From Blochmannia endosymbiont of Camponotus (Colobopsis) obliquus (GTDB taxonomy: Bacteria; Pseudomonadota; Gammaproteobacteria; Enterobacterales; Enterobacteriaceae), in assembly GCF_000973545.1 (NCBI RefSeq), contig NZ_CP010049.1, positions 248,001-312,000 of the forward strand: a stretch of 64,000 bases of DNA, written 5' to 3'. Below, in pieces: positions 1 through 64,000 of this stretch (the stretch's first letter is position 1; every line of letters starts with the position of its first letter). A program made the translations under genes and the position numbers. The notes below the pieces were generated by a model. It saw only the letters and a list, made by a program, of their open reading frames with translations, was not told the origin of the DNA and searched no databases.

Positions 1-1238
1 TCCGCATTGGTTCATTTATTCCAATACCTGGTATTAATACTAGTGTTATTACTCAATTGTTAGAACAACAACGCGGTACCATTATTGAAATGTTCAATGT
101 GTTTTCAGGTGGTGCTCTTAGTCGGGCTTCAATTTTTACTTTGGGAATTATGCCGTATATTTCATCATCAATTATTATTCAATTGTTAACTGTAGTACAT
201 CCAAGATTAGCGGAATTAAAAAAAGAAGGTGAAGATGGAAGACGTAAAATTAATCGATATACTAGATATGGTACGTTATTTTTATCTTTTTTTCAATCAA
301 TTGGAATTGCAACTGGGTTATCTAATATGCCAGGTATGCAAGGATTAATAGTTCATCCTTGCTTTTCCTTTTACTTTGTTGCAGTAATCAGTTTAGTTTG
401 TGGAACAATGTTTTTAATGTGGTTGGGTGAACAAATTACTAATAGAGGTATAGGCAATGGTATTTCTATGATTATTTTTTCAGGTATTGTTGCTGGTTTA
501 CCTGCAGCTGTAGGGCAATTAATTGAAGAAACAAGACAAGGAGATTTACATTTTTTTTTGTTAGTTTTAATTTTGTTTATAGTGTTTATAGTGACATTTT
601 TTGTAGTGTTTATGGAGCGAGGTCAGCGTCGTATAATTGTTAATTATGCTAAACGTCGTCAACACGGTTATCGTACTTATTCGTCACAAAATACACACTT
701 ACCTTTAAAAATCAATATGGCTGGAGTCATTCCTGCGATTTTTGCTTCTAGTATTATTTTGTTTCCTGCTACTATTTCTTCCTGGTTTGGTGCTAGTAGT
801 AGTTGTAATTGGTTAGTATCAATTACCTTATATTTACAACCCGGACAGCCATTGTATATGTTTTTTTATGCTGTAGCAATTGTGTTTTTTTGTTTTTTTT
901 ATACTTCATTAGTTTTTAATCCACGTGAAACTGCTGATAATTTAAAAAAATCTGGTGCTTTTATACCAGGAATACGCCCTGGAGAACAAACAGCGAAGTA
1001 TATTGATAAAGTTATGGTTAGGCTAACTTTAGTTGGATCGCTCTACATTACTTTTATTTGTTTGATACCAGAATTTATGCGTATTGCAATGCATGTTCCA
1101 TTTTATTTTGGAGGTACGTCTTTATTAATTGTTGTTGTAGTAATTATGGATTTTATGAATCAAATTCAAACTTTAATGATGTCTAGTCAATATGAATCAG
1201 TGTTAAAGAAAGCTAACTTAAAAGGTCATGATTATTAG
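1..1238 (+). CDS. secY: SecY, preprotein translocase channel subunit (5' end outside window)
   Basis: SecY forms the protein-conducting channel of the inner-membrane SecYEG translocon. The reading frame is open from base 3, entering with [11 protein letters not shown] and continuing to the TAG at 1236-1238. About 412 of roughly 440 residues are therefore present, and only the first transmembrane region is missing. Recognisable conserved stretches include [23 protein letters not shown]-like [14 protein letters not shown], the cytoplasmic loop with [19 protein letters not shown], and [18 protein letters not shown], ending in [14 protein letters not shown] as in E. coli. The gene looks fully intact, which contrasts with the broken secD and secF at 15.7-18.5 kb. 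It is followed by rpmJ after 44 bases, the standard end of the spc operon. The ttg at 57 is only an internal codon, not a start. Confidence 0.97.
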
Positions 1239-1282
1239 ATTGTGATAGAATTATGTTGTTGTTGTGTTTTTTTTGAGGTGAT

Positions 1283-1399
1283 ATGAAAGTACGAGCTTCA
1301 GTAAAGAAGTTATGTCGTAACTGCAGAATGTTGAAGCGTCATGGTGTGATTCGTGTTGTTTGTCGTTCTGAGCCAAGACATAAACAACGTCAGGGTTAA
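1283..1399 (+). CDS. rpmJ: 50S ribosomal protein L36 (RpmJ)
   Basis: This is a 38-codon gene, easily missed because of its size. It reads [18 protein letters not shown] and ends EPRHKQRQG, almost identical in length and sequence to E. coli L36. The zinc-ribbon ligands typical of L36 are partly visible (Cys11, Cys14 and Cys27, followed by a His near the end). The start ATG is preceded by a GAGG ribosome-binding site at 1275-1278. The place between secY and rpsM matches the usual end of the spc operon. A 120-base spacer separates it from rpsM and could hold the alpha-operon leader; I see no clear folded leader there. Confidence 0.95.
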
Positions 1400-1519
1400 T
1401 AATTAATTAGTTTATATTTTCATTTAAGGATGCGTGATGTTTTATTTTTTTAGATAGTTAACGGGTATTTTTTAATAATAATAATAACAATTATACTATA
1501 TTTTATTGGAGTAGAATAA

Positions 1520-1876
1520 GTGGTACGAATAGCAGGCATAAACATTCCTGATCATAAACATGTAATTATTGCTTTAATATCAATTTATGGTATAGGACGA
1601 TCTCGATCACGTTCTATTTGTTCAGCTACAGGTATTCCTGAATATACTAAATTAAATATGTTGTCGGATCATCAAATTGATATGATTCGTGATGCTGTTG
1701 CTAAATATATCATAGAAGGTGATTTACGTCGTGAAGTTACTTTAAATATTAAACGTTTAATAGATTTGGGTACTTATCGAGGGTTACGTCATAGACGTGG
1801 TCTCCCTGTTCGTGGACAGAGAACTAGAACTAATGCGCGTACTTGTAAAAGACCACGTAAGATTGTTGATAAATAA
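1520..1876 (+). CDS. rpsM: 30S ribosomal protein S13
   Basis: S13 sits in the head of the 30S subunit and contacts the 50S subunit and P-site tRNA. The protein has 118 residues, the family length. It shows the N-terminal [12 protein letters not shown] motif, the helix-two-turn-helix region, and the basic C-terminal tail [19 protein letters not shown]. The start is a GTG at 1520, preceded by TTGGAGTAG (GGAG at 1508-1511). An alternative GTA codon follows immediately and is not a start. It is the first gene of the alpha operon (rpsM-rpsK-rpsD-rpoA-rplQ), with 20 bases to rpsK. Confidence 0.97.
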
Positions 1877-1896
1877 TTAATAATGAGTATTAAAGT

Positions 1897-2289
1897 ATGG
1901 TTAAATCACCTAATACTCGCATACGCAAGCGGGTTAAAAGACAAATTTTAGATGGTATAGTTCATATACATGCATCTTTTAATAATACTATTGTGACAGT
2001 CACAGACCGTCAAGGTAATACTTTATGTTGGGCAACTGCTGGTGGTTCTGGTTTTCGCGGTTCTCGAAAATCTACTCCATTTGCTGCACAAACTGCAGCT
2101 GAATATTGCGCTGAAATAGCTAAAGAATATGGTATTAAAAATTTAGAAGTTATGATTAAAGGACCAGGTCCAGGTCGAGAGTCTACTGTCCGTGCTTTAA
2201 ATGCAGCGGGATTTCGTATTGTTAATATTACTGATGTTACTCCAATTCCTCATAATGGGTGCCGTCCTCCCAAAAGACGTCGTGTGTAA
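1897..2289 (+). CDS. rpsK: 30S ribosomal protein S11
   Basis: S11 lines the platform of the 30S subunit near the mRNA exit. The frame encodes 130 residues, matching the family. Conserved features seen are [15 protein letters not shown] near the N-terminus, [16 protein letters not shown], the [10 protein letters not shown] turn, and the C-terminal [18 protein letters not shown] that contacts 16S rRNA. It lies between rpsM and rpsD in the alpha operon. There is nothing abnormal about it apart from AT-biased codon use shared with its neighbours. Confidence 0.97.
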
Positions 2290-2327
2290 AATAATGCAAT
2301 TTTTATTATGAACTAGGAAAGTAAAAT

Positions 2328-2948
2328 ATGGCAAGGTATTTAGGACCTAAACTTAGAGTTGCTCGTCGTGAAGGTACAGATCTTTTTTTAAAGTCTGGTG
2401 TGCGCTCAATTGAATCAAAATGTAAGATTGAACAACCACCCGGTCAACATGGTTTGCGTAAACCTAGATTATCAGATTATGGTGTACAATTACGAGAAAA
2501 ACAAAAAGTTAGGCGTATATATGGTATTTTGGAACGACAATTTCGCAATTATTACAAAAAAGCAGCTAAAATTAAAGGTAATACTGGTGATATTTTGTTG
2601 CAATTATTAGAAAGTCGATTAGATAATATTGTTTATCGCATGGGGTTTGCTACTACACGAGCAGAAGCTCGTCAATTAGTTAGTCATAAAGCAATTATAG
2701 TAAATAATCGTATTGTTAATATTCCTTCTTATCAAGTTGTTCCTGGTGATACTATTATTGTATGTGAAAAAGCTAAAAATCAACTACGAATTAAAACAGC
2801 ATTAGAATTATTTGATCAACGTGAGAAATCAACATGGATTATTGTTAATTTAACTAAAATGGAAGGTGTTTTTAAGCGTGTTCCAGAACGTACTGATTTG
2901 TCAGCTGATATCGATGAACATTTAATTATTGAATTGTATTCTAAATAA
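2328..2948 (+). CDS. rpsD: 30S ribosomal protein S4
   Basis: S4 is a primary 16S rRNA-binding protein and, in E. coli, the translational repressor of the alpha operon. The 206 residues match the E. coli length. It begins [19 protein letters not shown] and contains the S4 RNA-binding domain in the middle ([20 protein letters not shown], then SHKAIIVNN). A GGAAAG ribosome-binding site lies just before the ATG. Whether autoregulation by S4 is kept cannot be judged from sequence; I do not recognise the pseudoknot leader upstream of rpsM. Confidence 0.97.
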
Positions 2949-2973
2949 TAGATAAAAAAATGGAGAGGATGTA

Positions 2974-3987
2974 ATGCAAAATAAAAGTATGATAACAGAG
3001 TTTTTGAAACCGCGTTTAGTTGATATTGAACAGATTAGTGCAACTCATACTAAAGTAATTTTGGAGCCTTTGGAACGTGGTTTTGGACATACTTTGGGTA
3101 ATGCATTACGTCGTATATTGTTATCATCTATGCCTGGATATGCAGTGACAGAAGTTAAAATTGATGGAGTGTTGCATGAATATAGTACAAAGGAAGGAAT
3201 ACAAGAAGATATTTTGGAAATTTTACTAAATTTAAAAGGGTTGGCTATTAGAGTTAAAGGTAAAGAAAATGTTATTTTAACTTTATATAAATCTGGTATT
3301 GGTCCAGTAGTAGCAGCTGATATTGTTCATGATGAACATGTGGAAATAATTAAACCACAACATATTTTATGTCATTTGACAGATCAAAATGCATCAATTA
3401 ATATGCAAATTAAAGTTGAATGTGGACGAGGCTATGTTCCTGCTTCTTCTAGGATTTGTATAGAAGAAGATAATTCAGCTGTTTCTACCACTACTTCCAT
3501 TGGTCGTTTGTTAATAGATGCATGTTATAGCCCAGTGGAACGAATAGCATATAATGTAGAATCTGCGCGTGTTGAACAACGTACTGATCTAGATAAATTA
3601 ATTTTAGATATTGAAACTAATGGCACTATTGATCCTGAAGAAGCTATTCGACGAGCAGCAACTATTTTAGCTGAACAATTAGAAGCTTTTGTTGATTTAC
3701 GTGATGTACGTCAACCAGAAATCAAAGAAGAAAGACCTGAATTTGATCCAATTTTGTTGCGTCCTGTTGATGATTTAGAATTGACTGTTCGTTCTGCTAA
3801 TTGTCTTAAAGCAGAATCTGTTCATTATATTGGTGATTTGGTTCAAAAGACAGAAGTTGATTTGTTAAAAACGCCAAATTTAGGTAAAAAATCACTTACT
3901 GAAATCAAAGATATTTTAGCTTCTCACGGGTTAACTTTAGACATGCGTCTTAATAATTGGCCGCCGTCAAGTCTTGTTAAGGAATAA
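2974..3987 (+). CDS. rpoA: RNA polymerase alpha subunit
   Basis: RpoA dimerises to nucleate RNA polymerase assembly; its C-terminal domain binds UP elements and activators. The frame has 337 residues against 329 in E. coli. The N-terminal domain is clear ([34 protein letters not shown]). Extra residues fall at the N-terminus and in the loop before [15 protein letters not shown]. The linker [19 protein letters not shown] and the C-terminal domain ([32 protein letters not shown]) are intact. GGAGAGG at 2962-2968 precedes the ATG. The preserved C-terminal domain suggests UP-element recognition is still possible. Confidence 0.97.
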
Positions 3988-4028
3988 AATTAGGATTAGT
4001 TTATTTTGTTGTTATGAGGAATATATAA

Positions 4029-4400
4029 ATGCGTCATTGTAAAAGTGGTCGTAAATTAAATAGAAATCATGCTCATCGTAAATTAATGTTTCGTAATATG
4101 TTGAATTCATTAATTATTCATGGAATGATTAAAACTACTTTACCTAAAGCGAAGGCATTGCGTGGTATAATTGAGCCAATAATTACTATTGCCAAGACAG
4201 ATAGTATTGCAAATCGTAGATTATTATTTTCTAGAATTCGCAATGATAAGGTTATAGTCAAGCTTTTTAGTGAACTAGGTCCAAGATTTTTAATTCGTCA
4301 AGGAGGATATACACGTATTTTAAAGTGTAATTATCGTATGGGGGATAAAGCGATTATGGCCTACATAGGATTTGTTGATGCTGAATTATATAGTAGATAG
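4029..4400 (+). CDS. rplQ: 50S ribosomal protein L17
   Basis: L17 lies near the polypeptide exit tunnel of the 50S subunit. The 123-residue product starts [18 protein letters not shown] and contains the [21 protein letters not shown] region typical of the family. It is the last gene of the alpha operon and is followed by 143 AT-rich bases before the convergent fmt gene. No GC-rich terminator hairpin is visible in that gap. E. coli genes normally found next (zntR, yhdN, mscL, trkA, rsmB) are absent. Confidence 0.96.
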
Positions 4401-4543
4401 TGGAGTGGTATTTTTGTTATCTATATATAAAATTTTTCTATATTATTAGTGTTTTATTATATTTGTAGAACATATTAATAAATATTTTTGTTTTTAGTAA
4501 AAAGTAGTAATGTGACAAAATTCATAACGTATTAGTTTGTTAA

Positions 4544-5503
4544 TTAAGGTAAAATAAGGCCTGTTGTAAACCAATTTTTTCTGGACAGAAAAAATTCATG
4601 TGCCGTCATTATTCTTTTCCCTGTTGGTTGCAGTAGAATTATTGTTAGTATTCCATCGCCAGTAGAGATGTCGATTCCTGTTTTTTTTATTTTTAGAATA
4701 GTACCTGGAATATGCATTTTGTATTGTTTTGTCTTATCTAATACAACAGATGCTTTCCATACTTTAATTGTGTGTTCTTTTATTTTGAAATAACTTGTCG
4801 GCCAAGGATTAAAAGCGCGGATGCGTCTTTCTATTTGAATAGCTGTTAAGTACCAGTTTATTTTGCCTTCTTGTTTACTTATTTTTTTCGCATAAGTAGC
4901 ATAATTTTCGTTTTGTGGAATATTTACGTTTTGTTTATAATAATCTATTTGATTTAATGTTTTAAGAAGTGCTATTGATCCTATTTTTGCAAGTTTATGT
5001 GATAACGTTAAGTTAGTATCATTAGATGAGATATTGCAAGTTTGTTTGTATAAAATATTACCAGTATCTAATCCTTTATCCATTTGTATAATTGTGATGC
5101 CAGTTGTAGAATCCCCAGCTTCTAAAGCTCTTTGGATAGGTGCCGCTCCACGCCAACGTGGAAGTAATGAACAATGCATATTTATGCATCCTAAACGTGG
5201 TAAATGTAATAATTCTTGAGGAAAAATTAAACCGTATGCTACAACAACTAAAATGTCTGCATGAAGATTGTCAATTATTTGAAAGATTTTTGATGTTTGT
5301 AAAGATTTTGGTTGAAATATTGGTAAATTATGTTTTATCGCAATGTTTTTAACAGAATTATGATTGGATTTTTTTTTACATGATATTAAATTGGATTGAG
5401 TTAATACTGCTATTATTTGATGTTTAGAATGAAGTAATGTATGTAGTTGATATGCAGCAAAATTTGGTGTTCCAGCAAAGATGATGCGTAATGAATGAGT
5501 CAT
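4544..5503 (-). CDS. fmt: Methionyl-tRNA formyltransferase
   Basis: Fmt formylates the amino group of Met-tRNA(fMet) using 10-formyltetrahydrofolate, allowing bacterial initiation. The 319-residue frame is close to the E. coli length of 315. It opens with the formyltransferase Rossmann fold (RIIFAGTPNFAAYQL), has the catalytic signature NMHCSLLPRWRGAAPIQRA, and then the aspartate in the ITIIQMDKGLDTG stretch. A C-terminal OB-like domain (RRIRAFNPWPTSYF) follows. It lies 69 bases downstream of def on the same strand, so the pair forms the usual formylation/deformylation operon. The rsmB and trkA genes that follow in E. coli are gone. Confidence 0.96.
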   Translation of the reverse strand: MTHSLRIIFAGTPNFAAYQLHTLLHSKHQIIAVLTQSNLISCKKKSNHNSVKNIAIKHNLPIFQPKSLQTSKIFQIIDNLHADILVVVAYGLIFPQELLHLPRLGCINMHCSLLPRWRGAAPIQRALEAGDSTTGITIIQMDKGLDTGNILYKQTCNISSNDTNLTLSHKLAKIGSIALLKTLNQIDYYKQNVNIPQNENYATYAKKISKQEGKINWYLTAIQIERRIRAFNPWPTSYFKIKEHTIKVWKASVVLDKTKQYKMHIPGTILKIKKTGIDISTGDGILTIILLQPTGKRIMTAHEFFLSRKNWFTTGLILP

Positions 5504-5572
5504 AATTTTATACTATATACCTTTTATTTTTTATTTTTTTTTGTTTTTTTGGTTTTTAATTGAATCTTTATT

Positions 5573-6019
5573 TTAATTAAGATAATCTATTAATAATTTT
5601 CCAATTAAGTGATCCATTTCATGTTGAATACAAATAGCTAGTAGATTGTTTGCTTGTATTTTAAAGAAATCTCCGTGTTGATTAAATGCATGTATTTTTA
5701 CAATAGCTGCTCTAGGTATTGCATAATGTTGTTGAGGTATTGATAAACAACCTTCTATGATACTAGTATTTCCTTGTTTTTTTATTAAACGTGGGTTTAT
5801 TAATATTAATGGTTTTTTTAATGTTGTTGAAATATCAATAACAATGATTTGTTTATGGATATTTACTTGGGTAGCAGCTAATCCTATACCTTTGTTTTTA
5901 TACATGGTTTCAAGCATGTTATTTACAATCTGTTTGGTATTGTTGTTAAAATTAATAACTGGAGTGGCAATATTACGTAATCTTTTATCGGGATAATATA
6001 ATAATTCTAGTATTGACAT
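5573..6019 (-). CDS. def: Peptide deformylase
   Basis: Def removes the N-terminal formyl group from nascent proteins; it is a Fe(II)/Zn metallohydrolase. All three motifs are visible: GIGLAATQV, EGCLS (metal-binding Cys) and HEMDH (the two His ligands and catalytic Glu). The length is 148 residues against 169 in E. coli; the frame ends at LIDYLN, just after the metal site, so the C-terminal helix is shortened. The start MSILELLYYPDKRLR aligns with the family N-terminus. It is transcribed ahead of fmt. Confidence 0.95.
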   Translation of the reverse strand: MSILELLYYPDKRLRNIATPVINFNNNTKQIVNNMLETMYKNKGIGLAATQVNIHKQIIVIDISTTLKKPLILINPRLIKKQGNTSIIEGCLSIPQQHYAIPRAAIVKIHAFNQHGDFFKIQANNLLAICIQHEMDHLIGKLLIDYLN

Positions 6020-6621
6020 AATTAATATTTATTAGCATCTATAATGATAGAAGTATTTATAATTTTATGTTTTAAGATATAATTTTTGCAAAAAAAATCA
6101 TAGTATTTTTACATATAAAGTAATTAATTAACAATTATATTTTAGTTGAATGACATGTTGTAGTATTTTAGTTTTAAGTAATATTTTAATCATATTTAAG
6201 ATTATTTATTATATATTATGATTTAGTTATTAAACAATAAAGTTTAATATTCTAATTTGGTAGATGTTACTAATTGGTTCATGATAATTGCAGTTATAAA
6301 TAGATTAGTAAATTATTTTTATAATTAGTTGTATTTTATTAAGGAAATTTTAATATTTATCAATGTTATAATATCTTAAGTTGAAGATGTTGTATTTATT
6401 TTGATATTTGGATGATATTTTGTAGTTGAAATATTATAGTAATTTTATAATATAGTAGAATATTTTAATTTTTGTAGTGTAAAGAAAATATATGTAGTCA
6501 ATATTGTTTAAGAAATTATAATTAGTAATGTGAATGATATAAGTTATTGTTGTAGTTTAAGATTATAAATAAAATAAATAATAAATTGTTGATTATTTTT
6601 TGATATTTTTTGTGAATTTTT
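6020..6621 (+). other. Gene-free spacer between def and tsaC
   Basis: These 602 bases separate the divergent def and tsaC genes and must carry their promoters. In E. coli the corresponding interval holds dprA, smg and yrdD. I looked for remnants of these in all frames and saw no recognisable motif. The stretch is almost pure A/T with many stop codons. No RNA gene or repeat was recognised. Confidence 0.6.
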
Positions 6622-7209
6622 ATGTTGTTAAATGCTATGATTGGTAAATTTAATATTGATAATCAAAATGTTTTGTTGGAGGCTTTACATGATGGGCAGG
6701 TGATTGCTTATCCTACAGAAACTATTTTTAGTTTAGGATGTGATCCTGATAATATTTTAGCAGTAGAAAGATTATTAAGCATAAAACGGAGATCTTGGAA
6801 GAAAGGTTTTATTTTAGTTGGTGCTAATTATAAGCAATTATTTCAATATATTGATGATAGTTTGATAAATGATCAACAATGTTTAAGAGTATTTCGTGAT
6901 AGTTTTTTTCCAATTACTTGGGTTTTTCCTGTTAAATCTACAACACCAAGTTGGTTAATAGGTACATTTTCATCGTTAGCAATACGATATAGTTTTTTTA
7001 CACCGTTGCAAAAATTATGTTTGTTATTTGGCAAAGCTTTGATTTCTACTAGTGCAAATTTGTCAGGATATCCACCTGCACGTACTATTAGTGATATTTA
7101 TAAACAATTTGGTTATTCTATTCCTGTCATGAAAACAGATTTAATAAATAAAAATTATAATCCTTCTAAAATTCGTGATGCTAGAACTGGGATATGGTTG
7201 CGTTATTAG
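6622..7209 (+). CDS. tsaC: L-threonylcarbamoyladenylate synthase TsaC (YrdC/Sua5 family)
   Basis: TsaC makes threonylcarbamoyl-AMP from threonine, bicarbonate and ATP for the t6A37 modification of ANN-decoding tRNAs. The 195 residues match the short YrdC form (190 in E. coli). Motifs include YPTETIFSLGCDPDN in the nucleotide-binding cleft, LLSIKRRSWKKGFIL, and ISTSANLSGYPPART. The E. coli PGPVTFVFP segment has become FFPITWVFP, a divergence in an otherwise conserved loop. The next gene is aroE, as in E. coli. Its partners TsaB, TsaD and TsaE are not in this window. Confidence 0.93.
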   Translation: MLLNAMIGKFNIDNQNVLLEALHDGQVIAYPTETIFSLGCDPDNILAVERLLSIKRRSWKKGFILVGANYKQLFQYIDDSLINDQQCLRVFRDSFFPITWVFPVKSTTPSWLIGTFSSLAIRYSFFTPLQKLCLLFGKALISTSANLSGYPPARTISDIYKQFGYSIPVMKTDLINKNYNPSKIRDARTGIWLRY

Positions 7210-7271
7210 TTTAGATGATATATATCGTCATAATTCATATTATAAAACTATTTTGTGTGGGGTGTATTTTA

Positions 7272-8087
7272 ATGGATTCTTTTGCTGTATTTGGTAATCC
7301 AATAGAACATAGTATGTCGCCTGAAATTTATTCGTTTTTTGCGGAAGAAACTGGTATTACTGCGTCTTATGGAAAAAGGTTAGCAACAATTACAAATTTT
7401 AAAATAATTTTAGAACAATTTTTTATTTCTGGCGGTATGGGAGCTAATATTACTATGCCACTTAAAGAACATACTTTTATGTTATGTAAAAATCTTACTA
7501 AAAGGGCTACAGTGGCGGGTGCTGTCAATGTATTGAAAAAACAACATGATGGATCGTTGTTAGGGGATAATACTGATGGTATTGGATTATTAGCTGATTT
7601 ACAACGTCTTGGTTGGTTGAACATTGGAAGTAAAATATTGTTAGTTGGATCTGGTGGTGCAGCGAGAGGGATTATTTTTCCATTATTAACTTTTGGTTGT
7701 CAGATAATATTAACTAATCGGACTTTATTGCGTGCTCAAAAATTGGCTAATTTTTTTCACAATATAGGAAATATTAATGTTGTTCCTTTTAATGAATTAT
7801 GTACTGTACAGAGTGATGTAATAATTAATGCTACATCTGCCGGGGTATATGGTAAATTACCTAATTTGCCAAATTCTTTAATTAATTCATCTGTTAGTTG
7901 TTATGATTTATTTTATCAGAAAGATATAGATACGCCATTTATTAGATGGTGCAAGGAACAGGGGGCTGTACGTTGTTCTGATGGATTAGGTATGTTAGTT
8001 GGGCAAGCAGCATATTCTTTTCTTTTATGGCATAATTTGTTACCTTCAATTTCCCTTGTATTACAAAAAATACGTCCTAATATGTAA
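7272..8087 (+). CDS. aroE: Shikimate 5-dehydrogenase
   Basis: AroE reduces 3-dehydroshikimate to shikimate with NADPH in aromatic amino acid and chorismate synthesis. I place the start at the ATG at 7272 (MDSFAVFGNPIEHSMSP), giving 271 residues like E. coli. The open frame extends upstream to 7215, but those residues have no counterpart. Key residues seen are the Lys in ITMPLKEH, the Asp in GDNTDGIG, the NADP-binding VGSGGAARG, the NRT motif for the NADP phosphate, and GLGMLVGQAAYSF at the C-terminus. It probably shares a transcript with tsaC and would help supply aromatic amino acids to the host. Confidence 0.96.
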   Translation: MDSFAVFGNPIEHSMSPEIYSFFAEETGITASYGKRLATITNFKIILEQFFISGGMGANITMPLKEHTFMLCKNLTKRATVAGAVNVLKKQHDGSLLGDNTDGIGLLADLQRLGWLNIGSKILLVGSGGAARGIIFPLLTFGCQIILTNRTLLRAQKLANFFHNIGNINVVPFNELCTVQSDVIINATSAGVYGKLPNLPNSLINSSVSCYDLFYQKDIDTPFIRWCKEQGAVRCSDGLGMLVGQAAYSFLLWHNLLPSISLVLQKIRPNM

Positions 8088-8469
8088 ATTAGCAATATTG
8101 TATGGTTATATTTATATTGTTTTTTAGATTTTAAATGAAGTTGGTTTAAAAAAGTTAAGGATATTTATTAGATAATTAATGATTATGTATGGATTTGTTT
8201 TTGGTATGTATGAGATACAAGTTTGGTATTATTGTAATTAATATTATTTAGATAGTTTTTTAATTATAGAGTTTTTGATTATAAAAAAATTATTGGTTTA
8301 GCATCCAATTATGTTAAATAGTTATATGCAATTATTTAATAATTATAATTTTAAAATAATAATGTATTTAATTTTTCTATTTTTTTGTTTATTATTTTTT
8401 AGTAATTTTATTGATTTTTTATTAAATTTTAGTACAATATGACGTTGTTTTGCCTTTATTTTTTTGTAT
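8088..8469 (+). other. Spacer between aroE and 5S rRNA
   Basis: About 380 bases of AT-rich sequence fill the place where E. coli has yrdB, yrdA and the 16S, tRNA-Ile/Ala and 23S genes of rrnD. No 23S 3' end, tRNA or rRNA spacer can be recognised here. A promoter-like element for the 5S gene lies at its right end. An open frame on the minus strand (8343-8591) overlaps the 5S gene and is spurious. Confidence 0.6.
8411..8438 (+). promoter_or_regulatory. Putative sigma-70 promoter for the solitary 5S rRNA gene
   Basis: TTGATT (8411-8416) and TACAAT (8433-8438) are separated by 16 bases and lie 31 bases ahead of the 5S gene. The -10 matches TATAAT in five of six positions and the -35 keeps TTGA. 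Such matches are frequent by chance in DNA this AT-rich. The support comes from the position and from the absence of an upstream 23S gene that could supply a promoter. Not proven. Confidence 0.4.
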
Positions 8470-8590
8470 TGCTTGGTGGTGTAAGCGCGATGGAACCACC
8501 TGAATACCATACCGAACTCAGAAGTGAAACGTCGTAGTGCCGATGGTAGTATAAGGTTTACCTTATGTGAGAGTAGGAGACTGCCAAGCA
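8470..8590 (+). rRNA. rrf: 5S ribosomal RNA (no adjacent 23S or 16S)
   Basis: The 121-base segment aligns end to end with E. coli 5S rRNA. The terminal helix is formed by TGCTTGGTGG at the start and CTGCCAAGCA at the end. The conserved loop stretches ACCGAACTCAGAAGTGAAAC and GCCGATGGTAGT, and GAGAGTAGG near the 3' end, are present. It sits downstream of aroE on the same strand, the position of the rrnD operon in E. coli. The 16S and 23S genes are not within the window, so it is a detached 5S gene that must be transcribed on its own or by read-through from aroE. Confidence 0.96.
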
Positions 8591-8866
8591 AAATTTGTAA
8601 TTTATTTATATTGTCAGTTAATTTTTGTTTTATATTAAATTGTATTTATTTTTATTTTAATTGAAGTACATTGTTAATAATAAGTTTTGGCGGTTTATTA
8701 TAATTTTTGTTTTTTAAAGTTGTTTGTTACAATACGTATTTTGTGTTTTATTAAAAATATTTTATAATTTTTTGTTATTAATAATTAGTGAATAATTTTA
8801 TATGTTTTTTATTGTTATCAAGAATTTTTGTGAGTTTATAGTTTTAAAAGTTGTTTAATATATTGT

Positions 8867-9619
8867 TTAAAATGTATTTCTTTTAGTTCGTAGTGCAGCA
8901 AAGGTTTTCCATTCTTCTTGATCGTAAGGGTGGATGTTTAGTTTTTTTTTGATATTTTTTTCTTGACATCTAAAAAAAAGATTTACTTTTAATTCTAATT
9001 CTAGTGTAGAAGGTAGAGTTGGTTTTTTTTGTTTGTGTAATTTTTTAACTGTGTTAAGATAGGATCGAATGTTTGTATCGTAAGGTAAAATAGAAGCTGC
9101 AAAAGTAATATTGGTTAAAGTATATTCATGTGCACTACAAATTAAAGTTGTATTAGGTAGTCGTTTAATTTTTTGGCAAGAGTAATACATTTGTTGTGCT
9201 GTTCCTTCAAGTAGTCGTCCGCAACCTGCAGAAAATATTGTATCTCCACAAAATAACCACGGGTGACTATAATAACCTATATGCCCTAATGTGTGTCCTG
9301 GTAAAGATAAAATTTTAAAATTATGGTTGAGTAGTGCAATATTATCATTATTTGATACAACTTGATTTGTTCCTTTATTTATAGTTTCTAATGGTCCGTA
9401 GACTTTAACAGGGAAAAGATTAAGTAATTTATGTACACCGGAAGTGTGATCATCATGATGATGAGTAAGTAGAATAGCAATTAAGTTTAATTTTAATTTT
9501 TGAATAATTTGCAAGACAGGTTTATGATCTCCTGGATCAATTACTAGACATTTTTTGTTTTTATTATATAAAATCCAGATATAATTGTCTTTTAGAGAAG
9601 GAATATTAATTAAATTCAT
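8867..9619 (-). CDS. gloB: Hydroxyacylglutathione hydrolase (glyoxalase II)
   Basis: GloB hydrolyses S-lactoylglutathione to D-lactate and glutathione, the second step of methylglyoxal detoxification. The 250 residues match the E. coli length. It is a metallo-beta-lactamase fold: THHHDDH at residues 52-58 provides metal ligands, followed by GHTLGH, FCGDTIFSAGCGRL and SAHEYT. It is divergent from yafS with 60 bases between the chosen starts, and the gloB-yafS-rnhA-dnaQ order is that of E. coli. gloA is not in the window. Confidence 0.95.
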   Translation of the reverse strand: MNLINIPSLKDNYIWILYNKNKKCLVIDPGDHKPVLQIIQKLKLNLIAILLTHHHDDHTSGVHKLLNLFPVKVYGPLETINKGTNQVVSNNDNIALLNHNFKILSLPGHTLGHIGYYSHPWLFCGDTIFSAGCGRLLEGTAQQMYYSCQKIKRLPNTTLICSAHEYTLTNITFAASILPYDTNIRSYLNTVKKLHKQKKPTLPSTLELELKVNLFFRCQEKNIKKKLNIHPYDQEEWKTFAALRTKRNTF

Positions 9620-9679
9620 TGCTGATAACCTTAATATTTAATATTGTATTTATTTTATTTATGTAATGTACAAAAGATT

Positions 9680-10360
9680 ATGAAATTATTACAAAATGAA
9701 CAATTAATTTCAATACCTTCCACATGGAAAGATCTTCCATACGGTGAGTGTTATAGAGAAACGTTAGAGAATTATTTAAAGGAATGGTGGCCTAGAATAC
9801 GTGGTTTTAATATGTTGAAAATTGGTTCATTAAGTGCAAATCTTACTACTAAGGATTGTGTTGTGTTTTATCAAATAAATGTTGGTTTTAAAGGAGAATA
9901 TTTACAGATAATTGTTGATTACGATCAACTTCCCTTTGCTAATAAATCTGTTGATATTTGTTTATTAATTCATACTTTATCTTACATTAAACATCCTTAT
10001 CGTTTATTACAAGAGATAGATAGAGTATTGAGTGATGATGGTTGGTTAATAATCAGTACGTTTAATTTAATAAGTATATTAGGTTTATCGAGGGTTATTT
10101 ATTTTTTTTTTCGTAAACCTTTTAAGTATCGTTTATATACTTTGATAAAATTGTTGTATTGGTTACGATTACTAAATTTTGAAATTGTAAATAAAGCTCA
10201 TTTGCAATTATTTCCATGGAAAAGTCATGAAAATAATTGTTTATTTAGTAAATATTTTATTTTTATTGGTTGTTTAAATATAATAATTGCGCGTAAACAG
10301 ATTATTCCTTTTCAATTAATACCATTAAATATCCAGAATTATTTTTTTAGTTTGTATTAA
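9680..10360 (+). CDS. yafS: YafS, class I SAM-dependent methyltransferase of unknown substrate
   Basis: The product resembles E. coli YafS, a methyltransferase-like protein whose substrate is not established to my knowledge. I chose the ATG at 9680, because MKLLQNEQ... followed by WKDLPYGECYRETLE aligns with the YafS N-terminus; the frame is open back to 9644. The product has 226 residues. Seen are MLKIGSLSA (an altered SAM-binding motif I, lacking a clear GxGxG), DYDQLPFANKSVDICLLIHTL, RVLSDDGWLIISTFN, and a C-terminal ARKQIIP. Its retention in so small a genome, in the same place beside gloB, suggests a real function. Confidence 0.85.
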   Translation: MKLLQNEQLISIPSTWKDLPYGECYRETLENYLKEWWPRIRGFNMLKIGSLSANLTTKDCVVFYQINVGFKGEYLQIIVDYDQLPFANKSVDICLLIHTLSYIKHPYRLLQEIDRVLSDDGWLIISTFNLISILGLSRVIYFFFRKPFKYRLYTLIKLLYWLRLLNFEIVNKAHLQLFPWKSHENNCLFSKYFIFIGCLNIIIARKQIIPFQLIPLNIQNYFFSLY

Positions 10361-10411
10361 ATATTTAAGATAATATTTCTTTTAAATTATATTTTAGTAT
10401 TGATATATTTG

Positions 10412-10885
10412 CTAAATAATATGATTCTTTATGCATAATATATCGTCATATTTAGGATTGTTGGCTGCTATTTGTGCTAGTTTGTTACAGCGATCATTTT
10501 CTGGATGACCAGAATGTCCTTTTAACCATTTATACCGTAAGATATGAGGTGTAATTGCTATATCTAATCGTTGCCATAAATCAATATTTTTAATTGATTT
10601 ATTTTTTATTGATTTCCAATCATTTTGCTTCCAATTATGTATCCACTGCGTGAGGCCTTGAATAACATATAGACTATCGGTATTGATGATAATTTTGCAT
10701 GGTTTTTTAATTGCTTCTAATGCTACAATAGCAGCCATTAATTCCATTCGGTTATTAGTAGTTAATTTGTATCCTGCACTAAATTCTTTTATATATTTTT
10801 TGTAGTATAAAATTACTCCATATCCCCCAGGACCTGGATTTCCTAAACAAGATCCATCGGTAAAAATTTTTATTTTTTGATACAT
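10412..10885 (-). CDS. rnhA: Ribonuclease HI
   Basis: RNase HI cleaves the RNA strand of RNA-DNA hybrids during replication and R-loop removal. The product is 157 residues (155 in E. coli). All four acidic residues of the active site are visible: Asp10 in [14 protein letters not shown], Glu in NNRMELMAA, Asp in [11 protein letters not shown], and Asp in [11 protein letters not shown]. The basic handle region WKQNDWK is also kept. It is divergent from dnaQ across about 54 bases, the same arrangement as E. coli, where the two promoters overlap. Confidence 0.97.
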
Positions 10886-10939
10886 ACGACAATATTTATT
10901 ATATAATTAAATATTTATTTTTATTGTAAAGTGATTTAT

Positions 10940-11713
10940 ATGAATTTTGAATATGTACGACAAGTAGTATTGGATACTGAAACTACAGGTATTAATAGAT
11001 CTGGTGTTCATTATATAGGACATCGTATTATTGAAATAGGTGCAGTTGAAATAATTAATCGTCGTTTAACTGGCAAAAATTTTCATGTATATATTAATCC
11101 TAATCGTAAAATTGATCCAGAAGCTTTTAATATTCATGGAATTAGTAATAAATTTTTGTCTGATAAACCAATTTTTTCAGCAATATCATGTAAATTTATA
11201 AATTTTATTCGGGGAAGTGAATTAATAATTCATAATGCTCAATTTGATTTAGGTTTTATAAATTATGAATTGAACATGCTTAATGGTGTTGAAAAAAATA
11301 TTGATTCATTATGTAGTATAGTAGACACCTTACTTTTAGCTAGGAAAAAGTTTCCTGGTAGACGTAATAGTTTAGATGCACTTTGTGAACGTTATGCAGT
11401 TAATAAAAGCAATCGTATTTTACACAATGCAATGGTTGATGCGAAAATTTTAGCGACTATTTTTCTTTTAATGACCGGTGGTCAAACTACTATGCGATTT
11501 ACTATGGAAGACAAATTGAATTGTTTTAAAAAGAATAGTACAGTAGATTATCAAGATAGAAATAAAATTTGTAGTAATGATTTAAGAATTATTTTTGCCG
11601 CCTCAGAAGAAATTAAACAACATAAAAATATGTTGAATATAATTAAAGAAAAGTATGGATATTGTATGTGGAGTTTGTGTGTAATATTTGTTATTAATTA
11701 TATATTAGTTTAA
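10940..11713 (+). CDS. dnaQ: DNA polymerase III epsilon subunit (proofreading 3'-5' exonuclease)
   Basis: DnaQ proofreads newly made DNA within the Pol III core. I prefer the ATG at 10940 (MNFEYVRQVVLDTETTG), which puts the catalytic Asp12 and Glu14 at the E. coli positions; a GTG at 10931 in frame is an alternative. Exo motifs II (IHNAQFDLGF) and III (LHNAMVDAKI) are complete. The C-terminal part that binds the polymerase subunit is diverged but recognisable (RIIFAASEEIKQH, YGYCMWSL). It runs some ten hydrophobic residues beyond the E. coli end. The proofreading domain looks functional. Confidence 0.95.
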   Translation: MNFEYVRQVVLDTETTGINRSGVHYIGHRIIEIGAVEIINRRLTGKNFHVYINPNRKIDPEAFNIHGISNKFLSDKPIFSAISCKFINFIRGSELIIHNAQFDLGFINYELNMLNGVEKNIDSLCSIVDTLLLARKKFPGRRNSLDALCERYAVNKSNRILHNAMVDAKILATIFLLMTGGQTTMRFTMEDKLNCFKKNSTVDYQDRNKICSNDLRIIFAASEEIKQHKNMLNIIKEKYGYCMWSLCVIFVINYILV

Positions 11714-12107
11714 TATTTATTAGTATGTAGCTATTTTTTTAATTTTTTATTGTATGGTTTTATATAGCATTGTTTTAATTTAGGTATTGTAATATATTTA
11801 AGGTGTATTGATATTTTAAAAGGGTATTGGTATTTTTGTTTGAATTATATATTAGTAAATTTATTAAATATTTATTTATTATTATTTTTAAAATGTTTAT
11901 GGTTATGGTTTATAATTAGATGTTTTTAAAGTTTTGTTATATATTTTTGATATTAATAGTTCATTTATATGAAAACAAATAATTTTTAAGTTGTTGTCAT
12001 TGTATTTATATAAATATTTTTATAATTTTAGTATTATTTTAATTTATTTTTATTTTTTTGTTTTAGTGGACAGTATTTTGTTGTGTATGTATTGAGGGTA
12101 TATTTTG
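11714..12107 (+). other. Gene-free spacer between dnaQ and gmhA
   Basis: This is 394 bases of A/T-dominated sequence with dense stops in all frames. It probably carries the gmhA promoter. I recognised no RNA gene, repeat or pseudogene in it. Confidence 0.55.
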
Positions 12108-12692
12108 ATGTATCATAAAATGATTTTTAATGAATTTAATGATATTAAGAATTCTTGGGATGCTGTTATTAATAACAAATCTTATGTTGCGTTGCTAGAA
12201 TCAGCAGCACATCTTATTGTTGATGTTTTTAAGGTTGGCGGAAAGATTTTGACATGCGGTAATGGCGGTTCACATTGTAATGCTATACATTTTGCTGAGG
12301 AATTAACAGGTCGTTATCGAGATGATCGATTCGGTTATCCTGCGTTAGCTATTTCAGATGCGTGTCATATTTCTTGTGTTGGAAATGATTTTGGTTATGA
12401 ATATGTATTTTCCCGTTATATTGAAGCTTTGGGTAAACGTAATGATATCTTGTTAACTATAACTACTTCTGGTAAATCAATCAATATTTTACGTGCTATT
12501 GAAGCAGCATATATTAAAAATATGTATGTAATTGTATTTACTGGTAATACTATGAGGGAATTTGTTAAGAAGGTAGATATAGAGATTTGTGTGCCATATT
12601 TTAAGTATGCTGATCGTGTTCAAGAAATTCATATGAAATTTATTCATGTTTTAATTTTAATTGTTGAACAAAAGATGTCTAATGTATTATAG
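12108..12692 (+). CDS. gmhA: Phosphoheptose isomerase
   Basis: GmhA converts sedoheptulose 7-phosphate to D-glycero-D-manno-heptose 7-phosphate, the first step toward the heptose of lipopolysaccharide core. The ATG at 12108 gives 194 residues, close to E. coli (192); a TTG just before it in frame is less likely. Clear SIS-domain motifs are LTCGNGGSHCNAIHFAEELTG, ISDACHISCVGNDFGY, ITTSGKS and the C-terminal YADRVQEIHMKFIHVLI carrying the catalytic His/Glu region. Keeping a heptose gene suggests the cell still makes LPS, unlike some other insect endosymbionts. Confidence 0.96.
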   Translation: MYHKMIFNEFNDIKNSWDAVINNKSYVALLESAAHLIVDVFKVGGKILTCGNGGSHCNAIHFAEELTGRYRDDRFGYPALAISDACHISCVGNDFGYEYVFSRYIEALGKRNDILLTITTSGKSINILRAIEAAYIKNMYVIVFTGNTMREFVKKVDIEICVPYFKYADRVQEIHMKFIHVLILIVEQKMSNVL

Positions 12693-13074
12693 TATAGAAT
12701 AATTGGATATCAAGAGTATTGTATAATAGATATTTTTGTTTTTGGTGTATTTATTTTGTAAGTTAAATTTTGGTTGGTTAGGTTAAGAAGATACTAATTG
12801 TTTTAATATGATTTATTGATGTTATGTACTTATTAATAGTTAGTTTAGGGTATGCTTTTATTTAACAAGATTAGATAATTAAGTAAAACAACGGTACAAA
12901 GTATGTTGTTTGTATTATGAGGCAAAAGAAAATAAAATAGTGTGGTAGGGTTTATTTTGTAACTATGTTGTTGTTGTGTATATGAGGTTATCCAGTTTTT
13001 CTTTTAGGTTTTCATGGGTTGTAATAAAAGGAAGTTAGTTGATTATAAGGAAGGTGGATATATATGGATGAATG
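12693..13074 (+). other. Spacer between gmhA and tRNA-Thr, slightly G-richer than other gaps
   Basis: The right part (about 12890-13074) has noticeably more G on the plus strand than most gaps here. That could mean a heavily decayed plus-strand gene. I could not match any frame to a known protein with confidence. No terminator or repeat was recognised. Confidence 0.4.
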
Positions 13075-13148
13075 TGCCGATAATAGGATTTGAACCTATC
13101 ACCTGCGCATTACGAATGCGCTGCTCTGCCATAATGAGCTATATCGGC
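13075..13148 (-). tRNA. thrW: tRNA-Thr (anticodon CGT), thrW type
   Basis: Read on the minus strand, the 74 bases fold as a cloverleaf. The acceptor stem is GCCGATA/TATCGGC with discriminator A. The D arm is GCTC/GAGC, the anticodon stem is GCGCA/TGCGC around loop TTCGTAA, and the T arm is ATAGG/CCTAT with loop TTCAAAT. The anticodon is at 13112-13114 (ACG on the plus strand), so CGU, reading ACG codons. The sequence is close to E. coli thrW. The 3' CCA is not encoded (CAT follows the discriminator), so CCA must be added enzymatically. Confidence 0.95.
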
Positions 13149-13246
13149 AAAATTTATATTTTATTTTTATTAGTTTATTTGTGATATATTTCTTCATAAT
13201 TTGTAGTTTGTATGAAGTTATTTTGATGTTGTTTTTGATTTTTTAT

Positions 13247-13849
13247 TTATAGTTCATCTACATTTTTGGATAAGAATTCTGCTATCCCTTGTGTAGATGG
13301 TTCTATACCTGCTTTCTTTGTGTCCCATTGAGCAGGACAAACCAAACCATGTTCTTCATGGAATTGCATTGCATCTATCATGCGAATCATTTCATCAAAA
13401 TTTCTTCCTAAAGGTAAATCATTGACTATTTGATGACGCACTATACCTGTTTGATCAATTAAAAATGATCCTCGTAATGCGACGCCTAAATCAGGATGTT
13501 CAATACCGTAAGACATGATAATTTCACGTTTTAAATCAGCAATCATGGGAAATTGAAGATTGCCAACTCCTCCTTTATTTGTTGGTATTTGACGCCATGC
13601 ATAATGTACAAATTCAGAATCTAAAGATACACCAACAACTTTTACATTACGTTTTTGAAATTTAGAATAACGTTTATTACAGGAAATCAATTCGGAAGGA
13701 CAGACAAATGTAAAATCCATAGGCCAAAAAAACAGCATAGCAGGATTACCTTGAATATATTTTTTAAAATTAAAATTTTTAATGATTTTACCGTCATGCA
13801 GTACAGCAGTTGCAGTAAAGTCTGGTGCTGGTCTGGTTACTAGTATCAT
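13247..13849 (-). CDS. Typical 2-Cys peroxiredoxin (AhpC/TSA family)
   Basis: This enzyme reduces hydrogen peroxide and organic peroxides through a cysteine pair, usually recycled by thioredoxin or AhpF. The product has 200 residues. The peroxidatic Cys50 is in FTFVCPSE and the resolving Cys171 is in LVCPAQW. Other family marks are FFWPMDF, GVSLDSEFVHYAWR, RGSFLIDQTGIVRHQ and NDLPLGRNFDEM. It resembles the Prx1-type (TsaA-like) enzymes of Yersinia and Vibrio more than E. coli AhpC (187 residues), so I leave the symbol open. No ahpF lies next to it. It stands alone downstream of a 1.5 kb empty region. Confidence 0.93.
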   Translation of the reverse strand: MILVTRPAPDFTATAVLHDGKIIKNFNFKKYIQGNPAMLFFWPMDFTFVCPSELISCNKRYSKFQKRNVKVVGVSLDSEFVHYAWRQIPTNKGGVGNLQFPMIADLKREIIMSYGIEHPDLGVALRGSFLIDQTGIVRHQIVNDLPLGRNFDEMIRMIDAMQFHEEHGLVCPAQWDTKKAGIEPSTQGIAEFLSKNVDEL

Positions 13850-15391
13850 AGTTATGATCTCTTTAATTAATATTAATAGTTTGAAAATTGTTGTAATTTA
13901 TGTTGTTTTAACAAAATTTATATAATTTTGTTTTATCAGCATTCTATTAAAATAACAAAAATTTTGTAATTTCAAAATATATTGTTTATTTTTTAAAATT
14001 ATCTATCGAAATGAATTATATATCAAATTTATTAAATTACAAAATTTTTCTTTTAATTTGATTTTTATAATGTTTGTGATTATGAGAAGCGTTATAAAGA
14101 TAAAATAATAGTTTGATATAGTATAGAAAATATATAGATAAATATAGGGTTTGAGTGTTTAAGTATGTAAATGTTATGTATTTGTTTAATATTTTATAAA
14201 TAAATATTGTTGCATGTTTGATTTGTTTATTACTTTAAGTAATATTATTTTTATTGATTATATTTTTATTGTTTTGTGATTAGAAATGAAATATGGAAAA
14301 TTTGTTTAAGATGTATTTTAAGTATGGATAATTTGTATTTTTGTTAGAATATTTTGCAATATTGTTAACATGTAAGATTGAGTTAATTAAAATAGTTACT
14401 GATATATTAATGTTGTGAGATGTTTGTTTTGTATTTATTATTATTTTTTTGGAGTTGTAATATTGATAATATATGCATTTGTGTAAATTTATTTAATATA
14501 GTAATTGCATTTTGATATGTTTTTGAAGAATTTTTTATTTTTATATTTTAATTGTTTTATAATTAAATTTATTTGATATTGAAATTTAATTTTTGTGATT
14601 AGTTTATTATATTCATATTGTATATAATTTAAGTAAAATATATGAATATTTATTATAATTTTGTTATAAACGTATTTATTTATTTGCATAGATTTACGTT
14701 TTTCAGGGACGTTACATTATTTATATAAGATTATTATTATAATACAAAATAATAACTTGTTTGTATTTTGTAAAATTTGTGCATCAGTAGAGTAGTATTT
14801 GTTTTGTTGAGAAGGATGTTTATGATTAATTTATATTAATATTTTTATTATAAGTATAATGATGGTCTAAATGTTATTCATTGTAATATTTTCATATAGC
14901 AGAAAAGAAGTTTAAATTATTTATAAATTAATGTTAATAGTTAATATTTGTTAAGTAAACTACGGTAATGTGTGTATATATGATATAAGTAAATTTAGTA
15001 GTTTTTATTTTTTTATATATGAAAACATGTATAATTGTTTTTTTTCATCAATAGTAACATCTTAATTGAGAAGTATTGTTATTACATATGGATGGTTTGG
15101 TATGTTTTAAGTAAAAGAAGGTGGCAGACATTACCACATATTTTAATGTTATATTTTGCATACTATTATATAATTTGTATTATTTAAATTGTTTTAATAC
15201 GATGTATATATTTTATTTAAAATATTATATTGATGCAGTAAGTATTGTTATCCACATTTAGATATAGAATTATAGATATTTATTAAAATAATGAAAAGTA
15301 TAATTTTACTGCAAAGTTATTGTTGTTTTTTATTGTATTTTTTATTTTATTGATTTATATATTTATATAATACACTATGGGGTAATTGAAA
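13850..15391 (+). other. 1.5 kb region without genes
   Basis: This is the longest empty stretch apart from the pseudogene region. It is extremely AT-rich with stops in all frames. The only open frame of note (14489-14689, minus) is Asn/Ile/Lys/Tyr-rich and looks like translated A/T noise. In E. coli queA and tgt precede yajC; I tried to recognise queuosine gene remnants here and could not. It presumably holds the promoters of the peroxiredoxin gene and of yajC. Confidence 0.6.
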
Positions 15392-15730
15392 ATGAGTATT
15401 TCTTTTATTAATAATGCTATTGCAAGCGTTGATTCTTCATATCAAGGTAATCCTTATTCTTTTATTATTGTATTATTAGTTTTTATTTTAGTTTTTTATT
15501 TTATTATTTTTCGTCCACAACAAAAGCGTAATAAAGATCATAGAGAGTTAATGAATTCTATTAGTAAAGGAGATGAAGTATTAACTAGTGGAGGTTTAGT
15601 TGGTAAAGTAGTTAAAATTACTGAAACAGGATATATTTTTGTTATGCTTAATGAAAATATCAATGAAATCATTATTCAGCGCGATTGCATTACTGCCATT
15701 TTACCAAAAGGTACAATGAAGTCTTTATGA
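15392..15730 (+). CDS. yajC: YajC, small membrane subunit of the Sec holocomplex
   Basis: YajC is a single-span inner-membrane protein that associates with SecDF in the Sec holotranslocon. The ATG at 15392 (MSISFINNAIASVDS) gives 112 residues, near the E. coli length of 110; the frame is open to a TTG at 15386. It shows one hydrophobic segment (FIIVLLVFILVFYFIIF) followed by RPQQKRNKDHRELM and the family signature KGDEVLTSGGLVGKV, ending LPKGTMKSL. It is intact, although its immediate partners secD and secF downstream are disrupted. secD begins 16 bases after its stop. Confidence 0.95.
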   Translation: MSISFINNAIASVDSSYQGNPYSFIIVLLVFILVFYFIIFRPQQKRNKDHRELMNSISKGDEVLTSGGLVGKVVKITETGYIFVMLNENINEIIIQRDCITAILPKGTMKSL

Positions 15731-15745
15731 TTTTAGGATGTTTTT

Positions 15746-17597
15746 GTGTTAAATCGTTATCCTTTATGGGTATATTTCTTACTTTTTATAATATTACTTT
15801 TTGGAATATTATATGCGCTTCCAAATTTATATGGAGAGAGTTTTGCTGTACAAATTAGGCATGTACAAGGCGATCGTATTAATAACATTGATGTGGTTAA
15901 TATTAATACGATGCTAAAAGATCAAGGTATTGTTTATAGGTATTTTGTTATTAAAGATTATGTTTTGTCAATTTGTTTTTTTTAAACAAGAAGATCAAGT
16001 ACAAGCGTATAAAATATTATTACAAAATTTGAATAAAAAGTTTACTGTATCTTTTTTTTATTGTCACATGTTCCAATTTGGTTAACTAATATTAAATCTA
16101 AACCAATAAAGTTAGGTTTAGATTTATGTGGTGGCATACATTTTTTAATGAAAATAGATATGGATATTATGTTTAATAAATTGTACGAACAATGTATTAA
16201 TGAGTTTGTTCGTGATTTATATAATAAAAATATTTTTTATGTAAAAATACAAAAGATAAAAAAACTACAGTCATGAAGTTTATTTTAGTGATTCTAATGT
16301 TAGAAATGTAGTACGTTTGTTGTTGGTTAATAAATATAAACAATTGTTATTTTATAATATTAAAAATTTTGGGTTAAGTATTACATTATCTGATGAATTT
16401 TTATCCACATTTCGTAGGCATGCTTTACAACAAAATATTGTTATTTTACGTGATCGTATTAGCCAATTAGGTGTTAGTGAATCTTTAGTACAAGCTCAAA
16501 GTATGAATAATATTATTGTAGAACTTCCTGGTATTCAAGATATAGTATTAGCTAAAGATACCATTGGTGCAACCGTGACTCTTGAGTTTCGTTTAGTCAA
16601 TAGTAATGTAAAAGAATATTTCTCTACAGACCAAGAATATGAATTGCAAGATTGTGAAATAAAAAAAATACTTGTGACGGTGAGCCATATTTATTGTATA
16701 GGAAGCCTATTTTAGGCGGTGAACATATTATTAATGCTAATTATTCTCGTAATGAATATAATCAACCCCAAGTAAATATTTTTCTTGATGCAAAAGGGGT
16801 AATATCATGTCTCAGTTTACTAAAAATAATATCGGTCGGCTTATGGTTATTCTTTTAGTGGAATATAAAGATGGCGGGGAAAAAGATGTTGATGGTCATG
16901 TTATTTTTGTTAAACAAGAAAAAATAGTAAATATAGTTACTATTCAATCACAACTAAGAAATTATTTTTGTATTGTTGGTATTAATAATTCCAATGAAGC
17001 TCGTAGGTTATCAGTATTATTACGTATGGGCTCTTTAAGCGCTCCTATGCATATTGTGGAGGAATGTACTATTGGCCCAAGTTTAGGAATGAATAACATT
17101 ATTAAAGGATTGTATGCTTGTTGTATTGGATTAACATTTTTAATTTTATTTATGGTATTTTGGTACAAAATATTTGGTGTAATTGCTGCAGTAGCACTAA
17201 TTACTAATTTGTTATTAATTATCAGTATAATACTTTATTACCTGGAGTAACGCTTACTATGCCTGGAATTGCAGGTATAATATTGACTTTATCTATAGCG
17301 GTAGATTCTAATGTTTTAATTAATGAAAGGATTAAAGAGGAATTGAATATGGGTAAAACAGTACAGCATGCAATTTATACAGTTTATCATAAAGCTACTT
17401 ATAGTATATTTGATGCTAATATTGTAACTATAATTGCTTCAATTATATTGTATATATTAGGTACTAGTGTCATAAAGAGGTATGTTATTACTACAATTAT
17501 TGGTATAACCGTGTCTATGTTTACATCAATTATTGGTACACGCGCTATAGTTAATTTATTGTATGGTTCTAGAGATATTGATAAAATATCTATTTGA
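15746..17597 (+). pseudogene. secD: SecD, protein translocase subunit, broken by six frameshifts
   Basis: SecD with SecF uses the proton gradient to pull exported proteins out of the Sec channel. From the GTG at 15746 (MLNRYPLW) to the TGA at 17595-17597 the whole E. coli SecD sequence (615 residues) can be followed, but only by changing frame six times. The changes are at T8 (15976-15983), T8 (16052-16059), A7 (16258-16264), A8 (16661-16668), AAAAGGGG (16792-16799), and near 17225-17240. Identity is high in each segment, for example KLGLDLCGG, ALQQNIVILRDRISQLGV, VELPGIQD, TIGATVTLEFRLVN, NEYNQPQVNI, TIGPSLGMNNI and TMPGIAGI. The functional Asp in IAVDSNVLINERI is kept. This is either a young pseudogene or a gene rescued in part by slippage at its homopolymers. 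Confidence 0.9.
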
Positions 17598-17608
17598 GGA
17601 TTATTTTA

Positions 17609-18517
17609 GTGCAACAACATAATAGTTTAAGAATATTGAGATATTCATTAAATGTATATAATTTTATGTCTTGGAATATGTTAGTTATTGGTATATCGAT
17701 ATTTCTGTTAGTTATTTCTTTTTTAGTTATTGTAATGCGTGGTTTTAATTGGGGTATGGATTTTACTTGAGGAATAGTTATTGAATTATATTTAGAAAAG
17801 TCAGTGAATTTATCTCAAATATGTAATATATTGATATATTTAGGATATAAAGATACAATTGTGCAAAGTTTGGGTAGTAATAAAAATATAATTATACGTA
17901 TGTCTTTAATAAATAATGATTTAATTTATCAAATAACCGATCAAATATTATTAACGTTAAATAAATCTTTGGAGTAAAATATTTATACTCAAAGAATAGA
18001 TTTTATAGGACCGGGTGTTGGTAATGATTTGATGAGATGTGCTGGAATTTCATTTGTATTATCTTTGCTGTGTATTTTTGCTTATGTTAATATTTGTTTT
18101 CGGTGGCATTTTGCAGTAGGTGCTGTATTAGCATTAGTACATGATGTAGTAATTATAATTGGAGTATTATCTTTATTATTTATAGAGATAAATACAATAA
18201 TTATTTCTGCTTTAATATTTGTTTTTTGTTATTCTTTGAATGATAGTATTGTTATTTTTGATCGTATTCGAGAAAATTGTTATTTATATTATGATAGAGA
18301 TATTGTTGAAATTTTTAATATATCTTTAACTCAAGTTTTAAAAAGAACTTTTATAACATCGTTTACTACTGCTGCAGTATTGTTAATTTTGTTAATTTTT
18401 GGTGGGTCTTTGTTGCGTGGTTTTGTGACAACATTGTTAGTTGGTGTGTTTGTTGGTACTTTTTCTTCTATTTATATAGCTTCAGCTTTAGCTTTTCAAT
18501 TATCTAAAAATAAATAA
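17609..18517 (+). pseudogene. secF: SecF, protein translocase subunit, with two in-frame nonsense codons
   Basis: The frame from the GTG at 17609 covers all of SecF without an indel but contains two stops. TGA at 17768-17770 replaces the first Gly of the conserved MDFTGG motif, and TAA at 17975-17977 falls before QRIDFIGPGVG. The remaining sequence is well conserved: RGFNWGMDFT, FVLSLLCIF, RWHFAVGAVLALVHDVVI, YSLNDSIVIFDRIREN and the C-terminal SSIYIASALAF. The longest surviving frame starts at 18029 and would give only the C-terminal membrane part. TGA ends other genes here (lysS, rppH), so recoding is unlikely. Breakage together with secD suggests that the SecDF motor is lost or being lost. 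Confidence 0.9.
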
Positions 18518-18968
18518 TACTTATTATTCAAAAACATGAGAGATGGTATCATTTGATTAGGTAGTTTGAGTATTCTAAAAATATAATTAAAATAATAAAC
18601 ATGTGTGTTATTTTACATGATGTTCTTAAGAAATTTTTTATTTTTATAGTGAGGTAAATATAAGATAAACAATGTATTCATATTTATAAAGTTTATTGAT
18701 AATGTTAAATTAATTAGTTGTTAGTTTGTTGCTTTGTATATATTATATGGATTATAATGGGTTTAATGATAATATTAGTAATTAACGATGAATGATTTTA
18801 TTGTCTTAATAAATATTTTATTTTAATTTAAATTTGTGATTTATATATAAATGTTTAATGTTGATGAATTATTATTTAATTTATAATTAATATGATTGCA
18901 TGGAATATAAAATTTTAGTTATTTTTTATATTTTATTTTATAAATTAATGTATAACTAAGTTTCATGT
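18518..18968 (+). other. Spacer between secF and ribD relics
   Basis: These 451 bases are AT-rich and without a recognisable frame. In E. coli tsx, yajI and nrdR occupy this interval. No remnant motif of these was found. Confidence 0.5.
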
Positions 18969-20185
18969 TTGTATTTTAAAATTATTAAAATTGGTGAAGT
19001 AATTTTATTGTTAAATGATAATAAAAGTTGTTTATTACGTGCATTTTATTTAGTTTGTCATGGTTGTTATATAATTTTACCAAATCCTCATATTAGATGT
19101 GTTATTGTATTAGATAATAAAATAGTTGGTAAAGGTTACTATTTATGTGTTGCTAAACTTGATACAGAAATAAATATATGTATGACTTATTACGGATAGT
19201 AGTACTCAACGTGGTGTAGTCGTGGTATTACGTTTTTGAACTTTGTAATTATTATAAGCATAAAATATCTTGTATAATTGTTTACATTATTAAATGCTGG
19301 AGTATTGAAAATTTGTAGTACCTCAATGTTAAATTTTAATTTTTATATAACGATATTTGCTGTATTTTATTTAATGTAAAGTTAGTGTTGAAGAAAAATA
19401 TAATTTTATGTTACTTATAGTAAAAGAATTAATTAAGGGTTTATTAAATGTATGCACAATGCGTACGAGTTTATGATGTCTTGAATTAAAATTATTGATT
19501 GTTTTAAGTGGTTGTATTGTTACGAGTAATGGTAATGGTCGGTGGATTACTTATTTTCTTGTACGTCAAGAAATGTTCAAATTTGTAGAATTGATAGTGA
19601 TGTAGTTCTTTTTATTGCTTGCTGCTATGTAACAGATAATTTTATGCAAAACGTGTGTTGGGAGTTGTCATCTAAAAAAATTCAAGATAATTATGATTGA
19701 ATTGATTTGCGTCAGCAATGTAAAAGTAATAGTAGATAATACAGCTAATTGAGTCGTGCTTGCGTGTAATAATTAATAATATATTTTTTTGTTAAAAGAT
19801 TGTGAGGGGAAAACGTAGTAGTGCGTTCGTTTCAATAAGGATTGGTCATGATTGATTATTTTGTATAGAACAATTGTTGTTGCTTTTATATATTTCAACA
19901 TGAGATAAAAAGATTGTATTGGATTGCATTAATGCAATATTTGGTGTGTTGTGACTTGAATACTGTTTCAGTAAAAAAAAATGGGATATTTTTTTTGATG
20001 CATTACTTAGCGGTGTTTCATGGATGAATTAATTATTTATTAAAGTTTTAAATTATTTGGTTAGGATGTACAGCCAATGTGTATTTTTTTAAAATATAAA
20101 ATCTTAGTACAGTAATATCTTTTAAATTATTTAATATATATACAATTGGTTCTGATGTTCGTTGATGATTACAGCTAATTAAAAT
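18969..20185 (+). pseudogene. ribD: RibD relic (riboflavin deaminase/reductase)
   Basis: RibD carries out the deaminase and reductase steps of riboflavin synthesis. Homology blocks follow the E. coli order in shifting frames. Near 19030-19190 there is LLRAFYLVCHG, LPNPHIRCVIVLDNKIVGKGY, the deaminase N-terminus. At about 19425-19560 there is KGLLNVCTMRTSL, then ELKLL and GNGRWIT. At about 20010-20060 there is ALLSG and DELIIY, then KLFG with DVQPMC. At about 20140-20165 there is IGSDVR. The zinc-binding HAE motif has become DTE and the PCxxC block is unrecognisable. Multiple stops interrupt every frame. Its place upstream of ribH and nusB is that of E. coli. Clearly non-functional. Confidence 0.85.
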
Positions 20186-20283
20186 AAAATGTACGTTTTG
20201 TATTATTTAATTTATATTTTTCTGCATTATGTTTTTATTAGTATTAATATTAGAAAAGATTTAATAATTTATATATAAGCAAA

Positions 20284-20745
20284 ATTATAAAATTAATTGA
20301 GGGTACAATTGTACTTGATGCAAGTATTGCAATTGTTGTTGTTTGATTTAATAAATTTGTTAGTAATTCTTTACTTAAGGATGTTGTTGATACTTTAAAG
20401 CGTATTTTGTTAAGTTAAAGATAATAATATTGTTATTATTTGCTTTCCTAATATTTATTACGAATTGTATTTACGGTAGCTGCATTAGGAAACAGTAATA
20501 AATATGATGCAATGAATAGCTTGAGGTATTATTATTATCATGTCATGATACTGTTTATTTTTGAATTTATTTTTGGGTATTTTGCAGTTTTGGTTTGTCA
20601 AAAATTTTTGTTAATAATTTATTATCAAGTATTTGTTAGTGTGTTAACAATAGATAATGTAGATTATGCAAGTTGTTGAGTGTGTTGAAATTTTAACGGT
20701 GTTAATAAAAGATCATATGCAGTCATGATTATTTGAAAGATGATT
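20284..20745 (+). pseudogene. ribH: RibH (RibE) relic, lumazine synthase
   Basis: The E. coli lumazine synthase can be traced in pieces. IEGTIVLDASIAIVVV is followed by a TGA, then FNKFVSNSLLKDVVDTLKRI (20296-20410). Next comes ELYLR, a frame change, and VAALGNSNKYDAM (about 20460-20510), and finally VLTIDN near 20640. Several stops and at least one frameshift break it. It sits between the ribD relic and nusB, its normal place. Loss together with ribD means that this locus cannot make riboflavin. Confidence 0.8.
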
Positions 20746-20806
20746 GTTATTATATTGAAATTTATTAATATTATGTTTATTTAAGTAAAATAGAAGGATG
20801 TTCTTT

Positions 20807-21226
20807 GTGGAAATAAAGACTAGACGTCGCGCTCGTGAGTGTGCATTACAAGCATTATATTCATGGCAAATATCTCATAATGATATTAAAGATGTTATAG
20901 TTGATTTTATATCTGAACAAAACATGTGTAACGTTAATGTTTCTTATTTTTACCAGTTGTATATTGGTGTAACAACTTGTGTTTATGAGCTTGATCAATT
21001 GATGTTACCATATTTATCTCGTCAGTTTGAACGTTTGGATCATATAGAAAAAGCAGTTTTACGTATTGCGTTATTTGAATTAAGTAATTGTTTTGATGTA
21101 CCTTATAAAGTAGTAATTAATGAAGCTATCGAATTAGCTAAAATTTTTGGTGCTGAGAAAAGCCATAAATTTATAAATGGTGTGCTTGATAAAGTTGCTT
21201 TGAAAATTCGTATTAGTAAAAATTAA
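20807..21226 (+). CDS. nusB: Transcription antitermination factor NusB
   Basis: NusB with S10 (NusE) binds boxA and supports rRNA antitermination and processing. I choose the GTG at 20807 as start: AAGGA at 20794-20798 lies 8 bases before it, whereas it abuts the upstream ATG at 20798. This gives 139 residues, the E. coli length. Clear motifs are [51 protein letters not shown] and [11 protein letters not shown]. thiL, normally next, is missing, and the gap to pgpA is only 145 bases. Confidence 0.95.
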
Positions 21227-21371
21227 TTTGACATTATATTAATTTTAAAATTAAAAATATAGTTTAAAAATTTTTTATTAAGATATGGTTATTATGTTTT
21301 TGTTTTTATAAAATATATTATTATTTATTTTTTTAATTAAATATATGGCAATATAATTTGGTTTATTTGTA

Positions 21372-21839
21372 TTGAATATAAGAAAAAAAATAAAATTAAC
21401 TAATCCATATCACTTAATAGCTACTGGATTTGGTATTGGCATGGTACCTTATATGCCAGGAACGTTGGCTTCATTAATAGCTATTGTAGTGTGGTTTTTT
21501 GTAAGTTTTTTACCTTATCAATTATGCTTTATATTATTTCTTCTTGCTTTAATATTGGGTTTATGTTCTTGTCATCAAACTGTAAAAGATATTGGTATTC
21601 ATGATCATCGTAGTATTGTTTGGGATGAATATATTGGTATGTGGTGTGCGTTAATTGGAGTGTCAATAAATGATTGGTATTGTTTGATATTTAGTTTTTT
21701 ATTATTTAGAGTGATAGATATATGCAAACCTTGGCCCATCGGTTGGCTAGATCGTGTTGTTAAAGGTGGTATGGGAATTTTGATTGATGATATAGTTGCT
21801 GGATTCTTTACTTCTTTTATTTTATATATTGTAGTTTAG
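21372..21839 (+). CDS. pgpA: Phosphatidylglycerophosphatase A
   Basis: PgpA dephosphorylates phosphatidylglycerol phosphate in the inner membrane to make phosphatidylglycerol. The 155-residue product starts with TTG at 21372 (MNIRKKIKLTNPYHLIATGFG); no ATG fits better. Family motifs are GIGMVPYMPGTLAS, HDHRSIVWDEYIGMW and GGMGILIDDIVAG. Several hydrophobic segments match the four-span topology. It is convergent with dxs, with 185 AT-rich bases between them. Confidence 0.93.
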   Translation: MNIRKKIKLTNPYHLIATGFGIGMVPYMPGTLASLIAIVVWFFVSFLPYQLCFILFLLALILGLCSCHQTVKDIGIHDHRSIVWDEYIGMWCALIGVSINDWYCLIFSFLLFRVIDICKPWPIGWLDRVVKGGMGILIDDIVAGFFTSFILYIVV

Positions 21840-22024
21840 TTAATTGAATAAATGTATATATTTACACAGATACCAATATCATAACAATAATTATTATATC
21901 ATGTTTTATTTGATTAAATTTTTATTTTATTAATTTATTAATTATTATTTAGTCTTATTTAAATTATCTAAGCAATTAAGTTAAATTTAATTGATATTTA
22001 ATATATTTTAATAATTTTAGTAAG

Positions 22025-23887
22025 TTATTTTAACCATGCTTTAATTTTCTTATAAATGCCTATACTGTCCAGACCTAAACTATACAGGACATCTTTTCTT
22101 GATCCATGAGCGATAAATCGATCTGGTAAACCAATATTTAGTACTGGAATTAATATTTTTTCTTTCATTAAAAATTCATTTACTCCACTACCTGCACCAC
22201 CTATAATAGCATTTTCTTCTACTGTTATTAGCGCGTTATGTTTTTTAACTATATTATTTATTAAAATTTCATCTAAAGGTTTGACAAATCTCATATCTAT
22301 TAAAGTAGCATTAAGATCTGATGCAACTTGTTTAGTTTGTGCTAAAAGAGTACCAAAATTTAGAATTGCAATGTTTGTACCTTGTCGATGTATCATGCCT
22401 TTACTGATTGGTAATTTATATAAATTACTAAATTTAGCTCCAGTACCTATTTCACGTGGATAACGTACTATTGTTGGTCCATCTTTATAATGATATCCGG
22501 TATGTAACATTAATCTGCATTCGTTTTCATCACTTGGTGTCATTATAATTATGTTAGGAATACAACGTAAATAGGAAAGATCAAATGCACCTTGATGTGT
22601 TTGACCGTCAGGACCAACTATTCCTCCTCTATCCACTGCAAAGAGTACTGGTAATTTTTGAAGAGCTATATCATGAATGACTTGATCGTATGCTCTTTGT
22701 AAAAAAGTAGAATAAATAGCGACAATTGGTTTATATCCACCAATTGCTAAACCAGCAGCAAAAGTTACTGCGTGTTGTTCAGCGATTGCTACATCAAAAT
22801 ATTGATTTGGATATTTTTTTGAAAAAAAATTTAATCCTGACCCTTCTCGCATGGCTGGAGTGATGACGATTAGTTTATTATCATTAGCCGCAATATTACA
22901 CAACCAATTACCGAAAATTGCAGAATAAGTCATATTTTGGTTATTATTTTTTGGTAATAGGCCTAATGAGGGGTCAAATTTTGGAACAGCATGCCAAGTT
23001 ATAGGATCTTTTTCTGCAGGTTTATAACCATATCCTTTTTTTGTTATGATGTGTAGAAATTGAGGTCCTTGCATATTTTGTATATTTTTTAAAGTTTGTA
23101 TCAAAGTTGATATATCATGTCCATTTATTGGTCCAATATAATTAAAGCCTAGTTCTTTGAACAAGTTTTTTGAAATGGTCGTATTTATAATGTGTTCTTC
23201 GATACGTTGAATTATCTTCTTTATGTATGGAGTTTTTGATAAAATTTTTTTACTATTTTTACGTATTTTTGAGTAAAATTTTCCGGATAAAATATGTGTT
23301 AAATAATTATTCAGAGCACCTACATTTTTTGATATTGACATTTCGTTATCATTTAATATTACTAGTAAGTTACATTTGATATATCCAGCATGATTCATTG
23401 CTTCAAACGCCATACCAGCGGATATTGCTCCATCACCTATTACAGATACTGTTTGACGTCCTAACATTTCTCTATTTGCAATTATTGCTAAACCAAGTGC
23501 TGCACTGATGGATGTGGAAGAGTGTCCAACTGATAATATGTCGTATTTGCTTTCATTTCTGCAAGGAAATGGATGCAATCCTCCATATTGTCTAATTGTA
23601 AAAATTTTATCACGTCTACCGGTAAGAATTTTATGTGGATATGCTTGATGTCCCACATCCCAAATTAAATGATCGAAAGGTGTATTATATACATAATGAA
23701 GAGCTACTGTAAGTTCTATAACACCAAGGCCTGAAGCGAAATGTCCACTTGATTGGCTTACGGTATCTAATAAGAATTGACGTAGTTCAGTGCATACTAA
23801 TGATAGAGCATCTTGTGGCAGTTTTCTTAATTCCATAGGATTATTTATTAAGGATAATGTTGGATATTTTTTATTATTAAATTTCAT
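22025..23887 (-). CDS. dxs: 1-deoxy-D-xylulose-5-phosphate synthase
   Basis: DXS condenses pyruvate and glyceraldehyde 3-phosphate, the first step of the MEP isoprenoid pathway, using thiamine diphosphate. The 620 residues equal the E. coli length. Visible are [15 protein letters not shown], the TPP motif [20 protein letters not shown] ending with LNDNEMSIS, the catalytic-region [22 protein letters not shown], and the C-terminal domain [16 protein letters not shown]. It is upstream-adjacent to ispA on the same strand order as in E. coli (ispA then dxs), with 28 bases between the restored ispA end and the dxs ATG. Its products feed ubiquinone and heme O made by genes in this window. Confidence 0.97.
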
Positions 23888-23915
23888 TATAATTTTATGT
23901 ATTAATTAATGATGT

Positions 23916-24829
23916 TTATTGATCGCGTTCAATAATATAACGTGCTAGTTTGGATAAAATTGTAGTATTGTAACCTAGTTTATTAATATGTTTTAAAGAC
24001 GATAATGATTTGTAATATAAATTTTTAGCTTTGTTACGAGCTATATTTAATCCTAATTTAGTTGAATAAGTATTCTTATTATTTTTTTTTTTGTATTTTT
24101 TTGTTGTTTATTATCACAATGTTTATCATTTACAATGTCTAGAATATCGTCCTGTATTTGAAAAGCTAATCCAATTGATGTAGCATAATGATCAAGTAAT
24201 TTTAAAATTTTATGATTTATTGTTTTTCCAGCTGCCAATGCTCCCAGTCGAACTGCGGCTCGTATTAGTATACTAGTTTTATAAAAATGTATGTTTTTTA
24301 AGTAATTGTAAGATATTTTTTGATTTTTTGCTGTTATATCTAAGAATTGCCCAAAACACATTCCGTTTGCTCCACAGGCTGCGGCTAGTGTAGCAATCAT
24401 TTTTAATCGATATTGATTATCAATGGTAGTTGACATAGTATTATTTTCTGTAAGAATACTGAATGCTAATGAGTGTAATGCATCTCCGGCTAAAATTGCT
24501 GTTGATTCATTGAATTTAATATGGCAGGTAGGATGACCTCTTCTTAGGGTGTCATTGTCCATAGATGGCAAATCGTCGTGGATAAGTGAATAAGCGTGAA
24601 TGCATTCAATAGCTGCTGCAGGAGCATCCAGATGATTTGGTATTAATCCAAATAATTTACCAGTTTGATATACTAAAAACGGTCTTATTTTTTTTCCTCC
24701 TAAGAGAGCACTGTATTTCATAGCTTCTATTAATAATGTGTTTTGATGAGGTAATTTTTTTAAATAGCGTTCTAAAGCATTATTTACTTGTCGATAGCTA
24801 ATTTGCATTTCATGAGTGATATTGTTCAT
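23916..24829 (-). CDS. ispA: Farnesyl diphosphate synthase, frameshifted inside an A11 run
   Basis: IspA makes geranyl and farnesyl diphosphate. The first 240 residues are in one frame and contain LLGGKKIRPFLVYQTG, the first Asp motif IHDDLPSMDND, RRGHPTCH, and the second Asp motif FQIQDDILD. This frame stops at 24053. In the next frame the missing C-terminus is complete and conserved: TYSTKLGLNIARNKAKNL, ending LARYIIERDQ at 23916. The switch falls at a run of eleven A on the coding strand (24082-24092), where one extra A would restore about 304 residues (299 in E. coli). Given the essential role and no other damage, polymerase slippage or a sequencing miscount is more likely than loss. If translated without slippage it would be a 258-residue truncated protein. 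Confidence 0.85.
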
Positions 24830-25211
24830 AGATTAAATTTTCCACAGAAAATCGTATTTAAGTTAATTATAATGGCTGGTAATAATTTATTTATTTACAT
24901 TATATTTCTTTTTTTAAAGATCAAGAAAAAGTATTTTTATTATATGTGTTGTAATTTTAATCATAAGTTATTTTTCAGCAAAATGGATATTATTATATAA
25001 GTTTATATGTATTGATAGTTTCATGATTGTATTTTTATTTATGTTTTATATAAATGAGTATGATTTTAAGCATCATTTTATAAGTTGTAAATATTAGAGA
25101 TATTTTTGTTTTGTTCATTATTAATTATGTAGTTTTTTTATTTAATTTATATAATAATTAATATTATGTTAATTTTTTGCGCATTAGTTTATTTAAATGC
25201 AGTAATTATAT
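24830..25211 (+). other. Spacer between divergent ispA and thiI
   Basis: This holds 382 AT-rich bases. E. coli xseB would lie upstream of ispA here, but I could not recognise any exonuclease VII small-subunit remnant. The promoters of ispA-dxs and thiI must be here. A small plus-strand open frame (24788-25000) overlaps the ispA start and is not credible. Confidence 0.55.
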
Positions 25212-26678
25212 ATGAAATGCATAATAAAATTATTTCCTGAAATTACGATAAAGAGTAAATCTGTCAGATTACATTTTATAAAAGTTCTTGTTAAGAACAT
25301 TTTTACTTTATTCAAGAAGCATGGTTTTTTGTTGTTTCCAATACGTCATTGGGATTACATTGAATTACGAATTGAGAATGATAATCTTTTGTCGGATATT
25401 ATTCGATTATTGGTTTTTATTCCTGGTATTCATCAAGTTTTATTGGTTAAAGAATATTTTTTTAATACTATTAATGATATTGGTAAAGAAGTTTTAGTTT
25501 TAAATTATGATAGATTGATAGGAAAGTGTTTTTGTGTTCGAGTGAAGCGTCGTGGCAGACATAATTTTACTTCTCAAGATGTTGAGCGTTATGTAGGTAG
25601 CTGTATAAAAAAAAATGTTAGTAATACTTATGTTAAATTAGTTAATCCGGAAGTAACCATATTTATAGAAATTAATGAAAATCGTTTTTTTGTAATCGTG
25701 AAGCGTTATCAAGGATTAGGGGGATTTCCATTAGGTACTCAGGAAAATGTGTTATCTTTATTTTCAGGAGGTTTTGATTCAGCAGTAGCTAGTTATATGT
25801 TAATGAGAAGGGGGTGTAAAGTAAGTTATTGTTTTTTTAATTTTGGTGCTACGTCCAATGAAATTGGTGTTAGTAGAATAGCTAATTATTTGTGGAATAA
25901 ATTCGCTAGTTCTCATAAAGTTCAGTTTTTCTTTATTAATTTTGTTCCAATAGTCAATGAAATTATTCAGAAAGTTAGTGCAAGTATTACTTTAATAGTA
26001 TTAAAACGTATGATGTTACGTGTTGCTTCATCTATAGCTATAAAATATAGAATTCAAGCATTAGTGACTGGGGAGTCTATAGGACAAGTATCTAGTCAGA
26101 CTTTAACAAATTTACGTTTAATTGATAATGCTGCTAATATTATAACTTTACGACCATTAATTGCTCATGATAAAGAACAGATTATTTCTTTAGCAAAATA
26201 TATTGGTGTCGAGAAAATGGTCAATATGATTCCTGAATATTGTAGTTTTTTTTCTAAAAAACCTACAGCACGGGGCATTCAAGTTCATGTTGAACAACAG
26301 GAAAAAAAAATTAATGTTGCAGCATTGAATGAAGTACTTACACAAGTTAAAATAGTAGATATTTGTGATGTAATTCTTATAAATAAACAAAATTTAGTGG
26401 AAGTGGATGTTGAGGTTACTTCTAAAGTAGGTATTGGTGAAATAATTTTAGACATTCGTAGTCAAGAAGACCAAGATATTCAACCTTTAAATTTAGCTAA
26501 TATTATAATACAAAAAATTCCATTTTATAAGTTAGTTAGTCAATTTGATAAGTTAAATCCTAATCAAATTTATTTACTGTACTGTAATCACGGGACAATT
26601 AGTGCATTACAAGCAAGTTATTTGTATTCAAGGGGATTTCGCAATATTAAAATTTATCGTCCTGATAAGCAAAATTAA
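25212..26678 (+). CDS. thiI: ThiI, tRNA 4-thiouridine synthase with rhodanese domain
   Basis: ThiI adds sulfur to U8 of tRNA (and in some bacteria to ThiS for thiazole), using IscS-derived persulfide. The 488 residues match E. coli (482). In order: an NFLD-THUMP RNA-binding part (to about residue 165), the PP-loop ATPase with LSLFSGGFDSAVAS, the Cys of PEYCSFFSKKP that corresponds to Cys344, and a C-terminal rhodanese domain with the persulfide Cys in LLYCNHGTISALQA (Cys456 equivalent). Both catalytic cysteines are present. The neighbouring thiamine gene thiL is lost, so the tRNA role is more likely the retained one (inference). Confidence 0.95.
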   Translation: MKCIIKLFPEITIKSKSVRLHFIKVLVKNIFTLFKKHGFLLFPIRHWDYIELRIENDNLLSDIIRLLVFIPGIHQVLLVKEYFFNTINDIGKEVLVLNYDRLIGKCFCVRVKRRGRHNFTSQDVERYVGSCIKKNVSNTYVKLVNPEVTIFIEINENRFFVIVKRYQGLGGFPLGTQENVLSLFSGGFDSAVASYMLMRRGCKVSYCFFNFGATSNEIGVSRIANYLWNKFASSHKVQFFFINFVPIVNEIIQKVSASITLIVLKRMMLRVASSIAIKYRIQALVTGESIGQVSSQTLTNLRLIDNAANIITLRPLIAHDKEQIISLAKYIGVEKMVNMIPEYCSFFSKKPTARGIQVHVEQQEKKINVAALNEVLTQVKIVDICDVILINKQNLVEVDVEVTSKVGIGEIILDIRSQEDQDIQPLNLANIIIQKIPFYKLVSQFDKLNPNQIYLLYCNHGTISALQASYLYSRGFRNIKIYRPDKQN

Positions 26679-26793
26679 ATAATTATTATAATTTTGTGTT
26701 ATAAAAATTGGTTTGGTTAATTTTGTTAGTTTAATATTTGTATTGGTTGGAAATTTTTATCTTTTATTTAAATTATTTTATTTCTTAGTTTTT

Positions 26794-26820
26794 TTATTTT
26801 ATTTTAAATAAATAAAATAA
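26794..26820. terminator. Perfect 11-bp AT inverted repeat between convergent thiI and yajR
   Basis: Arms TTATTTTATTT (26794-26804) and AAATAAAATAA (26810-26820) are perfect complements around a 5-base loop, ending directly at the yajR stop codon. They lie between two convergent genes, where a bidirectional terminator would be expected. The stem has no G-C pair, and inverted repeats of this size will occur by chance in such AT-rich DNA. I rate it as possible only. Confidence 0.25.
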
Positions 26821-26821
26821 T

Positions 26822-28024
26822 TTATTTATAGTCTTTCGTTATGTCTTGTTTTTGTGGTTTAAATAATAGAACTGTTATCCAACATATAGATATAATAATG
26901 CTTGTAAAGAATGTTGATTGTTCTCCTATTGATTGTAACAAATAACCTCCCAGCAAACTTCCATATGCTACTCCAAGAAATTGACTAGTAGAATAAATGC
27001 CCATGCAGGTTCCTTGATGTTTTTTGGGAGAAATTTTACTAAGTGTTGAAGGTAGAATGGCTTCAATTGCATTAAATCCTATAAAGAAAAGTTGAATAGC
27101 AATTAATAACACAGAAGTTTGTGTTATATTTTTAGATAAAATAATATCAGCTAGAATTATGATCGTGATAAATAAAATTATTATTTTTTTTATTTTTTGT
27201 TTTTTTTCTGTATAGATTATAAATGGGGTAACTATTATTAACGAAATAATAATAGTGATCAAATAGATTTTCCATTGATTTTTACAATTAATGCCAACTA
27301 AAGTTATTTTAATAGGTAAGGATATAAAATTTAACATTAAAATACTATGCAATAAAAATATACTAATAATAATTTTTATTAATTCTATATTTGATATTAT
27401 TTTATTTATTCCTTGTATCATAAAGTTAAATGAGTTTTGAGTAACATTTTCATCATGAGAATAAGGTATCAAAAATAAGGTTATTAAAACATTAATAAAT
27501 GATAATATAGTAATGATTACAAATAGACCATGTAGTCCTATTTTGTAAGTCAAGATAGGACCCAATATTAAAGCAATAGAAAAAGAAATTCCTACGCTGA
27601 TTCCTAAACAAGCCATGGCTTTAGTACGATTTTGTTCTTGAGTAAGATCACATAATAATGCTAAAATTGGGGAACTAACAGCACCAATACCCTGTATTGC
27701 TCGACCAATGATTAAATACCATATATTATTTGTTATTGTTGTAATACTACTACCAATAGTAAATATTATTAATCCTCCCATAATAACCGGTTTACGTCCA
27801 ATTTTATCTGACAATATCCCAAAAGGGATTTGAAAAATTGCTTGAGTTATACCATAAATTCCAATTGCTAAACCAATTAAAAATTCGTTAGATCCTTGTA
27901 ATAACATACCGTATGTGCTTAGTATTGGTAATATTATAAATATACCAAACATACGCAATGCAAATATTAAACTTAAGCTTAATATAGCATATATTTCTGT
28001 AGTAATTATTTTATTAAAAATCAT
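26822..28024 (-). CDS. yajR: YajR-like MFS transporter lacking the C-terminal YAM domain
   Basis: This is a 12-helix major facilitator superfamily drug/proton-antiporter type membrane protein; its substrate is unknown. It matches E. coli YajR over the membrane part: LRMFGIFIILPILSTYG, the MFS motif A in GILSDKIGRKPVIMGG, QEQNRTKAMACLGIS, and YSTSQFLGVAYGSLLGG. At 400 residues it is about 54 shorter than E. coli YajR and ends just after the last helix, so the soluble C-terminal ferredoxin-like domain is absent. It lies downstream of cyoE on the same strand, the E. coli order, 76 bases away, and may be cotranscribed with the cyo operon. Confidence 0.9.
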   Translation of the reverse strand: MIFNKIITTEIYAILSLSLIFALRMFGIFIILPILSTYGMLLQGSNEFLIGLAIGIYGITQAIFQIPFGILSDKIGRKPVIMGGLIIFTIGSSITTITNNIWYLIIGRAIQGIGAVSSPILALLCDLTQEQNRTKAMACLGISVGISFSIALILGPILTYKIGLHGLFVIITILSFINVLITLFLIPYSHDENVTQNSFNFMIQGINKIISNIELIKIIISIFLLHSILMLNFISLPIKITLVGINCKNQWKIYLITIIISLIIVTPFIIYTEKKQKIKKIIILFITIIILADIILSKNITQTSVLLIAIQLFFIGFNAIEAILPSTLSKISPKKHQGTCMGIYSTSQFLGVAYGSLLGGYLLQSIGEQSTFFTSIIISICWITVLLFKPQKQDITKDYK

Positions 28025-28100
28025 TATACCGTTAATATTTTGTTTAATATTAATTAGCTAATTAATTAGTTACTATAAATATATTTATATCAATAGTTAA

Positions 28101-28976
28101 TTATAATATAGAGTCAATTAATATCATTATATTTAAACTTGTAATAACAAAAACAGATAATGAAAACATTTTTTTAGCCCACTTTATATTTTCTTTTTTA
28201 GTAATAAAATATCCTTGTAGAGCAATAAATAACCAATAGCTATTTATTGTCTCAACAATAAATAAAAATTTATAGCTAGTAAAGTTCATTAAAGTTAATA
28301 AAAAAGTACTTAATATAAAAATTATAATGTGAAGAATAATATGATGTTTAGTTAGCATGATTCCATATTTTATTGGGAATGCAGGAATAGATACATTTTG
28401 ATATTCTTTAAAATACAAGATAGCTATAGTGTAAAAATGAGGTATTTGCCATACGCTAAATATTGTATATAGAATTGACGCAGCAAGATCAAAATGATTA
28501 CTAACTGTACAATAACCAATTACCGGTGGTATCGCTCCTGATATACTGCCAATGAGAGTACTGTAAGTTGATGTACGTTTTAAATACATTGAATATATTA
28601 TTACATAAATAAAAAAACCTAATATTGCTAAAATTATGGTTAATCTATTTACTATCGTTATCAGTATACTGAAACCTAATGTACTTAATATTATAGCAAA
28701 AATAAAACTTCTTTTTAATGTAATACATTTAGTAACTAATACTCTAGTTGCAGTACGTTGCATATTTTTGTCAATGTCTCTATCAATGATATTATTTAGT
28801 ATACAACTTGAAGCGATAATTGCTGACATTGCAATTAATAGTAAAATTAATAATGAATAGTTTATATTTTTTTGTGCAGCTAAAAAGAAACCACTTGTTA
28901 TTGAGACAATATTGCCTAAAATAATTTTGGGTTTTGTAATTTGTAAGTAATGTTTGATCATAATTGTTATTTGCAT
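28101..28976 (-). CDS. cyoE: Protoheme IX farnesyltransferase (heme O synthase)
   Basis: CyoE attaches a farnesyl group to heme b, giving the heme O used by CyoB. The 291-residue polytopic protein has the prenyltransferase motif NNIIDRDIDKNMQRT, then VIGYCTVS and WQIPHFYTIA. The first ATG overlaps the cyoD stop (TAATG at 28976), typical of coupled translation. A second ATG five codons on (MIKHYLQITKPK) aligns better with E. coli, so the start is uncertain by 15 bases. It depends on farnesyl diphosphate, the product of the frameshifted ispA in this window. Confidence 0.95.
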   Translation of the reverse strand: MQITIMIKHYLQITKPKIILGNIVSITSGFFLAAQKNINYSLLILLLIAMSAIIASSCILNNIIDRDIDKNMQRTATRVLVTKCITLKRSFIFAIILSTLGFSILITIVNRLTIILAILGFFIYVIIYSMYLKRTSTYSTLIGSISGAIPPVIGYCTVSNHFDLAASILYTIFSVWQIPHFYTIAILYFKEYQNVSIPAFPIKYGIMLTKHHIILHIIIFILSTFLLTLMNFTSYKFLFIVETINSYWLFIALQGYFITKKENIKWAKKMFSLSVFVITSLNIMILIDSIL

Positions 28977-29281
28977 TAATGGTGCATCAAATTATGATTT
29001 AAATGGTGCATGATCCACAACGAACCTGTAATTAAAATAAATGTTATTAGAATTGTAAATATCAATGATATAAAGTTCCATTGTTGTTTTTTTATATTAT
29101 TTAAGTGTATAAAAAAAATAAGATGAACAAATATTTGGATTAATGCACATACTATTATGAGAGTAGTTAATATTTTTTTATTTATATCAAGATACAAGAC
29201 AGCAGTAAAAGGAACAATTGTCAAAGCAAGGGAAATAATAAATCCAACTAAGTGATTTTTATTTTTGATTTGATAATTCAT
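28976..29281 (-). CDS. cyoD: Cytochrome bo ubiquinol oxidase subunit IV
   Basis: CyoD is a small three-helix subunit that aids assembly of the CuB site in subunit I. I choose the ATG at 29281 (MNYQIKNKNHLVGFII), which overlaps the cyoC stop as ATGA; the longer frame to 29326 lies inside cyoC. This gives 101 residues against 109 in E. coli. The family stretch IFVHLIFFIHLN and the end GSLWIMHHLNHNLMHH are clear. It sits between cyoC and cyoE with overlaps on both sides. Confidence 0.94.
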   Translation of the reverse strand: MNYQIKNKNHLVGFIISLALTIVPFTAVLYLDINKKILTTLIIVCALIQIFVHLIFFIHLNNIKKQQWNFISLIFTILITFILITGSLWIMHHLNHNLMHH

Positions 29282-29856
29282 GGAATAATTCCAAGTAAAT
29301 ATACTACAGTAAACATTATAATCCATATTATATCAAGAAAATGCCAGAATAAACTTAAACATTGTAGGCGTATTTGATTAGTATAATTTAAACCACTATG
29401 CATGATATGCATCATCATTATGATAATCCAAATTAGTCCAGAAATTACATGTATTCCATGAGTGCCTATTAGTGTAAAAAATCCAGAAAAAAATGCATTA
29501 TACCATGGTCCGTATCCTTTTTTAATTAAATGATAAAATTCATAAAATTCCATACATATAAAGCTTAATCCTGCCAGAAAAGTTATACTTAACCAAAAAT
29601 TAACTTTTGTTTTATTATTACGATCTATGGCTAATATTGCTATATCATATGTAAGGCTACTAAATAATAAACAACAAGTTTCTATAAATACGAATGGTAT
29701 TTTAAAAATTTCTTTGTCTAAAGAGGTATTTAGAGTATCATTTTTCAATACAAAATAACTTATAAATAGAGCTGCAAATAAAATACAATCGCTCATTAAA
29801 TATATCCAAAAACCAAATATTTTGATATTTTCTGTATTATTTTTTTTCATTATCAA
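29278..29856 (-). CDS. cyoC: Cytochrome bo ubiquinol oxidase subunit III
   Basis: CyoC is a five-helix structural subunit of the quinol oxidase. The frame has 192 residues (204 in E. coli); the His-rich N-terminal tail of E. coli is shortened. Conserved blocks are KIFGFWIYLMSDCILFAAL, ICMEFYEFYHLIKKGYGP, LIGTHGIHVISGLIW and CLSLFWHFLDIIWI. Either the first ATG or a second two codons later may be the start. It follows cyoB after 42 bases and overlaps the cyoD start by 4 bases. Confidence 0.96.
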   Translation of the reverse strand: MIMKKNNTENIKIFGFWIYLMSDCILFAALFISYFVLKNDTLNTSLDKEIFKIPFVFIETCCLLFSSLTYDIAILAIDRNNKTKVNFWLSITFLAGLSFICMEFYEFYHLIKKGYGPWYNAFFSGFFTLIGTHGIHVISGLIWIIIMMMHIMHSGLNYTNQIRLQCLSLFWHFLDIIWIIMFTVVYLLGIIP

Positions 29857-29898
29857 TTTATTTCATATTTATAATTTGATATGCCATGTCAATATTAG

Positions 29899-31890
29899 CT
29901 AACTTTCTTTAGTATTTATTATTATATTTAATTTTTTTAAATTTTCTTGTTCTATGCGTTCAATTTCTTTAACTGGTATGTAATAACTTATATTTTTATT
30001 AAAAGTATATATTATCCATGTTACAATTGCTCCTAGTAAACTAATGATAGATAACCACCAAATATACCAAATCATAGCAAAACTAAATATTGAAATAAAT
30101 ATGGCAATAATTATACTTACATTGGTATTTTTAGGCATATGAATACTATGATATTTTTTAGGTTTTGATTTGCTATTATGATATTTTATTTGCCAAAATG
30201 CATCAATATTATCATTAATTTGCGGTATTACGGCAAAATTATAACATGGTGGAGGAGAAGATGTCGACCATTCTAAAGTACGACCATTCCATGGGTCCCC
30301 TGAAAGATCTTGATTTTTATTACGATTTTGTATACTTGTTATTAATTGAATTATTTGACTTATTACTCCTAATATAATTATAGCAATACCGATTAAAGCA
30401 GTTATTAATAGTGGGTGAAAGGTTAAATCAATGTGTTGATTTAAACGTCGCGTCATGCCCATAAAACCAAGAATATACAAGGGCATAAATGCTATGTAAA
30501 ATCCTATAAACCATAACCAAAAAGCTCTTTTACCCCATGTTTCATTTAAAGTAAAACCAAATGCTTTTGGAAACCAATATGTCATTCCAGCAAAGCATCC
30601 AAATAATACTCCACCAATAATAACATTATGAAAATGAGCAATTAAAAATAAACTGTTGTGTAACAGGAAATCAATTCCCGGAACAGCCAGTAATACCCCT
30701 GTCATTCCTCCTATAGAAAAAGTGATGATAAACCCAATGGTCCATAGCATAGATGAATGAAAAATGATTTGACCTTTATACATAGTGAACAACCAATTAA
30801 AAATTTTTACTCCTGTAGGAATTGCTATAATCATTGTCATGATACCAAAAAAAGCATTAACATTAGGTCCAGAACCCATTGTAAAAAAGTGATGTAACCA
30901 TACACAAAAAGACATAACAGTGATTGCAATAGTAGCCCATATTAATGATTTATACCCAAATAATCTTTTTTGCGAAAAGGTAGATACAATTTCTGAAAAA
31001 ATACCAAAAGCTGGTAGTATTAGAATATATACTTCAGGATGTCCCCAAGCCCAAAATAAATTTACGTACATCATCATGTTACCACCTAATTCATTGGTAA
31101 AAAAATGTGTATCTACATATCGATCTAAAGTTAAAAGAGTAATAGTTACAGTTAAAATTGGAAATGCACAAATGATTAATATGTTTGTACAAAGAGCGGT
31201 CCACGTAAAAACAGGCATCGTCATCATAGACATTCCGGGAGCGCGCATGCGTAAAATAGTGGTAAAAAAATTTATACCAGTTAAAGTTGTTCCTATACCT
31301 GAAATTTGAATACTCCATATCCAATAATCAACTCCAACACCCGGGCTATATTCTTTACTTGACAAAGGTGGATATGCAGCCCATCCTGTTTGAGCAAATT
31401 CTCCAATTATTAAAGAAATATTGATAAGAATTATTCCTACCATAAATAACCAAAAACTTAAAGAATTTAAAAAAGGAAAAGCCATGTCTCGAGAACCAAT
31501 TTGCAATGGGACTATTATATTCATTAGGCCAATAACAAATGGGGTAGCCATGAATATTATCATTATAACACCATGGGCAGTAACTATTTGATCATAATGA
31601 TATGTAGTTAGAAATCCTGATTCTCCTCCAGATACTAGTGCTTGATGTGTACGCATCATAATAGCATCAGCCAGACCACGTATTAACATTATAATTGATA
31701 TGATTATATACATGATTCCTATTTTTTTATGATCTACAGAAGTTAACCATTCATTCCATAGATATTTCCATTTTTTATAGTAAGTTATGATGGTACTTAG
31801 TATTATTCCAATGATAGTTACAGCGATAACGGTACTTATGATTATTGGTTCATGGTACGGAATGGAATTAATGTCTAATTTTCCAAACAT
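29899..31890 (-). CDS. cyoB: Cytochrome bo ubiquinol oxidase subunit I
   Basis: CyoB binds heme b, heme O and CuB and pumps protons while reducing oxygen to water. The 663 residues equal the E. coli length. Ligands and channel residues are visible: the low-spin heme His in [12 protein letters not shown], the CuB/Tyr crosslink region WGHPEVYIL, the two CuB His in WLHHFFTMG, and the heme His pair in [24 protein letters not shown] lies in the K-channel region. No damage is seen. It starts 78 bases after the cyoA stop. Confidence 0.98.
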
Positions 31891-31968
31891 TGTGTTAATT
31901 TCCTTTGTTTTTATATAATTATGATGTTATTTATTGGTAGTTTGTTGAAATTTATATATTTATTGTTT

Positions 31969-32820
31969 TTACATAAATTTATTGATTACATTATTGAATA
32001 GATTAGGTTTTACATTAGAAAAGTAAGTTACAGGATGATTTTCTGTTGGGAGCGCTAGTTTTTCATAGTCGGATATTGTATTAATGTGTTTATTTGATTT
32101 TTTAACATCTTGTATCCATTGATAAAATTCTTGTTCATTTTTTGTTGCTATAGCAATGAATTTCATATTAGAAAATCCTCGTCCACTAAAATTTGAGGAA
32201 ATACCTTTGTATGTTCCTGGTGTATTAGCAATTAAGTTTAAAGTTGAATTCATGCCAGCCATTGCATAAATTTGTCCACCTAGTTGTGGTATAAAAAAGG
32301 CATTCATTACAGAATTAGAAGTGATTTCAAATTTAATAGGCGTATTGTTTGGAAAAACAACTTTATTTATAACTGCAATATTGTATTTTGGATAAATAAA
32401 TAACCATTTCCAGTCAAGTGCAATTACTTCTATAATTATTGGTTGTTTGTTAGACTCAATAGGTTTATTGGGGTCTAATTTATGAGTTGATTTCCATGTA
32501 ATAATAGCTAATATAGTGATTATTATAATTGGTAATGACCATATTGTTGTTTCTATTTTTTTAGAATCAGACCAGTTTGGGTTATATTTTGTTTGGTTAT
32601 TTGATATACGATATTTAATAGCAAAAATGACGGTCATAATTATGACAGGTATTACTATAATTAACATCATTCCTAATGCAGTGAATACTAATTTAAGTTC
32701 TTCTACTCCAATTTGTCCTTTAGGATGCATTAGTATTATATTACTACAACCATTTAAAATTATTACATTAATACATGTGAGTAGTATTTTTATTTTTTTT
32801 TTGTTTTTTTGAAAATTCAT
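31969..32820 (-). CDS. cyoA: Cytochrome bo ubiquinol oxidase subunit II (lipoprotein)
   Basis: CyoA carries the periplasmic cupredoxin-like domain near the quinol site. The 283-residue protein has a lipoprotein signal with lipobox LNGC (Cys25), two transmembrane helices, and the periplasmic domain with DWKWLFIYP, SNSVMNAFFIPQLGGQIYAMAG and YFSNVKPNLFNNVINKFM. It stops there, about 30 residues short of E. coli, which has a His/Met-rich tail. It is the first gene of cyoABCDE. Lgt, needed for the lipid anchor, is encoded at 59.2 kb. Confidence 0.97.
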   Translation of the reverse strand: MNFQKNKKKIKILLTCINVIILNGCSNIILMHPKGQIGVEELKLVFTALGMMLIIVIPVIIMTVIFAIKYRISNNQTKYNPNWSDSKKIETTIWSLPIIIITILAIITWKSTHKLDPNKPIESNKQPIIIEVIALDWKWLFIYPKYNIAVINKVVFPNNTPIKFEITSNSVMNAFFIPQLGGQIYAMAGMNSTLNLIANTPGTYKGISSNFSGRGFSNMKFIAIATKNEQEFYQWIQDVKKSNKHINTISDYEKLALPTENHPVTYFSNVKPNLFNNVINKFM

Positions 32821-33391
32821 TTAATGAACTCAAGTATCAAATTATGACTTTTATTTTGAATAAATTTACATAAAATGTAAATCATTCATATTTTATGAGA
32901 ATATTAAATTTTTGTAACAACATTTTAATTGTTTATGTTTCACGTTATTGTAGCTTAATATTTCAAAATGATGTAGATTTTTATTAACTATAAACCATTT
33001 TAATTTTGATTGTAAGTTATAGTCATAATTCTTAAAAATAAAAATATTTGTTTGCTATATGTATTCGGTTCTTAAAGATTTTATTTGAATGATAAATTTT
33101 ATATTTTAATCAAAAGTTTGTTTTAGATATAATATTAATTAGGTTTAAAATATTATTGTCCATAATTTGAAGTTTGAAGATGATTTAAGGTGAGAATATA
33201 ATTTTGTCTTGTATGGTTAACGTTGTATGTTTTAATAATATTTTTCAGAAATGTTATCTTGATAAGTATTGATGTATGTTGTTTAAAATAGTTTTTTGTT
33301 TTTATATCTAGATTTATATTTGCAGATATTAATTAAGAATATATCATCAATTGTTTGTGTGGGAAAAAAATTAAAATTTGGGTAAGCAAAA
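32821..33391 (+). other. Divergent regulatory region between cyoA and clpP
   Basis: 571 bases separate the divergent cyo operon and clpP. E. coli has ampG, yajG, bolA and tig in this interval; none is recognisable. The region must hold both promoters. One short perfect palindrome (32864-32882) is listed separately. I see no ArcA, Fur or heat-shock consensus that I would defend. Confidence 0.55.
32864..32882. promoter_or_regulatory. Palindrome upstream of cyoA
   Basis: ATTTACAT and ATGTAAAT form perfect 8-base arms around AAA, about 44 bases before the cyoA ATG. It could be an operator or part of an mRNA 5' hairpin. Chance occurrence is likely enough in this AT-rich DNA that no regulator is proposed. 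Confidence 0.2.
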
Positions 33392-34015
33392 ATGTTATAC
33401 AATAATAAAAAAGATTTTGATTTACATCATATGCTTTTGGTACCTATGGTTGTGGAACAGACTGTACGTGGTGAAAGGGTATATGATATTTTTTCTTTGT
33501 TATTAAAAGAGCGTATAATTTTTATGACAGGAAAGATTGAAGATTATGTAGCTAATTTAATTATCGCGCAAATGATGTTTTTGGAATCTAAACATCCAGA
33601 AAAAGATATTTATTTATATATTAATTCTCCAGGGGGAGAAATAACTTCTGGTATGTCAATTTATGATACAATGCAGTTTATTAGACCTGATGTAAGTACA
33701 TTTTGTATGGGTCAGGCAGCTTCCATGAGTGCTTTTTTATTAGCTGCGGGCACTCAAGGGAAGAGATTTTGTTTACCTAATGCACGAGTTATGATTCATC
33801 AACCTTTAGGTGGTGTATATGGTCAAGCTAGTGATATTGAAATTCATACAAAAGAAATTTTAAAAATCAAACAACGTATGAATGAATTAATGGCTAAACA
33901 TACAGGACAATCTATTGATATTATAAAAAAAGATACTGAACGAGATTGTTTTCTTTCTGCAAGTGAGGCAGTAGCTTATGGTTTAGTAGATTTTGTGCTG
34001 ACACGTCGAACATAG
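33392..34015 (+). CDS. clpP: ATP-dependent Clp protease proteolytic subunit
   Basis: ClpP forms the tetradecameric serine protease chamber that works with ClpX or ClpA. The 207 residues equal the E. coli length, including the propeptide. The catalytic triad is visible: Ser in [11 protein letters not shown], His in [10 protein letters not shown], and Asp in [18 protein letters not shown] TERDCF context. The [20 protein letters not shown] strand that lines the active site is intact. clpX follows after 77 bases to the chosen start. tig, normally upstream, is absent. Confidence 0.97.
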
Positions 34016-34092
34016 ACATTTAATTATATTAATTCAATTAATTTAATGAAATTTATTTAATATATTTATTTTTTATGCAAAGAGGTTGTTTA

Positions 34093-35349
34093 ATGATAAA
34101 AAAGTATAACGATGATCCAAGTAAGTTATTACGTTGCTCGTTTTGTAATAAAGAGCAACGTAAAGTAGTTAAAATCATCGCTGGCCCTTCAGTATGTATT
34201 TGTAATGAATGTGTGATTTTATGTAATGATATTTTAAATAAAGATAGTGAAGAACTTGAAATACATTGTAATTTTAAACAATTACCAACGCCTCATGAAA
34301 TTTATAATTATTTAAATGATTATGTTATTGATCAAGATAAAACCAAGAAGATTCTTGCAGTCGCTGTATATAATCATTATAAACGTTTGCTTTATGAAAG
34401 CAAATGTTATAGTAATTCTATAAATTTAAATAAAAGCAATATATTATTAATTGGTCCTACAGGTAGTGGCAAAACGTTATTAGCAGAAACATTAGCAAAA
34501 TTTCTTGATGTGCCTTTTGCTATAGCAGATGCAACTACTTTAACTGAAGCTGGTTATGTAGGGGAAGATGTAGAAAATATTATTCAAAAATTGCTGCAAA
34601 AATGTGATTATGATATTTCTCAAGCACAACGTGGTATTATATATATCGATGAAATAGATAAAATTTCTAAAAAATCTGACAATCCATCTATTACTCGTGA
34701 TGTTTCTGGGGAAGGTGTTCAGCAAGCATTGTTAAAATTGATTGAAGGAACTGTGGCGGCAATACCTCCTAAGGGAGGACGTAAACATCCTCAACAGGAT
34801 TTTTTGTATGTTGATACTTCAAATATTCTTTTTATTTGTGGAGGTACATTTTTTGGATTAGATAAAATTATTAAACAACGACTTACTATTAATTGTGGTA
34901 TTGGTTTTGGTAATAGTTTACGAAATATTTCTATAAAAACTTTTTCAAAATCAGAATTATTATCTCAAGTTGAACCTAAAGATTTAATTAAATATGGGCT
35001 TATTCCTGAGTTTGTTGGTCGTCTACCAATTTTAACAACATTGCAGGAATTAGAAGAATTAGCATTAATTAAAATTTTGTATGAACCTAAAAATGCTTTA
35101 GTTAAACAGTATCAAGTTTTATTTAGCTTGGATGGAATAGAATTAGAATTCTGCGATACATCTTTAGTTGCTATTGTCAAAAAAACTTTATTACGTAAAA
35201 CTGGAGCTCGTGGTCTTCGTTCTATTATGGAGGATTTATTGTTAGATACTATGTATGAATTACCTTCTCAAACAGGTGTGGTAAAAGTAATTATTGATGA
35301 TTCGGTAGTATCTGGTGAGTCTAAACCATTGTTTATTTATAAGACGTAG
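34093..35349 (+). CDS. clpX: ATP-dependent Clp protease ATP-binding subunit ClpX
   Basis: ClpX unfolds substrates and feeds them into ClpP. I place the start at the ATG at 34093, 7 bases after an AGAGG ribosome-binding site (34081-34085); the open frame to 34075 begins ahead of that site. The product has 418 residues. It has the N-terminal zinc finger (CSFC and CNEC pairs), Walker A GPTGSGKT, pore loop GYVGEDVE, Walker [10 protein letters not shown], the ClpP-docking IGF tripeptide in CGIGFGNS, and sensor-2 KTGARGLRS. lon, next in E. coli, is absent downstream. Confidence 0.97.
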
Positions 35350-35507
35350 TATGAGTGATTTGTTATTGTGGTTTGTTTTTGTTTTTATGTTAATTTATTT
35401 TTAGTGACAGATGTTTATTTGTTTTTGTGTAGAGATAATGTTGTTTTTTTGAATATTTTTTCTTTTATGAATGTTAGTAGGGTTAATTTAGTAGATATCA
35501 CTAGATA

Positions 35508-35765
35508 TTAATGATTTTTTTTGGATGTTTGTTCTGAAGTAAATAAAAACTTTATCATTTCTTTTTCTAAAAAATTTCGATGATCGTTATTAATTAAGTT
35601 AAGTTTTTTTTCGTTTATTAGAATTGTTTGGTGTCTTTTCCATTGATCCCATGCTTGTTGAGAAATATTTTGATAAATATACTTTCCTAACTTTCCGGGA
35701 TATGATTGGATTGTTAATCCTTCAGCTAGTTGTTGTAAAAAAACACAATAAATTATTCTTTTCAT
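35508..35765 (-). CDS. yggX: YggX, Fe(II)-trafficking / oxidative-damage protection protein
   Basis: YggX is a small protein linked to protection of iron-sulfur clusters against oxidative damage. The 85 residues (91 in E. coli) show the family pattern: VFLQQLAEGL with a Cys at residue 7, YPGKLGKYIYQNIS, AWDQWKRHQTILINEKKLNL, and FLEKEMIKFLF. mutY, its usual neighbour, is not adjacent. It is convergent with clpX across 158 bases. Confidence 0.95.
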   Translation of the reverse strand: MKRIIYCVFLQQLAEGLTIQSYPGKLGKYIYQNISQQAWDQWKRHQTILINEKKLNLINNDHRNFLEKEMIKFLFTSEQTSKKNH

Positions 35766-36411
35766 ATTTAAGTATTTTTATATTATTTTTACATTTTATA
35801 GTTTTATTATATATGTTTGTTTATGTAAATATTATTTTTATTTGCATATATTTTTTATTTAAGTTTTGAATGTATAATAAATAAATTAATGTATATAATT
35901 AATTTTAATTACAATTATATAAAGTTTATAATTACAATTTCTATTTTACATAAAATTCTGAGAAATTTTTATTTATACATGGCTAAATTTTAATTTTTTG
36001 TTACATTATATGTTTTATATAAATTAAATTTTATTATTTATTTTATTAGCTTTTGTAAAATAGTTTAACCATTAATATAATGAACAAAAATTAATTAGTA
36101 ACGTTGTTTGTGTTTAAAATTTTTTATTTTTTCATGCATATATTATAATGTTTGTAGTAATATATTAATTGTATAGTATTAATTAATGGTGTAATTTTAA
36201 TTAAGAAATTCATGAATAATATTAAATTTGAATTTTTTTGTCATATGATGTTAATATTTGTTTTATAATAATGGATATTTTTTTGATATTAAGGAAAATG
36301 GATTATTAATTGTTTATTTATTTAAGATGTTTTATTAACATTGTTCATGTATGTTATAAAATGATCGTAATTACTGAATGTTTTATGTTATCTCAGGGGA
36401 TTTTTGTGTGT
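35766..36411 (+). other. Gene-free spacer between yggX and yggS
   Basis: These 646 bases are AT-rich with stops in all frames. E. coli has mutY, trmB, yggL and others around here; I could not identify a remnant. A plus-strand open frame at 35624-35869 overlaps yggX and is noise. Confidence 0.55.
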
Positions 36412-37122
36412 TTAATTTTTTAATCTATTTCCAAAAATAGCAGTTCCAATTCTTAATAAATTTCCACCAGCAGCAATTGCTGCTTCCATATCGTTTGACA
36501 TACCGATTGATAAAGTATCAACCGTAGGATGGTTATTTTTTAGTTGTTGAAATAATTTAAACATTTTTGTAAATATTTTTAGTTGTTGCTTATAATTATT
36601 TTCAATTTCCGGGATAGCCATTAATCCTCGCAATTTTAATTTTGGATATATAATAATCTGTTCTACTAAATTTAGTAATTGGTTTGGAAGAATTCCTGAT
36701 TTATTATTACTATGACTGATATTAATTTGAATAAGGATATTAAGTGGCGTAAGTATTTCAGGTCTATGTTTGTTTAGATATGATGCTATTCGTGCAGTGT
36801 GCAAAGTATGACACCAATCAAAATATTGTGCAATGAATTTGACTTTGTTAGATTGTATAGATCCGATAAAATGCCAGATTAGTTTTTGATGTAATATGTG
36901 TTTATTACACCATAGTATTTTTTTTACTCCTTCTTGTATATAATTTTCGCCAAAATGTTTTTGTCCTGCAGATATAGCGTTGTTTATTGTGTTAATAGAT
37001 TGATTTTTACTAACTGCAATAAATGAAATTTGTTTAGGGTTACGTCTATAACGATGAGCAATATCATTAATTTGTTGTTTTATAAATATGATATTATTTT
37101 TAATAATAAGGTCAGTATACAT
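36412..37122 (-). CDS. yggS: YggS, PLP homeostasis protein (YBL036C family)
   Basis: YggS is a non-catalytic pyridoxal-phosphate-binding TIM-barrel protein that buffers intracellular PLP. The 236 residues match E. coli (234). The PLP lysine is Lys39 in FIAVSKNQ. Other family marks are HFGENYIQEG, IWHFIGSIQSNKVK, GLMAIPE, and the phosphate-binding SIGMSNDMEAAIAAGGNLLRIGTAIFG. It is an orphan gene here, as the yggT/proC neighbours of E. coli are not present. Confidence 0.95.
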   Translation of the reverse strand: MYTDLIIKNNIIFIKQQINDIAHRYRRNPKQISFIAVSKNQSINTINNAISAGQKHFGENYIQEGVKKILWCNKHILHQKLIWHFIGSIQSNKVKFIAQYFDWCHTLHTARIASYLNKHRPEILTPLNILIQINISHSNNKSGILPNQLLNLVEQIIIYPKLKLRGLMAIPEIENNYKQQLKIFTKMFKLFQQLKNNHPTVDTLSIGMSNDMEAAIAAGGNLLRIGTAIFGNRLKN

Positions 37123-37319
37123 ATCCGGATTGTATTTTAAAAAAACATTTATATTTCATATTTTATGTATAATATTTATTATAGGTGAAAGAAACCTACA
37201 GATATTTATCAATGTGATGATTATTCAAAAATTTAGTTGATAAAATAAAATATATTATTATCAGTATTAAATTTAACAAAGATTAGATTTGTTTGTTTTA
37301 ATTTATTTGTCATGTTAAT

Positions 37320-37802
37320 TTAGTTATATAATTTTGTTAAGTGTTTTTTATATTTACATAACAATAGATGTTTTTGTATAATTTTTTTTGATAATTTTTG
37401 TTGTAACCAACTCTCTAAAATAATTCCAGCTGTAACAGCGTCTATGCGTTTTTTTTTTAATGCGTGATAACCATCATTTTTAAATAAAAAGTCTCGAGCT
37501 TCAATAGTAGTTAATCGTTCATCGTGCATTATTATTTTTAAGTTGAAATTTTTATTTAAATATTTAGCAAATTTACGTGTTACATTAGTTAATGGTTGTT
37601 CTGTGCCATTGATGTTTAATGGTAATCCTATTATTCCAATAATAGGATGCCATTCGTTTAAAATATTTAGTAAACATTGATAATTTGGTATACCATTTTT
37701 AGCTTGTAATGAAGTTAATGGTTGTGCAGTACAAGTTATATGTTGGCCGACAGCAATGCCAATACTTTTGATACCAAAATCAAATGATATGATATTAGTC
37801 AT
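37320..37802 (-). CDS. yqgF: YqgF/RuvX, RNase H-fold nuclease for pre-16S rRNA processing
   Basis: YqgF is a RNase H-like nuclease; in E. coli it is implicated in maturation of the 16S rRNA 5' end. Active-site acidic residues are visible: Asp in SFDFGIKSIGIAVG, Glu/Asp in MHDERLTTIEAR, and Asp in KRIDAVTAGIILESWL. GLPLNINGTEQP is also conserved. At 160 residues it is about 22 longer than E. coli because of a Lys/Leu-rich C-terminal tail. It starts 8 bases after yqgE ends, the usual operon. Confidence 0.94.
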   Translation of the reverse strand: MTNIISFDFGIKSIGIAVGQHITCTAQPLTSLQAKNGIPNYQCLLNILNEWHPIIGIIGLPLNINGTEQPLTNVTRKFAKYLNKNFNLKIIMHDERLTTIEARDFLFKNDGYHALKKKRIDAVTAGIILESWLQQKLSKKIIQKHLLLCKYKKHLTKLYN

Positions 37803-37810
37803 ATATAATT

Positions 37811-38374
37811 TTATGCATGACCTGGTTGATTAGTTATGTTGTGAATATTAACACCTAGTATTTTTGCTGCTTCAATCCATCTTGCAGCAATAGGGGTATT
37901 AAATAGTATTTCTTTATTTGCTGGAACAGTTAGCCAAGTGTTTTGTAATAGCTCTTGTTCAAGTTGTCCTTGTATCCAACCGGAATATCCTAAGGCAATC
38001 AATACATTTTCAGGTTGTGCTGTAGTGCCTAAAGTTTCCAGTACATCTTTAGAAGTAGTGATCATCATGTGTGGTGAAATATCAATGCTTGATCCAAAAC
38101 CTTTACAAGGAGTATGTAAAATAAATCCTCGATCATCTGCTAATGGACCTCCAGAAAAAATTGGTTTATCTAATTTTATTGATGGGTCACGATTTGTAGG
38201 TTTTATTTTTAAATTATTTAAGATATTTTCAATAGTGAATTTTTCCACTGGTTTATTAATAATAATTCCCATAGCACCATCGTTATTGTGTTCACAAATG
38301 TATATTACCGCATGTTTAAACAATGGATCTTGTAAAGATGGCATTGCTATTAGAAAGTGATTTTGTAAATTCAT
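37811..38374 (-). CDS. yqgE: YqgE (AlgH family), function unknown
   Basis: YqgE is a conserved bacterial protein without an established biochemical role. I choose the ATG at 38374 ([19 protein letters not shown]), matching the E. coli N-terminus; the frame is open to 38398. The 187 residues show [60 protein letters not shown] and the C-terminal PGHA. It precedes yqgF on the same strand. Its retention in a reduced genome argues for an important, still unknown, function. Confidence 0.94.
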
Positions 38375-39049
38375 TTTAATTACTAAGCATAGTATCATAT
38401 TTTAAAATATCATATAAAAATCATTGTTTTTTGTGTAAATTTTTTATACTGAACGCGACAACAAAATGATTTTAAAAGTTCATGTAATACTTAATTGTTA
38501 AAAAAGATAATATTTTTTATTTATTCTAGGACAACAATGTAAATACAAAAGTATTAAAATACTACAATAACTATTGTAAAGTAAATGGTATAATTTTAAT
38601 TTAATTTTGGATAAATTGTAACAATTTCTATCCGTAATATGCATAAGTGGTGTGATTAAGGATTGTGCTTTTTATTTGTTCTTTAGAACGTTGTAAAATA
38701 TATAATGTAATATATTTTACGTCAACTGTTATTTATTTTAAGTTTGTATGTAAATTAAATCTTAACTTGATATTTTATTTAAACAATTATTTGGTTTTAT
38801 AATTCAAGTGGTTTGATATAATCAAATAAATTATTACAGAGAAGACTTGTAAGTGGTTGTTTTTGTAGCATCTTTTGATTCATAAAATATTTTGATATAT
38901 AAAAGTGAAAGTATATTTTATAATTTGTTGTGATATTCAGATCAATGGAGTAAAGTTATAGTTTGTTGAGCATAGGAAGTGAAGATTATAGTAGTTTTGT
39001 TTTGTATTTTAACTATTATTTTTAAATTTATTGTAATGGCAAAATGTAA
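38375..39049 (+). other. Gene-free spacer between metK and yqgE
   Basis: About 675 AT-rich bases. In E. coli gshB, rsmE, endA and others lie between yqgE and metK. I did not recognise glutathione synthetase or other remnants. The promoter of yqgE-yqgF should lie at its left end. Confidence 0.55.
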
Positions 39050-40216
39050 CTAAGAATGTGATTTTAAGCCTGCAGCATCTTTTAGTATCTCTGCTTTGTC
39101 TGTTTTCTCCCATGAAAAATGTTCTCGTCCAAAATGACCATAAGCTGCTGTTTGAAGATATATGGGTTTGAGTAAATCTAGCATAGTAATTAATCCATAT
39201 GGACGTAAATCAAAAAATTTGTTTATTAGTATAGTTAGATTTTTAATTGAAATTTTTTCTGTACCAAAAGTTTCTATATTTATAGAAATTGGTTGTGTCA
39301 TGCCAATAGCATAGGATATTTGAATTTCACAACGATCTGCTAAACCTGCTGCTACTATATTTTTTGCTATATATCTTGCTCCATAAGATGCTGATCGATC
39401 AACTTTAGATGGATCTTTTCCTGAAAGTGCTCCACCTCCATGTCTAGCCATCCCTCCATATGTATCAACAATATTTTTTCTTCCAGTTAGTCCACAATCG
39501 GCTATAGGTCCACCAATAATAAAACGACCTGCTGGATTAATGAAAAATTTAGTTTTATAGGATAACCATTTAGTTGGTAGGACTGGTTTGATGATTTCTT
39601 CCATAACAGCTTCTCTTAAAGTTGATAGAGATATGTTTTGAGTATGTTGAATAGATAAGACAACAGTTTTTATTCCAATTATTTTGTTATTTTTATATAT
39701 AAAAGTGACTTGGCTTTTAGCGTCTGGTCGTAACCAAGGTAACGTGCCATTTTTACGTACTTTTGATTTACGTGCTACTAAAAGATGTGCATAAGTTATT
39801 GGTGCTGGCATTAATACATTTGTTTCATTAGTAGCATAACCAAACATTGATCCTTGGTCACCAGAACTTTGCTGGAATGGATCATTATGATTTGTATTAC
39901 GATTAATATCAGGTGATAATTGTTTGCTTATTATATTTAGAATTGTACAAGAGTTTGCATCAAATCCCATATCGGCATGTATATAACCAATATTACGAAT
40001 AGTATTGCGTGTAATTTCTTCAATATTTACGTGTGCATTGGTAGTTATTTCACCACCTATTAATACTATGCCAGTTTTTATATAAGTTTCGCATGCAACT
40101 CGTGATTTAGGATCTTGTTCTATAATAGCGTCTAATATGCTATCAGAAATTTGATCTGCAATTTTATCTGGATGTCCTTCTGAAACTGATTCAGATGTAA
40201 ACAAATTTTCAGTCAT
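39050..40216 (-). CDS. metK: S-adenosylmethionine synthetase
   Basis: MetK makes SAM from methionine and ATP. The 388 residues (384 in E. coli) contain [17 protein letters not shown] with the ATP-site His15, [14 protein letters not shown], the mobile-loop hexapeptide context [11 protein letters not shown], the [26 protein letters not shown] stretch, and [22 protein letters not shown] is used by YafS and other methyltransferases. It is divergent from speB across 510 bases; speA, normally nearby, is missing. Confidence 0.97.
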
Positions 40217-40726
40217 AATTTTTATGCCTTGAATTTATTAATTTTGAGATAACTTTTATATAAAGTTATTAATGTTATAGAGTTATTTTATGATATTGTA
40301 TGAATATTTTATTTACATGTAAAATATATTCGTTTATTTAAGTTTTTTTAAATATACATGATTTAATTCACAACACAAATGATATCATATAGATATTTTT
40401 ATTGAAATTATCAATTTTTTATTTTTAAATTTTTTGGATTATTGATATGAAGGTTACAGGATAAATATTAGTAATTTGTAAAATATAATATTAGTTATCT
40501 AAATTTATTAAAAATGTTAAAGGGTAAATTTTATATGTTTTATTTCATTACATGGTATACTATTTTATATAACGTATAATTATATTTTTATATATACTAT
40601 TAATTTTTTTTAACGATTTTTTATAGTAAAATATGTGATGTAAGTTTTTAGGTTTCATTAGTAATGTTGGAGAGTATTTGTTATAATTTATACTAATAAA
40701 TATTTGACCAGCAAATTGCAATTAAT
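40217..40726 (+). other. Divergent promoter region between metK and speB
   Basis: 510 bases of AT-rich sequence separate metK and speB. No speA (arginine decarboxylase) remnant was recognised, although speA precedes speB in E. coli. I saw no riboswitch-like element upstream of metK. Confidence 0.5.
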
Positions 40727-41647
40727 ATGAATCATTTTATTAATAATTACGAAATGTCTTTAATAATGTCTAACGCCTTTAGTTTTTTGCGATTACCACT
40801 AGAATTTAGTCCATATGATATGGATTATGATTGGGTTATTACGGGTATTCCATTTGATTTAGCTACATCTGGTCATTCAGGTAGTAGGTATGGTCCTTCA
40901 GCGATTAGACAAGTTTCTACACATCTTGCTTGGGAAAGATGTCGTTGGCCATGGAATTTTAATATAAACGATGTACTTAAAATAGTGGACTGTGGGGATT
41001 TAATTTTTGAAACTGGAAATGTTGAAAATTTAACTAGTAAATTACAATTTCATGCAGAACAATTGTTAGCATCTAATAAGCGTATGTTATCGTTTGGTGG
41101 AGATCATTATATTACTTTGCCATTATTGCGATCTTATGCAAAATTTTTTGGCAAAATATCCATATTGCATTTTGATGCGCATACTGATTCTTATGTTTGT
41201 AATAATAAGTATGATCATGGTACTATATTATTTCATGCATTAAATGAGGGTTTAATAGATCCTGTTCATTCAGTGCAGTTTGGAGTTCGTACTGTTCATC
41301 ATCAAAATCATGGGTTTACTATATTTAACATGCAACAAATTTTTAAATATAAAATTGATTATATGATATATAATATTAAAAAAATCTTTGCTGATAAACC
41401 AGTTTATTTAACTTTTGATATTGATTGTTTAGACCCTTCTGTTGCTCCTGGTACTGGCACTCCAGTAATTGGTGGTTTAACTACTTGTTATGTACTTGAA
41501 TTGTTACGTGGTTTGCAATCATTAAATATTATTGGCATGGATCTGGTAGAAGTATTACCATCACATGATTATGCCCAAATTACTGCTTTAGCAGCTGCTA
41601 CATTAGCATTAGAGTTGCTTTATATTCAAGCAGCAAAAAGAACATAA
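40727..41647 (+). CDS. speB: Agmatinase
   Basis: SpeB hydrolyses agmatine to putrescine and urea with a binuclear manganese centre. The 306 residues equal the E. coli length. All metal-binding motifs of the ureohydrolase family are present: [18 protein letters not shown], and [17 protein letters not shown], followed by [22 protein letters not shown] at the N-terminus supports the start. The enzyme that makes agmatine (SpeA) is not adjacent and not in this window. Confidence 0.96.
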
Positions 41648-42513
41648 TATACATGTTTTTTATTTTTAAATGTTTGGAAGTGTTTTGCATATATAAATTG
41701 TGTGAGTGTTTTGTGGTTTTGATTTTAAAAAAATTTTGAGTCATATTGTGATGACATGCAACATTTATGTTCTTAGTTTTTAATTATTTTAGCATAATGT
41801 TTAAATTATTGTAGATATAGATCTGATGTAGATATATAGGTCAATATAGGTAAAACGTATTAGTGCATCAATAATAGTAAGTTATAGTTATTATGTGATT
41901 TTTTTTTGCTTTGTCGCGATGTTGAACATTATAATATATGATGTTAATTTTTTATAAGCAATTGAGTGATTAGTTTTTTGATTTAATGTTATCAAGAGTT
42001 TAGTGATATATAGTTTTATATTATAAGACTTGTATAATATTAAGTGTTATTTTTATAATATAATTATAATAATAGAATAATCTTGGGGTAACGAGGATTA
42101 ATGTATGTATATTATTGTATGTTTTTGCATGTTATATAAATCTAATATAATGTAATGTTACTTTAGCGACTATTTAATATTATAATATTTGTAATAAGTT
42201 AGTAGTAGCAGTGTTCACTTAATCTTGATGATAAGTATTATCATTTTTGTCTTGTATTTTTAGTTTTTGTCATAAGTATTTGCTTTATTTAATTTATTAT
42301 AGAGTTTTTTTTTCAGTGAGATATTTGTGTATTTTATGTTTTTATTGTATAAAAAAGTTTTTTAATTTTTAACAAGTTGTTTGTTTTATGTTTATTTACA
42401 TATAATTTAGGTTCTTAAAGATTTACATTGCATATATGTCATTTTGTTGTGATTTAAATACAAGTATAAACTAATTAATGTTTTACGTATCTTGCATATA
42501 GAGGATTTACTGT
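41648..42513 (+). other. Gene-free spacer between speB and pgk
   Basis: 866 bases without a credible gene. E. coli has tktA and epd in this interval. I searched for epd and transketolase motifs in all frames and found none. It contains the promoter of the pgk-fbaA unit. Confidence 0.55.
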
Positions 42514-43692
42514 ATGGATATTATTAAGATGACTGATTTAGATTTAATGAATAAACGTGTTCTTATTCGTTCTGATCTAAATGTTCCTATAAAGAATGGA
42601 GAAATTGTTTCTGATGCACGCATACGTGCATCATTTCCCGCTATTATAACTGCTTTAAAGCAGAAAGCATGTGTTATGGTAGCGTCCCATCTTGGACGTC
42701 CTACTGAAGGAGAATATAATAGTAAATTTTCTTTAGAACCGGTAGCTAATTATTTGAAAATGAAATTAGCTGATCATGCAGTAAATGTGCGTTTTGTTAA
42801 AGATTATCTTGATGGTATAACTATAAGTGCAGGAGAATTGGTGTTATTGGAAAACGTACGTTTTAACAAAGGTGAAAAAAAGGATGATGAAGTGTTGGCG
42901 AAAAAGTATGCTAAATTGTGCGATATTTTTGTTATGGATGCTTTTGGTGTTGCCCATCGTGTACAAGCGTCTACTCATGCATTAGCTAAATTTGCTCCAG
43001 TTTCTTGTGGAGGACAATTGTTGTTAAGTGAAATAGAAGCATTGAGCAAAGTATTAGATAACCCATCTCGACCCATGGTCGCTATTGTTGGAGGATCTAA
43101 GGTATCAACTAAATTAACTGTTTTAGAATCTTTATCAAAAGTTGCTGATTATTTAATAGTAGGAGGTGGTATTGCTAATACTTTTATTGCCGCTCAAGGT
43201 AATAATGTAGGAAAATCTTTATATGAAGAAGAGTTAGTATCGACAGCTCGTCGATTGTTGGAGAATTGTGATATACCCATACCTATTGATGTACGTGTAG
43301 CTACAGAATTTTCTGAAACTTCTTGTGGAATTCTGAAATATATTGATAATATTGAGGATAACGAACAAATATTAGATTTAGGAGATTCTTCTATTAAACA
43401 AATAACGAAAATTATTAAAGATGCTAAAACTATTATTTGGAATGGTCCTGTTGGAGTTTTCGAATTTCCTAATTTTCGTTATGGTACAGAAGTTATCGCC
43501 AAGACTATTGCTCAAAGTAATGCATTTTCTGTAGCTGGTGGTGGAGATACATTGATGGCTATTGATTTATTTGGTATTGCAGATCAAATTTCTTATATTT
43601 CTACTGGTGGTGGAGCGTTTCTTGAATTTGTTGAGGGTAAACATTTTCCATCAATAGCTATGCTTGAAGATCATATAAAATATTTATATTAG
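42514..43692 (+). CDS. pgk: Phosphoglycerate kinase
   Basis: PGK transfers phosphate from 1,3-bisphosphoglycerate to ADP in glycolysis. The 392 residues are close to E. coli (387). Conserved segments are [74 protein letters not shown], and the nucleotide site [11 protein letters not shown] with [10 protein letters not shown]. fbaA follows after 78 bases as in E. coli; epd, usually upstream, is missing. Confidence 0.97.
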
Positions 43693-43770
43693 TCATTTTA
43701 TCATTTAATTTGTTTTATGTTATTGTAATTTATACATCGTGATGTTTAATTATATAGGTAGTGCGTTAAG

Positions 43771-44847
43771 ATGGTTAAAATTTCTAATTTTATACATCCT
43801 GGAGTTATAACAGGAGATGAGGTGCAAAAAATATTTGCTGTTGCTAAAAAAAATAATTTTGCATTACCAGCAATTAATTGTATAGGTACAGATTCAATTA
43901 ATGCAGTATTAGAAACGGCCGCTAAGGTTTCTTCGCCGATTATTGTACAATTTTCTAATAGTGGTTCTGCTTTTATGGCTGGCACTGGTTTAAAATTTCA
44001 AGACCAAACTGCATCTATACTTGGTGCTATTTCTGGTGCGTTACATGTTCATCGGGTGTCTGCTTATTATGGCGTTCCTGTAATTTTACATACTGATCAT
44101 TGTGTAAAAAGTAAATTATCGTGGCTTGATGGTTTATTAGATGCGAGTGAAAAGCATTTTGCTATTACAGGTAAACCTTTATTTTCTTCTCATATGATAG
44201 ATTTATCTGCAGAATCTTTAGAAGATAATTTAGAAATTAGCGCTAAATATTTAGTTCGTATGTCTAGATTAAAGTTAACTTTGGAAATAGAGTTAGGTTC
44301 TACTGGTGGAGAAGAGGATGGTATTGATAATAATTATTTAGATCAATCTACATTGTATACTCATCCAAAAGATGTTGCATATGCGTATGAAAAATTAAGT
44401 GTAATTAGCCCAAGGTTTATTATAGCAGCATCTTTTGGCAATGTGCATGGTGTATATAAATCAGGAAACATTAGATTAATGCCAGAAATTCTCGATCATT
44501 CACAAAAATATGTTACTCAAAAATTTGGCGTACCAGAAAAATTTTTAAATTTGGTTTTTCATGGTGGTTCTGGATCTACTTTGAAAGATATTAAGCGAGC
44601 GATTGGTTATGGTGTTGTGAAAATAAATATTGACACTGATATGCAATGGGCTTCCTGGGAAGGGGTTTTAAAATATTATGAAAAAAACAAATTATTTCTT
44701 CATAGTCAATTAGGTAATCCAAAAGGCATTGATTTACCGAACAAAAAATTTTATGATCCACGCATTTGGATTCGTGCTGCTCAATTATCAATGATCGAGC
44801 GTTTGGAATCAGTCTTTAAAGATTTAAATGCTATTAATGTTTTATAA
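43771..44847 (+). CDS. fbaA: Fructose-bisphosphate aldolase, class II
   Basis: FbaA is the zinc-dependent aldolase joining or splitting fructose 1,6-bisphosphate. The 358 residues match E. coli (359). The catalytic/zinc motifs are VILHTDHCVKSKL, LEIELGSTGGEEDG, FGNVHGVYK and NLVFHGGSGST, and the phosphate-binding KINIDTDMQWA. It is in an operon with pgk. A 235-base gap precedes rpiA. Confidence 0.97.
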   Translation: MVKISNFIHPGVITGDEVQKIFAVAKKNNFALPAINCIGTDSINAVLETAAKVSSPIIVQFSNSGSAFMAGTGLKFQDQTASILGAISGALHVHRVSAYYGVPVILHTDHCVKSKLSWLDGLLDASEKHFAITGKPLFSSHMIDLSAESLEDNLEISAKYLVRMSRLKLTLEIELGSTGGEEDGIDNNYLDQSTLYTHPKDVAYAYEKLSVISPRFIIAASFGNVHGVYKSGNIRLMPEILDHSQKYVTQKFGVPEKFLNLVFHGGSGSTLKDIKRAIGYGVVKINIDTDMQWASWEGVLKYYEKNKLFLHSQLGNPKGIDLPNKKFYDPRIWIRAAQLSMIERLESVFKDLNAINVL

Positions 44848-45082
44848 TAATGTATAGGGTATTTAAATTAATTTAGTTGTTAATAGACAATAATTTATTT
44901 TTTGTATTTTTGAAAAAATTTCTGATTTGATATGTAACTCCTAATTATGTTTCATCGGGTTAAGCTGTTAATTTAAAAACGACACTTTGTGATTATACAT
45001 TATATAAATATAAAAGTAAATTATTTTAGTAATAATACTTTGGGATCCTCGCATATAATAAGGATATATAAAAGGAGTTTAT

Positions 45083-45739
45083 ATGAAAAAAAATGTATTT
45101 AAAGAGGCAGTGGGATGGGCAGCATTAAATTATATTCAACCTGAAAGTATTGTAGGTGTTGGTAGTGGTTCTACTGTTTCTTATTTTATTAAAGCTCTTT
45201 CTACTGCTAAAACTTTTATCAAAGGAGCGGTGTCTAGTTCTGATATTTCGTCAGTTAAATTGAAAAAATTAGGTATTACTTTATTTGACCTTAATGATAT
45301 TGATACACTAGATGTTTATGTTGATAGTGCTGATGAAATTAATAAGAATATGCAAATGATTAAGGGTGGTGGTGGTGCTTTAACTAGAGAGAAAATAATT
45401 GCGGCTGCAGCATGTAGATTTATTTGTATTATAGATATTAGCAAGCGAGTAGATATTTTAGGTAATTTCCCATTACCAGTAGAGGTAATTCCAATGGGAC
45501 GTTCTTTTGTATCACGTGAATTAAGACGTTTAGGTGGTTACCCAAAATATCGATGTGGTGTTATAACGGATAATGGAAACAATATATTGGATGTTTATAA
45601 TTTGAAGATATTTGATGCTGTTATGTTAGAGGAAAAAATTAATAATATTCCTGGTGTAGTAACAGTTGGAGTGTTTGCGCGTCGGGTTGCAGATGTGGTG
45701 TTGATTGGTAGTGATAAAGGTGTGGAAATAATTGATTAG
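45083..45739 (+). CDS. rpiA: Ribose-5-phosphate isomerase A
   Basis: RpiA interconverts ribulose 5-phosphate and ribose 5-phosphate in the pentose phosphate pathway. The 218 residues (219 in E. coli) show [55 protein letters not shown] with the catalytic acids and Lys, and the end [16 protein letters not shown] strong AAGGAG ribosome-binding site (45072-45077) fixes the ATG at 45083. The E. coli neighbours serA and argP are absent. Confidence 0.97.
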
Positions 45740-45974
45740 TTTTATTATTGTGAATGATAATGGAAATATTACATTATTATTGGATATTAAAATAGATTTT
45801 TTTATGTTTTGTTTTATTTCTATATAATTTTAGTGTTTAAATTTTAAAATATTATTAACAAGCATTTTGATTGATATTAGACATATGTTTTATTTGTATA
45901 ATTCTTTAGTTTTATGAAGTTTATTAAAAATTTTATAATGATAGTCATCAATGTCATTGTACAACTATAGTATT

Positions 45975-46580
45975 TTATTTTTTATTATGCCAAATCCAGT
46001 GGTAGGATGGGGTGATTATTTCAGGTAATGCTATATCCCGTGGTGTTGTAGGTATATTTTTTTTGCTTAATTGGCAATCATACGCGAGTCCTATAGGAAT
46101 GAAAGTATGATTTTTTTGCCAATTTTTTAAAATAATATCGTAAAAACCACCACCTGAACCAAGTCTATTACCATATTGGTCAAACGCTATTAATGGCACA
46201 AATAGAATATCTATTTTTTTTTTGTCAATTAAAGTGTTTTGATTCCATTGAGGTTCTTGAATATTAAATTGGTTTTTTATTAAGGGAGTGGTATGAGTAT
46301 ATTCAGAAAATATTAAATTTTTAGATTTATTTGAATTTTTTACTACGGGTAAAAAAATTTTTTTATTATTTTGCAGTAATTTATTGATTAATAAGTTGGT
46401 ATTAATTTCATTGTTAAAAGACATAAATAATGCAATAGTTTTTGCTTGTTTTATAAAATAACTATTTATAATATATTTCGTTATTTTATGTGCAGCTATG
46501 TTTTTTTGTTGCGTTGTTTGTTTTCTTCGTATAGAACGAAAATGTTCTCTTAGAGCATTACGTTTTAAATATTTGTTCAT
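45975..46580 (-). CDS. ygfA: 5-formyltetrahydrofolate cyclo-ligase
   Basis: YgfA (Fau) converts 5-formyl-THF to 5,10-methenyl-THF with ATP, recycling folate. The 201 residues (about 182 in the short E. coli form) include FMSFNNEINTNLLI, PVVK, VPLIAFDQYGNRLGSGGGFYD (phosphate/ATP-binding), and PIGLAYDCQL. In E. coli it follows zapA with the 6S RNA gene between them; here 241 bases lie between, with no recognisable 6S RNA. Confidence 0.92.
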   Translation of the reverse strand: MNKYLKRNALREHFRSIRRKQTTQQKNIAAHKITKYIINSYFIKQAKTIALFMSFNNEINTNLLINKLLQNNKKIFLPVVKNSNKSKNLIFSEYTHTTPLIKNQFNIQEPQWNQNTLIDKKKIDILFVPLIAFDQYGNRLGSGGGFYDIILKNWQKNHTFIPIGLAYDCQLSKKNIPTTPRDIALPEIITPSYHWIWHNKK

Positions 46581-46821
46581 ATATTAATTTTGTTATTAAA
46601 TATAATTAAGTGAATGTTTAAAAGAATTATATTGATTTGTTATGTGTAAAATGTTTAAGGAAATATTGCATATTTTAGGTAAAATTTTATATTATTAATT
46701 ATCTGTAATTATTATATTTTAATATGATAATAATTTGAAATTTTTTATTTATGATATATAAGATATTAGCATGATATTGTTTTGTTTTGCCTATCTATAA
46801 AAATAGGTTGAGTTATTGTTA

Positions 46822-47151
46822 TTACTTAAAATTAATATTAATACTTTCAGTGATTAAATGATGTTTAATAAGCAATTGTTCAATTGTTTCTTGAAGTAGA
46901 CGAATGTGTTTTTCCATATTATTTGCATATGCTTTTATTTTATTTTTTTCTTCTTCTAGTTCATGACATATATTTAATGCAGTAATAAAGGCTAAATGTT
47001 CGGTATTAGTTATTTTACTACGTTCTTTAAGAATATTTAAACGATTATTAAGATTTGCAGCAGCTTTAGATAAAGCGTTTTGTTGGTTAGGAGGGCAATT
47101 AACTTTTAATGCACGACCGCAAAGATGAATTTCTATAGTTTCCAGAGACAT
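46822..47151 (-). CDS. zapA: Cell division protein ZapA
   Basis: ZapA crosslinks FtsZ filaments at the division ring. The 109 residues equal the E. coli length. The N-terminal FtsZ-binding domain (IEIHLCGRALKVNCPPNQQNALSKAA with NLNNRL) and the C-terminal coiled coil (ELEEEKNKIKAYANNMEKHI, QETIEQLL) are clear. It is divergent from ubiH; ygfB and pepP, which lie between in E. coli, are missing. Confidence 0.95.
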   Translation of the reverse strand: MSLETIEIHLCGRALKVNCPPNQQNALSKAAANLNNRLNILKERSKITNTEHLAFITALNICHELEEEKNKIKAYANNMEKHIRLLQETIEQLLIKHHLITESININFK

Positions 47152-47591
47152 TTTTAATTTTCCCTTTTGTTTTAATTATTTATAATTTTTTATAGATTGA
47201 TAAATCAAATGTTGATTTTGATTAATAAGTGCATATTTGTCAATTTTATTAATGTTCGGATAATAATATTGTTTAAATATATCATGTATATACTAGTTTT
47301 TATAAAAATTATAAAGATTTTATATGATATAATATCTTAAAGTAATTTAATATTTTATTAAGAATGGAGTTTATTTATTTTTATTTTTAAATATTATGTG
47401 TGTATAGTTACATAAAATAAAATTATATATATTATGTAGCAATAAAATTTTAAGATATTTGAATAAAAATGTTTTGATAGATATTCTTAATATAGATTGC
47501 TAACATAAATGATTTTTATTTTTATAAATTATTATCTTAATTGTTATTTATACATTAATGTTATAATAAGTATGTGAAATTGGGTTTATAA
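47152..47591 (+). other. Divergent promoter region between zapA and ubiH
   Basis: 440 AT-rich bases. E. coli ygfB and pepP are missing from this interval and leave no recognisable trace. No RNA gene or repeat was seen. Confidence 0.5.
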
Positions 47592-48770
47592 ATGTCAATT
47601 GTCATTAATGGTGGCGGTGTTGTTGGTGTTTTTTTAGCATTAATACTTTCGCGATTAACCAAAGGTAAAATGAGAATTAATTTAATTTCTGCTCATTTAT
47701 TTGAGGATGCTAAACATCCTAGTTTTGATTCGCGTACTATAGCATTAACTTGGGGAACATATTCTGCATTAGATTCAATAGGGATATGGTCTTTTTTATC
47801 ACCTTATGCTACTGTTATTAAAAAGATAGAGATTAGTAATTATTTAAATAACGGGAAAATTATTATTTCTGCTAGCGATTATAAATTATTATTTTTAGGT
47901 TATGTAATTGAATTACGTAAAATTAAACTTAGTTTATTGGATTTATTATGTTGTTCTTTAAATATAAAGTTGTATTGTCCTGCTATTTTAAAAAAAGTTG
48001 AACGTAAAGACAATGTCAATAAGGTTGTGTTGGATGATGGTTCAGAAATATGTTCTAAATTATTAGTAGTTGCTGATGGTTCTCATTCGTCTTTAGCTTT
48101 TAAATGTGGTATTCGCTGGGATAAATATAATTATCGACAAATTGCAGTAATTAGTAACATAATTACTACATTACCTCATAATTATAGTGCTTTTGAAAAA
48201 TTTACTGAATACGGTTCACTAGCATTATTACCGATTGCTCATGGTCATAGCTCTCTTATCTGGTGCTGTCCAGAAAAATGGAAGGAAGAAATATCTTCTT
48301 GGAAAATACAACAATTTTGTAAAGTATTACAAGATATTTTAGGGATGCGTTTGGGACTTATAATGGATACGGGGCAACGTAATTATTATTCATTATGTTC
48401 ATATATTGTCGAAAAACCTATCGCTCATAGATTGGTGTTAATAGGCAATGCTGCGCAAACTTTGCATCCTTTTGCAGGGCAAGGTTTAAATCTTAGTTTA
48501 CGAGATGTTATGGCTTTAGCAAAGGTTTTGGCAGCAGCTAGTGTGCGTGGCGACGATATAGGGGATTATGTTGTATTAAATAAGTATTATCAAAATAGAA
48601 TATTGGATAGAAAGATAACAGTGAATTATATAGATAAAATAGTACGTTTGTTTAGTGATAGACGTTGCCCATTAATTTTATTTAGAAATCTAGGTTTTTT
48701 TGTTGTGTCTCATAGTTCATTATTACATAATTTATTCAAACAATTTATTTTTTCTTGGATTGTTCGTTAG
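47592..48770 (+). CDS. ubiH: 2-octaprenyl-6-methoxyphenol hydroxylase UbiH
   Basis: UbiH is a flavin monooxygenase adding a ring hydroxyl in ubiquinone synthesis. The 392 residues equal the E. coli length. FAD motifs are kept: the dinucleotide-binding INGGGVVGVFLAL at the N-terminus, VADGSHSSLA (DG motif), and GNAAQTLHPFAGQGLNLSLRDV (GD-like motif) near residue 280-310. The protein ends FSWIVR, similar to E. coli GWVAR. It is 32 bases upstream of its paralogue ubiI. Ubiquinone is the electron donor of the Cyo oxidase in this window. Confidence 0.95.
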   Translation: MSIVINGGGVVGVFLALILSRLTKGKMRINLISAHLFEDAKHPSFDSRTIALTWGTYSALDSIGIWSFLSPYATVIKKIEISNYLNNGKIIISASDYKLLFLGYVIELRKIKLSLLDLLCCSLNIKLYCPAILKKVERKDNVNKVVLDDGSEICSKLLVVADGSHSSLAFKCGIRWDKYNYRQIAVISNIITTLPHNYSAFEKFTEYGSLALLPIAHGHSSLIWCCPEKWKEEISSWKIQQFCKVLQDILGMRLGLIMDTGQRNYYSLCSYIVEKPIAHRLVLIGNAAQTLHPFAGQGLNLSLRDVMALAKVLAAASVRGDDIGDYVVLNKYYQNRILDRKITVNYIDKIVRLFSDRRCPLILFRNLGFFVVSHSSLLHNLFKQFIFSWIVR

Positions 48771-48802
48771 TTTAATGTTTGGTTTGATTGTAAGAATTAT
48801 GT

Positions 48803-50002
48803 ATGCAAGTACAAATATTTGATATTATTATAAGCGGCACAGATATAGTTGGTTTAACTTTAGCTTGTGCTCTTGCTAATAAATTTCGGGTAGCTATTTT
48901 ATGTAATCGAAATTTTGAAAACAACAATGTTATACAATTGTCTAATGTTGGTGTTTCAATTATTAGTATTGCTAATAGTGAATTTTTAAAAATTTTACAT
49001 GTTTGGAATAATAATATTATACGTGCATCAAATCCTTATTACGGTATAGAATGTTGGGAACAAAATAATTTTGGAAAAATTATTTTTGATGGTTCTCAAT
49101 TAGAGAACAAGCATTTTGGATATATTATTGAAAAAAAAATTATTGAAGAAGCATTGTGGCATCGCATCAAGCAATTAACAAATATTAGTTTAATTCATTA
49201 TAGATTTTTACAAAATATTGCTATAAGTAAAAATAAAGTATTGATTACTTTTGATAATGTTTATTCTTTGTCTGGTAGTTTATTTTTTGCTGCCGATGGT
49301 GTTCATTCTTTTTTGCGACGATTTTATAGTATTCCATTATTTTTTCATGATCATCAGAACTATATTTTGTGGGCTAATATTTATACAGAAAATATTCATG
49401 GAAATATTATTAGAACAGTTATTAATAAAGATGGATTACTGATTTTTTTGCCTTTAAATGATCCTCATATGTGTTGTATGTTGTGGTTATTGTCTTTTGA
49501 TGTATTACAATCAAAATTATCCTTTTCTAAAGAACAATTTAATACTGAACTTATGTTAATTTTTGGTGTAATTTTAGGTAGGTGTATATTGTATGGTACA
49601 AGACAATATAGTGCATGTAATATTCAATGTGTAAAGGATTTTGTGCAATCTCGATTAGTTTTGTTAGGTGATGCCAGTTATACTATATATCCGTTATTAT
49701 TTGGATATGAAATTAATTTATGTTTTATGGAAGCTAAAAGTTTACTTGAAGAAATAATAAGATTACAAAGACAAAAACAAGATATAGGTTATTTTTGTGA
49801 TTCAGGATCTTACAATATTAAACGTAGGCAGGAAATTTTTCGATTATTTATTTTTATAAATATGATGCGTACATTTTTTTACGGTAGTTGTCGAGTAAAG
49901 AGGTTGATGAGATTATGTAGTTTTCAATTGATTAATAGATCGTCATGTATAAGATTACGATTGATTAGGAAGATTATGGGATTTGATAATTTTGTCTTTT
50001 AA
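48803..50002 (+). CDS. ubiI: UbiI (VisC)-type ubiquinone hydroxylase with eroded FAD motifs
   Basis: In E. coli UbiI hydroxylates C5 of the ubiquinone ring precursor. Length (399 residues) and order match UbiI: VGLTLACALANKFRVAIL, GIECWEQNNFGKI, FAADGVHSFLRRF, FLPLNDPHMCCMLW, QKQDIGYF. Two FAD motifs are altered. The GxGxxG loop GGGMVG of E. coli is GTDIVG here, so the middle Gly is Asp. The GDAAHTIHPLAGQG block is GDASYTIYPLLFGYE, losing the AGQG. The frame is open and the rest is conserved, so it may be a weak enzyme, or at an early stage of decay, or compensated by UbiH. Probably cotranscribed with ubiH. Confidence 0.88.
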   Translation: MQVQIFDIIISGTDIVGLTLACALANKFRVAILCNRNFENNNVIQLSNVGVSIISIANSEFLKILHVWNNNIIRASNPYYGIECWEQNNFGKIIFDGSQLENKHFGYIIEKKIIEEALWHRIKQLTNISLIHYRFLQNIAISKNKVLITFDNVYSLSGSLFFAADGVHSFLRRFYSIPLFFHDHQNYILWANIYTENIHGNIIRTVINKDGLLIFLPLNDPHMCCMLWLLSFDVLQSKLSFSKEQFNTELMLIFGVILGRCILYGTRQYSACNIQCVKDFVQSRLVLLGDASYTIYPLLFGYEINLCFMEAKSLLEEIIRLQRQKQDIGYFCDSGSYNIKRRQEIFRLFIFINMMRTFFYGSCRVKRLMRLCSFQLINRSSCIRLRLIRKIMGFDNFVF

Positions 50003-50310
50003 TAGATTGCGGTAATATTAAGAAGATAATTGTTGTATAATTTTATTAAAAGTTTAATTTAGTTAAATAGATAATAAAATAATCATATATGAATAATATA
50101 GGTTTATTATTTTAATTATTAAAATTGTTAGTTATGTTATATTGATTTAATTTTATAAAATATTAATCATATTCACGTCGTTTAATATATTTTTATGTTT
50201 ATTTAATGACGTAAAAAAAATTTTTAATTTTGTTTTGTAAAACATGATTTTTGTGTGATGAATGTAAATAAATTATTTAATTTTATATTGTGTGTTGTAG
50301 TTCTTATTTT
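50003..50310 (+). other. Spacer between convergent ubiI and ygfZ
   Basis: 308 AT-rich bases. In E. coli the gcvTHP glycine-cleavage genes follow ubiI; no trace is recognisable. No convincing terminator hairpin was found for either gene. Confidence 0.5.
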
Positions 50311-51303
50311 TTAATTTTGCATGCATGATGAATGGATTGTAATTTGATTATCTTTTTTTGAGTTATGTAATCTGAATATTGTGTTTTTTTTTAAAGAACT
50401 ATTTAGTATAGCTTGAATCCATACAGTTCCTTGATTCAATGCACAAGCGGATAAAATTGTTCCAGCTATCGTCCAGTGATTGTTTGTATTTTTTTTGTAT
50501 TCTAGTTTTTCTCCTGATAATGGTACACGACTTATTTTGCCAAATAATAAATATAGCTTACGTTTATGAATACCTTTGAATTGCATTCGAGTTATTATTT
50601 CTTGGCCGATATAACATCCCTTATTAAAACTTATGGCATTAAAATTCTGAATATTAGTTTCTTGTGGCAAAAATAACTCGCTAGTATTAGAATCGATTAT
50701 TGGATATCCTGCCTCAATATCTAATATATTCCATTGATTATCATAACTAAAATTTATTTTATTTTTAAATTTTTTTGTTAGAGAGTCTTTTATTTTTTTA
50801 TTTGTGAGTATCAGGAAACGTTCTTTAGGTAGATTAAAATGCAATATTGTGCTGTCTTTGTAGTAAATTATTTTTTTTTTTTCATTTGGTAATTTATCAA
50901 ATAATAAATTTAGTGTGGATCTTGCTCCTTGTCCTGCAAAACCTAAAAATATGGTTTCATTATCTATTATTATATTAATTTTAGAAAAAATAGCATATTT
51001 TTTCATTAATGTTACTTGTTTATGGCAAATGCTTAATCGCTGAATACATCCTATACCTGTTTTTAGATAAAAAATATACATACTACTAATGAGTTTTCCT
51101 TTAGGATTGCAATATGCTGTAAGATTGTAAAAATTTTTAGTTAAATTATTTATATTGCATGTAAGTTGCCCTTGTAGATATTGAAGTATATCTGTACCAG
51201 TAAATTTTATTAATGACCATTCTTTTAAAAAGATAAGAGTTAAAGGTAAATTGTGAGATAGCGTTGATATCTGAGGCGTAAAGTATTTTTTTTCTAGTAT
51301 CAT
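50311..51303 (-). CDS. ygfZ: YgfZ, tetrahydrofolate-dependent Fe-S cluster protein
   Basis: YgfZ supports the activity or repair of certain iron-sulfur enzymes such as MiaB and is related to the GcvT fold. The 330 residues match E. coli (326). The family signature with the functional Cys is intact in FNKGCYIGQEIITRMQFKG, preceded by IEAGYPIIDSNTSELFLPQETN. The N-terminal part shows LQGQLTCNINNL and YCNPKGKLISSMYIF. The C-terminal barrel domain is present. It lies alone between two gaps. Confidence 0.93.
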   Translation of the reverse strand: MILEKKYFTPQISTLSHNLPLTLIFLKEWSLIKFTGTDILQYLQGQLTCNINNLTKNFYNLTAYCNPKGKLISSMYIFYLKTGIGCIQRLSICHKQVTLMKKYAIFSKINIIIDNETIFLGFAGQGARSTLNLLFDKLPNEKKKIIYYKDSTILHFNLPKERFLILTNKKIKDSLTKKFKNKINFSYDNQWNILDIEAGYPIIDSNTSELFLPQETNIQNFNAISFNKGCYIGQEIITRMQFKGIHKRKLYLLFGKISRVPLSGEKLEYKKNTNNHWTIAGTILSACALNQGTVWIQAILNSSLKKNTIFRLHNSKKDNQITIHSSCMQN

Positions 51304-51960
51304 GATTTTTATAGAGTTTTTAGTTCTTAATATTACATATTATACATATAATATTTTCTCATTAAGTAGAATATATTGCATCATATATTTATAATATATT
51401 TTTAAAATTTTATATAAATAATAAAACGGTATGAATGATAATATTGATAATTATTTATTGGTATTATATTAAGATATCAATATTAAGTTATGCAATTGTA
51501 TTATATTCAGAAATTTGATGTAACTAGATTTATATTATTTTTAATTTTTATTAAAATATTATTTTCAAGAATATATAAATATATTTATTTTGTGTTAATA
51601 TATTATAAAAACATAATATAATTTTTATGTAATATTTTGTGCAATGATTATTGTAATAAAATCATATTCTTATAAAATAATATTGGAGATCATGTAATTA
51701 TTTATAGTAATTATGAAAATGATGGGTATTATATAATTATATATGCTATTCTTATTAAAATTAAGTATATTTTTTTATTTGTATATTTATAACGGGCTTT
51801 AAATGTTATTTAAAGGTTTTATTGTTTTTGTTAAATTATATTTTTAATATTTTTGTATTTTTATATAGTTTTGTACAGGAATAATTTTTTTTGATATATT
51901 TTATGTAATATTAGTAATCAACATAACATGTATATATTCAAAAACGGAAATAAAAAAATT
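51304..51960 (+). other. Divergent spacer between ygfZ and prfB
   Basis: 657 bases with very low GC. E. coli fldB, xerD, dsbC and recJ would lie in this area; no remnant could be recognised. Promoters for ygfZ and prfB are expected here. The open frame of prfB extends back to 51928 but the extra residues are not conserved. Confidence 0.55.
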
Positions 51961-53058
51961 ATGTTAGAGTATAATGTAATAAAAAAAAATATTAGTGATG
52001 TTTTAAAAAGAATAAATATTATCAAAGAGCAGTTTAATTATTTATCTAAAAGTAAACGTCTTAAGCATATTATTGATATATTTCAGAATCCTTGTGTATG
52101 GAACAATTCTAAACAAATAAAATCTTTAGGTAAAGAACGTTCCTATCTAGAAAGTATTATAACAAAAATTGATGAAATTACACAGCATTTAGAGGATTTA
52201 TCTAAATTGTCAGAATTATCTTTTATTGAAAAAGATGGAGATTTGTGTTGTGACATAGAAAAGGAATTATCTATTTTAGAAAATAAATTGTATAAATTAG
52301 AGATTCAAAGTATGTTTGTTCATGAATATGATCATGTTAATTGTTATGTAGATATTCAATCTGGTTCAGGAGGTGTAGAGGCACAAGATTGGGCCTATAT
52401 GTTATTAAAAATGTATTTGCGTTGGATAGAAATGAAAAGTTTTAAAAGTGAAATTATTGAAGAATCTGTGGGGGAAATTACTGGTTTAAAATCAGTGACT
52501 ATTAAAGTAAGTGGTAGTTATGCTTATGGTTGGTTACGTACCGAAACAGGGATACATCGGTTAGTGCGTAAAAGTCCTTTTGATTCTAGCGGTCGTCGAC
52601 ACACTTCTTTTTGTTCTGTGTATGTATACCCAGATATACATACTGATATTAGTATAAAATTAGACCCTTCTGATTTGCGCTTTGATGTTTATCGTTCTTC
52701 TGGTGCAGGAGGACAACATGTTAATAGAACAGAATCCGCGGTGCGAATAACTCATTTACCTACAAATATCGTTACACAATGTCAAAGTGATCGGTCTCAG
52801 CATAAAAATAAAGAGCAAGCGTTAAGACAATTGCGGGCTAAATTATATAAATTTGAATTACAAAAAAAAAATATGGAAAAAAAAATATTAGAAGATAACA
52901 AATCTACAATTGGATGGGGAAATCAAATACGATCTTATATTTTAGATGCTTCCAGAGTTAAGGATTTGCGTACTGCTATTGAAATATGTGATATTAAGGC
53001 CGTATTAAACGGTTATATAGATAAATTTGTTGAAGCAAGCATTAAGGCAGGTTTATAA
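51961..53058 (+). CDS. prfB: Peptide chain release factor 2, without the programmed frameshift
   Basis: RF2 releases peptides at UAA and UGA codons. With the ATG at 51961 ([12 protein letters not shown]) the product has 365 residues, the E. coli length. The SPF anticodon-like motif (RKSPFDSSG) and the GGQ motif ([17 protein letters not shown]) are present; the residue before SGAGGQ is Ser, where E. coli K-12 has Thr246. Most enterobacterial prfB genes carry an in-frame TGA near codon 26 read by +1 frameshifting. Here that region reads EQFNYL in one continuous frame, so the autoregulatory shift is gone. lysS follows after 9 bases. Confidence 0.96.
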
Positions 53059-53067
53059 AGGTAATAT

Positions 53068-54597
53068 ATGATGTGTAAAATATGTTTGAATAAAGATATG
53101 TTAGTTAGTGATTTAGATATAAATAATGAAGTATTTTTGCGTAGAAAGAAACTTTTATTATTACGTAAACAAGGTGTTGCATTTCCTAATGATTTTCGTC
53201 GTAATTTTGTTTCTAATCAATTGTTCGAACAATATGGCAAAAAAAGTAATCAAGAATTATTGAAATTAAATATTGAAGTTAATGTTGCTGGTCGTATGGT
53301 AAGTAGACGTATTATGGGCAAGGCATCATTTGTTACGTTACAGGATATGACTGGTTGTCTTCAGTTATATGTTGTGTACAATAAATTACCTGCAGGTTTA
53401 TATAACAAGGAGTTTAAGAAGTGGGACTTAGGAGATATTTTAGGTGCTTGTGGATTTTTATTTAAAACTCGTACTGGAGAATTATCGGTTTTTTGTACAA
53501 TGATTCGTTTATTAACTAAAGCAATTCGTCCTCTACCCAATAAATTTCATGGTTTAATAGATCAAGAGATTAGATATCGTCAAAGATATTTAGATTTAAT
53601 TTCTAATGAAAAATCTAGAAAGATTTTTAAAATTCGTTCTTTGATTTTAGTAGAAATTAGAAAATTTATGTTAGAACATGATTTTATGGAAGTTGAAACT
53701 CCAATTATGCAGAATATTCCCGGGGGTGCTTCGGCACGTCCATTTATTACTAATCATAATGCTTTGAATATAAATTTATATTTACGTATATCGCCGGAGT
53801 TATATTTAAAAAGATTAGTAGTAGGTGGATTTGAAAAAGTATTTGAAATTAATCGTAATTTTCGTAATGAAGGATTATCTTCTTATCATAATCCTGAATT
53901 TACTATGATGGAAATTTATATGGCTTATGCTGATTATCGTGATTTGATTATATTGATTGAAAAGTTATTTTGTGTTGTTTCTCAACGTGTTTTGGGCACT
54001 AGTTGTGTAAAGTATGGTGATTGGATTTTTGATTTTGGTAAACCATTTATTAAAATGACCATGAAAGAAGCTATTCATTATTACAAGCCAGAAATGGAAT
54101 TTCAAGATATAGATGATAGACTGGTTATTATTTCCATGGCCCGTTCACTTGGGATAAAAATTAATCCAACATGGGGAGTGGGACGTATTCAGACAGCAGT
54201 TTTTGAAGAATCAGTGGTTCGTCATCTTATTCAACCTACTTTTATTACTTCATATCCAGTAGAAGTTTCTCCTTTAGCTCGTCGTAATGATAATGATTGT
54301 TTATTGTCGGATCGTTTTGAATTTTTTTGTGGAGGTTATGAGATAGGTAATGGATTTTCAGAATTAAATGATGCTGAAGATCAAAAGTCACGTTTTATTA
54401 AACAAAGTAATAATGGTAAAAATAATGATGTTAATCATCGTTTAGAATATGATGAGGATTATATTGTTGCTTTAGAACATGGTTTACCCCCTACGGCTGG
54501 TGTTGGTATAGGCATTGATCGATTGGTAATGTTGTTTACAAATACTCATACTATTCGTGATGTTATTTTATTTCCAATTTTACGTAAGCAAAAATGA
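53068..54597 (+). CDS. lysS: Lysyl-tRNA synthetase (class II)
   Basis: LysS charges tRNA-Lys. The 509 residues (505 in E. coli) include the N-terminal OB anticodon-binding domain (INVEVAGR-like [25 protein letters not shown]), class II motif 1 ([15 protein letters not shown]), motif 2 ([20 protein letters not shown]), and motif 3 ([18 protein letters not shown]). Two adjacent ATG codons at 53068 and 53071 are both possible starts. It ends with TGA, showing that TGA is a normal stop in this genome. It is coupled to prfB as in E. coli. Confidence 0.97.
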
Positions 54598-55254
54598 ACT
54601 AATTATTAGAATATTAATTTTAATTAGCTTATATTAAGTATTTTTTTTGATAGATATTTTTGATTATGATAATGTAATATAATTAATTTTATTTTTTTAG
54701 TTATAAAATATTTATTTTAGTTATTATAATGATTGTTAAAAATATAGTAGAAAAGTTTTTATTTGAATTTATATTTAATGATTTATTGTTATTTAATACA
54801 TATTGTATTTTTTGCTATTGCTTATATTATTAATAACTTAATTAACTTAATTTAAAAATATTTATTAATATTATTATTTATATTATTTCATACATTTTTT
54901 ATATTTTAATTTTAATTGTATTTAATGTAATTGTAAAAAGTATTATGAAATATCATACAATATATTGATATTATGTTGATTCAGTTATTAAATGAATATT
55001 AGTTGGCGTTAAGTGTTGTTTAATAATCAAACAATATAGAATATATACAACAATAAATTATTAATTTTTATTTATATTATTATTATAAGTAAGATAATTA
55101 AAAATATAGATATTAGGATTATCAAATATTAAAAAACATTACTTATTAAGTATTGTAATTCATTGTAAGTATATAGTGTTTCTTTAGTTGATGAAATATT
55201 AATTAATTATATATTTTAATTTAAGAATTGATTTTGTTTTGTGAGATATTTTCG
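54598..55254 (+). other. Gene-free spacer between lysS and lysA
   Basis: 657 bases, almost only A and T, with stops in all frames. I see no gene, RNA or repeat. It probably contains the lysA promoter. The LysR regulator gene, which is divergent from lysA in E. coli, is absent. Confidence 0.55.
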
Positions 55255-56511
55255 ATGTTACATAATATTTATACTACACAAAGTGCTTTAAATGCTTCAA
55301 ATTTAAAGGTCATATATCAAAAATATAATGGGCCTGTTTGGGTTTATGAGGCAGAAATAATTATTAATCGTATTAAACAATTACAACAATTTGATGTAAT
55401 ACGTTTTGCTCAGAAAGCTTGTTCTAATATTCATATTCTGCGTTTAATGAAATATAATGGTGTTAAGGTAGATGCAGTTTCGTTAGGTGAAATTGAGCGT
55501 GCATTATTAGCTGGTTTTCAATCACAAGATGATGATGAAATAGTTTTTACTGCGGATATATTAGAATTATTAACTTTATCTAAAATTGTAGAATTTAAAA
55601 TTCCTGTTAACGCTGGATCTATTGATATGTTAAATCAACTTGGGAAATGTTCTCCAGGACATAGAGTATGGTTACGTATTAATCCTGGTTTTGGTCATGG
55701 TCATCATCAAAAAACTAGTACTGGGGGGGTGAATAGTAAACATGGTATTTGGTATAAAGATTTATCTAGAGCTATTGAATGTGTTAGACGTTATGATCTT
55801 CATTTAGTAGGATTACACATGCATATTGGTTCTGGCGTGAATTATGAACACTTATCTAAAGTATGTGATGCTATGGTGGAACAAGCATTGACTTGCGGAG
55901 AAGATTTTACAGCCATTTCTGCAGGTGGAGGTATTTCTGTACCTTATGATATTATAGATCAAAGTGTAAATATTAAACATTATTTTAGTTTGTGGGATGC
56001 GGCGAGGCAACAAATTAGTCAATATTTGGAACATCCTATTGCATTAGAAATAGAACCTGGAAGATTTATCATGGCAGAGTCTGGAGTTTTAATATCTCAA
56101 GTAAGAGCTGTTAAAAGTATTGGTCGTCGTTATTTTGTTTTGGTAGATGTAGGTTTTAATGATTTTGTACGTCCAGTTTTGTATGGCAGTTATCATCGCA
56201 TTTCATTATTACCAGCAGATGATCGTGATATTTTTGCAGGACCATTTTATGATACTGTAATAGGTGGTCCAATATGTGAATCTGGTGATGTTTTTACTCA
56301 AGATTCTGAAGGTAAAATTTTACCACGTAAATTACCAGAAGTTAAAGTAGGTGATTATTTGATTTTTCATGATACAGGTGCTTATGGCTCTTCAATGTCT
56401 TCTAATTACAATAGTCGTCCGTTGTTACCAGAAGTATTATTTGAAGGCGGTAAAGTACGTGAAATACGTAGAAGGCAATTAATGCAAGAGTTATTTGTTT
56501 TAGAGGAATAG
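55255..56511 (+). CDS. lysA: Diaminopimelate decarboxylase
   Basis: LysA decarboxylates meso-diaminopimelate to lysine, the last step of lysine synthesis, with PLP. The ATG at 55255 (MLHNIYTTQSALNAS) gives 418 residues, close to E. coli (420); the open frame back to 55228 starts with TTG and is less likely. Visible are the active-site region VIRFAQKACSNIHILRLM, VDAVSLGEIERAL, HMHIGSGVNY, the PLP-phosphate loop SAGGGISVPY, EPGRFIMAESG, and CESGDVF with the catalytic Cys from the partner subunit. The lysR regulator is absent, so E. coli-type control is unlikely. A host-provisioning role is an inference. Confidence 0.96.
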   Translation: MLHNIYTTQSALNASNLKVIYQKYNGPVWVYEAEIIINRIKQLQQFDVIRFAQKACSNIHILRLMKYNGVKVDAVSLGEIERALLAGFQSQDDDEIVFTADILELLTLSKIVEFKIPVNAGSIDMLNQLGKCSPGHRVWLRINPGFGHGHHQKTSTGGVNSKHGIWYKDLSRAIECVRRYDLHLVGLHMHIGSGVNYEHLSKVCDAMVEQALTCGEDFTAISAGGGISVPYDIIDQSVNIKHYFSLWDAARQQISQYLEHPIALEIEPGRFIMAESGVLISQVRAVKSIGRRYFVLVDVGFNDFVRPVLYGSYHRISLLPADDRDIFAGPFYDTVIGGPICESGDVFTQDSEGKILPRKLPEVKVGDYLIFHDTGAYGSSMSSNYNSRPLLPEVLFEGGKVREIRRRQLMQELFVLEE

Positions 56512-56674
56512 GAATAAAGTTAATTAATTAAGTAATTAAAATAATTATTTTGTTTTATGTTTTTTTGTAATAAATGTATGATATCTTTATATATCATGAG
56601 TTAGGGAGGAAGACATTGTTTTTTTTCTGTTATTTTAATCTTATTGTGAGAATAGAATGTATTGTATATAAAAA

Positions 56675-57721
56675 TTACGGTGCTGGTATAGTGAATCGAG
56701 TATGAATTTGTTCTAATGCAGAAAGAATATTTTGGCTTAAATTTAGCGTAAGACTATTTAAATTAGATTGTAATTGTTTTATCGAGGTTACTCCTAATAA
56801 AATTGATGCAACGAAAGGTTGTTGTCTCACAAAAGCAAGAGCCATTTGTGCAGGGTCTAAATTATTTAATTCAGCTAATGCTACATATTCAGTAATAGCT
56901 TGTTGAGCTTGTAATGAATTATATCTAGTGAAATATTTTTTATATAATGTATTTCGAGCATTATTTGGGAAAGTGTTATTTAAATATTTTCCTGTTAGTG
57001 TACCAAATGCTAAGCTAGAATACGCTACTAATTCTAATTTTTCAAATTGACTGATTTCAGCGAGTCCTATTTCAAAGCTACGATTTAATAAACTATAAGG
57101 ATTTTGTATTGTTATAATACGTGGTAAATTATATTTTTCTGCTAATTGTAGATATGAAAGAGCACCCCATGGGGTTTCATTAGATATTCCTATGTAACGA
57201 ATTTTGCCATTTTTAATTTCTTTATTTAACGCCTCTAGTGTATCTAACAAGGTAACTGGCAGTTGTTCATTAACATATTGATAGTTTAATTTTCCAAAAC
57301 AATTTGTGGTACGTTGCGGCCAATGTATTTGATATAAATCTATGTAATCTGTTTTTAGTCTTTGCAAACTGTTTTCTAATGCTAAATGAATATTTTTATA
57401 GTCAAGAATTTGATTATGTCGAATAGCTGTGTTTATTTTTTTTGCTGGACCAGATACTTTGCTAGCTATTACAAGTTTATCGCGTTGAATGTTATGTTTT
57501 TTTAACCAGTTGCCGATATATTTTTCTGATAAGCCTTGGGTTTCAGGACGAGAAGGAACGGGATACATTTCTGCTGTATCAATAAAATTTATGCCAGCAT
57601 TAATCGCGAAATTTAATTGACAATGAGCATCTTTTTCTTTAATTTGTTCGCCAAAAGTCATACTGCCTAGGCCAAAAATGCTTACTTTTAGGAAACTATG
57701 TGGTATCTGATGATAATACAT
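56675..57721 (-). CDS. tas: Tas, aldo/keto reductase family protein
   Basis: Tas is an NADPH-dependent aldo/keto reductase-like protein with an uncertain physiological substrate. The 348 residues (346 in E. coli) begin MYYHQIPHSFLKVS with GLGSMTFGEQ. The catalytic tetrad is visible: Asp and Tyr in DTAEMYPVP, Lys in VIASKVSG, and His in IHWPQRTTNCFGKL. IGISNETPWG, TIQNPYSLLNRSFE and FVRQQPFVASILLG match the family. It is convergent with lysA across 163 bases. Confidence 0.93.
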   Translation of the reverse strand: MYYHQIPHSFLKVSIFGLGSMTFGEQIKEKDAHCQLNFAINAGINFIDTAEMYPVPSRPETQGLSEKYIGNWLKKHNIQRDKLVIASKVSGPAKKINTAIRHNQILDYKNIHLALENSLQRLKTDYIDLYQIHWPQRTTNCFGKLNYQYVNEQLPVTLLDTLEALNKEIKNGKIRYIGISNETPWGALSYLQLAEKYNLPRIITIQNPYSLLNRSFEIGLAEISQFEKLELVAYSSLAFGTLTGKYLNNTFPNNARNTLYKKYFTRYNSLQAQQAITEYVALAELNNLDPAQMALAFVRQQPFVASILLGVTSIKQLQSNLNSLTLNLSQNILSALEQIHTRFTIPAP

Positions 57722-58474
57722 TAAACGGAAAACTTAAAATAATTAATCTATATGTTAAAGAATATTATTTTTTAATTTAAATAAATGAATGACTTTATCA
57801 AATTAATTTACTCAAGTAAAGTGTTTATTGAATAATAATTAATTTATTTTAAAACATGTGTTTATTTTTTATTATTTTATTAGAACAGTATGTATTTATT
57901 TTAAAACACTAAATTTTGGTTATAGTATGATGTTAATATCATAAGTATTTATTTTTATTTATGTTGTGATTTCTAATAAACTTTATTTTTTAAGTTATTA
58001 TAGTTAATTTGTTTTTTTGAGAAAGTTTTTATTATTTTTGTTTATTTTTTTATTTAACGGTATAATAGATATTATTTTCGTTGTATTATAATTTTTAATA
58101 TTTGTGTTGTAAGGTATAATCTTAATATTTTTATTATGATTAAGATATCAAGTTAATTGATTAGATTATGTTATCGTTTTTGTTATATTGTGAATGTTGT
58201 TATGGTTATACTTAAGTTGCTGGTAAATAAAAATTTTTGTAATTATATTTTGTATTAATATAGTTTAATATGATTAATTTAAAGTAATAATGTTATTATA
58301 TATAATTTAGAAATATCATTTTTTATATTTAGATATTTAATGATTAGTTGCGTAGTGTGGTTGTTTTTGTACATGTTATTATTAATTTAAAATAATTTAG
58401 TATAGGTATAGTATTTTACAGTTATAACATGATAACAGAAGATATTTTATTTAAATAATTGAGGTAGTAGTCTA
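57722..58474 (+). other. Divergent spacer between tas and rppH
   Basis: 753 AT-rich bases without a recognisable gene. E. coli mutH and other genes near rppH have left no visible trace. Promoters for tas and rppH are expected here. Confidence 0.55.
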
Positions 58475-58960
58475 GTGATTGATGAAAATGGCTACCGCCA
58501 GAATGTTGGTATTGTTATTTGTAATTTTCATAGGCAGGTATTATGGGCTCGAAGGTATGGAGAATTTTCTTGGCAGTTTCCTCAAGGTGGTATTAAGTAT
58601 GGAGAAACTGCTGAAGAAGCAATGTACAGAGAGTTATTTGAAGAAGTTGGTTTAAATCGTAATGATGTACGTATGTTGTCTTCGATTCGTTATTGGTTGA
58701 GTTATAAATTACCTAAGCGTTTAATACGACGTAATGTTAGTCCTATGTGTATTGGACAAAAACAAAAGTGGTTTTTATTGCAACTTATTTGTCAAGATGC
58801 ATTAATTAATTTGAATAAGGGTGGAAGTTGTGAATTTGATGATTGGCGTTGGGTAAGTTTTTGGTATCCGGTTAATCAAATTGTTATTTTTAAACGACAT
58901 GTTTACCGGAAAGTTTTAAAGGAATTTTCAAATGTTATAATTCAATACAGTGATGATTGA
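58475..58960 (+). CDS. rppH: RNA pyrophosphohydrolase RppH (Nudix)
   Basis: RppH removes pyrophosphate from mRNA 5' ends, triggering RNase E decay. A GTG at 58475, 8 bases after a weak GAGGTAG site, starts the 161-residue product. The Nudix box is complete: [23 protein letters not shown] around residues 37-59. Conserved flanks are [35 protein letters not shown] and [17 protein letters not shown]. The flexible C-terminal tail of E. coli RppH (about 15 residues) is missing. ptsP, next in E. coli, is absent. Confidence 0.96.
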
Positions 58961-59208
58961 TTGTAAATATATGCACGGTGGTTTTTGTTTAAGTATTTTA
59001 TTTTATTTATATTTTTTGTTAGTAATGTAGTTGTTTTGTTTTATTCTATTTTGTAAATATCATAATTGGTATGACATGATTAAATATTATTTTTTTATTA
59101 ACATAATATGATCTTAAAGTGTTCGTTTTGTGTATATATCTGATTAATTATATATGTTTATTTAATTAGTTGAGTATTTTGTTTGGATTATAAGTTGGAT
59201 ATTTTGCG

Positions 59209-60066
59209 ATGTTAATAAATTATTTAGTATTTCCTAAAATCAATCCAGTAATTTTTACTATAGGTCCAATTTCATTTTATTGGTATGGATTTATGTATTT
59301 TATTAGTTTTTTATTTGTTATGTGTTTTTTACGTTATCGTATTAAATCAGTTAATAGTAATTGGACTAAAAGGGAAATTGAACATTTATTATTTATGAGT
59401 TTTTGGGGTGTTGTATTAGGTGGTCGTATTGGTTATATTTTATTTTATGCTTATAATTTTTATTTTGAAAATATATTTTTTTTGTTTAAGATTTGGGAAG
59501 GTGGTATGTCTTTTCATGGTGGTTTAATAGGGGTAATAGTTGTATTAATTTGGTTTTCATATTCTACTAAACGTAATTTTTTTCAGGTATCAGATTTTGT
59601 CATTCCAGCCATTCCTTTTGGTTTAGGTGCTGGTAGATTAGGTAATTTTATTAATGGTGAATTATGGGGACGTGTAACTATTAATACTCCTTGGGCTATG
59701 TTATTTCCTAATGCCAGAGATCAAGATATTTTATTAGCATCATCTGATTCTAATTTATCTTCTCTGTTTAATTATTATGGGATGTTGCCCAGACATCCAT
59801 CTCAATTATATGAAATGTTCTTGGAAGGAGTGTTTTTGTTTATCATGTTTAATTTTTTAATAAAGAAGTCGCTTCCAGTAGGAACTATTTCTGGTTTATT
59901 TTTATTTTTTTATGGAGTTATTCGTGTTATTGTGGAATTTTTTCGTCAACCGGATTTTCATTTAGGTTTATTTCAAGGATTAATTAGTATGGGGCAAATT
60001 TTGTCTTTTCCTATGATTGTTATTGGGATTGCAATAATTGTTTTATCTTATTATCGATATTTGTAA
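59209..60066 (+). CDS. lgt: Prolipoprotein diacylglyceryl transferase
   Basis: Lgt transfers diacylglycerol from phosphatidylglycerol to the lipobox Cys of prolipoproteins in the inner membrane. The 285-residue polytopic protein (291 in E. coli) shows ISFYWYGFMYFI, MSFHGGLIG with the essential His, the Lgt signature GAGRLGNFINGELWGR, and RHPSQLYEMFLEG. CyoA at 32 kb, with lipobox LNGC, is a likely substrate, and PgpA supplies the phosphatidylglycerol donor. thyA, normally downstream, is missing. Confidence 0.96.
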   Translation: MLINYLVFPKINPVIFTIGPISFYWYGFMYFISFLFVMCFLRYRIKSVNSNWTKREIEHLLFMSFWGVVLGGRIGYILFYAYNFYFENIFFLFKIWEGGMSFHGGLIGVIVVLIWFSYSTKRNFFQVSDFVIPAIPFGLGAGRLGNFINGELWGRVTINTPWAMLFPNARDQDILLASSDSNLSSLFNYYGMLPRHPSQLYEMFLEGVFLFIMFNFLIKKSLPVGTISGLFLFFYGVIRVIVEFFRQPDFHLGLFQGLISMGQILSFPMIVIGIAIIVLSYYRYL

Positions 60067-60463
60067 TTGTTACATATTTATTTGATAGTAAGTGTTTTTT
60101 TATTAATGCATAATTGTTTTTATGAGTAATTATTTATTTATTTTTAATGTAATTAAAATTTTTAATTTTTTGTGTTATGAATAATAATTTTTGTTAAAAT
60201 TACATGATAGTTAAAATATATTATTTATTTTATTGTAGAAAAATTAATTAATAAAATTTTATATGTTGTTATTTTATTTTAAGTAATTTGTGAGTTAGTT
60301 ATTGTTGATTAATATGGATAAATGTATTTTAATTTTATATTAAAATTTTTATTTAAAACAATAGAGTTTTACATAATAATAACAAAATATCATGTCAATT
60401 TATATCAACATTTTGTTGATTAATTATATATTGCTGTAATTATATTTGAAATATAAAATTAAT
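60067..60463 (+). other. Gene-free spacer between lgt and recC
   Basis: 397 AT-rich bases where E. coli has thyA and the ppdABC-ygdB genes. No remnant of thymidylate synthase is recognisable. The recC promoter is presumably at the right end. Confidence 0.55.
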
Positions 60464-63400
60464 ATGTTGATTGTTTATCATTCTAATAAGTTAGAATCTC
60501 TTAAAAATTCATTAGCTGAAATTATTAGAGATAAATCTTTACGTGATCCATTTCAATCAGAAGTAATATTGATTCAGAATAATTATATTTCTCAATGGTT
60601 GCAAATAGAGTTAGCATATGAATTAGGTATTGTTTGTAATATTAATTTTTTTGATTTAGATGATTATTTCTGGAAGATTTGTATAGATACATTAGAAAAT
60701 GTTTCTTGTATAAATTATTTTTCTAAACCAATAATGATTTGGAAATTGATGCAAATTATTTCTGATGTTTCTGAACAAACAGATTGTGAAATTATCAAAC
60801 ATTATTTACTTGATGATCAAGATCAACGGAAACGTTTTCAGTTATCTGTGCATATTGCAGATTTATTTATAAAATATTTGCTATATAGACCTGATTGGCT
60901 AGAGGCGTGGCAATATAATAAAGAAATAAAAGCTTTAGGTAAAGCGCAATTATGGCAGGCAAAATTATGGCGTGAGCTTATAATACATACTAAGTTAAAT
61001 CGTCATTCGTTAATAAATTATGGTAGTTTATATAAAAAATTTATTAGTATTTTAAGCAACAATCATCAAGTGATTTTTTCAGATTTTTCACAGAGAATAT
61101 TTATTTTTAGTGTTTCAGGATTAGTGCCCGTTTATTATAAAATTTTACAGGCATTAAGTTATCATATTGATATTTATTTATTTTTTATTAATCCAAATTT
61201 GCATTATTTAGATGTTTTTTTTGATTATGAGAGTACTTTAAATTTAGTTAAATATAATTTTTGTAATTATCAAGATACAAAATCTCAATTTTTTTTATGC
61301 AATAAGAATAGACAACAAAAATTATTATTTAATGATAATTATTATAATAATTGCTGTTGTTTAGAAAGTCCTTTATTATTCGCATGGGGTGAATCGGTTA
61401 GACATGATTTGTTTTTTTTATCTCGATTAAAGAATGTTCGAAAAGTACATGCTTTTGTTGATTGTGTAAAAGGTTCTCTTTTGAATATATTACAACAAGA
61501 TATATTAAATTTTGAAAATCATATTAATATGTTTAATATTAAACATTATGATGATTTTTGTATCACACAACAGAATAAACGTTTACTTAAACCTGATGAT
61601 TATTCATTATGTTTACATGGTTGTCATAGTATACAGCATGAGGTTGAAGTACTATATAATAATTTATTATCAGTGGTATCTAATGATCCTTCCATATTAC
61701 CGCATGAAATTATAGTTATGATGCCTAATATTGATCATTATATACCTGCAATACAGTCAATTTTTGGTACTGCTGCGAATAAAATTTTACCTTTTATTAT
61801 TATTGATCAAAAATGGAAAAATATACATCCTATTTTATTAATTTTTTTTAATTTGTTAAAATTACCAGATATTAGATGCACATCGAAAGAAATATTTGCG
61901 TTATTAGAGACTCCATCTATAGCAAGTCACTTTGGTTTTGATGAAAAAAAATTGGAATTATTACATTATTGGATAATAGATTCAGGTATTTGTTGGGGTT
62001 TAGATGATTTGACCTTTAGTAAATTAGATGTACCCATTGTTAATCAATATACATGGCATTTTGGTTTAAATCGTATGTTATTAGGTTATGCTATAGATAG
62101 TAAATATGGATTTTGGAAAGGTATTTTCCCCTATAATGCATCTAGTGGGCAGCAGTACATTGAATTAGTTGGGCAATTGGGATTTTTTTTAGAAAAATTG
62201 CGTTTTTGGCGCAATGAACTTACTCAAATTAAAATATTAAGTGAATGGCAGCCTTGTATTCGTAAAATTATTGATGATTTTTTTGATCTGAGTATTCAAG
62301 AAGAGGAAGCGTTTTTATTGTTAGAATCTAATTGGCATGAATTTGTAGAGAATGGAAAATTAGCAAATTATCATCAACCTATTTCAATAGTATTAATTCG
62401 AGATTATTTATATTCTAAACTGGAATTGAGATGTATAAGTCAAAAATTTTTATCTAATGGTATTAATTTTTGCAATTTTTCTTCACATAGTTTTATTCCT
62501 TTTAAAGTTATATGTTTGTTAGGGATGAATGATAATGTTTATCCACGTAATCATTTTGAGTTTGATTTTAATTTGATGTATAAACAAAAACGTTGTGGTG
62601 ATCTTGATTTATATAATAAAGATTATTATCTATTTTTAGAAATGATTTTATCAGCACAACAGTTATTATATATTAGTTTTATTTATTGCTCTATCTATGA
62701 TGGGAGATCATTGTATCCATCGGTGTTAATTGATAAATTAATAGAATATATTGCTCAGAATTTTTCTTTAGGTATGGATGAAAATAAAGGAAATATATCA
62801 ATGCTTATTGAATGTATGCGAGCTCGTTTATGTCAATGGCATGACAGAATGCCATTTTTAGTAGAGTGTTTAAATACTAATGGTGTAAAGCAACAAATTT
62901 TTTATGATACATGTTTAAACACGGGTAGTAATATAGGTAACATGCGATATAATTTTGTATTTTCATTAGATAGAATGTCTCCAGATATTTTATTATTGGA
63001 TGATTTGCTCAATTTTTATAAATCCCCAATTAAAACTTGGTTTAAGGAACGTTTATTAGTAAATTTAGATCGTAATATTATTGAATGTTCTGAAGATGAG
63101 CCTTTTTTTGTTGATGCATTGACTAGATATAAACTAAATAAATATTTATTAAATTATTTTATACATAACAAAAAAACAAGTGATATTAATGATTTATACA
63201 ATAGAATTTATGCTACTGGTTTGTTACCTTACGGCGCTTTTGGAGAGTTGTATTGGTTACAACAATGTGAAAAGATGTCCAGGTTAGCAGATAAAATAAT
63301 TAAATGGTATCTACCTGATCAACATGACATGGAAGTATCATTGATCATAAATGATGTTAAGTTAACAGGTTTATTACGCGCGGTTCAGTCAAATGGTTTA

Positions 63401-63889
63401 TTAAGATGGCGTCCTGCTGTTCTTTCTATGAGAGATGGTTTGTTATTATGGTTAGAACATTTGGTATATTGTGTAATAGATGATGGTTTACTAAAGAATA
63501 GTAGTAAGATGTTTGGTATTAATAGTCAATGGATTTTTCCTGTTATTCCAAAAATGTTAGCTAAGGAATATTTATCTATATTGTTTAAAGGTTATTATGA
63601 TGGTATGTCTACGCCACTATTATTACTTAATAAATCAGTTGGTGTTTGGTTAAATTATTGTTTTGATAAAAATACTAAAAATATTATTTTATGTCACGAT
63701 CGTCAGTATAATGCAAGATTAAAGTTAATAGAATGTTGGAAAGGCAATAAATATATTATAGGAGAGAGTCATGATCCATATTTACAACGATTGTTAGGTG
63801 AAGATATTAATTCATTACATATTGAATTAATTATCGATATTGCAAAATTTTATTATTTACCTATTATGAAATTTAATGATATATCTTAA
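60464..63889 (+). CDS. recC: Exodeoxyribonuclease V gamma subunit RecC
   Basis: RecC is the Chi-scanning scaffold of RecBCD, the helicase-nuclease acting on double-strand ends. I choose the ATG at 60464 (MLIVYHSNKLESL), matching E. coli; the frame is open to 60446. The product has 1141 residues (1122 in E. coli). Recognisable segments are DPFQSEVILIQ, AQLWQAKLWREL, LAW-like LLFAWGESVRHD, KRLLKPDDYSLCLHGCHS, HTWHFGLNRMLLGYAI, IPFKVICLLGMNDNVYPR, LPYGAFGELYW and LLRWRPAVLSM. No frame break occurs in 3.4 kb. recB and recD would be expected past the right edge and are not visible here. Confidence 0.95.
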   Translation: MLIVYHSNKLESLKNSLAEIIRDKSLRDPFQSEVILIQNNYISQWLQIELAYELGIVCNINFFDLDDYFWKICIDTLENVSCINYFSKPIMIWKLMQIISDVSEQTDCEIIKHYLLDDQDQRKRFQLSVHIADLFIKYLLYRPDWLEAWQYNKEIKALGKAQLWQAKLWRELIIHTKLNRHSLINYGSLYKKFISILSNNHQVIFSDFSQRIFIFSVSGLVPVYYKILQALSYHIDIYLFFINPNLHYLDVFFDYESTLNLVKYNFCNYQDTKSQFFLCNKNRQQKLLFNDNYYNNCCCLESPLLFAWGESVRHDLFFLSRLKNVRKVHAFVDCVKGSLLNILQQDILNFENHINMFNIKHYDDFCITQQNKRLLKPDDYSLCLHGCHSIQHEVEVLYNNLLSVVSNDPSILPHEIIVMMPNIDHYIPAIQSIFGTAANKILPFIIIDQKWKNIHPILLIFFNLLKLPDIRCTSKEIFALLETPSIASHFGFDEKKLELLHYWIIDSGICWGLDDLTFSKLDVPIVNQYTWHFGLNRMLLGYAIDSKYGFWKGIFPYNASSGQQYIELVGQLGFFLEKLRFWRNELTQIKILSEWQPCIRKIIDDFFDLSIQEEEAFLLLESNWHEFVENGKLANYHQPISIVLIRDYLYSKLELRCISQKFLSNGINFCNFSSHSFIPFKVICLLGMNDNVYPRNHFEFDFNLMYKQKRCGDLDLYNKDYYLFLEMILSAQQLLYISFIYCSIYDGRSLYPSVLIDKLIEYIAQNFSLGMDENKGNISMLIECMRARLCQWHDRMPFLVECLNTNGVKQQIFYDTCLNTGSNIGNMRYNFVFSLDRMSPDILLLDDLLNFYKSPIKTWFKERLLVNLDRNIIECSEDEPFFVDALTRYKLNKYLLNYFIHNKKTSDINDLYNRIYATGLLPYGAFGELYWLQQCEKMSRLADKIIKWYLPDQHDMEVSLIINDVKLTGLLRAVQSNGLLRWRPAVLSMRDGLLLWLEHLVYCVIDDGLLKNSSKMFGINSQWIFPVIPKMLAKEYLSILFKGYYDGMSTPLLLLNKSVGVWLNYCFDKNTKNIILCHDRQYNARLKLIECWKGNKYIIGESHDPYLQRLLGEDINSLHIELIIDIAKFYYLPIMKFNDIS

Positions 63890-64000
63890 TAAATTGAATT
63901 ATATGAAAATAATTATAAATTTTTTTTCGATATTATTGTTTTAAGTTGCTTAATAAGGATATTTAATTATTTTTGGTTATTTTATAAAGTTTAATTAATA
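63890..64000 (+). other. Right-edge intergenic sequence
   Basis: 111 AT-rich bases after recC. No start of another gene can be recognised before the window ends. In E. coli ptrA and recB follow recC. Confidence 0.5.

Follow-up and report, generated by a model that had tools for sequence, protein, structure and literature searches.

Frame breaks in secD and nonsense codons in secF point to a recently inactivated gene pair in the Blochmannia endosymbiont of Colobopsis obliquus

The yajC–secD–secF locus and its lesions

The window analysed here comprises 64,000 bases (248001-312000) of the single 773,940-base contig (CP010049) of Candidatus Blochmannia obliquus (hereafter B. obliquus), which lives in the ant Colobopsis obliquus. 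Its genes of interest follow one another in the order yajC, secD, secF, the remains of ribD and ribH, nusB and pgpA, and then dxs on the opposite strand (Table 1). These neighbours are found at graded stages of decay, yajC being open, secD carrying frame breaks only, secF carrying stops and ribD being eroded. The product of yajC is 62-71% identical to those of 13 congeners and scores 93.9 bits against NCBIfam TIGR00739 (cut-off 44.2) when scored from its second codon. Toward the other end of the locus, ribD has accumulated 7-13 in-frame stops and 8-10 breaks and retains 33-35% identity, the ranges being those over three references.

Table 1. Features of the locus, in window coordinates
Feature	Position	Strand	Description
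yajC, open	15392..15730	+	112 aa from ATG; first of the yajC-secD-secF order
secD pseudogene	15746..17597	+	reading from GTG to the stop codon crosses six frame breaks and zero in-frame stops; listed as pseudogene in the part of PMC4389277 considered
secD break 1	15974..15983	+	alignments place it at 15974-15977; T8 run at 15976-15983
secD break 2	16052..16059	+	alignments place it at 16053-16059; T8 run at 16052-16059
secD break 3	16258..16274	+	at or after A7 run (16258-16264); 16259 in 4/5 references, 16274 in 1/5
secD break 4	16661..16668	+	alignments place it at 16662-16668; A8 run at 16661-16668
secD break 5	16792..16808	+	in or just after AAAAGGGG (16792-16799); alignments 16793-16808, about 15 bases uncertain
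secD break 6	17230..17235	+	alignments place it at 17230-17233; no homopolymer
secF pseudogene	17609..18517 (about)	+	GTG start, two in-frame stops; listed as pseudogene in the part of PMC4389277 considered
secF stop 1, TGA	17768..17770	+	at first Gly of DFTGG; 5/5 alignments
secF stop 2, TAA	17975..17977	+	5/5 alignments
ribD pseudogene	18972..20180	+	much older decay; listed as pseudogene in the part of PMC4389277 considered

Two further observations concern the flanks of the pair. A relic of ribH (lumazine synthase) lies at 20284-20406 on the forward strand, spans 41 codons with one in-frame stop and is 55% identical to a congener protein, which recovers it at E 1e-6 when the full window is searched by tblastn. 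On the yajC side, about 1.5 kb (13850-15386) are without a notable ORF; of seven congeners examined at this place, six carry an open frame of 372-382 residues, a putative tgt judging by its position and sequence, and tblastn detected no relic of this frame in the interval (best E 0.20).

Frame-aware DNA-protein alignments with five of 12 intact SecD proteins, from four congeners and one outgroup, all yielded six breaks, zero in-frame stops and the use of three frames (5/5). The restored frame is 47-51% identical to these five proteins over 607-613 codons, and the start-to-stop span of 1852 bases is no multiple of three. Break positions agree among the references to a few bases, save for breaks 3 and 5. 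A preliminary description of this DNA had counted six frameshifts in three frames, had assigned four of them to runs of T8, T8, A7 and A8, and had set those at AAAAGGGG and near 17230 outside long homopolymers; the alignments bear out the count, the frames and both sets of assignments. The stop count given for secD in the part of PMC4389277 considered presumably includes stops that follow a frame break, or reflects a lower aligned coverage. A scan of genome contigs with one secD fragment returned no relative, and a second scan, for which 7 SecD proteins were aligned as the query, returned 496 loci, the best 80 of 496 being listed.

Four of the five secD fragments match successive parts of SecD in Pfam (SecD-TM1, SecD_1st, SecDF_P1_head and SecD_SecF_C), and the fragment at 16061-16276 has no Pfam match. 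The C-terminal fragments of secD and secF form open frames of 147, 112 and 162 residues with 51-71% identity to congeners, as would be seen if one or more fragments served as shorter proteins. The fragment borders, however, cut through both the P1 domain and the membrane domain, and a newly broken gene is expected to leave fragments that are still open; we regard functional fragments as scarcely credible.

The damage to secF was absent from the preliminary description. The C-terminal half of the gene scores 161.7 bits against PF02355, and all 12 intact relatives aligned (12/12) carry a glycine at the site of the TGA codon. A break near 17653 was suggested by one of the five references and was left uncounted.

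A/T runs, mismatch repair and transcript slippage

Exactly four A/T runs of at least 7 bases occur in secD, the longest being 8, and all of them (4/4) lie at breaks. Counting the four runs with 2 bases on each side as 47 of the 1852 bases, the chance that at least four of six random breaks would fall within them is P = 6e-6. The gene is open over 619-629 residues in 11 of the 13 congeners, those that possess it, despite 56 runs of at least 7 bases in total (2-8 per gene, with lengths up to 9, in the 11 genes), and 47 open ORFs of the same window (42,579 bases; hand-picked out of 83, part of them checked as genes) contain 99 such runs; because ORFs are open by definition, these contrasts show selection removing slipped runs and not stability of the runs.

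A search for MutS gave no match in the B. obliquus genome and a match in 11 of 14 control genomes. In the part of PMC4389277 considered, mutS is one of 15 genes said to occur in B. turneri alone. We infer that the missing match fits hypermutable runs and would offer a simple reason for the run indels coming first. In a genome that lacks mismatch repair, the pattern suggests, breaks at long A/T runs would come before the build-up of substitutions.

Homopolymers are error-prone on some sequencing platforms, which raises the question of whether the secD and secF lesions are errors of sequencing or assembly. We consider this extremely unlikely, as the 47 ORFs with their 99 runs are open, two secD breaks lie outside long A/T runs, and the secF stops involve no frame change. 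Moreover, in the part of PMC4389277 considered, the genome is described as sequenced by Illumina at 558x, with Consed and GATK/VarScan finding no position to edit and with no position at which the read majority disagreed with the sequence.

The location of four breaks in runs of 7-8 bases also calls to mind RNA polymerase slippage, which at A/T runs could restore the frame in part of the transcripts, some SecD then being made and selected. Tamas in 2008 and Wernegreen in 2010 reportedly discussed frameshifted genes possibly kept by transcriptional slippage. Where genes of Blochmannia and Buchnera are frameshifted and contain long poly(A) runs, the parts of two studies considered give 30% full-length (PMC3017870) or 12-50% corrected transcripts (PMC5009743), and secD has neither in-frame stops nor excess divergence. 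Nevertheless, the runs in these two reports, which state no lower limit in the parts considered, are 9 bases or more, and the longest in secD is 8; by our own arithmetic, correction at four sites with 12-50% each would leave about 0.02-6%. Two secD breaks, in addition, fall outside A/T runs of at least 7 bases, and the two nonsense codons of the partner secF are beyond repair by slippage. In the part of PMC3017870 considered, the genes counted as intact carry a single indel in an A/T run and are otherwise in frame, whereas secD has six breaks. Slippage correction is thus highly unlikely, because there are six breaks, two of them outside long A/T runs, and a doubly stopped partner.

Timing and constraint

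We compared the B. obliquus branch with the rest of the tree for secD, secF and six control genes, which are neighbours lying in the retrieved stretches. The resulting branch ratios are 0.491 for secD and 0.445 for secF, inside the range of the controls (dnaQ 0.575, gmhA 0.455, prxC 0.608, yajC 0.284, nusB 0.383 and pgpA 0.637; range 0.284-0.637, mean 0.490, SD 0.140). Such ratios are expected for a very recent loss and equally for a gene still under selection. The protein branch ratio was used in preference to dN/dS because synonymous sites were judged likely to be saturated: in a tree of six concatenated neighbour proteins, B. obliquus stands apart from the 13 congeners by a branch of 0.67. 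The root was placed by hand on B. obliquus (G000), so the tree has no bearing on the earliest-diverging position published for it in the part of PMC4389277 considered. The outgroup (G021) entered the identity and invariant-column counts and was left out of the branch test. The gene dxs was excluded from the controls since it is cut in several stretches and split in congener G003. There (L034, 15701-17643), dxs forms two ORFs, which matches the single-run dxs frameshift of B. vafer published in the part of PMC3017870 considered.

Residues invariant in the genus, defined on 11 congeners with gaps and X set aside, are kept at 180/239 positions (75%) in secD and 74/97 (76%) in secF, compared with 75-88% in the six controls. 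These values lie at the low end yet within the control range, and at the level of sequence relaxed constraint itself is not demonstrated by them.

A nonsense clock provides a second estimate. Two stops in 879 codons correspond to about 0.010-0.015 substitutions per site over six mutation settings (95% limits 0.001-0.053), on the assumption that secD and secF became neutral together. The 579 codons of secD hold zero in-frame stops; given two stops in total, the probability under neutrality that both fall in secF is 0.13, and the stop-free frame is therefore a weak argument for selection. The preliminary description had called the damage recent, with little conservation lost, and this reading holds: secD and secF have no excess protein divergence over the six neighbours, and the clock gives about 0.01 substitutions per site, which together argue for a recent loss.

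The stop-free 579 codons and the lack of excess divergence would also be expected of a corrected gene under selection. A variant in which correction at all six sites yields low-level SecD, with the stop-free frame under selection and SecF obtained by readthrough or in truncated form, appears to us most improbable. If true, we know of no corrected gene that is broken into more pieces than secD.

A dispensable SecDF motor and published pseudogenes

SecDF is an accessory motor: acting from the periplasmic side, it pulls on proteins during export, and E. coli can do without it in ordinary growth conditions. One search each in the B. obliquus genome found three genes of the Sec core open, with SecY of 446, SecA of 873 and YidC of 650 residues. 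Within the genus, SecD and SecF gave no match in two of the 13 congeners, a set that seems to exclude the Colobopsis nipponica symbiont (CP046533, 728,116 bases), which is closer by host genus according to the part of PMC8086219 considered. In those two congeners, tblastn over 19-kb stretches around yajC recovered no secDF relics (best E 0.34). Since two of the 13 have no match, loss of secDF appears to be tolerated in the genus. Independent losses of secBDF in several lineages are reported in the part of PMC4389277 considered.

The survival of yajC beside a damaged pair can be set in a wider frame. A survey of 392 family genomes, tallied by hand, left 83 in which the C-terminal domain of SecD/SecF has no match; B. 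obliquus was counted as having the domain, and 63 genomes absent from the list of 309 SecD/SecF matches were taken as lacking secDF. YajC is matched in 35 of these 83 genomes, in 18 genera, and 48 lack both. The converse, a SecD/SecF match with none to YajC, is seen in 5 of 309 genomes, and among the five the match in G044 is weak, as is that in G342, a 73% complete genome. YajC matches total 339 (309 - 5 + 35), one of them below the family cut-off. These counts suggest that yajC often outlives secDF, the genomes being related and hence not independent events and yajC being a much smaller target, and they hint at a SecDF-independent role of YajC. A literature search by title found no title on yajC persistence without secDF.

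A pseudogene is recognised by several independent disabling lesions and by the loss of orthologues elsewhere in the genus. We found six lesions in secD and two in secF, and the pair has no match in two of 13 congeners. Three rival readings, namely correction by slippage, errors of assembly and fragments with a function, were weighed and rejected on the lesions, the coverage and the domain splits. We conclude that secD and secF are very probably a recently inactivated pair, from which no functional SecD or SecF would be made. The preliminary description had favoured loss of function and had doubted correction by slippage; our data support this, and the two secF nonsense codons strengthen it.

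The inactivation may have begun when the SecDF motor became dispensable, which would have ended selection on secD and secF. Replication slippage, poorly repaired without MutS, could then have broken secD at each of its long A/T runs at an early stage. Slower point mutations would meanwhile have begun to hit secF. The core translocon genes (secY, secA and yidC) and yajC are still open. The loss is an ordinary genome-shrinking step in an ant endosymbiont, and it leaves knowledge of the organism unchanged.

That secD and secF are pseudogenes is already known. Both genes, together with ribD, are on the list of 15 B. obliquus pseudogenes in the part of PMC4389277 considered (Williams & Wernegreen 2015), and our calls for the three genes are the same. 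A lesion map of secD, the timing of secDF relative to ribD and a link to homopolymers are absent from that part; the relative timing and the run statistics are additions made here. The same part reports no detectable ribH pseudogene in B. obliquus, in contrast to the short relic seen here.

The closest published parallels are dnaX, dnaG, dxs, pth and ribF of B. vafer, which, as described in the part of PMC3017870 considered, share with secD breaks in A/T runs, conserved flanks and no acceleration of the rate of protein evolution, the last being a feature also looked for in slippage-corrected genes and found in secD. The B. vafer genes carry a run indel and are otherwise in frame, whereas secD has six breaks, two of them outside long A/T runs, and a partner with nonsense codons (PMC3017870, same part).
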